Source of the DNA: Gemmatimonadota bacterium
Lineage (GTDB): Bacteria > Gemmatimonadota > Gemmatimonadetes > Gemmatimonadales > Gemmatimonadaceae
Assembly (NCBI GenBank): GCA_027307165.1
Contig: DAHUXM010000022.1
Coordinates: 1 to 35,307, forward strand
Direction of reading: 5' to 3'
DNA length: 35,307 nt
Part shown: in pieces, positions 1 through 35,307 of the stretch
How the letters are laid out: every line of letters starts with the position of its first letter
Position numbering within the stretch: position 1 is the stretch's first letter
Program-made: the position numbers and the translations under genes
Notes under the pieces: model-generated
What the model saw: only the letters and a program-made list of their open reading frames with translations
Databases searched by the model: none
What the model was told of the DNA's origin: nothing

Positions 1-1083
1 GATCGGATGAAGCAGGCGCGCGCCGAGTATGACGAAGGGCGGGTGGAAGACGTACACGCTGAACGCGTTGTCCGACATGAATTTCTCGAAACGCCCCTGA
101 GTGTTGTACGCTCTCCTGAAGATGACGAGCAGTCCGTAGGATACCGCCACGCAGGTGAATGACTCCCAGAGATTCATCGACGCGGCCTGCCAGTGCCATC
201 CGCCTGCGTACGCGGATCCGTCACCAGACATCCGTCCGCCGACTATCAGGATCGCAAGCCACGCCGCAAACCCGACCGGGAGTACGATTGCGAGCCATCG
301 TACGCCCAGCCGGTAGTCGAGCTTCAGGAGCCAGTGTCCGCGCGCGAAGTACGTGCCGGCAATGAACAGGAGAATGTACTGGGGAAAATCGGCCAGTTGC
401 AGATTCAACACCGACGTTCCGTCCGGGAAGATCAGGCGGACGACGAACGTGAATGCAGCCATCACCAACGCAAATCCAATGAGACGAGCGTTGTTCGGTG
501 CCGGGGAGTCGCTCGCGTCGATCGCCGCGCCGGTCTGGCGCCAGTGGAGCGCGGCGTAGCATACGCAGAAGATCAACAGCGCGAGACAGAACCAGAGCGG
601 CCCGTTCTCCTGAAGAAACTGTCCGTTTCTGATGTGCTTGATCCACTCGTTGGCGAACGAGGTAGGCTCGGTGGAGTTCCAGGAATGCGCGACGAAGTAT
701 TCTGTGATCGGGCCGAGCACGAACATGTAGAACAGGACAGGTAATCCAAGCCGGAACGCGCGCTCTCGAATGAACTTTCTGGCGCCTTTCCGCTGGAGCG
801 ACGACGGAACGAAGTAACCGGCGATGAAGAACAGCAAGCCCATGAAAAACGCCTGGAGATACATCTGCCAGGCGGCGAAGGTGAGAAGAGTCGCCGGGGT
901 GACGGGAGATCGATCGGTGAAGTACCAGTTGCCGAGCGGGCTGTAGGTGTCGGCAGAGTGCATGCTGACGACGAGGATGATCATCACCCAGCGTATGTTG
1001 TCGATGAACAGCAGCCGAGGGCCGCGTGGTGTGGCGGCAATCGGTGGTTCCGTCGCGGCTGCCTCGATGGTGAGCTCTTGCAC
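1..1083 (-). CDS. Acyltransferase 3 family membrane protein (partial, runs off left edge)
   Basis: Reading the minus strand from a GTG at 1083 gives at least 361 residues with no stop down to base 1, so the C-terminus lies outside the window. Near the start it reads RLLFIDNIRWVMIILVVSMH, the first transmembrane helix with the conserved His of the Acyl_transf_3 family (integral-membrane O-acyltransferases that modify surface sugars or lipids). Further hydrophobic helices follow, for example MYLQAFFMGLLFFIAGYFVP and PLWFCLALLIFCVCYAALHW. I chose the GTG because a GGAG lies about 5 bases upstream; another GTG two codons earlier is possible, and an in-frame TAG lies just beyond. The acyl substrate cannot be told from sequence. 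The gene stands alone, divergent from the small gene at 1476. Confidence 0.85.
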   Translation of the reverse strand, partial: MQELTIEAAATEPPIAATPRGPRLLFIDNIRWVMIILVVSMHSADTYSPLGNWYFTDRSPVTPATLLTFAAWQMYLQAFFMGLLFFIAGYFVPSSLQRKGARKFIRERAFRLGLPVLFYMFVLGPITEYFVAHSWNSTEPTSFANEWIKHIRNGQFLQENGPLWFCLALLIFCVCYAALHWRQTGAAIDASDSPAPNNARLIGFALVMAAFTFVVRLIFPDGTSVLNLQLADFPQYILLFIAGTYFARGHWLLKLDYRLGVRWLAIVLPVGFAAWLAILIVGGRMSGDGSAYAGGWHWQAASMNLWESFTCVAVSYGLLVIFRRAYNTQGRFEKFMSDNAFSVYVFHPPFVILGARLLHPI

Positions 1084-1475
1084 GAACACTCCGGAAGCGT
1101 TCTATCTGAATCGCCGGTGCGTGAAGCAGGGCTTTTGTTGTTCAGTCAGCAGCGGACGAACCGGATGCCCCTGCCGGTCGCATCCAACATTACGCGTCAC
1201 GTACGGCCTGACACAAGATTGGTCAGGTCCACCGATAAAAGGGTTCGTCTGGCGAGCGACCGCGTGAGCTCCGACCGGATTACGGGGAGGGAGGGCGGGA
1301 TCCGGCGGACTCCCCGAGCTTGCCATTCTGGTCGGCCGGCGCTTCCGGGATGCGCCATTTGGATACCCGGTCGGCCTCCCAACTCGACGATCTTCCGGCG
1401 ATGTGCGAGCATTATTTATGCACGCAGCGCCGTGCGCTGTGTACGCAATCGTCACCATCAATCCGGAGTGTTCCC
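1084..1475. other. Intergenic gap between divergent genes
   Basis: About 390 bases separating the acyltransferase start from the small gene at 1476. I see no convincing coding sequence on either strand. It must hold the promoters of both divergent genes. An AT-rich patch near 1409-1417 could be part of the rightward promoter, but no matching -35 box stands out. A weak 6-bp hairpin (1207-1212 with 1222-1227) is present. Confidence 0.4.
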
Positions 1476-1787
1476 ATGTATCTGATTCGCGAGATCATGT
1501 ACTGCAAGCCGGGCAAGGTGCGCCCGATGGTCGAGAAGTTCGTTGGCATGTCGAAGCTCGGGGAGAAGTCGGGCATGCGCGGCATGCGCGTCATGACCGA
1601 TTTCAGCGCAGAGCGCTACTGGACGGTCGTGGCGGAGATGGAGGTTCCGGACCTGGGCGCATTCGAAAAGATGATGTCCGCGCCACCGGGGTCGTCCGAT
1701 GACATGAAAAAGATGGAAGAGATCATGAAGGACTATCACGACCTCGTCGATAGCGGCAAGCGGGAGATCTACAAGATCGAGGGTTGA
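1476..1787 (+). CDS. Small ferredoxin-like-fold protein (dimeric alpha/beta barrel type)
   Basis: 103-residue soluble protein beginning MYLIREIMYCKPGKVRPMVE. The pattern is beta strand (YLIREIMYCKPG), a long helix (KVRPMVEKFVGMSKLG), strands (GMRGMRVMTDFSA, YWTVVAEMEV) and a Met-rich helix (GAFEKMMSAPPGSSDDMKKM). That resembles dimeric alpha-beta barrel proteins (NIPSNAP, ABM or EthD-like), which are often small oxygenases or heme/ligand binders. I cannot assign a reaction. The start is supported by CCGGAG about 7 bases upstream of the ATG. It appears monocistronic, with the next gene on this strand 550 bases away. Confidence 0.7.
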   Translation: MYLIREIMYCKPGKVRPMVEKFVGMSKLGEKSGMRGMRVMTDFSAERYWTVVAEMEVPDLGAFEKMMSAPPGSSDDMKKMEEIMKDYHDLVDSGKREIYKIEG

Positions 1788-1908
1788 TTGACCGGAGTAC
1801 GAGATGGTGCTGCTGCGCTGATACGCACGTGTTGCGAGCGGGCAACAGTCTTCCACCCGAGTAAAAATCCGCAGCGATCATTTTGATCGTTTTGATCTAT
1901 TGAGCGCA

Positions 1909-1926
1909 TTTGACAGATTTGTCAAA
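1909..1926. promoter_or_regulatory. Dyad symmetry TTTGACA-N4-TGTCAAA, possible operator
   Basis: Perfect 7-bp arms separated by GATT, in an AT-rich island 414 bases upstream of the lipoprotein gene and 122 bases after the previous stop. The size and symmetry suit a dimeric helix-turn-helix regulator. No regulator gene lies adjacent, so the assignment is by form only. Confidence 0.4.
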
Positions 1927-1935
1927 ACGTTGTCG

Positions 1936-1985
1936 TCGCACGAGATAGCACGCCGAAATTTGCAGCTGTATGCTATCTCGTGCGA
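1936..1985. repeat. 15-bp perfect inverted repeat with 20-base loop
   Basis: Arms 1936-1950 (TCGCACGAGATAGCA) and 1971-1985 are exact reverse complements. There is no T-run after it on either strand, so it is not a classical intrinsic terminator. It could be a regulator site, a structured RNA, or one end-pair of a small mobile repeat. Confidence 0.7.
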
Positions 1986-2339
1986 TGCCGTACACTTGGC
2001 ACGATAAAGGCCCCGCGCCACTTCTCCACTGTGGCCAACTCCAACATATCTCGCGGAGGCCGAATCCCAACCGAGAACCACCCCACCAGGCAAGGCTGAA
2101 TCTCCTGGCTGCATCACCCGCGGTCGGGAAGGACATTGCCGTTGTGAGCCACGCGCTCGGCGCGCGGTTCGTGGAGCACGTTGTACGCGATGGGTTCTGA
2201 GCCCTCAGTTCCTTAAGCCCGCGCTGCCGCGGTATTGGCGCGGTGCTACCTGTCTCGATCGGGACAGCGTGGGCGCGATTTGGTTGCGGCGACCCGGCAT
2301 TCCGGCACCGCTCAACATTCCACGACAGGAGCTCGGCAT

Positions 2340-3743
2340 ATGAACACGAATCGATGGCGCTACCTGGCGCCGCTCATTGTGGTCGCGCTGGCATGGGCCT
2401 GCGCAGACTCGGTTGGGCCAATCCGGCAAGCCGCTCCCAGCGCGGCGGGGACGCTCGCCATTGGACCTCTCACAGGCGCGGTCTGGACGTCCACAGCCGG
2501 TTGTGCCGCAATCGATCACAACATCTACAACACCGCGCAGGATGTCTTCGTCAACGGCGGCCCGCAAGGCAACGCCGCGCTGAAGGACGGCGACTATTAT
2601 GTCCAGGTCACGACGCCAAATGGAGATCTACTGGGCACCAGTGTCGGCCGGACTGGCGGTGCGGACACTCCGTTTCACGTACTGAATGGTCAGGCCAATT
2701 GCTCTGAGCTATGGCTGATCGTTGATAAGGCATCGACGATCGGCGCAGGGCTCACGCGAGAGACCGGCTACGATCCATCGAACCAGACCGGAGAATACAA
2801 ATTCTGGATCAGCAACTCGCCCGACTTCCTGGATCAGAAGACTGACAATTTCAGGCTCAGACAGAATCCATGCATAGACGGGTGCGGCCCGAATCCGAGC
2901 GGCCTTCTCGCCGTACAGAAATTTTATGATGTGAACGGCGACGGGCTGTTCAATGGGTCGGACACGTATCTCACCGGCTGGGAGTTCCAGGTGACCGGCA
3001 GCGGCTTCCTGACCACGGGCTTCACCAATGCGGCAGTCCCCACGACAGTCGATCTGCTCACTGGCAATTATGTCGTGGAGGAGGGGACCCCCACGATACC
3101 GCTCGGTGCACAGCAGATCTGGTTTCACTCGACCGTCACAAGCGTACCAGTGACGTCGGCAAACGGCGAGGTCGCTCCACCGACAGTGACATTCGGCAAC
3201 TTCTGCATTGCACCGCCAACCGGCAATGCGCTCACGCTCGGCGCGTATTCCGGCGGCAACAAGACGTATCAGGCATTTGTGACGAGCAAGCTGGGAGCGA
3301 TTGCTGGCGGTGTCCCGAACATCTTCAACTCCGCCGGTACGAACATGAATCCCTTCGCCTCGGCAAGCGCAGTATCGAGCTTCCTGCTCGGATCAAATGC
3401 TACCAACATGGCAAACATGCTGTCCGCACAGCTGCTCACGATGTGGTTCAACACGCAGTGGTCTCCGCCCAAGACCAACAGCGGATATCTGTACGCGCCG
3501 CAACTGCACGGATACGCTGTTCCGGGGCTCTCATCCGGAGACGTCATAAGTGTCACGGATCTGATTGCCGCGGCGAATGCGGAGCTGGCGCTCCCTGGAC
3601 ACAACATTACGCTCTCGGGGAGTCCATATCGCGCCTATCAGGAGGCGCTGAAGACCGTTCTCGATCGCGGCAACAACAACCTGAATTGGGTTTCCGCAAC
3701 CGCCACCGGTGGCTGTGCCGTTCCGACAAGCTTCACGTTCTGA
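2340..3743 (+). CDS. Secreted lipoprotein of unknown function with a Ca-loop-like motif
   Basis: 467 residues. The N-terminus MNTNRWRYLAPLIVVALAWACADS has a charged start, a hydrophobic core and a lipobox-like LAWAC, so I predict a lipid-anchored exported protein. The first half is Thr/Gly/Asn-rich beta-type sequence. The middle has DVNGDGLFNGSDTYLTGWEF, a DxNxDG calcium-loop motif of the dockerin/SdrD-B kind followed by a prealbumin-like strand pattern. The C-terminal part is rich in Asn and Ala and ends in TSFTF. Several Cys (for example NPCIDGCGPN) may form disulfides. The start is set by ACAGGAG about 8 bases before the ATG. It is convergent with the subtilase and separated from it by a strong hairpin. 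Possibly a surface or adhesin-type protein; function unknown. Confidence 0.75.
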   Translation: MNTNRWRYLAPLIVVALAWACADSVGPIRQAAPSAAGTLAIGPLTGAVWTSTAGCAAIDHNIYNTAQDVFVNGGPQGNAALKDGDYYVQVTTPNGDLLGTSVGRTGGADTPFHVLNGQANCSELWLIVDKASTIGAGLTRETGYDPSNQTGEYKFWISNSPDFLDQKTDNFRLRQNPCIDGCGPNPSGLLAVQKFYDVNGDGLFNGSDTYLTGWEFQVTGSGFLTTGFTNAAVPTTVDLLTGNYVVEEGTPTIPLGAQQIWFHSTVTSVPVTSANGEVAPPTVTFGNFCIAPPTGNALTLGAYSGGNKTYQAFVTSKLGAIAGGVPNIFNSAGTNMNPFASASAVSSFLLGSNATNMANMLSAQLLTMWFNTQWSPPKTNSGYLYAPQLHGYAVPGLSSGDVISVTDLIAAANAELALPGHNITLSGSPYRAYQEALKTVLDRGNNNLNWVSATATGGCAVPTSFTF

Positions 3744-3773
3744 TTTCGTAATCCACGCGAGAGCGGGATCTTG

Positions 3774-3813
3774 GGGACTCGTCATCCGTGCCTTGGCATG
3801 GATGACGAGTCCC
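3774..3813. terminator. Strong hairpin between convergent genes (likely bidirectional terminator)
   Basis: Arms 3774-3787 (GGGACTCGTCATCC) and 3800-3813 are perfect 14-bp complements, and the loop itself can pair a further four bases. It lies 30 bases after the lipoprotein stop and 11 bases beyond the subtilase stop on the other strand. A run of six T follows on the plus strand near 3828. Confidence 0.75.
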
Positions 3814-3824
3814 GATCGGCTGAT

Positions 3825-5441
3825 CTATTTTTTCCGACCGGACACCGTCGCGGAACCGGTCGGAGATGCGGTGGAAGATGCGCTGGCGGACAGGTTCAGC
3901 GCATCGACGATCGTGACCGTCACGACGTAGGTGCCGCGTGAGGCGTAACTATGTTGTACGACTGCTGCGGTCCCCGAGAGTGTGCTTCCGTCGCCAAAGT
4001 CGAACGTGTACGACTGCAGGAGAGTTCCACTGGTCGACTGACTTGCGTCCGCCGAGCACTTGAGCCTGGCGCAACTCACGGTGAGGCTCGCGGTCGGCGG
4101 CGCCGGCGAAGTTGCGGGCGGTGGTGGGGGTGGAGGTGTGACGATAGTTGTCGTATCCGTGGTTCCGAGCGCAGGGGTGTACAGCAGGAGGTTGGGTGAT
4201 CCGGATGTGAGTGCTGTCAGCACTTGTCCGGTCGCTCCGGAAACGATTGCCTGTCGCACCTGCGTGGGCGACGCGGATGGGTGAGTCTCGAGATACAGGG
4301 CACCGGCGCCAGTGACGTGCGCGGCGGCCATCGACGTGCCACTCCACTGCATCGTCGCCGTATCACTCGTGTTGTACGTGGACAGGATCACAGCACCGGG
4401 TGCGAAGATCGCGACGCATTGTCCGCCATTGGAGAATGGCATTTGCACGTCCGTAAGACTGGATGCGGCCACGGTGATTACACCCGGGATATTTCCCGGC
4501 GCATAGTTGCACGCATCTGCGCCACTGTTGTTACCTGCCGCAGCGACGTAGGTGATCCCGCTATTGATCGAATTCTGTATTGCAGTGCTCAACGTGGACG
4601 ATGGTGCTCCGCTGAAGCTCATGTTCACTATCGCGGGCCGCGACGCATTCTGCGTAATCCAGTCCACTGCCGATGCAATTGCGCTGTACGTGCCGCTCGC
4701 GTTGCAGTCAAAGACGCGCACCGCGTACAGCTTGACCCCCTTCGCAACTCCGTAGGTAGTTGCGCCAACGATGCCAGCCACGTGCGTGCCGTGTCCGCCG
4801 CAATCCGAAGTGCCGTAACCGTCCGTCACGGTAGTGTAGGCGCCCGCGGCGCGGCCTCCGAAGTCGACGTGTGTGGTTCGGATACCGGTGTCCATTATGT
4901 ACGCGCTGACGCCGCTACCGGTGCTGGTGTAGTCGTAGCTTCCATTCAATGGCAGCGCGTGCTGGTCGATCCGATCCAGGCCGGTTGGCGCGTTTGTCTC
5001 GACGGATGCGGTCTGCGCCGTCTGATCCTGTTCGACGGATGCAACATTCGGATTATGCTGGAGCGCCAGTGCGGCCTGTGCGGACATCCTCGCGGCGAAT
5101 CCGTGCAATGCTCTGGTGTATGTGAACAGGTGTTGGCCGTTCGACTGCGCGATCAGCTGTCTGGCCAGTGCAGGCACATTGGTGACACTGTCGCGGAACG
5201 TCACGATGTACTGGTCCGGTATTGTCGCTGGGTGACCGGCTGCCAGGCTTGCGCCGGAGGGTGCCAGCACGTTGCGGCTGCCAGCATCTGGCGGGGCCAG
5301 GTATCCACCGTTGCCATCGCATCCCACGGATATCACCAACGCGATCAGCAAGACGATAAGTACCAGGGAGTTTCGGCGAGCAATCCGCTGTCGCGAACGT
5401 TGCCGAGCGAGCACGGCATCAAGGCCATTGGTGGCGTTCAT
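3825..5441 (-). CDS. Subtilisin-like serine protease (S8) with I9 propeptide and PKD domain
   Basis: 538 residues. An N-terminal hydrophobic segment (about 25-40) ends in SVGC, a possible lipobox with Cys41. Residues ~75-140 (YIVTFRDSVTNVPALARQL to NVASVEQDQ) form an inhibitor I9 propeptide. The S8 catalytic domain is proteinase K-like, with Asp184 (AYIMDTGI), His217 (GGHGTHVAG) and Ser370 (SGTSMAAAHV). The Pro that normally follows two residues after SMA is Ala374 here. After a Pro-rich linker (PPPPPPP) comes a PKD-type domain with SYTFDFGDGS. The predicted role is an exported protease, probably for extracellular protein degradation. The ATG at 5441 has GAGAGG 6 bases upstream. It is convergent with the lipoprotein gene. 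Confidence 0.93.
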   Translation of the reverse strand: MNATNGLDAVLARQRSRQRIARRNSLVLIVLLIALVISVGCDGNGGYLAPPDAGSRNVLAPSGASLAAGHPATIPDQYIVTFRDSVTNVPALARQLIAQSNGQHLFTYTRALHGFAARMSAQAALALQHNPNVASVEQDQTAQTASVETNAPTGLDRIDQHALPLNGSYDYTSTGSGVSAYIMDTGIRTTHVDFGGRAAGAYTTVTDGYGTSDCGGHGTHVAGIVGATTYGVAKGVKLYAVRVFDCNASGTYSAIASAVDWITQNASRPAIVNMSFSGAPSSTLSTAIQNSINSGITYVAAAGNNSGADACNYAPGNIPGVITVAASSLTDVQMPFSNGGQCVAIFAPGAVILSTYNTSDTATMQWSGTSMAAAHVTGAGALYLETHPSASPTQVRQAIVSGATGQVLTALTSGSPNLLLYTPALGTTDTTTIVTPPPPPPPATSPAPPTASLTVSCARLKCSADASQSTSGTLLQSYTFDFGDGSTLSGTAAVVQHSYASRGTYVVTVTIVDALNLSASASSTASPTGSATVSGRKK

Positions 5442-5593
5442 CGCACACCTCTCGAAGAAGTTCGGTAGCCCGACTGACGTAGTCCGCGCGTAGCATCAGT
5501 GCGGGGACCGTAGCCTCGTGGCTTTGCGTCGCCGGCTTTCGCCGGTTATGCCGTTATCGCTGACCGGGATGGGGGAGCGAGTGGGGTGATGTT

Positions 5594-5821
5594 ATGGATA
5601 CTGACGCCGAAATTGGCGGGAGCGCAACGGCGGGGGCCGGTGATGTGGGTAACGTGCGTACCGATCAGGAAATCGCAGCGCTTCGTGCATCGCTCGATGC
5701 GACGGTAGCGGAGCTCCAGACCGACGTGAAATCAGCCTGCGTCGATCCAGGGGTCGTGCGTCATCCAGTTGCTATCCGGCGCGAACAGGAACACGAGACC
5801 GCCGTTCGCGAGCTTGGGTAG
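5594..5821 (+). CDS. Possible small helical protein (doubtful), overlapping a convergent gene
   Basis: A 75-codon frame starting MDTDAEIGG after a G-rich stretch. Residues 22-47 (RTDQEIAALRASLDATVAELQ and following) read like an amphipathic helix of the DUF3618 type. The last 90 bases are antisense to the 3' end of the L,D-transpeptidase gene, and from ACVDPG onward the residues look like antisense noise. It may be a truncated helical gene whose tail was replaced, or chance. The 3' boundary is the weak part. Confidence 0.25.
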   Translation: MDTDAEIGGSATAGAGDVGNVRTDQEIAALRASLDATVAELQTDVKSACVDPGVVRHPVAIRREQEHETAVRELG

Positions 5822-6595
5822 CAGCTGTTTGGCGCGTGAAGGTTCCATTGCGGGACAACCCTCGCTCCGTCCTGCGCGCGTGGATGTGACGTACGGTGCG
5901 CCGTGCGCGACAACTCCGCGCGCTCGCGCGTTGTTGTTGAAGTCACCCGATACTCCCGCGAGCCTCAAGCCGACCGAATGGTACGCTTGGCCGCCTGCGT
6001 GACCGGTGAAAGCGTAGATCTCCTGTGCGACGTAGAGGCCAAGCGAGGTCGTGGCTGCACCGAACGCATTGGAGAATCGCTTGGGGACGCCAGCCGAGTT
6101 GGGTGCAGATCCGCGGCCGTGTGCGACCATGAACGGTCCGTCGACTATGGAGAGCGCATCCATGTCGAAGACGTATCCGCGTGGTTGAGTGCTGGGCAGG
6201 CCGTAGTCGACGAAGTACAGATACGGCTTGCGCACCTTGTCCGGATGCGCGGCCTTGAATGCGAAATAGCTCTCGAATGCGTCAGGGAGAGCGCGAGAGT
6301 TGCTCAGTGGCCCTACCGCGGATGCGAGTGCGCCGAGCGCGTTCCGGGTGCTGGCCTCGATCTCCTCGTTGTTGTGGGCACCGGGCTTCAGTGAAACGCG
6401 GCCACTGAATACGGAGCCGATAGCTGCGCTCACGTTCCCGGTATGCATCGATGCCAGCGTCGTTGCTGAGCGGAGCACTCGGCCGTTGCTGCGCGACGCG
6501 GAATACGCAGGATTGGCATTCGACCCCACGTACGCGACGGCAGTCGCAGCAATGAGCAGGGTTGGAAGCAGGTTGAGGTATTTCCGAGATGCCAT
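5732..6595 (-). CDS. Murein L,D-transpeptidase catalytic domain family protein (YkuD_2)
   Basis: 287 residues. An N-terminal hydrophobic segment (LLPTLLIAATAVAYVG, ~9-24) gives export or membrane anchoring. The catalytic part, ~125-280, has the YkuD_2 pattern: FMVAHGRGS, SLGLYVAQEIYAFTGHAGGQ, SVGLRLAGV, then NARARGVVAHGAPYV with His231 and RAGRSEGCPAM with the candidate nucleophile Cys247. The family resembles L,D-transpeptidases that cross-link or trim peptidoglycan, but proven activity in YkuD_2 members is limited. The ATG follows CTGGAATCAGC (weak Shine-Dalgarno). A plausible promoter lies ~90 bases upstream. It follows the subtilase in the same direction but is probably a separate unit, given the 290-base gap. 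Confidence 0.88.
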   Translation of the reverse strand: MASRKYLNLLPTLLIAATAVAYVGSNANPAYSASRSNGRVLRSATTLASMHTGNVSAAIGSVFSGRVSLKPGAHNNEEIEASTRNALGALASAVGPLSNSRALPDAFESYFAFKAAHPDKVRKPYLYFVDYGLPSTQPRGYVFDMDALSIVDGPFMVAHGRGSAPNSAGVPKRFSNAFGAATTSLGLYVAQEIYAFTGHAGGQAYHSVGLRLAGVSGDFNNNARARGVVAHGAPYVTSTRAGRSEGCPAMEPSRAKQLLPKLANGGLVFLFAPDSNWMTHDPWIDAG

Positions 6596-6891
6596 GCTGA
6601 TTCCAGAATCGCGAGCGAGCCCGCGACCGAGTGTCGGGGCAACAAAAACGGTTGCCGTCAGGGGATGACGACCGACGCCTCATTCATATTACACCAGGGA
6701 GCGCGGATGGTCCAAGACCCGCCAAGGTGGGGGCTTAGCTGGCGGTCGGCCCGGCGTGCGGGGCGCGGGGCGGCGAGCGCGCTCTTTTTCCTGACCGTCT
6801 GTACGCAATCGTACTGTAGCTACTGGCGGGCCGGTCCAGAGGCTCAATCGCCAGGTCGCACGATCGCAGGGTTCGGCAAGGGAGGTTTCGT
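6596..6891. other. Intergenic gap upstream of the L,D-transpeptidase-like gene
   Basis: About 300 bases between the start of the L,D-transpeptidase-like gene and the end of the DUF1801 gene, both on the minus strand. Apart from the candidate promoter at 6686-6715 I see no gene; the short plus-strand frame over it is arginine-rich and lacks a ribosome binding site. Confidence 0.5.
6686..6715 (-). promoter_or_regulatory. Candidate sigma70-type promoter for the L,D-transpeptidase-like gene
   Basis: On the minus strand TTGGAC (6715-6710), an 18-base spacer, then TAATAT (6691-6686). This leaves an ~85-base leader to the ATG at 6595. Such a TA-rich hexamer stands out in high-GC surroundings. Confidence 0.4.
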
Positions 6892-7260
6892 TTACGTTGC
6901 CGTTCGCGCGCGCTCCCGTGAGAGAGCGACTGCGACCTGACCGATCAGGTCGTACGGGATGGGCTCATCCAGGGGAAATCTGAGATTGCCCTTTTCACTG
7001 CGATAGGGAAGCAGCGCTTTCTGAAGCTTGCTATCTCCCTTTACTGGCGGGTAAATGCCGATGTGCGTTTTGAATGCGGCGAAGCAGATGAATACCCGGT
7101 CCAGCTTGAATGCAGGCAACTTGTAACTGATCGTTTCGACCGCCGCCGGAACGCGGGCTTTCACGATCCGTCGAATCTCTTCGATAATGAATCGCGAGTC
7201 GGGAGGCAGCGATGCGAGATACGCATCGATGGTCGTGTTGGGGGTGAGCCCGCCGCTCAT
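6892..7260 (-). CDS. DUF1801 (YdhG-like) protein, translationally coupled to the kinase
   Basis: 122 residues with the full DUF1801 pattern: TIDAYLASLPPDSRFIIEEIR, a helix of the type seen in YdhG-like proteins, then VPAAVETISYKLPAFKLDRVFICFAAFKTHIGIYP and a Pro/Lys-rich end. The fold is frataxin-like. A general biochemical role is not established, although some members have been proposed to bind iron. Its ATG overlaps the TGA of the upstream kinase gene as ATGA (7257-7260), so the two are very likely co-translated. No independent ribosome binding site is needed. The family usually occurs as a single gene, and an obligate pairing with a kinase would be unusual. Confidence 0.88.
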   Translation of the reverse strand: MSGGLTPNTTIDAYLASLPPDSRFIIEEIRRIVKARVPAAVETISYKLPAFKLDRVFICFAAFKTHIGIYPPVKGDSKLQKALLPYRSEKGNLRFPLDEPIPYDLIGQVAVALSRERARTAT

Positions 7261-10200
7261 TTCGTCGAAACTTCCGCCAGTCGCTTCCGTACATCCGCTA
7301 CCTGCGGCTGGAGATCGGGATCGGCATTCTTCCAGAGATCGACGAACGCTGCGTAGTGTGCAGCGGCGCGCGTGCGATCGCCCTTAGCCTCGTACAGCTC
7401 GCCCAGCCGTCGCTGTACCAGGGGCAAATTCACAATGTCGTTGGCGGGCCGGTCGATGGTCTGGCAATGAAGGTATTGCTCGAACATCGCTATGGCGGAA
7501 TCGGGCATGTTTGCCCTGTCGAATGCGCGGCCCGTGTTGTACAGGACAGCCGACGGATCTTCGTTCACCGGTCCATCGGGAAGGCTATCCGCCTTCCGGA
7601 ATTCGGTGACTGCATCGCGCGCTCGATTCTCCGTGAGCGCAATCTCGGCCTGGATCCGATGCGCGTCCGGTTGACGATTACGCCGCGTAACCGTGTCCGC
7701 AATCTGCGCGATCTGAGCAAGCACGGCGCGTGCGCGATCGGTGCGTCCCAGCGCAGCGTACGCGACGCCCAGGTCGCCGTATGGACGGTCCAGCTCAGGC
7801 AGTGATGCAAGGGGTAGCGCAGCAGTTACCGCGTCCAGTCGCTTCAACGCGCGATCGCGCTGTCCGCGCAGCCACCAGTCCAACATCGTGAACGCGATCG
7901 AGTCCGTGAGTGGCGGGTTGGTGGAGAGACCGGCCTCGTGTTGCATCGCAGTGGACTCGTCGTACAATCGGTGTCCCTCGGCGAGTCTGCCGTGAATCAT
8001 TGCAAACGTGGCTCGGTTGACACGCATGGCCTGCCGCATCTCCGGACTCGCCGTAACACGGTCAACGCTGTCGGCAAGTCGCTCGGCGGCCACGGCGTTA
8101 CCCTCGGCGTACTTCGTTATTACCATCGCCGAGAGCACTCCGGGCCCCTGGCTTTTCTGCAACGCGCTGGCCAATGCGGAATCCGCGGCGGCGGTCTTTC
8201 CCTCCGCGGCCAGCGCGAACGCGAGGTTCGTCGATGCGAGCGTATTGCCCCCCGGCTGGTGTACGGACAGGCGAAACATCTGTTCTGCCTGCGCAAACTT
8301 GCGGAGGCTGTTGTAGTTCACACCGAGATTGTTCAACGCGTACGCCGAATCATTTCCGGTCGAAAGCAAAGCCAGGTACGCTGTAATGCTCTTCGGCCTG
8401 TCCATTCCTGCGCCGGACCCATAGTACGTGCCTTCAGCCATGTACCGTTCCTGATCCGTCAGGCGCGATCGCAACTGGAACGCCTTCAGCATCGCTGCGG
8501 ACGTCGCCGAAGGGGGGTATCCACCGTTCTGATAGGCCATGGCGAGTTTCCGCCACGCCATCGCGAAGCCTGTATCGATGGTCACGGCTTGACGCAGGAG
8601 AGGAATTGCCTTCTGATAGTCCTGTTGGTCGTCGAATACACGTGCACCCTCGGTGTACGCCTTGAGCGCGTCATATGAGGCGGTAGTCACCTGGGCGAGC
8701 GGCGGGCTGTTCTGCACACTTTTGAGTGACTCGCCGATCTTTCCGCGCAGCTTGCGCGTCACTTCATCCACGCCGCTGACGAGCTGAGACGGACCGTCGA
8801 CGGTCGTCTGATACGACGCGAGCACATCGCCGGAATCCGCGGAAACGAGTCGCAGCGCTATGACGAATCCGTTGCCGAGTCCCGTGACGTCGCCAGTGAC
8901 GAACGCCTTGATACCTTCACGCGTTGCAAGCTGGCGCGCGAGCGTGGGTGTGAGCGGTGTGGTCGGCGGCAGCTGCATGCGCGCCAGCGCGGACGCAACA
9001 CTCGCCTGACTGAACAGAGTTATCGAATTCGACTGACTCAGATTCTGGCGTACGCCCTCGGCGACGACGTGTCCCACGCTCGAATCGGTGTGGCTCGTCG
9101 CGAAGTCCGCAATGAGAACCGGATCGCGTTGAGTGAGTCGGCCCTCGGCGAGGAGCGATCCGACCGGTCCGATTCCAAACGCGCGCATCACCATGAACGC
9201 AACGACGAGCACCGCAAACGTACCGAGCGCGTACACACCGCCGCGTGTGGTGCGCTGCCACGAAACGTGTGGGCTCGCGCGCAGTGCGATCGTCGCCATG
9301 GTTCCGTGCGCTTGCTGGCCGCCGCCAGGCGTGACCGCCGGCGTCGTCGTGAGCGCGCGACGGGTCACGCGCTGCACGTATCCCGTGAACAGGATCACCG
9401 GGAGCCCCAGCGCCATCACGGCGAGCGCGCCTGGCATGACCCAGTCAGGGAGACCGATCGTGATCATCGCGGCTCGCACCACAACCGTCACTATGATCAC
9501 GGCGACCGCATATGCAATGAGCGCACGCCGGAACGCGCCCGGCCCTTGCAACAGCACCGGCGGAAGAGATGGCACTCCCCATCCGCTGGTCACTACGTTC
9601 AGCGCGAGTATCACTTCAGCCGCGCTCTGCGGTCTGTCGTCAGCATCCTTCGCGAGGCAGCGCATCACGAGATCACACAGTGCCGCTGGTGCATCTGGCC
9701 TGAGCGACGCGATGGGTTTCGGCGTCTCGCTGATCTGCGCTGCGAGTACGCGTTGCGGCGTGCGATCGTGAAATGGCGGATGACCTGCGAGAAGTTCGTA
9801 CGCCATGCAGCCGAGCGCGTAGATGTCCGCGCGCGCGTCGGTGTCCGGGTCGCCGACCGCCTGTTCCGGCGCCATGTATGCCGGAGTACCCATCGACGTG
9901 CCGAGCTGCGTGAGCGTCGCACCCGCACCGCCGGTGCGCGACGCACTCAATGCCTTTGCGATTCCGAAATCGGTAACGACAGCCGTGCCGCCAGACAGAA
10001 GAACGTTATCCGGCTTGATGTCGCGGTGCACGACTCCGCGCTCGTGCGCGTACTGGAGTGCGCGCGACACGTCGCCCAGAATTCGTACGATGTCGAGGAT
10101 CTGGAGCGCAGGCTGATGCCCGAGCCTTGCGCGCAACGATTCGCCTTCGACGAACGGCATCGTGTAGAACGGGAGTCCGTCCGTATCTCCGGTCGAGAGC

Positions 10201-10433
10201 AGCGGTACGATGTTGGCCTGCTGCAGCGATGCAGCGAGCCTGATCTCCCGCTCGAATCGATCGGCGCTGATCCCTGCCGCGAGTTCCGGCGAGAGCACCT
10301 TGACGACGACCTTTCGACCAAGCCGAAGCTCGTCGGCGAGGAAGACTTTCGACATCCCGCCGCCGCCGAGCTCGCGTTCGAGGACGTAGGAGCCTGAGAG
10401 GGTCGTTTGTAGTCGGTCGAAGATGTCAGCCAT
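7257..10433 (-). CDS. Transmembrane Ser/Thr protein kinase with TPR sensor domain
   Basis: 1058 residues. The kinase domain (~15-275) is Pkn-type with glycine loop GGGGMSKV, ATP-binding Lys45 (VVVKVL), HRDIKPDN with Asp138, DFGIAK with Asp155 and GTPAYMAPEQ. Two hydrophobic stretches (RALIAYAVAVIIVTVVV and MPGALAVMALGLPVILFTGY) and a third (YALGTFAVLVVAFMVM) anchor it in the membrane. The distal part begins with a TolB-amino-terminal-like region (VLIADFATSHTDSSVGHVVA). It is followed by many tetratricopeptide repeats up to the C-terminus, which are probable protein-interaction sensors. This architecture is common in Gemmatimonadota and Acidobacteriota. It is divergent from the M28 gene, and its stop overlaps the DUF1801 start. 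Substrates are unknown. Confidence 0.95.
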   Translation of the reverse strand: MADIFDRLQTTLSGSYVLERELGGGGMSKVFLADELRLGRKVVVKVLSPELAAGISADRFEREIRLAASLQQANIVPLLSTGDTDGLPFYTMPFVEGESLRARLGHQPALQILDIVRILGDVSRALQYAHERGVVHRDIKPDNVLLSGGTAVVTDFGIAKALSASRTGGAGATLTQLGTSMGTPAYMAPEQAVGDPDTDARADIYALGCMAYELLAGHPPFHDRTPQRVLAAQISETPKPIASLRPDAPAALCDLVMRCLAKDADDRPQSAAEVILALNVVTSGWGVPSLPPVLLQGPGAFRRALIAYAVAVIIVTVVVRAAMITIGLPDWVMPGALAVMALGLPVILFTGYVQRVTRRALTTTPAVTPGGGQQAHGTMATIALRASPHVSWQRTTRGGVYALGTFAVLVVAFMVMRAFGIGPVGSLLAEGRLTQRDPVLIADFATSHTDSSVGHVVAEGVRQNLSQSNSITLFSQASVASALARMQLPPTTPLTPTLARQLATREGIKAFVTGDVTGLGNGFVIALRLVSADSGDVLASYQTTVDGPSQLVSGVDEVTRKLRGKIGESLKSVQNSPPLAQVTTASYDALKAYTEGARVFDDQQDYQKAIPLLRQAVTIDTGFAMAWRKLAMAYQNGGYPPSATSAAMLKAFQLRSRLTDQERYMAEGTYYGSGAGMDRPKSITAYLALLSTGNDSAYALNNLGVNYNSLRKFAQAEQMFRLSVHQPGGNTLASTNLAFALAAEGKTAAADSALASALQKSQGPGVLSAMVITKYAEGNAVAAERLADSVDRVTASPEMRQAMRVNRATFAMIHGRLAEGHRLYDESTAMQHEAGLSTNPPLTDSIAFTMLDWWLRGQRDRALKRLDAVTAALPLASLPELDRPYGDLGVAYAALGRTDRARAVLAQIAQIADTVTRRNRQPDAHRIQAEIALTENRARDAVTEFRKADSLPDGPVNEDPSAVLYNTGRAFDRANMPDSAIAMFEQYLHCQTIDRPANDIVNLPLVQRRLGELYEAKGDRTRAAAHYAAFVDLWKNADPDLQPQVADVRKRLAEVSTK

Positions 10434-10689
10434 GTGGCGACAGCGGATTTTGGGGGGCGAACTTTAGACGAATCTACGGCTTAATGTGGTGCGCGCCAGA
10501 CAGAAATGGCGACGGCGCCCGTTCGCGCGCCCCCCGTTCATGCAGGGAGGCGCCGACCTCACCCTGCCCTGGAAGGTCATGGGTGAGTTCGAGGTCACAA
10601 CGCCTGGCCCAACGCTCGAACGACGTGGTCCTGTGGCACGTATGTTTTTCAGGGAAATCATCAACCCTTCACCTCTGCATGAGACTTCA
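10434..10689. other. Divergent intergenic region, kinase / M28 peptidase
   Basis: Contains upstream sequence for both genes. On the minus strand GCCGTAGATT (10480-10471), which contains a TAGATT hexamer, lies 37 bases upstream of the kinase ATG and recurs upstream of the second kinase. An in-frame extension of the M28 frame runs back through this region but is arginine-rich and lacks export features, so I do not treat it as coding. Confidence 0.45.
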
Positions 10690-12483
10690 GTGAGCCATCG
10701 CTCCATTTCTCGAAGTGTCGCGGCACTGTCCGTGGCGCTCGCTCTCGCCGCGCCCGGGCTTTCGGCGCAGCAAACCTGTCCGGCGGTCGAGCCGGGCGCT
10801 ACCATGCCTCTCAAGTACAAGGGTGGTCCGACGGTCGCAGCCATCACTCCGTGCGACCTCATGACGCGCCTGTACATCTACGCGGATGATTCGCTCCGCG
10901 GCCGCGAAGCGGGAACTCCGAATGCGATGCATGCTACGGCCTACATCGAAAGCCAGGTGCGGAAGCTGGGTCTCAAGCCCGCCGGCGACCACGGCACCTA
11001 CTTCCAGAACATGCCGGTAACTGCGCGCAGCGTAACGCCGGCGTCGACGATCAGCGCCGGCGGCAAGACATTCCACGCCGACAGGGACTTCGTCCTCGCC
11101 GCGCCCCCAGCCAATCACAAGGTGTCGGCTCCGGTCATCTTCGGCGGAACGTTCGGTGACACGGCGGCCGAGCTCACCGCCGATCAGGCCAAGGGGAAGA
11201 TCGTGGTGCTGACGGCACCCGCCGGCGGAGCCCGCGGCTTTTTCCGGCGCGCGCCCGGCAGCGCCAACCCGCTGGCCGATGCGGCGGCAATCGTCACGGT
11301 CACGGAGACGCTCCCCAAGCCGCGCTTTCAGCCGGTGCTCAATGACACGGTGCAGAATTCGGGTCGGGAGGCGTATGCTGCCAGCCATCCGAACGAAGCC
11401 AACGCACGCGGTGGACGCGGCGGATTCGGCGGCGCGGCTCTCAACATCACGGTAACACCGCAGGTCGCGAGCGCACTGCTAGGAAAATCGGTAGAGAGTG
11501 CCGCCCGTGGTGACGCGGGACCGCCCGCAACGATCGACATTCATGTCAAGACTGCAGCTGCTCCGACGCGCAGTGTCGTCGCCATTCTGCCCGGCACGGA
11601 TCCCAAGCTGAGCAAGCAATACATCGTGATCGGCGCGCACGCGGATCACATCGGCGTATCGGGCGTGCGCCCCGTCGTCGAGCACGATTCGCTCAAGGCG
11701 TACAATGAAGTGGCGCGCGTAGAAGGCGCCGACACTCGCAACGCGCCCGAGCCTACGGCGGAGCAGTGGGTGCGGATCAACGCAATCAAGGACTCGCTGC
11801 GCAAGATCTATCCGCCGCGACTCGACTCGATCAGCAACGGTGCGGATGACGACGGCTCGGGCTCGGTGTCAATTCTCGAAATCGCGCAGGCGTTTGCACA
11901 GGGGCCGATCAAGCCGAAGCGGTCGTTGATCTTCATCTGGCAGATGGGTGAGGAGAAGGGACTCTGGGGCTCGGAGTGGTTCACGAATCATCCGACGGTT
12001 CCGCGCGATTCGATCGTGGCGGACCTGAACCTCGACATGGTGGGACGCGGTGCAGCGACCGACATCACTGGCAAGAACAAGGCTGGCGAGGAGCTCAAGG
12101 GTGCGAGCAATTATCTGCAGCTCGTCGGATCGCGCCGTCTGTCAACCGAGCTTGGTGATATCGCCGAGAGTGTGAACAGCAGTCAGCCGGTTCCGTTCGC
12201 GTTCGATTATTCGATGGATGCGAACGGACATCCGCAGAACATCTACTGCCGCAGCGATCACGCCAACTACGCGCGGTACGGCATCCCGGTAATCTTCTTC
12301 ACGACGGGCGGTCACGCGGATTACCACCAGGTGACGGACGAGCCGCAGTACATCCAGTACGAGCACATGGCACGCGTCGACAAGCTGGTGTTCGACATCG
12401 CGACCAAAGTTGCGGATCTGGATCACCGCGTGGTAGTCGACAAGGCGAAGCCGGACAGTCCGTTCGCACGGTGCCAGCAGTAG
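10690..12483 (+). CDS. Secreted M28 family zinc aminopeptidase with inserted PA-like domain
   Basis: About 597 residues from the chosen GTG. The start VSHRSISRSVAALSVALALA and APGLSAQQ makes a good signal peptide with an AxA-type cleavage site. The alternative ATG at 10642 gives an overlong n-region, and neither has a strong ribosome binding site. A PA-like domain (~140-300) is inserted in the M28 fold. Zinc and catalytic residues are visible: His317 in IGAHADH, Asp387 in NGADDDGSGS, Glu421/422 in QMGEEKGLWGS, Asp449 in LNLDMVGRG and His546 in DYHQVTDEP. A ~65-residue insertion between His317 and Asp387 carries a helical segment. The predicted role is extracellular or periplasmic peptide hydrolysis. 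A strong hairpin follows the stop. Confidence 0.92.
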   Translation: MSHRSISRSVAALSVALALAAPGLSAQQTCPAVEPGATMPLKYKGGPTVAAITPCDLMTRLYIYADDSLRGREAGTPNAMHATAYIESQVRKLGLKPAGDHGTYFQNMPVTARSVTPASTISAGGKTFHADRDFVLAAPPANHKVSAPVIFGGTFGDTAAELTADQAKGKIVVLTAPAGGARGFFRRAPGSANPLADAAAIVTVTETLPKPRFQPVLNDTVQNSGREAYAASHPNEANARGGRGGFGGAALNITVTPQVASALLGKSVESAARGDAGPPATIDIHVKTAAAPTRSVVAILPGTDPKLSKQYIVIGAHADHIGVSGVRPVVEHDSLKAYNEVARVEGADTRNAPEPTAEQWVRINAIKDSLRKIYPPRLDSISNGADDDGSGSVSILEIAQAFAQGPIKPKRSLIFIWQMGEEKGLWGSEWFTNHPTVPRDSIVADLNLDMVGRGAATDITGKNKAGEELKGASNYLQLVGSRRLSTELGDIAESVNSSQPVPFAFDYSMDANGHPQNIYCRSDHANYARYGIPVIFFTTGGHADYHQVTDEPQYIQYEHMARVDKLVFDIATKVADLDHRVVVDKAKPDSPFARCQQ

Positions 12484-12515
12484 AGGTTTTCAGACAGGGA
12501 GTACACAGCTTCAAG

Positions 12516-12556
12516 AAGACAGCTCCGGTATCGAGACCCGATACCGGAGCTGTCTT
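12516..12556 (+). terminator. Very strong hairpin after the M28 gene (likely terminator)
   Basis: Arms 12516-12533 and 12539-12556 are perfect 18-bp complements with the loop AGACC, starting 33 bases after the M28 stop. There is no long U-tract, but the stem is among the strongest in the window. Confidence 0.75.
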
Positions 12557-12625
12557 GCGTGTGCACTGCGGTCGTGCATCTCATGGGTGTTGCTGCACGA
12601 GCGCGTTCGAGCGTAGGTTACAGGT

Positions 12626-13121
12626 ATGAAACTGACCGCAGGCGCTGTGGCGCCGGATTTCGAGCTCGAGAGTACCGCGGGCACCGTGTCACTCGCCGGA
12701 CTGCGTGGCTCGCGAGTGGTGCTCTACTTCTATCCAAAAGATGACACGCCCGGTTGCACGCCGCGAGGCATGCTCATTCCGCGACAGCATGAGCCGGCTC
12801 CAGGGTCACGGCGCCACGATACTTGGCGTCTCCAGAGACTCGATCGATTCGCATCACCGCTTTCGCGAGAAGTACGGCCTTCCGTTCGCACTCGCGTCGG
12901 ATCCCGACAACACCGTGGCAAAGGACTACGGAGCCTTCGGGAAGAAGATGATGTACGGCAAGGAGGTCACGGGGGCCATCCGCTCCACGTTCCTCATCGA
13001 TCCACAGGGACGCATCGAGCGAGTGTGGTCACCGGTGAAAGTCGACGGACACGTGGATCAGATACTCGCTGCACTCGATGGAACTGCTCCATCGGCGAGT
13101 GGAGAGAAGCCGATACAGTGA
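12626..13121 (+). pseudogene. bcp: Peroxiredoxin of the BCP/PrxQ type, interrupted by a +1 frameshift
   Basis: The first frame reads MKLTAGAVAPDFELESTAGT and on to YFYPKDDTPGCT, the BCP active site with the peroxidatic Cys. After codon ACG near 12760 the next frame continues with REACSFRDSMSRLQGHGATI, including the resolving Cys four residues on (C-X4-C). It carries on through GVSRDSIDSHHRFREKYGLP, FALASDPDNTVAKDYGAFGK and FLIDPQGRIERVWSPV to a stop at 13121. Removing one base in 12761-12763 restores a full ~164-residue thioredoxin-fold peroxidase. No slippery heptamer is present, so this is either a real frameshift mutation or a sequencing or assembly error. BCP proteins reduce peroxides using thioredoxin. 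It stands alone, convergent with the FMN-barrel gene. Confidence 0.88.
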
Positions 13122-13195
13122 AGCTCAGTCGCACCCCGTGCGCGGCGTCGCCTCCAACGCTCGGCATCGGCCGCACGGTGGACTGAGCAGTAGCG

Positions 13196-13744
13196 CTACG
13201 GAGCCGGTAGCGTTTGCGGCGTTCCGCTGGTCGAGTGGCGGCCCCGAAGCGTGTCGACGTGTATACGGAGAAGTTGCACGCGCTGAGGCATCGGATCGTC
13301 GGCGGTGAGTATCTGCGGGACGGCCGTCCTCAACAGGTGCACCGCGGTCTCGAATCGAAACCAGTCGGCCGATTGCATATCCGGGGAAAGGAACTCGACC
13401 GCTCCCACGACTTCCACGGAACGCCAGTCATAGACGCTCTCGGCTTCATGCACCTCGAACGCTGCCCACGGATGATGCCTGGCCATTATGAGATCTTCGC
13501 CAAGTTCCGTGCGTATGTATATCCATCCCGCGGAATAGATGTAGTTGCACAATTTCAGCCGCACGAGGTCATGGAAACTGATTCCAACATGACCCACATG
13601 ATGCCGACCGAGCAGCTCGACCGCCTCGTCGTTGGACAGCTCTCGCAGATCCACGTGCAACTTGGCTCGACTCGGTGTCGCGGCAACGCTATCGCCACTA
13701 CCGGACGCGGCCTGGTGCGATGGATTGTGCGTGGATCCGATCAT
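13196..13744 (-). CDS. Pyridoxamine 5'-phosphate oxidase-like FMN split-barrel protein
   Basis: 182 residues. It reads HVDLRELSNDEAVELLGRHH, VGHVGISFHDLVRLKLCNYI, YSAGWIYIRTELGEDLIMA and WAAFEVHEAESVYDWRSVEV. This is the split-barrel pattern of the PNPOx-like/NimA-related putative flavin-binding proteins. Function cannot be assigned; members bind FMN, F420 or heme, or act as reductases. I moved the start to the internal ATG at 13744 because GGAGGAG sits 8 bases upstream, whereas an upstream in-frame ATG at 13798 lacks a site. It lies downstream of the M28 gene on the same strand with 119 bases between, and could be independently transcribed. Confidence 0.82.
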   Translation of the reverse strand: MIGSTHNPSHQAASGSGDSVAATPSRAKLHVDLRELSNDEAVELLGRHHVGHVGISFHDLVRLKLCNYIYSAGWIYIRTELGEDLIMARHHPWAAFEVHEAESVYDWRSVEVVGAVEFLSPDMQSADWFRFETAVHLLRTAVPQILTADDPMPQRVQLLRIHVDTLRGRHSTSGTPQTLPAP

Positions 13745-13863
13745 GGTGGCTTCTCCTCCGTGAATTGGTCGCCCGCTTGGCGGCATCCGGTCCCACACTG
13801 CTTGATCCGTGCCATGCAGAAGTGCCGTGGCTGATCAATGCACGGGCGTAAGCGACGTATCGC

Positions 13864-15468
13864 TCAGCGCCGCTGCGACGCCTCCCAGCTCCGCGGTGGC
13901 ACGCGGCACGACGGAACGCGCATCGGCTGATTGGTGCGCTGATCGATCGGTGGCACTCTGCGCGTGCGCGAGACGAAGGTCGGATCTTCCGACGCTTCGT
14001 AAGCGAACAGCGCGACGAGCGTCGCGTTCCGCTTCACGTTGTCGAAGTTGATCTTGTCGTAGGTGTCGCGATTGGTGTGCCACGTGTAGTCGGTGTACGA
14101 CCAGTCGGACGAGGTCAGAAAGAATCCAGGCGCACCGTAGCAGTCGAATGCGTCGCTGTCGGTGCTCTCGTTGTGTGCGACTCCCGGGAACATGAGCGTG
14201 ACGTTGCGCGTCATGTCAGCCGGCATGCGCGACATCCAGCGCGCGAGTGACGGTGCGGCGTCGATGAAGCCGTTCGTCTGAACGCTGTCGATCTCGCCGG
14301 TGCCGTTGTCCTGATTGAAGAGTGCCTGCAGCCCTTTCAGCACTTCCGGATGATCGGCGGCAAACGCGGATGAGCCGATCTCGCCCTCCTCCTCACCGCT
14401 CCAGTGACCCACGAGTATCGTGCGCTTTGGATGCGGGTACGCTGTCTTGAGAATCCGCATCGCCTCGAGCATCGTGATCGTGCCGGTGCCGTTGTCGGTT
14501 CCACCACTACCGGAGTCCCATGAATCGAGGTGCGCCGAGAGCATGACGTATTCGTCTGGCTTTTCGCTGCCCTTGATCTCCGCAATCGTGTTGAACACCG
14601 GCGATTCGGTGCGTGCGAGTCTGGCGTTGGCTATTGCATGGACGCGCGGACTCTGTCCATTGGACGCAAGCCTGGCCAGCAGAGAGTAGTCCTCGCACGA
14701 TACGTCGAACGACGGAACGTCCGCGGCGCGCGTCGATTGAATCTTGTCGACGCCCCAGCCGCGCGACCAGCCATTGGAGAGGACACCGGCAACACCAGCG
14801 CGCGCGAGCAACGCGGGAAGTGTGCGACCATCGACATGCGCCGCGGTGAATCTTGCCCGCCATTCCGTGGCCGCACTGTCGCGCTGAAAGACAGCGTGCT
14901 GATAGGTCGCCGAATCGGCCCAGCTGCGGATGTCAGCGTCGGGGCGACACGTCACTTGCGGCTCGCTGATCAGCACGAGCTTGCCCTTGATGGTGCCAAG
15001 CCAGCGTGCGAAGCCTGCACTGTCAGTGATCTGGCTCGCAGTTGGAATGATGACGACGTCGGCTGTCACTCCAGCCGCGGGGGTAGCTGCGCTCCATGCG
15101 TGCATCGTCGCTTCGAGAACCCGATATCGTGGCGACACCAGCTCGAGCGTGCTCTTGCCGCGGGTCCAGTCGCGCCAGGTGCCGTACTTCTCGTTCCGTG
15201 CGTCGATGCCCCACGACTTGTAGGTCTTGAGCAACCAGTCGTTGGCCGCGCGGTTCGCCGCCGAGCCTGTGAGCCGGGGACCGATGGAGTCCAAGAGCGG
15301 TTGTGCGAGACGCTCGAGCTGGGAGTGGTGCATCCCTTCGTCGTAGATCTTCTGGACGACGGGATCGCCCGAGGGATTATCCTGGCCGGCCTGCGCGCGG
15401 GCCGGAGCCGCGCCTATGAGAGTAGCCGCGACGGCGGCAACGGTTGCAACGAGGAGGTGTGATCGCAT
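13864..15468 (-). CDS. Secreted M28 family zinc peptidase
   Basis: 534 residues. MRSHLLVATVAAVAATLIGA then APARAQ is a clear signal peptide. The frame is open for 58 more codons upstream, but those residues are not export-like, so the ATG at 15468 is chosen despite a weak ribosome binding site. A PA-type insertion (about 170-300) precedes the catalytic half. Metal and catalytic motifs are MLSAHLDSWDSGSGGTDNGT (His, Asp), GHWSGEEEGEIGSSAFA (Glu pair), LFNQDNGTGEID (Asp) and DYTWHTNRDTYDK (His). This resembles PgcP/M28 carboxypeptidase Q-like enzymes that act on peptides outside the cytoplasm. It is a paralog-level relative of the M28 at 10690 but too divergent to be a recent duplicate. Confidence 0.93.
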   Translation of the reverse strand: MRSHLLVATVAAVAATLIGAAPARAQAGQDNPSGDPVVQKIYDEGMHHSQLERLAQPLLDSIGPRLTGSAANRAANDWLLKTYKSWGIDARNEKYGTWRDWTRGKSTLELVSPRYRVLEATMHAWSAATPAAGVTADVVIIPTASQITDSAGFARWLGTIKGKLVLISEPQVTCRPDADIRSWADSATYQHAVFQRDSAATEWRARFTAAHVDGRTLPALLARAGVAGVLSNGWSRGWGVDKIQSTRAADVPSFDVSCEDYSLLARLASNGQSPRVHAIANARLARTESPVFNTIAEIKGSEKPDEYVMLSAHLDSWDSGSGGTDNGTGTITMLEAMRILKTAYPHPKRTILVGHWSGEEEGEIGSSAFAADHPEVLKGLQALFNQDNGTGEIDSVQTNGFIDAAPSLARWMSRMPADMTRNVTLMFPGVAHNESTDSDAFDCYGAPGFFLTSSDWSYTDYTWHTNRDTYDKINFDNVKRNATLVALFAYEASEDPTFVSRTRRVPPIDQRTNQPMRVPSCRVPPRSWEASQRR

Positions 15469-15527
15469 GGACCAATGGTACTTCCCCGAACGCGGTGATC
15501 GCCAGTCCCGTCCACCCACCCGTCCCT

Positions 15528-15553
15528 CGCGTCCATGATTGGCCTCGTTCATC
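15528..15553. repeat. 26-bp repeat copy 1 (matches 17762-17787)
   Basis: One mismatch (G/A) in 26 bases with copy 2, and same orientation on the plus strand. It contains CCATGATTGGCCTCGTTC. It lies in the gap between the NirK-fusion stop and the M28 start. Confidence 0.7.
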
Positions 15554-15581
15554 GTCAGCCGCGAACCCGGGTGCGAGCTCC

Positions 15582-17579
15582 TCACGGCTTTCTTCGCGCC
15601 TTCACATCGTTCGCCGTAATCCTTTTGCTGTTGTTTCCCCACGATGATCGTTCGTGGTTGATGATGTCTGCGATCTGTGTGTTGTTCAACAGACCGCTGA
15701 ATGGCGGCATCGCGCCCGGATAAACCGTACCGCCGATGTTCTGTCCCTGCAGTCCGTGCAACACAACGTCGATCTGCTTGCCCGGATCGGCGTCCAACAC
15801 GACGAGATTACCCTTGAGCGGCGGGTATGCACCCGGTATCCCCATGCCGGTAGTCTGATGGCATGCGGAGCACGTGGTTGCGAACGCCGCGGCGCCTCGC
15901 GCTGGATCGTAACTATACGGGCCCGGCGGCTCCGGAGGCGCGGAGCTCGCGACGGCCGTCGTTGTGTCGAGCGCCGGCGTCGCGGCGACGGGAGCAGCGA
16001 CTCTCGACGAGCCGACCGGGCGAACTTCGATGACGCCGAGTGCACCGACCATCAAGTGCGCCATGTCGTGATCGACGAAGGCGTACTTGCCAGGCTTGGG
16101 AATCACCACATCGAATACGGCCCCCGCACCGGGCCCGACGCTGTACGTGGAGACGCCGCTCAGTGCATGCGACGCATCCCCATCGGGATAGACCTTGTCG
16201 AACATGGAACCGATGACGTGAAACGAAGTCCACAGGTTCGGGCCGCCGTCGATAAGGTAGATGCGAATGCGATCGCCCGCGATCGCGACGAGTGGACGGT
16301 CGCGGTACTGGAACGCGACGCCGTTGAAGACCACTTCATCGGGGCGCTCGGCCAGCATCCGGTCGTAGTTCGCGGTCATGAGATGTCCGGATGCCTGCTG
16401 CGTGTACCACTCGCTCTGCAGGATCACGAAACTCTCGTTCGCAGGTGGAAGCGGAGTCGCCGGGTCCACGATCAATGCGCCGTACATTCCGTTCCCGACA
16501 TGCAACAGAATCGGTTGCGTCTCGCAGTGGTAGATGAACGCGCCAGCCACGTTCGCAACAAATGAGAACTTGAGCGACTTGTTCGGCTCGATGTCGATGT
16601 AATTGAGATTCGGTTCTGTCTGGGCGGCATGAAAGTCGATGGAATGCTTCATGTTGCCGTGATTGGTGACCGTCACGTTTACCGTCTGTCCCTGGCGCAC
16701 GTGAATGATCGGACCGGGGACGGTGCCGTTGTATGTCCACGCCTGATACTCGACGCCGTTCGCGATGGTAACCGATTCATCCGTGACGACAAGATGCAGA
16801 TCGACGCTGTTGCCGGTACCGAGAAGCGGCGGCAGGTGTGCATCGCGAGCCTTGGCGATCGGTTCCTGCGAGGCGAGCGAGAGAGGTGACACGGCGGCAG
16901 CTGCAGCGCCAGGGGATGGCGACCTCACGTTGAACGCGCTGCGCAGGCCGCCGATCAGCATCACGAGCAGAGCGAGAACGCCCAGCATGGCAAAGATCTG
17001 AATGCGCCATGGAAGACGCTCGGGTTCGGACGCGAGCGCATCCGCCGTTCCCCACTCTGCGAACCGGCGCCAGCGCGGCCACCGATTCTCGATGTGATAG
17101 TCCAGACTGTAGGGGCTGCGTCCGCCGCGGCTGTTGATGGCGATGAGTGCGACGAAGATCAGCACGTAACTGATCGCAGTGCCCATGTTGGTCGCACCGA
17201 CAGTGTACGGCCCGCCGAATCCTTCGGCGGTGCTCCAGATCAGTAGACTGAACAGGCCGCCCACGACGTAGAGGACCTTGCGCGCGAATCCCGTGAGCAA
17301 CGCCACGGCGATCGCGGTTTCAATGATGCGCGTAAGCCACGTGAAGAGGAGGGCGTGCGGCGTGACCAGAGCGATCCACATCGAGAACCAGCCGGCCAGC
17401 CAGGCAGGCTGCCCCTGTGCGGCATTGTGCAGATAGCCTACATAATGAACCGCGAATTCCGGTGACCACGTCAGCGCCGCACCAACCGCCCATACGACAC
17501 CGAAGGCTACGCGCAGCCCTGCGGCAGCTACAGCCGGCCAGGTCCTGTGCGTGTGTACGTCAATTTGCGTTTGTGACAT
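15582..17579 (-). CDS. DoxX-like membrane domain / copper nitrite reductase (NirK-type) / cytochrome c fusion
   Basis: 665 residues in three parts. (1) Residues ~15-150: four hydrophobic helices of DoxX/DoxD type, plus a fifth helix at ~193-212. (2) Residues ~255-520: two cupredoxin domains of the NirK type. All ligand positions are present: type 1 Cu His312, Cys352, His360, Met365 (MKHS, YHCETQPILLHVGNGM); type 2 Cu His317, His351, His504; catalytic Asp315 (SIDFH) and His454 (SFHVIG). (3) Residues ~558-650: class I cytochrome c with CSACH (570-574) and Met624 (GAMPPF). The expected reaction is nitrite to NO with electrons delivered by the fused heme, membrane-anchored through the DoxX part. 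A quinol-linked or other oxidase role cannot be excluded. GGAG precedes the ATG. No nor or nos genes are in view. Confidence 0.9.
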   Translation of the reverse strand: MSQTQIDVHTHRTWPAVAAAGLRVAFGVVWAVGAALTWSPEFAVHYVGYLHNAAQGQPAWLAGWFSMWIALVTPHALLFTWLTRIIETAIAVALLTGFARKVLYVVGGLFSLLIWSTAEGFGGPYTVGATNMGTAISYVLIFVALIAINSRGGRSPYSLDYHIENRWPRWRRFAEWGTADALASEPERLPWRIQIFAMLGVLALLVMLIGGLRSAFNVRSPSPGAAAAAVSPLSLASQEPIAKARDAHLPPLLGTGNSVDLHLVVTDESVTIANGVEYQAWTYNGTVPGPIIHVRQGQTVNVTVTNHGNMKHSIDFHAAQTEPNLNYIDIEPNKSLKFSFVANVAGAFIYHCETQPILLHVGNGMYGALIVDPATPLPPANESFVILQSEWYTQQASGHLMTANYDRMLAERPDEVVFNGVAFQYRDRPLVAIAGDRIRIYLIDGGPNLWTSFHVIGSMFDKVYPDGDASHALSGVSTYSVGPGAGAVFDVVIPKPGKYAFVDHDMAHLMVGALGVIEVRPVGSSRVAAPVAATPALDTTTAVASSAPPEPPGPYSYDPARGAAAFATTCSACHQTTGMGIPGAYPPLKGNLVVLDADPGKQIDVVLHGLQGQNIGGTVYPGAMPPFSGLLNNTQIADIINHERSSWGNNSKRITANDVKARRKP

Positions 17580-17744
17580 CTGTCACACACTCCGTGGTAC
17601 TCGCGCCGCCAACAGGGTCGCCGATGCCGGTAACCGATGCGCGCGGTCGTATGTCATTAAAGTACAGATAATCCTGCAGCTTGGTTGCAGCTGGAGCGGC
17701 CGGCGCATTGCGCGCACCCAGGCCGCGCTCGGCAGCCCTTCGTA

Positions 17745-17773
17745 TTGACCCACTCCCCCGGCGCGTCCATAAT
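17745..17773 (+). promoter_or_regulatory. Promoter of the S10 peptidase gene
   Basis: TTGACC (17745-17750), a 17-base spacer, then CATAAT (17768-17773): a near-consensus sigma70 promoter that would start transcription ~25 bases before the ATG at 17807. The -10 box lies inside copy 2 of the 26-bp repeat. Confidence 0.6.
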
Positions 17774-17787
17774 TGGCCTCGTTCATC
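17762..17787. repeat. 26-bp repeat copy 2 (matches 15528-15553)
   Basis: Identical to copy 1 except one base; here the A variant creates the CATAAT -10 box. It sits immediately upstream of the S10 gene, spanning its likely -10 and transcript start. Confidence 0.7.
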
Positions 17788-17806
17788 ACCAACGAGGAAG
17801 CAAGGC

Positions 17807-19405
17807 ATGAGTGCAACACGAATGGCGATCGGCGCCCTGGCGGCTCTGCTCGTCACGGTACCGGCAGGCGCACAGCAGCGGGGACGGGGACGTCCCGGCA
17901 ACCCGACGACGACGGATACAGCGACGTCGGACACGACGGTCTCCCAGACCACGCCTCGGGGCGTGGTCCAATCCGCGCAGACGATCACGCGGACCACGAC
18001 CGCGATGCCCTACAAGCCGATGCCGCCGATCGACACTACCGTTGTCACCCAGCACACGGCGACCATCGGCGGTCAGCTGATCCACTATACGGCGACCACC
18101 GGCACCTACGTGGTTCGCGACGACTCCGGCGCGCCGAAGGCGACCTTCTTCTTTGTGGCGTACACGAAGAACGGTGTGCCGGACGTCGCGCATCGCCCGA
18201 TCGCATTCGTATATAACGGCGGACCCGGCTCAGCGTCGCTGTTCACGCACATGGGGATGGGTCCGAAGAAGGTGGTGTTGACGCCCGATGGGCATGGCAT
18301 GCCGGCGCCGTACCGCATCACCGACAACTCGGACTCGTTTCTCGACGCGACCGATCTCGTGTTCGTCGATGCGATCTCGACCGGGTACAGCCGTCCCGCA
18401 CCGGGCCAGAAGCCGGCTCAATTCTACGGCGTAGTCGAGGATGCGACGTGGTTCTCCGACTTCATCTATCAGTACGTAACGCGCAACGAGCGGTGGGATT
18501 CGCCCAAGTTCCTGATTGGCGAGAGTTACGGAACCACGCGCTCCGCCGAGCTGTCGGGAGTGCTGTTGAAGCGTCACGAGATGTACCTGAATGGAATCGT
18601 GCTGCTCTCATCGGTCGCATTCGCGCAGTGGGGCGATGACGACCGCACCGAGTTCTTCCTGCCCGGCTACGTCACCACGGCGTGGTACCACCATCTCCTG
18701 GCGCCGGATCTTCAGCAGCAATCGCTCGAGCAGATCGCGCAGCTGGGGCGCACGTTCGCACACGGTGAATACGCGCAGGCGCTCGAGAAGGGTGATGAAA
18801 TCACTCCCGCCGAATACCAGAAGGTGGTGAGCGACATGGCTCGTCTCACCGCGCTCTCGCCGACGTACATCGAGCAGTCCAATCTGCGCGTGAGTCCGCA
18901 GCGCTGGTTCACCGAGCTGTTACGCAACAAGCGCGAAGTGCTCGGCCGTCTTGATTCACGATTCACCGGCTACAACCGCGACGCCGCCGGCGAGCGGGCA
19001 GAGTACGATCCGAGCGAAGCATCGTACGAAGGCGCCTTCACGGCAACGTTCATGGATTACGTGCGGCGTGACCTGCACTGGAAGAGCAACGGCTTCTATA
19101 CAGTGACGGCGAATGTCCGGCCGTGGGACCGATCAGCGCAAGCCCAGGTGGCGGAGACCCTTCGTAGTGCGATGACGCAGGAGACATCGCTCAAGGTGCG
19201 CGTGCTGGCGGGATACTACGATTTCGCTACGCCGTTCAACGGAATCGAAGAGACCGTATCGCACATGCAGCTGGAACCGTCAATTCGCAAGAATATCGGA
19301 TTCGACTACTACCCGACGGGACACATGGTGTACATCGACCAGCAGGCGAACGACAAGCTGCATCACGACGTGGATGCATTCATCAACTCGAGCTACGAGC
19401 ATTGA
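17807..19405 (+). CDS. Secreted S10 family serine carboxypeptidase-like hydrolase
   Basis: 532 residues. MSATRMAIGALAALLVTVPA then GAQQ is a signal peptide, followed by a Thr-rich linker (~30-65). The alpha/beta-hydrolase core has the S10 oxyanion signature VYNGGPGSAS (~135-144), nucleophile Ser240 in LIGESYGTTR, the acid in AGYYDFATPF and His in YPTGHMVYID near the C-terminus. S10 enzymes release C-terminal residues at acidic pH, and the bacterial forms are mostly uncharacterised. The start is set by GAGGAAGC before the ATG. Its own promoter (17745-17773) is visible. It is divergent from the NirK fusion and convergent with msrA. Confidence 0.93.
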   Translation: MSATRMAIGALAALLVTVPAGAQQRGRGRPGNPTTTDTATSDTTVSQTTPRGVVQSAQTITRTTTAMPYKPMPPIDTTVVTQHTATIGGQLIHYTATTGTYVVRDDSGAPKATFFFVAYTKNGVPDVAHRPIAFVYNGGPGSASLFTHMGMGPKKVVLTPDGHGMPAPYRITDNSDSFLDATDLVFVDAISTGYSRPAPGQKPAQFYGVVEDATWFSDFIYQYVTRNERWDSPKFLIGESYGTTRSAELSGVLLKRHEMYLNGIVLLSSVAFAQWGDDDRTEFFLPGYVTTAWYHHLLAPDLQQQSLEQIAQLGRTFAHGEYAQALEKGDEITPAEYQKVVSDMARLTALSPTYIEQSNLRVSPQRWFTELLRNKREVLGRLDSRFTGYNRDAAGERAEYDPSEASYEGAFTATFMDYVRRDLHWKSNGFYTVTANVRPWDRSAQAQVAETLRSAMTQETSLKVRVLAGYYDFATPFNGIEETVSHMQLEPSIRKNIGFDYYPTGHMVYIDQQANDKLHHDVDAFINSSYEH

Positions 19406-19440
19406 TCCGCAGCTCGAGCTTTAGCGTGCAGTGACGGTAT

Positions 19441-19476
19441 CCTCTCCGGCGCATTCAGTCGAGTGCGCCGGAGAGG
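19441..19476. terminator. Hairpin between convergent S10 and msrA genes
   Basis: Arms 19441-19453 (CCTCTCCGGCGCA) and 19464-19476 are a perfect 13-bp match with a 10-base loop. It is placed 35 bases after the S10 stop and 13 beyond the msrA stop, so it can serve both strands. There is no long T-run. Confidence 0.7.
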
Positions 19477-19489
19477 GTCGCAGCGGCTG

Positions 19490-20026
19490 CTAGTCGCGCA
19501 GGTAGTGACAGCTGTAGCCGCCGGGATTCTTCTTCAGGTAATCCTGGTGGTACTTCTCCGCACTGTACCATGTAGAGGCCGGCTCGATGGACGTCGTGAT
19601 CGGCTTCTTCCACTTGCCTGACGCCTGCACGCGCGCGATCACCTGTTCGGCGATCTTCGCCTGTTCCGGTGACTGCGGAAAGATCGCAGAGCGATATTGC
19701 GTGCCGATGTCGTTGCCCTGACGATTCAGCGTTGTCGGATCGTGCAGGCGGAAGAACCAGTTCTCGAGCAGGTCCTGGTAGCTGAGCACCGAGGGATCGA
19801 AGGTGACGCGGATCGATTCTGCGTGCCCCGACTTGCTGTCGTGCGTGTCTTCGTAGGTGGGATTCTTGACCCATCCGCCGGTGTAGCCCACTTCCGTGTC
19901 GATGACGCCGGGGACCTCGCGAAGGATGTCCTCGACGCCCCAGAAGCAGCCGCCCGCGAGGACGGCAATTTCAGTGGGGGCGGTGGCTGCTACGCCTGAG
20001 TTCGTTGCGTGCTGTTGTTCGTTCAT
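19490..20026 (-). CDS. msrA: Peptide methionine sulfoxide reductase MsrA
   Basis: 178 residues. It carries the MsrA active site GGCFWG (catalytic Cys27) followed by VEDILREVPGVIDTEVGYTG and the rest of the fold: GHAESIRVTFDPSVLSYQDL, LLENWFFRLHDPTTLNRQGND and GTQYRSAIF. The C-terminal Cys in YSCHYLRD is a candidate resolving Cys. The enzyme reduces methionine-S-sulfoxide using thioredoxin. I chose the ATG at 20026 because GGAAGG lies 6 bases upstream; an in-frame ATG ten codons earlier is less likely. No export signal is seen, so it is cytoplasmic. No msrB is in the window. It is convergent with the S10 gene. Confidence 0.96.
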   Translation of the reverse strand: MNEQQHATNSGVAATAPTEIAVLAGGCFWGVEDILREVPGVIDTEVGYTGGWVKNPTYEDTHDSKSGHAESIRVTFDPSVLSYQDLLENWFFRLHDPTTLNRQGNDIGTQYRSAIFPQSPEQAKIAEQVIARVQASGKWKKPITTSIEPASTWYSAEKYHQDYLKKNPGGYSCHYLRD

Positions 20027-20108
20027 TTCCGACCTTCCGTTCAAGCATTGGCGCATTCAATGATGCGTCAATGAAAGTTAAATACCTTGGGCGGCGAAAA
20101 TGTCGCTA

Positions 20109-20618
20109 TTAGCGCTCTGCCGTGCGTCCGATTCGCACGCGCCAGACTTCCGGCCCTTCTTCCAGCGCGTCCCAGGTGAATTCGCCCTTGTGCTCGGCGT
20201 CGAACTGATACCACAGCGGCTTGGGATCGTGATCGTTGACGAGCACGTATGCAGTACCCGGCGCGAGTGCTGCGAACTGGTCGAATATTATTTCGTGCCG
20301 CACCCTGGGTGTTTCAGGGCGGACGTCTATTACGCGGTCTTCGGTGTGCATTGCGGCCTCCATTTGAGCCTGGCGTAGCTCTGCTTCGAGTTTCTGCTCC
20401 AGGCGGGACAGAAAGTGCATCGCGCCATTCAGGCGCTCGGCGTCATCAGGATAGTCGTCTCTCAGCAGCGACCAGCCTTCCGCCGCAAGCTGTGCGGCAG
20501 TGCCTGGATGGCCCGCCTTGCCCAGCTCACGGCATGTGTGAGCGAGAATGCGAGTGAGTGCGTTTACGACAGCTGCCGTAACGACTTCCGGTGATGGTTC
20601 CATCATGTCAGGTGACAA
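20109..20618 (-). CDS. DUF2249 domain protein with N-terminal helical region
   Basis: About 169 residues from a proposed TTG start, which has GGAGGG ~6 bases upstream; in-frame ATGs at 20633 or 20603 are alternatives. The N-terminal half (EVVTAAVVNALTRILAHTCR to LEQKLEAELRQAQMEAAMH) is helical. The C-terminal ~75 residues are DUF2249: DVRPETPRVRHEIIFDQFAA, LAPGTAYVLVNDHDPKPLWY and WDALEEGPEVWRVRIGR, including the HDP motif. DUF2249 has a TusA-like fold and is frequent near anaerobic and nitrogen-oxide metabolism genes; its biochemistry is not defined. It is divergent from the CBS-HPF gene, with a dyad at 20734-20747 between them. Confidence 0.8.
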   Translation of the reverse strand: MSPDMMEPSPEVVTAAVVNALTRILAHTCRELGKAGHPGTAAQLAAEGWSLLRDDYPDDAERLNGAMHFLSRLEQKLEAELRQAQMEAAMHTEDRVIDVRPETPRVRHEIIFDQFAALAPGTAYVLVNDHDPKPLWYQFDAEHKGEFTWDALEEGPEVWRVRIGRTAER

Positions 20619-20733
20619 TTTGACCCTCCGCATGCAATCTGCAGTATGAACGGGCGAATTTGCAACGGGCATTGACGCGATGTGAGGTGCACGCCGGGTA
20701 TTCGTGTGCGCCCAATGATCTCGCCCTGGGTTA

Positions 20734-20747
20734 TTGACGAAAGTCGA
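20734..20747. promoter_or_regulatory. FNR/CRP-family-like dyad TTGAC-N4-GTCGA
   Basis: One mismatch from the TTGAC-N4-GTCAA palindrome used by CRP/FNR-type regulators. It is centred ~63 bases upstream of the CBS ATG (20804) and ~120 bases from the DUF2249 start. DUF2249 and CBS genes are often in such regulons, which supports but does not prove the assignment. Confidence 0.35.
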
Positions 20748-20803
20748 TATCGGCGGCTCCGGGAAAGCCATTTGTGCGCTCACCCTGTTACAGGTGCAGT
20801 CTG

Positions 20804-21547
20804 ATGCAAGTACGGGAGATAATGAGCACCGGCGTAGTTACGATCGAACCTCGCGAAGCGGCGAGTGCTGCGTGGGCGCGCATGCGGCGTCGCGGCATTC
20901 GGCATCTCGTGGTGGTGGACGAAGGGTGGGTTGTCGGCGTTCTCTCGGAACGCGACCTCGGCGGACGATCGGGGGCTGCAAAGCGAAAGAATCGCATCGT
21001 GCGCGAGCTCATGGCGCCGAGCGACAGATGTTGCGCGCGCCAAGCAGCAGCAAGCGGCTGGGCGGGAGTCCCATCGTGCGCAAGCGAATCGCTGAATCGA
21101 GCCTTGCGGCGCGAGCGACCGAAGATATCGAATCGGGACAAGCGGGAGCCGCTCGCGGATCAAATCACCAGATCGGAGAAACGAGTAGCGGGCCGAACCT
21201 CGGCGCCGCACGTGCCGGCAAACATCCGTGTATCGGGCGTAGATCTGGATGACGAGGATATGGATTACATCCGTCAGCGGCTGGGTTTGAAACTCGGCAA
21301 GTTCGCGAGTTCGATAGAGCGCGTGACGGTGCGTGTGAAGGACATCAACGGCGATCGGGGCGGGATCGACAAGGTCTGCAACATCAAGGTTGTGGTAAGC
21401 GGACTCCCGAGCGTTGTGGTGGAAGGGCGCTCCGACTCGACCAGGGTGGCCGTCAATTCCGCTCTCGCCGCGATCGAGAGCGCCGTGCGCCGGGTTGTGC
21501 AGCGGAGGCGGATGACCCCGCTCAGGGTCGGTGCGGGGAGGGAGTAG
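20804..21547 (+). CDS. CBS motif fused to HPF/RaiA-type ribosome hibernation factor
   Basis: 247 residues in one open frame. Residues 1-75 contain one CBS motif: MQVREIMSTGVVTIEPREAA, RRRGIRHLVVVDEGWVVGVL, SERDLGG, ending VRELMAPS. A second CBS, normally present, is missing; residues ~76-135 are a Ser/Arg/Ala-rich stretch with no recognisable fold. Residues ~137-240 are HPF/RaiA-like: NIRVSGVDLDDEDMDYIRQR, LGKFASSIERVTVRVKDING, DRGGIDKVCNIKVVVSGLPS and SALAAIESAVRRVVQRRR. HPF proteins bind the 30S decoding region and inactivate ribosomes; CBS motifs bind adenosine nucleotides. AGGTG lies 7 bases before the ATG. A GTG at 21212 could start HPF alone, so the fusion may be a deletion scar between two genes. 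Confidence 0.78.
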   Translation: MQVREIMSTGVVTIEPREAASAAWARMRRRGIRHLVVVDEGWVVGVLSERDLGGRSGAAKRKNRIVRELMAPSDRCCARQAAASGWAGVPSCASESLNRALRRERPKISNRDKREPLADQITRSEKRVAGRTSAPHVPANIRVSGVDLDDEDMDYIRQRLGLKLGKFASSIERVTVRVKDINGDRGGIDKVCNIKVVVSGLPSVVVEGRSDSTRVAVNSALAAIESAVRRVVQRRRMTPLRVGAGRE

Positions 21548-21548
21548 G

Positions 21549-21585
21549 GGGGACGGAGTGGGGACGGAGTGGGGACGGACTCCGT
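21549..21585. repeat. Tandem 11-bp repeat cluster A
   Basis: Three consecutive units GGGGACGGAGT, GGGGACGGAGT and GGGGACGGACT, then CCGT. ACGGAGT in the first or second unit can pair with ACTCCGT at the end, giving alternative hairpins. It begins just after the CBS-HPF stop. Confidence 0.8.
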
Positions 21586-21610
21586 GGCGGGTTGACCGGC
21601 AGGAAATTCC

Positions 21611-21646
21611 GGGACGGAATAGGGACGGAGTAGGGACGGACTCCGT
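21611..21646. repeat. Tandem 11-bp repeat cluster B
   Basis: Units GGGACGGAATA, GGGACGGAGTA and GGGACGGACT, then CCGT: a second version of cluster A 25 bases downstream. It ends 12 bases before the stop codon of the convergent hydrolase. ACGGAGT (21625-21631) pairs with ACTCCGT (21640-21646). Confidence 0.8.
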
Positions 21647-21657
21647 CGCCTCTACCG

Positions 21658-22557
21658 TCATTTCGTGCCGATCTCCCGGCGCGAGCCGCCTCGGCTCTCG
21701 ACCGCGGCATGCTTCGATGCCGTGAATTCCCTGGCGTTCAGCCACCAGATGAAATCGTCGATCCAGTGGTCGCTGCTCGTGCCCTGCTTGCGCATGCCGA
21801 AACCGTGTCCACCGGCGTTGAAGACGTGTGCTTCCGGTTTCTGGCCAGCTGATGTCAGTGCATCGTAGAACCTGACGACGGGGATGCGCGCTACGGTGTC
21901 GTCCTGCGCCCATGCCATGAAGATCGGCGGCAGATTGTGCGGGATCGCGGGCATCACGCCGAATGGCGCCCCGTAGATGAGCGCAGCGAAGCTCGGGCGC
22001 ATTGCCGCGTTCGGCTGCAGCATGGCTCCGCTCGCAACCATGCCACCGGCCGAAAAGCCAATGATGCCCACCTTGTCAGGAGAGACGCGCCATTCAGCGG
22101 AGTGTTGCCGAACGACCTTGATGGCCTGAATGGCGTCCGCTATCCCGTACTTGCACGCCTGATCCATATCGATGTTGGTGGGAATTCCCTGCTGGCGTTT
22201 CTCCATCGTTCTGTACTTGAGCACGAACGCAGCGACTCCCGCTTTCTGGAGCGCGCGCGCCACGTCGTTGCCCTCGATGTCCATTGCGAGTGCGACGCAA
22301 TATCCACCGGGTGCGATGACGACACCCGAGCCGGTCGCAGTCGACCGTTCGGGCAGGTACGGGGTCAAGGTCGGTGTCACCACGTCGAGCGCGACGGTGC
22401 CGAGTGGAGCGACGTGCACTACCATCTCCTTCTGCTTCCAGCTCTCAGAGCCCGGTGCTACGCCGGGCCAGATGTCGATCGTCTGAGCGTGCGCGCTGAG
22501 TGCTGCAAGCAAGTAGAGCGCAGTAGCGCCGGCTTTGAGAAACGTCGTTGAGCGCAT
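21658..22557 (-). CDS. Secreted alpha/beta hydrolase (BD-FAE/esterase-like)
   Basis: 299 residues from the ATG at 22557; an upstream in-frame ATG at 22578 is possible. MRSTTFLKAGATALYLLAAL then SAHAQ is a signal peptide. The core has GSGVVIAPGGYCVALAMDIE, an oxyanion region with GG in place of the HGG motif. The nucleophile motif is GIIGFSAGGMVASG, with Asp in AWAQDDTVARIPVVRFYDAL and His in NAGGHGFGMRKQG. It resembles acetyl-xylan esterase/pectin-esterase-like enzymes that deacetylate polysaccharides, but the substrate is not determined. It is convergent with the CBS-HPF gene across the 11-bp repeat clusters and divergent from the cupredoxin lipoprotein gene. Confidence 0.9.
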   Translation of the reverse strand: MRSTTFLKAGATALYLLAALSAHAQTIDIWPGVAPGSESWKQKEMVVHVAPLGTVALDVVTPTLTPYLPERSTATGSGVVIAPGGYCVALAMDIEGNDVARALQKAGVAAFVLKYRTMEKRQQGIPTNIDMDQACKYGIADAIQAIKVVRQHSAEWRVSPDKVGIIGFSAGGMVASGAMLQPNAAMRPSFAALIYGAPFGVMPAIPHNLPPIFMAWAQDDTVARIPVVRFYDALTSAGQKPEAHVFNAGGHGFGMRKQGTSSDHWIDDFIWWLNAREFTASKHAAVESRGGSRREIGTK

Positions 22558-22703
22558 GTTCCGCCGTGTGATCAGCATGCCGTGTCTCGAATGCGACCGG
22601 ACAGTTCGAGTAAGCTATTCAGTCGCGTCGCAACGCAAGGCGTGCACGAGGGGTTCTGCGAAGACTATTACTCGACGCTTACGCGGTTGTTACGGGAAGA
22701 CCA

Positions 22704-22721
22704 AAACCGGTTTCCCGGTTT
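22704..22721. promoter_or_regulatory. Small dyad AAACCGG-N4-CCGGTTT upstream of the cupredoxin gene
   Basis: Perfect 7-bp arms around TTTC, ~70 bases upstream of the lipoprotein ATG. It could be an operator or a leader hairpin. No regulator is adjacent. Confidence 0.35.
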
Positions 22722-22790
22722 GTCCTGCAATTCCTTGACGGACGCACCTGCGACTCGCAGCTTTCCTCCTCCCAAACAATGAGGTTGGAG

Positions 22791-23648
22791 ATGCGCGGAC
22801 TGGTCTGTGGCACCGTAGCGTTTGTCGGAGTGCTGGGTTGTGCTGCCTCTTCCCCTCCATCAACTGGAAACTCCAGCGCGACCAGCGCGACCAAACCTAC
22901 CAGCGAACCGGCCCTCGTCCGCGTCGTGGCTCACGACTTCGCCTTCGACAGCGCGCATAGCGTGCCGGCGGGGCTCGTCGCCATTCGCTTCGTAAACGAT
23001 GGTCGCGCCATCCACATGCTCGGCATCGCGCGTCTGGACTCCGGCAAGACTGTGCCGGACGTGTATCAGGCACTCGTCAAGAATGGATCGCTGGATTGGT
23101 TCAATGAGGTGGGTGGGCCAGGCGCCGTCTCACCCGGGGATAGCGTGACGCAGTACGCGGTGCTCGAGCCAGGCAGCTATTCGATGATCTGCTGGTGGCC
23201 CGACTCTACCGGCAAGGCGCACGTGATGCTCGGAATGATGTCGACGCTCACGGTGACTGGCGAGACTGCAGGTGCCCCGATCGAGCCGACTCCCGACATT
23301 TACCTTCGGGAGCGCGACTACCACATCGCCGCGACGGGTGCATTCACCGCCGGACACCATGTGTTTCGAGTGGACAACGATGGACCGCAGCATCACGATG
23401 TTGCACTCCTGCGAGTACTTCCGGGGAAGACCGACGCCGAAGTAGACAAGTGGCTCATGAACCCCAGCGTGAGCAATCCGCCCGTTGAAGCAGTTGGCGG
23501 CACGGTTGGCATCGCGCGATGGGGGCATACCGAATTTGCGGCCGATCTCAAACCCGGGAGTTATCTCATGCTCTGCCTGATCCCCGACGCGAAGGATCGC
23601 AAGCCGCACTTCATGCACGGGATGGTGACGAAGGTATCGGTGACGTAA
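22791..23648 (+). CDS. Lipoprotein with two cupredoxin-like domains
   Basis: 285 residues. MRGLVCGTVAFVGVLGCAAS has a lipobox VLGC (Cys17), so it is a predicted lipid-anchored periplasmic or surface protein. Two cupredoxin-like domains each show a type 1 copper set. Domain 1 has His75 (AIHMLG), Cys134, His144 and Met149 (MICWWPDSTGKAHVMLGM). Domain 2 has His201/202 (QHHDVAL), Cys262, His273 and Met278 (LMLCLIPDAKDRKPHFMHGM). This suggests two copper centres for electron transfer or copper binding. The chosen ATG has GAGG 6 bases upstream; an ATG 12 bases earlier lacks a site. It could partner the NirK-type fusion functionally, though it lies 5 kb away and is not in its operon. Confidence 0.82.
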   Translation: MRGLVCGTVAFVGVLGCAASSPPSTGNSSATSATKPTSEPALVRVVAHDFAFDSAHSVPAGLVAIRFVNDGRAIHMLGIARLDSGKTVPDVYQALVKNGSLDWFNEVGGPGAVSPGDSVTQYAVLEPGSYSMICWWPDSTGKAHVMLGMMSTLTVTGETAGAPIEPTPDIYLRERDYHIAATGAFTAGHHVFRVDNDGPQHHDVALLRVLPGKTDAEVDKWLMNPSVSNPPVEAVGGTVGIARWGHTEFAADLKPGSYLMLCLIPDAKDRKPHFMHGMVTKVSVT

Positions 23649-23675
23649 CCATGCGTCATGGCCGAGCGCGAAACT

Positions 23676-23740
23676 GGGGTCAGGGAGCAATTTTCTGAGT
23701 CAATTGCAGAGTTTGCAGTGCGGAAATTGTACTCTGCCCC
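23676..23740. repeat. Imperfect palindrome, REP/MITE-like
   Basis: GGGGTCAGGGAGCAATTTTC (23676-23695) is an imperfect inverted match to GGAAATTGTACTCTGCCCC (23722-23740), giving a ~65-base foldback between two convergent genes. The GGGGTCAG...CTGCCCC ends resemble repetitive extragenic palindromes. Confidence 0.6.
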
Positions 23741-23752
23741 CGGGTTCCACGC

Positions 23753-25837
23753 TCACGTCAGAGCGGGCGCGTCCCCGGTCGCGAGCTGTACGTCGGGCAC
23801 CGCGCCCTGGCCCGCCGCGTCGTGTAGTGCGCGGGTCATCAGCTGATCGTTCATCGCCGCGTGATCGGGGAGAACGGGGTATCGCACCACAAACTCCAGG
23901 GCGCGCTCCGTGAAGTGCACGTCCACGTGTGGCTCTGGTCGCGACGTATCGAAATCGATCAGTCTCTGGACCGTTGCATGTTGCTCGTCGATCGCCTGCC
24001 GATAGGTTGCATATACGGAGGAGGCGACTTCTGCCAGACGGGCCTGCGTGGAGTGCACGTCAGTGGTCGGCGGTAGTGCAAGGGTCACTCTGTGCCATAT
24101 GTAGTCCGCCCCCGGAATCTGCTTGAACAACGCCTGCGGTTGAAACAGGACGGAATTGGAAAGCACCACGATGCGCCCGGTGGACTGCAATTCGGGACCC
24201 GCGAGCTCCATGAGATAGATACGAACGAGCCCGATGTCGATCACACGACCGGTGACACCGGCGAGAGTGATACGGTCGCCGGTGCGCACGCCGTAGCGCC
24301 CGATCAGGAAGAAGTAGCCGACCACGGCGAGAATGACGTTCTGCAGTGCGAGAGCGAGTCCGGCGGTGAGGAAGCCGACATACGTGGCGAGCGATCCCAT
24401 CTGTGATACGAATCCCATCACGACGATGAGCAACAAGGCCACCACGACGACGATTCGCCGAAGCAGCAGAAATTGTCTGCGTCTTCGAGTGTCGCGCAGA
24501 TAGCGGAACGTCGCTCTACGCCAGGCTTCCGAAATCACCAGGACCAGCAGGACGGACGCGATGAGCAGACCCAGGCGCCAGAGCAGTGCGTCGCGCACTG
24601 TGGCGGCCCGTGCGTCGAACGTTCCGCGCAACAACACCAGCGAGTTGCGAGCGTCGTCTGTGGAGATGTCCTGCTCGCTCAGCGGCACGACCAGCGTGGC
24701 CAGTTCCTTGAATTGTGCTGTGGCGTTCTGGAGCTGAAGCTGGGTGGTCAACATCTGTTGAGGATCGGTCGACGCGCTGTCCAGCGGATTGGCGTGCATC
24801 TTCACGAGCGTGCGCACCTGCGACGAGACACGCGTACGCATGCTGTCGAGTTCGTCGCCGAGGTTGTCGGTCTGGCGGATTGCGGCATCAAACTCGTACC
24901 GTATCCGTTTGAGAGCGATCCACTCTCCAACGAGCGCGACCAGTCCGGAAGAGCTTTGTACGCTGCTCTCGGATGGTGACGGAGCCGACGGAGCTGTCGC
25001 TGCCGAAGCGGCCGTCTCGCTCCGTGTCTTCGCTCTACCAGCCGCGGAGCTGGCGCTCCGTGCCACACTGTCGTTGGCACCGGAGCCGCCGGTACTGGTG
25101 TCGCGCAGCTCCGGCACCGTGTGCTCGATCTCTTCGACCTGCGACGTCAGAGTGCCGCCTGTCCCTCCACCGTGTGCCGCGGCAGCAACCGCGAACTGCT
25201 GAAGCTGCGTGACGGTGCTCTGAACCTCCCGCGCCAGATCCAGTGCGGCTGACGCTTCCGCGCGTTGCGCAGTGAGAGTTCGTCGAGCCCGCGGCGTTGC
25301 GTGCGCGAGCGACGAGTCGATCGCGGCGATACGTTTCTGGATAGTATCAATCCGCGCCCCGATTCGAGTCGCTGCGCGGTCGAGACGCACGGCATCATCC
25401 GACGTATCGCTCGTACTCGCATTCGGAACCCCGCCGTGCGGCGCCGCATCCACCATGCGCGCGGCAGCGCGAGCAAAGTCAAAGGACGAGCGCAGCGCCA
25501 CGAGTGCCGAGCTCCGCATTCCGTCACGAGTGCTGGTGCCGTCGGAGAGGTCGCTGTTCTGCGCGATCGTTTCGATGGTGTGGTACCACGTGACGGTCTC
25601 GTGCAGATGGTGCAACACCACGTCAGCGGACGGAGGCGACGCTACTGGGGCGGGAACGGCTGCTGTTGGCGATGCTGTCCGTGCGGATTTCGCTGAAGGA
25701 GCGGCGGCCGCGGCGGTTCGCTGCGTCGTGGTTTGAGCGGAGGCGGCGAGAGGAAGCAGTGCGGCAGCGCAGAGGATCGCACCGGTTGCGAGTCGCGTGA
25801 CCGTGGGAGCAGCCCTGAAGCGGGTCACGGGGTGCAT
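23753..25837 (-). CDS. MscS family mechanosensitive channel with long N-terminal helical domain
   Basis: 694 residues from the ATG at 25837, where MHPVTRFRAAPTVTRLATGA leads into a signal-like segment ending AASAQ; the frame is open further upstream without good signals. Residues ~30-420 are Ala/Ser/Thr-rich with coiled-coil segments (ALDLAREVQSTVTQLQQFAV), presumably periplasmic. Three membrane helices follow: LLIASVLLVLVISEAW, IVVVVALLLIVVMGFVSQMG, and the pore-lining type helix VGFLTAGLALALQNVILAVV. Then come the MscS beta domain (GVRTGDRITLAGVTGRVIDI) and a C-terminal alpha-beta domain. Such channels release solutes on osmotic downshock. It is convergent with the cupredoxin gene. Confidence 0.9.
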   Translation of the reverse strand: MHPVTRFRAAPTVTRLATGAILCAAALLPLAASAQTTTQRTAAAAAPSAKSARTASPTAAVPAPVASPPSADVVLHHLHETVTWYHTIETIAQNSDLSDGTSTRDGMRSSALVALRSSFDFARAAARMVDAAPHGGVPNASTSDTSDDAVRLDRAATRIGARIDTIQKRIAAIDSSLAHATPRARRTLTAQRAEASAALDLAREVQSTVTQLQQFAVAAAAHGGGTGGTLTSQVEEIEHTVPELRDTSTGGSGANDSVARSASSAAGRAKTRSETAASAATAPSAPSPSESSVQSSSGLVALVGEWIALKRIRYEFDAAIRQTDNLGDELDSMRTRVSSQVRTLVKMHANPLDSASTDPQQMLTTQLQLQNATAQFKELATLVVPLSEQDISTDDARNSLVLLRGTFDARAATVRDALLWRLGLLIASVLLVLVISEAWRRATFRYLRDTRRRRQFLLLRRIVVVVALLLIVVMGFVSQMGSLATYVGFLTAGLALALQNVILAVVGYFFLIGRYGVRTGDRITLAGVTGRVIDIGLVRIYLMELAGPELQSTGRIVVLSNSVLFQPQALFKQIPGADYIWHRVTLALPPTTDVHSTQARLAEVASSVYATYRQAIDEQHATVQRLIDFDTSRPEPHVDVHFTERALEFVVRYPVLPDHAAMNDQLMTRALHDAAGQGAVPDVQLATGDAPALT

Positions 25838-25850
25838 CCTGACTATGCTC

Positions 25851-26144
25851 TTATCCCGGGGTCGGCAGGAAGTTGTCGATTTGATTGTTTCTCTCCTGCC
25901 CGCTGGTGAGAATCCGTGCGAAGGAGCCTGACGGCCCGGAAACAAAGATATCAGAGTCAGCTGGCGCGCGAGTCTTCTCTGGCTTGGCGATCGCGATACC
26001 GAGTTCATGGAAAAGATTACTGATGATATCGAGTTCGCAAAGGCCACGATTGTCTTCACTGCACGTAATGGGCGAGATTCCGTCGTATTTGTAGTATCCC
26101 GCCGCCGTGCGCCCGGTTACAGCCGCGCTGCCCGCCAGGATCAC
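25851..26144 (-). CDS. Possible small hypothetical protein upstream of the MscS gene (doubtful)
   Basis: A 97-codon frame from a GTG at 26144 that ends 13 bases before the MscS ATG on the same strand. Residues such as YYKYDGISPITCSEDNRGLC and ELDIISNLFHELGIAIAKPE are not the arginine-rich pattern typical of chance frames here. The DNA is less GC-rich than its neighbours. I do not recognise a family, and the start has no good ribosome binding site. It may be the tail of a decayed or foreign gene, or just leader DNA. Confidence 0.28.
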   Translation of the reverse strand: MILAGSAAVTGRTAAGYYKYDGISPITCSEDNRGLCELDIISNLFHELGIAIAKPEKTRAPADSDIFVSGPSGSFARILTSGQERNNQIDNFLPTPG

Positions 26145-26269
26145 CCGCTGGGCTATCGACGGCTACACCGAAGTAGCTGCCTTTTGGTACTTTTGGGGCC
26201 AGGTGTTGCCTTGTGCGCAACATTCAACCCGATTCCTTTCTGGATCATGCGACCAGATCAGTGAGCAGA

Positions 26270-28519
26270 ATGACTTTCTTCAAGTTCGGACGCCGATGGT
26301 TAGCCTGCTTCTGGCTCATCCTCCCGCTGGCCGGTGCAGTGCCGGGCGGGATCGAAGCGCAGACGTCGCATCGCGTCGACCTGGCGGCCGCCCGCTCGCT
26401 GATTGCGCGGGTTGTACCGACCAACGCCGCCAATTTCGAAGTCGCTGCGATTCCCGACAGCGCGGGTCGCGACGTATTCGAAGTGGCAAGCGTCGGATCG
26501 CGGGTGATGCTCCGCGGATCATCGGGCGTGGCCATCGCCTCGGCGCTCAACTGGTACCTGGAGCACGTGGCTGGCGTGAATGCGTCGCTTCCACTCAAGC
26601 CAATTGCGTTACCGACGCCGCTTCCCCGCGTGACGGCGCCGGTGCACGAGTCCACGCGTTACCGCGTGCGCTACTTCTTCAACTACTGCACGTTTTCGTA
26701 TTCGATGGCGTGGTGGAACTGGAACGACTGGCAGTCGATGATCGACTGGATGGCGCTCAAGGGAATCAACGCGCCACTCGCCGTTACGGGACAGGAAGCG
26801 GTCTGGCGCTCGGTACTCGGCGACTTCGGGTTCAACCGCAAGCAGATCGGCGAATTCATTGTGGGGCCGGCATATCTGCCGTGGGGGTGGATGGCGAACA
26901 TCGACGGTTTGGGCGGCCCACTGCCCGACAGCTGGATTGACAGTCACGTCACTCTGGAGCGACAAATTTTGTCGCGCGAGCGGTCATTGGGCATGACTCC
27001 GGTACTGCAAGGATTCACGGGACATGTTCCGGAGTCGATCACGCAAGTGATTCCCGGAACGAAGATTCATCAAACCGGAGATTGGTCGGCGGGATTCTCC
27101 GGCACCTGGTTTCTGGATCCGCAGGATTCGCTGTTCCAGCGAATGGGTCGGAAGTTCGTCGAGAAGCAGACTGAACTCTTCGGCACCGACCACCTGTACG
27201 CCGCCGACCCGTTCAACGAAATCGACCCGCCGTCCAACGACTCGACGTTCCTGGCCAAGATGGGTGGCGCGATCTACAACGGCATGCACTCGGCCGACAC
27301 GAGCGCGACGTGGGTAATACAGGCGTGGTTCCTGGTGTATGGCAAGAAGTTTTGGCAGGATCCGCAGGCCGAGGCATTGTTGGGCGCCGTGCCGGATGAC
27401 CGCATGCTGGTGCTGGATCTGTGGGGCGACCGCTCGCCCGGATGGAAGGCGCGTCACGCCTTTTACGGCAAGCCGTGGATCTGGAATGTGCTGTACAATT
27501 TTGGCGGCAAGGTGAGCGTGAACGGTGACCTGCCGCAGATTGCCGCGAATCTCGACACGGCCATTCGCAGCCCCGGCAAGGGGCGCATGGAAGGGCTTGG
27601 CATGACCATGGAGGGGCTGGGTACAAACCCGATTGTGCCCGACTTCGTGTTCGACCAGGTGTGGCGCGACACCGTGCCCGACGTGTCTGCGTGGACGCGC
27701 GATTACATCACACGCCGGTATGGGCATTACAACGCGTCGGCGTGGAGCGCGTGGCAGTTGCTGCTCGCGACAGCGTTCCGCTCGTCGGCGCAGACTGGGA
27801 ATTTTCTGGGCGAGCGGCCACAGTTTTATGTAAAGGGGCGGTCGTACCGTACCGAGCCGATTCCGCCGTACGACGAGCGCATCGTCGCGCGCGCTTTGGA
27901 TTCGCTGCTGGCAGCCGCGCCCGCACTTGGCAGTAACGACGCGTACCGTTATGACGTCGTGAATCTGACGAGGCAGGTACTTGGCCAACTCGGGCTACCG
28001 TTGGTGGATCGCCTGCAGGCGGCGTACGAGGAGAAGAATCGCACGAAGCTGATCGCGACCGAGGGACAGATCGAATCGCTGTTACGCGACCTCGATACGC
28101 TGGTCGGCACGCGGCGGGAGTTCCTGTTGGGACGGTGGATTGCCGACGCCAAACGCTGGGGCACGACGGATGATGAGCGACGGTTGTACGAGTGGAACGC
28201 GCGCAACATCATCACGCTGTGGGGCACCAAGTGCACCGAGGGACAGAACGACGACCTGAACCTTTACGCGTTCAAGGAGTGGGCGGGGATGTTCACCGGA
28301 TACTTCCTGCCGCGATGGGAGGCGTTCTTCAAGGATCTGAACGCGTCACTGGACAGTGGTAAGCCGTTCGACCGGGCGCCGTTTGCCGCCGCTTCGTGCG
28401 AGTGGGAACAGAAATGGTCGCGTGCGACGACGCCGACGTTCAGAACCGAGCCGACGGGTGAGCCGGTGGCGACAGCGGAGCGGTTGGTGAAGAAGTGGCG
28501 GCCCGAGATTGTCCAATAA
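26270..28519 (+). CDS. Alpha-N-acetylglucosaminidase, GH89 (NAGLU family)
   Basis: 749 residues. MTFFKFGRRWLACFWLILPL then AGAVPGGIEAQ is a signal peptide; a GTG three codons upstream is a weaker start. All three GH89 parts are present: an N-terminal domain (~30-115), a TIM-barrel centre (~120-460) and a C-terminal helical domain (~465-740). Signature stretches are YRVRYFFNYCTFSYSMAWWN and DWMALKGINAPLAVTGQE. The candidate catalytic pair is Glu317 in ADPFNEIDPP and Glu448 in GLGMTMEGLG, nearly the same positions as human NAGLU Glu316 and Glu446. The enzyme removes terminal alpha-GlcNAc from glycans. Its export suggests glycan scavenging. It stands alone with no sugar transporter nearby. Confidence 0.95.
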   Translation: MTFFKFGRRWLACFWLILPLAGAVPGGIEAQTSHRVDLAAARSLIARVVPTNAANFEVAAIPDSAGRDVFEVASVGSRVMLRGSSGVAIASALNWYLEHVAGVNASLPLKPIALPTPLPRVTAPVHESTRYRVRYFFNYCTFSYSMAWWNWNDWQSMIDWMALKGINAPLAVTGQEAVWRSVLGDFGFNRKQIGEFIVGPAYLPWGWMANIDGLGGPLPDSWIDSHVTLERQILSRERSLGMTPVLQGFTGHVPESITQVIPGTKIHQTGDWSAGFSGTWFLDPQDSLFQRMGRKFVEKQTELFGTDHLYAADPFNEIDPPSNDSTFLAKMGGAIYNGMHSADTSATWVIQAWFLVYGKKFWQDPQAEALLGAVPDDRMLVLDLWGDRSPGWKARHAFYGKPWIWNVLYNFGGKVSVNGDLPQIAANLDTAIRSPGKGRMEGLGMTMEGLGTNPIVPDFVFDQVWRDTVPDVSAWTRDYITRRYGHYNASAWSAWQLLLATAFRSSAQTGNFLGERPQFYVKGRSYRTEPIPPYDERIVARALDSLLAAAPALGSNDAYRYDVVNLTRQVLGQLGLPLVDRLQAAYEEKNRTKLIATEGQIESLLRDLDTLVGTRREFLLGRWIADAKRWGTTDDERRLYEWNARNIITLWGTKCTEGQNDDLNLYAFKEWAGMFTGYFLPRWEAFFKDLNASLDSGKPFDRAPFAAASCEWEQKWSRATTPTFRTEPTGEPVATAERLVKKWRPEIVQ

Positions 28520-28594
28520 CGGCGTTCAATCTCCCACATCCATGACGTAATCTTGGTCATGGCCGAAAACTCAGAGAACTCAAAGGGAAATCCG

Positions 28595-28657
28595 ATGAAG
28601 CTGCTTGCAAGTACAGCACTGTTCTTCAGGTTCATTTCCACCGCCGCGGGTGCCTAG
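28595..28657 (+). pseudogene. Stub of an exported protein gene (signal peptide only)
   Basis: ATG with AAAGGGAAA upstream encodes MKLLASTALFFRFISTAAGA then TAG: a ribosome binding site plus a signal-peptide-like start with nothing following. It is probably the 5' remnant of a secreted protein gene cut off by the rearrangements that brought in the IS110 fragment. Confidence 0.35.
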
Positions 28658-28699
28658 GTCAACGCTGGCGAACAGAAGCCCGTATCGCAGAACCCGGGG

Positions 28700-28960
28700 T
28701 CAGATACCGTCTTGAAAAGTAAGGCCCCGCATCGGGATTGCCATATCGAAGCGCTTCCCCGAGTTGATGACGCCGTAGATCAGGTGGACGAGCCTGCGCA
28801 TGCTCGCTCCGACAATTCCCTTCGGTGCCATGCCACGGCTCTGTAGACGCCTCGCCATGGCCATGATCACCGGGTTGTGATGCTTGGCGACTAGGCGCGG
28901 CATTTACAGTGCCTTGGCGCTCTTGAATCGCCGCGCGTCGCCGACGCCGAGCAGGCGATG
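28700..28960 (-). pseudogene. IS110 family transposase remnant
   Basis: On the minus strand the upper part reads RLLGVGDARRFKSAKAL then a TAA stop, matching the IS110 motif before the helix-hairpin region. The next in-frame stretch, MPRLVAKHHNPVIMAMARRL and QSRGMAPKGIVGASMRRLVH, matches the end of the Transposase_20 domain and finishes at GLTFQDGI. The conserved stretch normally between the two parts is missing and an in-frame stop is present, so the element is dead. The catalytic N-terminal DEDD domain is absent. IS110 elements lack terminal inverted repeats, so the original ends cannot be located. Confidence 0.7.
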
Positions 28961-29158
28961 CGCCTGGACAACCAGACGATGGCGCACCGATCGGGGGCGT
29001 TTCTCGTTGGCGTGCACGAGAATGGCGTCAGCATCGCCACCAATGTACAGAGCCGACTACTAAACGAGCTGCGCAAGCACTATGGAAATTGCGTAACAGC
29101 TCCGTCACTCGAGAACTTCGATCCAGCCGACCAGCTGAACGGGCTGCGACAGAACTAG
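28895..29158 (+). pseudogene. Unassigned open frame beside the IS110 remnant, possible gene tail
   Basis: After a TAG at 28892 the plus strand is open for 87 codons and ends AFLVGVHENGVSIATNVQSR, LLNELRKHYGNCVTAPSLEN, FDPADQLNGLRQN. The composition looks protein-like, but I do not recognise a family. Its first third is antisense to the IS110 remnant, so only the part after ~28961 may be original. It could be the 3' end of a gene interrupted by the insertion. Confidence 0.25.
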
Positions 29159-29225
29159 GAGCGTCAGAACCTGGGTCGGATCTTGCACCGTACATTCACG
29201 GACGCGGAATTCGGAGGACGACGCC

Positions 29226-29939
29226 ATGCCAGGGCAACTGATCATCGATTGGGCCCAGATGCCGACGTACAACACGATCATGTCGATCGCGGCCGGCGCC
29301 GGGCTGATGTCGTGCGTTTCCTTTGCGCGAGCGCTGCGACGAGAGAGCGATATCCTGCTTGAATCGTGGGCCATAGCGTTCGCGGTACCAGGATTCATCC
29401 TCGCGGTCACGGGCATTCACATGACCCTGACGTGGCCGATGGCTAAGTACTTCCCATTCGACAACATCATCTTCGGCGAGCCGAGTTTTGGATTCGGAGT
29501 ACTGCTGCTCGCCGCGGCTTTCTATCTGTGGAAACGAGCGCCGACGATCCGCGCGAATGACGATATGGCGCGTTACGTCGCGAGCGTCGCGCGTCCGGTG
29601 TCGCTGTTCATCCTCGGACTCGGACTGGCACTCATCGCGATCGCAATGGCCGGTCTCGTCTTCCGGCTCTTCGCCGCACCGGCTGAGGAACCCATCTCCG
29701 GTCTTTTGGCAGACTATCCGTGGGTCGAAGCCATCTTCATGTCGGGGTTGTTCGGCTTCGTCGGTATCGGTGCAGTGCTGTTTCCATTCGCACTGCGAAA
29801 GTTTTCAACGGCGACGCGACCCGGAGGTCTCGAGCGCACCGTGGGTGTTGTGTGGGGATTGAGCGGGCTTGGATTCTTTCTGTTCGGCGCACTCAACTTC
29901 TTCACGCACATCGGGCTCATCATTCACACGACGGGGTGA
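29226..29939 (+). CDS. Integral membrane protein, DUF981-like
   Basis: 237 residues with about six hydrophobic helices: TIMSIAAGAGLMSCVSFARA, WAIAFAVPGFILAVTGIHMT, FGFGVLLLAAAFYLWKRAP, SLFILGLGLALIAIAMAGLV, EAIFMSGLFGFVGIGAVLFP and GVVWGLSGLGFFLFGALNFF. The pattern with LTWPMAKYFPFDNIIFGEPS after helix 2 resembles DUF981 membrane proteins, whose function is unknown. CGGAGGACG lies ~7 bases before the ATG. It is convergent with the YCII gene only 42 bases on. Confidence 0.75.
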   Translation: MPGQLIIDWAQMPTYNTIMSIAAGAGLMSCVSFARALRRESDILLESWAIAFAVPGFILAVTGIHMTLTWPMAKYFPFDNIIFGEPSFGFGVLLLAAAFYLWKRAPTIRANDDMARYVASVARPVSLFILGLGLALIAIAMAGLVFRLFAAPAEEPISGLLADYPWVEAIFMSGLFGFVGIGAVLFPFALRKFSTATRPGGLERTVGVVWGLSGLGFFLFGALNFFTHIGLIIHTTG

Positions 29940-29981
29940 GACGAAAGAGGCCCGATCGCGCTGGCCGAGCGCCGCAGTTGG

Positions 29982-30341
29982 TCAGGCAGCCGGGACGACC
30001 CTGGTTGGACGTACCTCGATCGGGCCACAGTGTTCGAATGGCGCGCGTCGAGCCCACGCGACCGCAGCGTCGAGGTCCGGCGCCTCGATGACGCACAGTC
30101 CGCCGAGCTGTTCGTTCGTATCCGCATACGGCCCGCTCTGTACGCGTTGCCCCCCGTCGGCCAGATGGACCGTGGCGGCTGTCTCCGGCGGCTCGATCCC
30201 GAGCGTAGTGATCAGGACGCCCGCCTCCTGCAGTGCACCAACAAAACGCATGAAGGCCCGCCCGTTCGCTTCACGGCGCGCGGGGTCGGTCCGGGCGGCG
30301 AACTGTGACTTCGTCTGGTAGAGGAGCAGTGAGTATTGCAT
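29982..30341 (-). CDS. YCII-related (DGPF-type) domain protein
   Basis: 119 residues: MQYSLLLYQTKSQFAARTDP, FMRFVGALQEAGVLITTLGI, then VQSGPYADTNEQLGGLCVIE and APDLDAAVAWARRAPFEHCG. This is the YCII/DGPF pattern of a small ferredoxin-like-fold protein. Close relatives often sit beside ECF sigma factors, but none is seen here. The family's activity is mostly unknown. I use the ATG at 30341, where GGAGG lies 11 bases upstream; the longer frame upstream is arginine/proline-rich noise. Confidence 0.88.
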   Translation of the reverse strand: MQYSLLLYQTKSQFAARTDPARREANGRAFMRFVGALQEAGVLITTLGIEPPETAATVHLADGGQRVQSGPYADTNEQLGGLCVIEAPDLDAAVAWARRAPFEHCGPIEVRPTRVVPAA

Positions 30342-30600
30342 GGTATCTTCGATCCTCCTGCATCGGTGAGGACTGCGCCCGGTCACATGACGAGCGGTGG
30401 ACGGGTGAAAGTCTATCGTCCGCGACTCGCCCGGTGTGAGTAACAATTGTGTCGGGGTTCCGATGGATGGCTCCGGTGATCGTCGGCTACGTGAACACGA
30501 AGCTGAAGGTGCAGACTGGCGCGCTCGCCAGGGTATGGGGCACGGATCTTGTAGCATTCAATGCGCGCGCGCAGCAGAAAAATCACCCTCGGAGGGTATC
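30342..30600. other. Divergent intergenic region, YCII / small secreted protein
   Basis: About 260 bases containing upstream sequence for both genes and the GGAGGG ribosome binding site before 30601. I see no coding sequence or strong palindrome here. Confidence 0.4.
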
Positions 30601-31005
30601 ATGAAGAAGTTCCTGATCATGGGCGTTGTTACAGCGCTCTCAGCAGGTTTGCCGCTTACAGCGTTCGCTCAAGGCCAGGCCACCACAGAAGCGACCACCG
30701 CCCACACCCACGCGGTGCTGGCACAAAGCGCGACTCCCCTGGCGATGGCCCAGCTGCATTTGCACCATGTCGTCAACTGCCTGGTCGGCCCGAAAGGCAG
30801 CGGTTTCGATGCCGCAGCAGGTAACCCCTGCAAGGGCCAGGGTGACGGCGCAATAAAGGATGGGGCGAGCGACGCCGCACTGGAGGCAAAGCTGAAAAGT
30901 GCGCTCGCTTACGCGCAGAGCGGGTTGAAGTCGACTTCGCTCGCGACGGTGCAAGAGGACGCTGGCAAGGCCGCTGCAGCGCTGGGAACTGCCCCAAGCC
31001 CGTAA
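30601..31005 (+). CDS. Small secreted His-rich protein of unknown function
   Basis: 134 residues. MKKFLIMGVVTALSAGLPLT then AFAQ is a textbook signal peptide with AFA-Q cleavage, and GGAGGG lies ~4 bases before the ATG. The mature part is Ala-rich and helical with a clustered motif AQLHLHHVVNCLVGPKGSGF and DAAAGNPCKGQG. Three His and two Cys in this segment suggest metal or heme-peptide-like binding, but no CxxCH is present. The C-terminal helix region (ALEAKLKSALAYAQSGLKST) follows. I do not recognise a family. It is convergent with the PD40 kinase gene. Confidence 0.72.
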   Translation: MKKFLIMGVVTALSAGLPLTAFAQGQATTEATTAHTHAVLAQSATPLAMAQLHLHHVVNCLVGPKGSGFDAAAGNPCKGQGDGAIKDGASDAALEAKLKSALAYAQSGLKSTSLATVQEDAGKAAAALGTAPSP

Positions 31006-31225
31006 TCACGGAAAACAGGGGTCGGAGTCCACTTTCCGTCGCCGAGGTGTCGGAGCGTCACGACAACGACTGTGCGAGTGCGAGACGCGTCCCGGGCTGA
31101 AGCTGTGATTCGTCGAAGTAACTTGTGACGACCCAAATCGCTTCCGCGACCGTGGAGAGATTCAGATGTCCGAGCGGGTGGCGAATGTCATCCACATCGT
31201 GAAATTCGTCGCCGATGACCGGCGT
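31006..31225. other. Intergenic gap between convergent genes
   Basis: 220 bases with no gene. Six-base arms CGGAAA (31009-31014) and TTTCCG (31033-31038) enclose a GGGGTCGGAGTCC stretch resembling the palindrome end seen at 23676. This may act as a weak terminator for the upstream gene. Confidence 0.4.
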
Positions 31226-33883
31226 CTACCGTGGCCTCAGCTGCATCACCCAGACGTCGCTCTCGCGATCGTCGACCGTGTAGTACATCCGGCCGGCCCT
31301 CAGTGCCCACTCGGGACGAAACGACCCCTGCGAAGGATCGTCGAGCGCCAACATCAGTGTTGGCGGTCCGCCAGTCACCGGCACGGACCAGAACTGCGCG
31401 TTGCCGCGCGTGTCATGAGTCTTGAAGTAGAGAGCGCGGCCATCGCTGCTCCAGAACGGCTGGCCTGCGAGCATGCCGTGATTCTTCGACGGATCGAACA
31501 CCATTCGCGGTGCGCCCGAGTCGGGATCGATTGTCTCGAGCGCGCCGCCCCAGAACGTACTGGTGGTGTACGCAATCGAGCGTCCGTCGGGAGACCACGC
31601 CGCATAGCCGCCCTCGTGCGTGCGCTGTACCGGCTTCCCCCATATTCCGTTCTTCCGGCGCACGACCCACACGCTCCCGGTGGGCCCGAAGATCGAATAG
31701 GCAAGCGCGTTGCCATCGGGTGACCACGCCGGCTTCGATTCCTGCAGCGGCGACGATGTCACGCGCTGTGGAGCGCCGCCATCCAGCGGAAGCACGTAGA
31801 TGTCGCGCGATCCGGATCGCCATGAATGGAATGCAAGCTCGCGTCCGTCCGGCGACGGTGTCGGTGAGAAATTGTCCGTCGAGTCGAACGTGAGTTGTTC
31901 CGGTACGCTGCTTGGCAGACGCTGGCGATACAATTCCGCGGTGCCGCTGACATCGGAATCGTAGTAGATCCACTTCCCGTCGGCTGATCCATCGAACTCC
32001 TCCACGACCTGTGCGCCTGTCGTGATCGGAAGAGCCGACCTGGGATCGACACCGTTCGGCGGAAAGGGAAGCGACCGAATGTTCGCAGTCGCAGTGTACA
32101 CGTCGTATGCGACTGTCTTTCCATCGGACGATATCGAGAGCGAGTGCGGACCGAGTCCCGTGGTGATCCGAACCGGATCTCCATCCACCCGGCCGTTGCT
32201 CGACATTTGTGCGGCGTAGATGTCGGGCGGCCCGAGCCGATCGGATACGAAGTACAGCCATCTACCATCGGGCGACCAGAACGGACTCTGGTTGACGGAG
32301 CTGCTATCGGTCACGGCGGAGATCGCGCCATCGCTTACCCGGACCGTGACGATGCGGCTCGGCGACCGGTTCCCGAGGAAGAGACCAAGCCTGGCATATT
32401 CAGCGTTGCCGGAAGCGCACGCGATGCTGGATCCATTCGGCGCCCACTGACACTCGGACACTTCCCGGAGCCGAGCCAGCGGGCGCGAGCGGCCGTCCGG
32501 CTCGTGGATGTACAGCGAATCACCATGAGCGTACGCGATACTGCGGTCATCGGGCGACCACACGGCATTGATGATTGGATCGCGCCAGATCGCGCGCATC
32601 TCCGGCCGCGGCGATCCGCCCGACGACGGTGCGCTGAACACGCCACCATTTGCAAGAAACAGGATTCGCGATCCATCCGCCGACCACTGCGGATTGGTCT
32701 CTACGCTGACGGAGTCGTCAGTGAGCTTTACCGCTCGGCCGCCTGCTATCTGGCGCACGTAGATCTTCGTTGTGATCGTGTTGCCTGCCGCATAGGCGAC
32801 GTACTTCCCGTCGGGCGAGAGCGCGGGCTGGATCTCGAGGCCGCGCTCCCATGTCACTTTCTTCGATTTACCGAACGCCGCAATCGGCGTGTGTGGCTCG
32901 TAGCGGTATCTGGCGATCATGAACGCGCACACGGTGAGCGCGAGCGCCCCTGCGACCGCAGCGATCGTCCACGATCTCGAACTGTGCGCACGCGTGGCAC
33001 CGGTACGCGAACGGATCCGCGCGGCACTTCCCGTCTGCGCTCCGGACAGTTCGTGCGCGAACTCCGCCGCGCTGGCAAACCTGTCCGCCGGCAGCTTCTC
33101 GAGCGCCGTGAGCACGGCATCCTCGACCGCGGGCGGAACGCTCCGTCGCCGCGGGATGATCGGTTGCGGGTCTTCCGTCATCACCTTCGCGACTATCGCC
33201 TGCGCGGTCGGCCCGGTGAATGGCGGCTCTCCTGCGAGCATCTCGTACGTGACTGCGCCAAGGGCGTAGATATCCGTGCGCGCATCGATGTTGCGCTCGC
33301 CCATCGCCTGCTCGGGGCTCATGTACTGCGGAGTGCCGAGCGAGAGTCCGGTCTGCGTCATGCGCTGGCCGCCAGCCTGCTCGACCGCGAGTGCGATGCC
33401 GAAGTCGGCGACGAGCGCGCGCCCATCGTGAAGGAGGATGTTCTCGGGCTTGATGTCGCGATGGATCACGCCGCGCTTGTGTGCGTACTCGAGTGCGTCG
33501 GCCGCTTCGGAAGCGATGCGTACTGCGTCGGCAACCGGAAGCTGACGCTCGCGATCGAGTCTTCCGCGCAACGTCTCACCGTCCACGTAAGGCATCACGT
33601 AGAACAGCAGTCCATCAGCGCTCCCGCTGTCGAACAACGGGAGGATGTGCGGATGCTGGAGATTGGCGGTGAGCTCGATCTCCTTGAGGAACCGTTCGGG
33701 TCCGAGGATCGCCGAGAGCTCGGCGTGCAGAACCTTTATCGCGACCTTACGATGGTGCCTGATGTCTTCGGCGAGGTAGACCGTAGCCATGCCACCCGCG
33801 CCGAGCTCACGCTCGATGTGGTAGCGACCGTCGAGGGATGCCCGGAGTCGTGCTGCTGGGGGGTCGGACGAGGAGTCAGACAA
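31226..33883 (-). CDS. Transmembrane Ser/Thr protein kinase with PD40/TolB-like beta-propeller
   Basis: 885 residues. The kinase domain (~20-285) has loop GAGGMATVY, Lys50 (VAIKVL), HRDIKPEN with Asp143, DFGIAL with Asp160 and GTPQYMSPEQ. One membrane helix follows (SWTIAAVAGALALTVCAFMI, ~305-325). The extracytoplasmic ~550 residues consist of repeated PD40 blades with motifs such as PALSPDGKYVAYA, PQWSADGSRILFL, PFWSPDGRWLYFVSD and PAWSPDGNALAYS, probably two propellers or one long one. The start is TTG: an in-frame TAG lies 15 bases upstream and no ATG or GTG precedes the kinase domain. A TAGATT hexamer lies 11 bases before the TTG with no Shine-Dalgarno, suggesting a leaderless mRNA. The ligand is unknown. 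Confidence 0.95.
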   Translation of the reverse strand: MSDSSSDPPAARLRASLDGRYHIERELGAGGMATVYLAEDIRHHRKVAIKVLHAELSAILGPERFLKEIELTANLQHPHILPLFDSGSADGLLFYVMPYVDGETLRGRLDRERQLPVADAVRIASEAADALEYAHKRGVIHRDIKPENILLHDGRALVADFGIALAVEQAGGQRMTQTGLSLGTPQYMSPEQAMGERNIDARTDIYALGAVTYEMLAGEPPFTGPTAQAIVAKVMTEDPQPIIPRRRSVPPAVEDAVLTALEKLPADRFASAAEFAHELSGAQTGSAARIRSRTGATRAHSSRSWTIAAVAGALALTVCAFMIARYRYEPHTPIAAFGKSKKVTWERGLEIQPALSPDGKYVAYAAGNTITTKIYVRQIAGGRAVKLTDDSVSVETNPQWSADGSRILFLANGGVFSAPSSGGSPRPEMRAIWRDPIINAVWSPDDRSIAYAHGDSLYIHEPDGRSRPLARLREVSECQWAPNGSSIACASGNAEYARLGLFLGNRSPSRIVTVRVSDGAISAVTDSSSVNQSPFWSPDGRWLYFVSDRLGPPDIYAAQMSSNGRVDGDPVRITTGLGPHSLSISSDGKTVAYDVYTATANIRSLPFPPNGVDPRSALPITTGAQVVEEFDGSADGKWIYYDSDVSGTAELYRQRLPSSVPEQLTFDSTDNFSPTPSPDGRELAFHSWRSGSRDIYVLPLDGGAPQRVTSSPLQESKPAWSPDGNALAYSIFGPTGSVWVVRRKNGIWGKPVQRTHEGGYAAWSPDGRSIAYTTSTFWGGALETIDPDSGAPRMVFDPSKNHGMLAGQPFWSSDGRALYFKTHDTRGNAQFWSVPVTGGPPTLMLALDDPSQGSFRPEWALRAGRMYYTVDDRESDVWVMQLRPR

Positions 33884-34346
33884 GGTGGGGATAATCTACG
33901 GCGCGAGGTGGGGGCGGGGGGATTTCGGGATGAGGTCGCAGCGTGGCGGATCGCCGGGAAAGCCGATCATTCAACTCTCAGCGCTCTTTGCCAACTCTCA
34001 GCGCTCTTTGCGTGGCGGCGAAGGATACCCGAACTTGGACAATGCAAACTCAAAGTTTTTGCAGCGAGTGTGCTCCATTGGGAAACCGCCCCATCCGTCG
34101 CACAAGTCCGGAATTCGTGTCGACCGATGCTGTATTGGTTGCAAATGGATGCTTGAGCTCACCGTAGAAGCGCGGTTGGCAACGTTTGTCGGAACGATAC
34201 CCATCTACGTAGGACGCCCAGAGGAATCTGAAACCTTCGATTTTCCCCGAGTTCTGGGTGGGATGCGTTACTTCCAACTGGATGGTCCTGGGCATGATTC
34301 TGATTCAAGGAGTGAGTCGGTGACGCGCAACCGAAGCCAAACATAC
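33884..34346. other. Foreign-looking lower-GC segment left of the IS3 element
   Basis: 463 bases between the kinase start and the IS end. From ~34020 the base composition drops well below the window average. One plus-strand frame is open throughout, ending MLELTVEARLATFVGTIPIY ... SVTRNRSQTY just at the IS boundary, but it has no recognisable domain. A 20-bp tandem duplication lies near its start. I regard this as remnant DNA rather than a defended gene. Confidence 0.45.
33972..34011. repeat. 20-bp tandem duplication
   Basis: CAACTCTCAGCGCTCTTTGC occurs twice back to back (33972-33991 and 33992-34011) with no mismatches, about 90 bases upstream of the kinase start. Confidence 0.85.
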
Positions 34347-34407
34347 TGACCTTGCCCCGATTTCATGGATACCTCAATGAGCCTGATATTCAGGCAGTAG
34401 GTGTTCG

Positions 34408-34751
34408 ATGGGAAAGCCAAGGGATCGGCCAAGCCGAAAAGCAATACGAGCCATGTATGGAAGCCAAGCGCGAAGCGAGAGCGAAGCGAGAGCGAAGCGA
34501 GAGCCGCTCTCCTTCAGTGCGGAGTTCAAGCTTGAGGCAGTACAGCTCATGCGGAGTCGGCGCGCTCAAGGGGTGAGCCTGGAGCAGATTGGCCGTGAGC
34601 TGGAGGTGCTCCCAGACAAGTTGCGTGCGTGGTCACGACAGGCGGATAAGCGCTCCGGTGCCAAGCCATCGGATGTCGTTCCAGGCAATGGCGATCTGCC
34701 GAGCGCAGAGGAAGAGATTCGACGCTTGAGGCGGGAGCTGGAAGTCACAGG
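34408..34751 (+). pseudogene. IS3 family OrfA remnant (helix-turn-helix transposase subunit)
   Basis: Reads SFSAEFKLEAVQLMRSRRAQ, GVSLEQIGRELEVLPDKLRA and AEEEIRRLRRELEV, the HTH_Tnp_1 domain followed by the start of the leucine-zipper-like helix. The natural C-terminus is lost where IS30-derived DNA begins near 34749. The N-terminus is disturbed by an 11-bp tandem repeat that produces the Ser/Glu/Arg-rich stretch ARSESEARAKRE. The ATG at 34408 is used; 34453 is an alternative. Confidence 0.8.
34469..34501. repeat. Three tandem 11-bp units inside OrfA
   Basis: Units CGCGAAGCGAG, AGCGAAGCGAG and AGCGAAGCGAG. Because 11 is not a multiple of 3, each copy gained or lost shifts the reading frame of the OrfA start. 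Confidence 0.8.
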
Positions 34752-34889
34752 CGCGCCAGCGATCTCGCGACCGTGGCGCTGGCACTCAATACGCGACCAC
34801 GCAAGACGCTAGACTGGAAGACTGCAGCAGGAGCACTGGATGACTTGCTCCGATTAGCGTACACAAAAATTGTTGCGACGACCGGTTGA
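34749..34889 (+). pseudogene. IS30 family transposase C-terminal fragment nested in the IS3 element
   Basis: 46 codons read RRASDLATVALALNTRPRKT, LDWKTAAGALDDLLRLAYTK, IVATTG then TGA. LNTRPRKTLDWKT is the hallmark end of the IS30 integrase domain, and VATTG is a common IS30 C-terminus. The fragment is in a different frame from OrfA and is followed within about five bases by IS3 OrfB sequence. Confidence 0.8.
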
Positions 34890-34893
34890 ACCT

Positions 34894-35226
34894 GGCCAAT
34901 ACGCGAGTGACGACTACCGAATGCTGCGTTCCGAGTACGGCGTCGAGTGCAGCATGAGCAGAAAGGGTCATTGCTGGGACAACGCTGTTGCTGAGAGTTT
35001 CTTTGCCACGCTTAAGACGGAACTTGTACATGGCGAGGACTGGCACACACGAGATGAGGCGAGAGCGGCCCTGTTCGAATACATCGAAGTGTGGTACAAT
35101 CGAGTGCGATGGCAGTCGACGCTCGCTTACAAGAGCCCGGTGCACTACGAGTTGGAGCAGATGCAGAAGGTCAAAGCAGCCTACACTCGGTGTCCATTAA
35201 ATCGGGTCAAGTCCATATCGCTATGA
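34894..35226 (+). pseudogene. IS3 family OrfB C-terminal remnant
   Basis: Begins GQYASDDYRMLRSEYGVECS and continues MSRKGHCWDNAVAESFFATL, KTELVHGEDWHTRDEARAAL, FEYIEVWYNRVRWQSTLAYK: the end of the rve integrase domain including the last catalytic Glu (AVAESFF). The first two-thirds of OrfB, with the first two catalytic Asp, are missing. The frame reads through the right inverted repeat and stops in flanking DNA at 35226. Confidence 0.85.
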
Positions 35227-35307
35227 CGCGCTGGGTAGGAGAGTAGGGCGGCGGGCTCAGGGCGGCCAATTGGTCATGATGTCGAGCTTAACGGCCTTAT
35301 ATCAGCT
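35216..35307 (+). pseudogene. RHS-repeat-like fragment at right edge (partial)
   Basis: Immediately right of the IS the plus strand reads YRYDALGRRVGRRAQGGQLV and remains open to the window edge. YRYDALGRRV is the core of RHS/YD repeats found in polymorphic toxin and surface proteins. Only ~30 codons are visible, so gene integrity cannot be judged. Confidence 0.5.

Follow-up and report, generated by a model that had tools for sequence, protein, structure and literature searches.

A DoxX–NirK–cytochrome c fusion protein from Gemmatimonadota: a predicted membrane-bound copper nitrite reductase and the possible role of its DoxX domain

Copper nitrite reductase (NirK) opens the gas-forming stage of denitrification; most descriptions present it as soluble in the periplasm and supplied with electrons by azurin or a cytochrome. 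The window considered here (the whole stretch of DNA analysed, 35,307 nucleotides from the draft genome of a soil bacterium of the Gemmatimonadota) contains a gene in which a DoxX-type membrane domain, a NirK core and a cytochrome c follow one another, in that order, in one polypeptide. Proteins with all three parts are called tripartite below. The locus raises two questions, namely whether such a protein is a nitrite reductase and what a domain of the DoxX family does at its N-terminus. An earlier note on this DNA had described the three-part architecture and suggested that electrons taken at the membrane pass through heme to copper, with a quinol or sulfur link provided by the DoxX part.

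The gene and its copper and heme sites

The open reading frame lies on the minus strand, a point absent from the earlier note, with its ATG at 17579 and its stop codon at 15582–15584; plus-strand frame 1 of the same interval contains several stops. Orthologous reading frames in two genomes of the same genus encode 664–666 residues, and the gene is under strong purifying selection (whole-gene dN/dS 0.06–0.08 within the genus). The predicted full-length model has five transmembrane (TM) helices, at residues 14–37, 59–96, 100–119, 133–152 and 191–216, followed by a two-cupredoxin core and a C-terminal cytochrome. Model and sequence matches together bear out the layout given in the earlier note, including its four-helix N-terminal domain with an additional fifth helix. 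This fifth helix probably stands for the N-terminal anchor or signal of NirK, because alignments with ordinary NirKs extend back to residues 184–204, into the fifth-helix region. The features are collected in Table 1.

Table 1. Features of the fusion gene, in window coordinates
Feature	Position	Strand	Basis
Whole gene, 665 aa	15582..17579	-	Open reading frame; same-genus orthologues of 664–666 aa
DoxX domain, aa 14–152, four TM helices	17124..17540	-	Model and homology
Arg-rich cytoplasmic segment (predicted), aa 153–190, family motif YSLDY	17010..17123	-	Alignment, charge topology
Fifth TM helix, aa 191–213	16941..17009	-	Model; alignments
NirK two-cupredoxin core, aa 256–520	16020..16814	-	Sequence and fold match
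HSIDFH: type 1 His312, catalytic Asp315, type 2 His317	16629..16646	-	62/62 conserved
Type 2 His351; type 1 Cys352, His360, Met365	16485..16529	-	62/62 conserved
Catalytic His454 and pocket Ile456	16212..16220	-	His in 61/61
Type 2 His504	16068..16070	-	61/61
Ala/Pro-rich linker, aa 521–555, without Ralstonia-type Tyr gate	15915..16019	-	Alignment
Cytochrome c domain, aa 556–663	15591..15914	-	Domain and homology matches
Heme motif CSACH, aa 570–574	15858..15872	-	49/49 tripartite proteins
Axial Met624	15708..15710	-	49/49 tripartite proteins

The ligands of both copper sites, reported as intact in the earlier note, are indeed invariant. The type 1 ligands His312, Cys352, His360 and Met365 are kept in all 62 aligned fusion proteins, as are the type 2 ligands His317 and His351 and the catalytic Asp315; type 2 His504 and catalytic His454 are present in each of the 61 complete ones, and Ile456 is the pocket isoleucine. 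The numbering of Asp315, His454 and Met624 was likewise correct, and the CxxCH motif (CSACH) and axial methionine of the proposed cytochrome occur in every one of 49 tripartite proteins. Chance occurrence of these ligands was considered and rejected, the copper ligands being invariant across the aligned complete fusions and the heme ligands across the tripartite ones. In NirK trimers the type 2 site lies between subunits, with the histidine equivalent to His504 supplied across the interface.

The core (residues 256–520) matches the NirK model TIGR02376 with an E value of 5.8e-55 and 186.9 bits, below NCBI's curated cut-off of 296.3 bits, and members of the DoxX–NirK clade score 182–208 bits; this cut-off is a naming threshold, not a biochemical feature. 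The best match in the PDB to residues 258–663 is the NirK–cytochrome c of Ralstonia pickettii (E about 2e-72), and in fold comparison with solved NirKs the core reaches Z scores of 26–28.6, with an rmsd of 2.2–3.1 Å over about 260–275 residues. Judged by ligands, fold and homology, the case that the protein is an NO-forming copper nitrite reductase is strong.

In its copper and catalytic ligands and its C-terminal CxxCH/Met cytochrome the protein resembles RpNiR (PDB 3ziy, 4ax3 and 6qpv) and Pseudoalteromonas PhNiR (2zoo), with 31–35% aligned identity, but neither of these has the DoxX domain that the window protein carries. The linker also differs. The Tyr-gate motif (YSGKQ..VY) is found in four of four classical NirK–cytochrome c controls and is absent from the window protein; among 49 tripartite proteins no tyrosine is common in residues 521–554, and Tyr555 is conserved in all 49. 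A 2026 paper describes Tyr323 as conserved throughout the CuNiRs that bear a cytochrome c extension (PMC13324648); as read from its aligned sequences, the DoxX–NirK–cytochrome lineage is an exception to this universal gate. The modelled linker has a pLDDT of about 30, and superposition of both domains on RpNiR gives an rmsd of 15 Å in a monomer model with uncertain cytochrome placement; the modelled cytochrome sits elsewhere than in RpNiR, at a place of which the model is itself unsure. In RpNiR the heme lies about 10.6 Å from the type 1 copper of the neighbouring subunit. The genome from which the window comes (G000) also encodes a stand-alone lipoprotein cytochrome c (L003, 1435–2013, contig C10), 51% identical to the cytochrome tail, which is possibly an electron partner or a relative of the tail's source.

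Ordinary two-domain NirKs of the phylum, such as that at L002, share 41–49% core identity and the same copper ligands with the fusion; L002 has neither DoxX nor cytochrome, and sits in a NosZ-bearing region with regulators. No nearer relative of the core than these was found outside the fusion clade. The NirKs of Hyphomicrobium denitrificans and Bradyrhizobium (2dv6 and 6the, among the best fold matches) are also N-terminally extended, by a cupredoxin or heme-cupredoxin and not a membrane domain. A full-text literature search, with subscription papers and supplements outside its range, found no fusion of DoxX or DoxD with nirK or nitrite reductase. A large NirK survey defines 17 clades (PMC10999283); no mention of DoxX or of an N-terminal membrane domain was found in its main text, and the word 'transmembrane' is absent. 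The architecture is a real and widespread variant of NirK, and apparently an undescribed one.

Distribution and origin of the fusion

A scan covered bacterial and archaeal genomes, and the counts given here are those among the best 80 loci. Complete tripartite proteins number 46, of which one (L018) belongs to the window's own lineage; a further 13 are DoxX–NirK proteins without the cytochrome (bipartite; one truncated), 14 are stand-alone DoxX proteins, and some other loci are broken by contig ends. Tripartite hosts are mostly Pseudomonadota; among the hosts are Rhodanobacter, Frateuria, Castellaniella, Comamonas, Paraburkholderia, Beijerinckiaceae and HdN1, whose genome is complete. The bipartite form occurs in Verrucomicrobiota, Chloroflexota, Thermomicrobiota and Myxococcota. 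The distribution is patchy, over many unrelated bacteria. In Rhodanobacteraceae 10 of 117 genomes have the domain; a search of 395 Gemmatimonadota genomes found it in three of the four genomes searched from the window's genus and in no other. Viral contigs gave a single chance match, to a phage gene (L014). No gene neighbours are conserved beside the fused genes, the clusters seen reflecting close relatives only; together with the recurrence across phyla, this is as expected of a self-contained unit.

In an unrooted tree of 94 NirK cores, in which RpNiR is represented by its Azoarcus and Gemmatimonadota counterparts, all DoxX-fused proteins form one clade (support 99), and the tripartite proteins form one clade within it (98). 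The classical NirK–cytochrome c proteins of Azoarcus and other Gemmatimonadota are placed far away (99). Because the tripartite and classical clades lie apart, the tree has the cytochrome tail of NirK arising at least twice, here independently of the Ralstonia type. The window protein nests among Pseudomonadota, beside a protein from a Rhodanobacter metagenome-assembled genome (99), and for this reason the gene probably reached the window's genus by lateral transfer. Its GC3 (0.75) is like that of its neighbours (0.71–0.79), so the transfer would not have been very recent, or the donor was of similar composition. Elsewhere in the window genome (L005, 1498–1592; contig C26, about 179.04–179.14 kb) there is a remnant of 95 bp that matches the final 31 codons and the stop of the fusion gene at 85% identity, near a contig end and within about 1.2 kb of a transposase-like reading frame; it appears to be the trace of a second, decayed copy.

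The DoxX domain and the entry of electrons

Neither the N-terminal 214 residues nor the full protein matches DoxX in Pfam, even at an E value of 10, and the window protein has no match to Pfam DoxD; a Pfam gathering score is, it should be noted, a detection threshold, and it is superseded here by profile comparison. In tblastn searches the N-terminus matched a protein from Thioclava annotated as 'DoxX family membrane protein' (32.5%, E 8e-19), one encoded on a Mycobacterium plasmid (38%, E 1e-23) and, in Acidithiobacillus caldus, a protein with tandem DoxX domains (E 2e-9). Of 41 relatives in the alignment, fourteen match PF07681 (DoxX) at E ≤ 1, the best at 2.1e-5, and hhalign against Pfam-supported DoxX/DoxD proteins gave 96.8% and 97.3% (E 2.4e-10 and 2.5e-11), compared with 0.1% (E 0.48) for a control, the unrelated DsbD membrane family. 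Since some of the relatives match PF07681 and the profile–profile comparison is positive with a negative control, the earlier assignment of these helices to the DoxX family stands, and is confirmed at the level of sequence profiles. A search of PDB sequences with a profile of the DoxX alignment returned nothing at E 10, and no Foldseek match to the modelled DoxX domain reached significance (best E 1.1). In a VIA fold comparison the best match was NACHO, an assembly factor (Z 9.8), with vitamin K carboxylase (GGCX, Z 7.0), a VKOR-like protein (Z 5.6) and sigma-2 also matched, all below the level that the tool regards as safe for helical bundles; the modelled resemblance to GGCX and the VKOR-like protein is a weak hint of quinone binding.

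The four helices are common to stand-alone DoxX-family proteins (PF07681, DoxD PF04173, MauE, and the Mycobacterium and Thioclava plasmid relatives), and stand-alone relatives also share an Arg in TM1, a Glu in TM2, a G..R turn after TM2 and an (F/Y)S(V/L)D motif. They differ in having Ala and Asp at the positions of Arg84 and Asn131, which are fixed in all fused copies, and Thr37 of the tripartite proteins replaces a lysine (Lys37) that is invariant in ordinary DoxX/DoxD. Because Asp33, Lys37 and Asp131, charged residues typical of stand-alone relatives, are replaced in tripartite proteins, the ancestral DoxX activity may have been lost there. Bona fide DoxD is a single branch of a mostly uncharacterised family (PMC6704655).

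Several observations concern the stand-alone relatives themselves. Of the 14, one belongs to a cluster with NrfD and ferredoxin genes; five or six have DsbD-type and AhpC/TSA genes nearby. In an actinobacterial cluster (L087, 5256–11212), which is possibly a respiratory module, a stand-alone DoxX relative is accompanied by a membrane subunit of the NrfD kind, a 4Fe-4S protein and another DoxX-like protein. At L084, L085, L089, L092, L094 and L097 (Actinomycetota and similar) the DsbD-type and AhpC/TSA genes are a few kb away, a neighbourhood that recalls MauE with its thiol redox partners. On an Acidithiobacillus caldus megaplasmid (L017, 3905–4894), a 329-aa 'hypothetical' protein is made up of a tandem pair of domains from the same DoxX branch.

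Loop charges support a predicted topology in which the N-terminus is cytoplasmic and the NirK core and cytochrome are on the periplasmic side, since they follow the positive-inside pattern: the mean number of Lys and Arg is 1.9 in the short TM2–TM3 loop and 5.5 between TM4 and TM5, compared with 0.4 and 0.0 in the two loops on the periplasmic side. No other part of the protein is as constrained as the DoxX domain. The dN/dS of this domain within the genus is 0.03 (NirK 0.056, cytochrome 0.079), and its mean identity among tripartite proteins is 0.73 (NirK core 0.71, cytochrome 0.66, linker 0.35). Near-invariant positions, with the same residue in 60 or more of the 62 proteins, make up 18 of 42 in the periplasmic loops, 7 of 47 in the cytoplasmic loops and 2 of 23 in TM5. 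The strong constraint, and the concentration of invariant residues in the predicted periplasmic loops, argue against a mere anchor; the domain looks like a site adapted to the periplasmic domains, and for the same reasons entry of electrons at the membrane through DoxX is plausible. The aligned fusions have no conserved pair of heme-ligand histidines in this domain and no conserved cysteine for a redox cofactor, so any electron handling would have to use bound quinol. NrfD-type membrane subunits are a precedent for a cofactor-free quinol site that feeds a periplasmic centre.

We consider the chances to be about even that the protein reduces nitrite to NO as a membrane-bound enzyme and that its DoxX domain offers a periplasmic site, beside the heme, for quinol or a quinol-linked partner. 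In such an enzyme the chain would run from a cytoplasmic N-terminus through the four DoxX helices, the positively charged cytoplasmic segment and the fifth helix to the NirK core and cytochrome in the periplasm, the core presumably being trimeric as in other NirKs. The conserved periplasm-facing DoxX site would take quinol, or dock a quinol-linked partner, and feed the tethered heme, freeing the enzyme from soluble azurin or cytochrome. Electrons would then pass from heme c to the type 1 copper and on to the type 2 copper, where Asp315 and His454 would protonate nitrite and from which NO would leave. The absence of the heme from the 13 bipartite proteins counts against this reading, since a heme relay would then not be essential to the lineage.

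The alternative that fares best, which we think somewhat less probable but a serious competitor, is that DoxX is only an anchor, a folding aid or a localiser (for example, one that keeps NO production beside NO reductase), and that a soluble cytochrome or cupredoxin reduced by bc1 or alternative complex III feeds the heme. The want of conserved cofactor ligands and the loss of family-typical charged residues would fit this, as would a best fold match that is an assembly factor; the 51%-identical lipoprotein cytochrome in the same genome is a potential carrier, and ordinary NirK–cytochrome c proteins function without DoxX (PMC13324648). However, a domain of this kind would hardly be expected to be more constrained than the catalytic core; TM5, a plain anchor helix, has few near-invariant positions and already suffices to anchor the protein. 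Returning to the reading with a periplasmic DoxX site, its most speculative element is quinol as the direct donor. A single-polypeptide quinol:nitrite oxidoreductase, in which DoxX, itself free of cofactors, would oxidise quinol on the periplasmic side and pass electrons to the tethered heme (tripartite) or the type 1 copper (bipartite), bypassing bc1 and soluble carriers, is a tentative and rather unlikely proposal.

Host physiology and the remaining alternatives

The window genome has a second, ordinary and intact two-domain NirK (L002). Its NosZ is of clade II type (906 bits) and lies on a contig other than that of the fusion; NirK and a nosZ-nosDFY-like cluster (L002 and L129–L130, contig C7, about 102–127 kb) are about 22 kb apart. 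A search for the oxidase/NO-reductase superfamily gave two strong COX1-family matches, both cytochrome oxidase-like by score, and no NO reductase is evident in this 98%-complete genome. Of the 14 genomes to which the loci led, 10 have a canonical NirK above the cut-off in addition to the fusion. No full NirK other than the fusion, and no NirS, was found in Rhodanobacter glycinis MO64 or Rhodanobacter sp. C06; HdN1 and Comamonas badia have no other NirK and, besides the fusion, a strong match to cytochrome cd1. G055, a genome of the window's genus, has no NirK match apart from the fusion. The 14 genomes are mostly drafts, and absences of NirK or NirS are provisional. FNR/DNR-like boxes with up to two mismatches lie upstream of 14 of 59 fused genes, compared with 1.8 in simple shuffles, which is no more than suggestive; the window copy has none close upstream. 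A perfect box, TTGATCGAAATCAA, is found at -84 at L038.

These host data bear on the idea that the protein is not a nitrite reductase in vivo, being instead a two-domain multicopper oxidase-like enzyme with another substrate, or serving NO/nitrite detoxification rather than respiration. The score under the TIGR02376 cut-off could be taken in this sense, and so could the canonical NirK alongside in 10 of 14 genomes and in the window genome, or the cytochrome cd1 match in the two hosts without another NirK. Yet the full NirK signature (proton-relay Asp and His, pocket Ile) is near-invariant, the clade is placed among NirKs, and no second NirK was found in the two Rhodanobacter isolates or in G055; we regard the idea as improbable. 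Less probable still is a sulfur-linked enzyme, in which DoxX would act as the DoxD of thiosulfate:quinone oxidoreductase and couple thiosulfate oxidation to nitrite reduction. The family resemblance of DoxD and DoxX and a Thioclava relative that adjoins rhodanese and DsrE genes might suggest it, but most DoxX proteins are not DoxD (PMC6704655), and the thiosulfate link drawn in the earlier note is not supported, there being no Pfam DoxD match, a threonine in place of the family's invariant lysine in tripartite proteins, and no sulfur genes conserved beside the fused genes. An assembly or annotation artefact joining two adjacent genes, conceivable in that the window spans an entire 35-kb contig of a draft assembly, has a negligible probability and is refuted by the recurrence of the same in-frame design in 46 other genomes, among them the complete chromosome of HdN1, and by the 664–666-aa orthologues in the genus.

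Rhodanobacter is dominant in acid, nitrate-polluted groundwater (PMC8809349), and a laterally spread NirK lineage tied to the membrane by DoxX in this genus would change the electron accounting in denitrification. Surveys that depend on thresholds may miss or misname the lineage, which scores about 100 bits under NCBI's NirK cut-off. For the DoxX family, which is poorly understood, the fusion offers a function that can be tested, and DoxX domains would gain a defined respiratory role if the quinol:nitrite oxidoreductase proposal is true. The lineage also represents a second, independent origin of the NirK–cytochrome fusion, without the Tyr gate thought to be common to all.

Two other genes in the window may be mentioned. 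On the plus strand at 12626–13186, a Bcp-like peroxiredoxin is spread over two overlapping frames (from 12626 on, then 12705–13121), as if frameshifted. At 22779–23648, also on the plus strand, a 289-aa lipoprotein consists of two repeats that resemble cupredoxins, and both repeats contain a possible Cys/His/Met copper motif.
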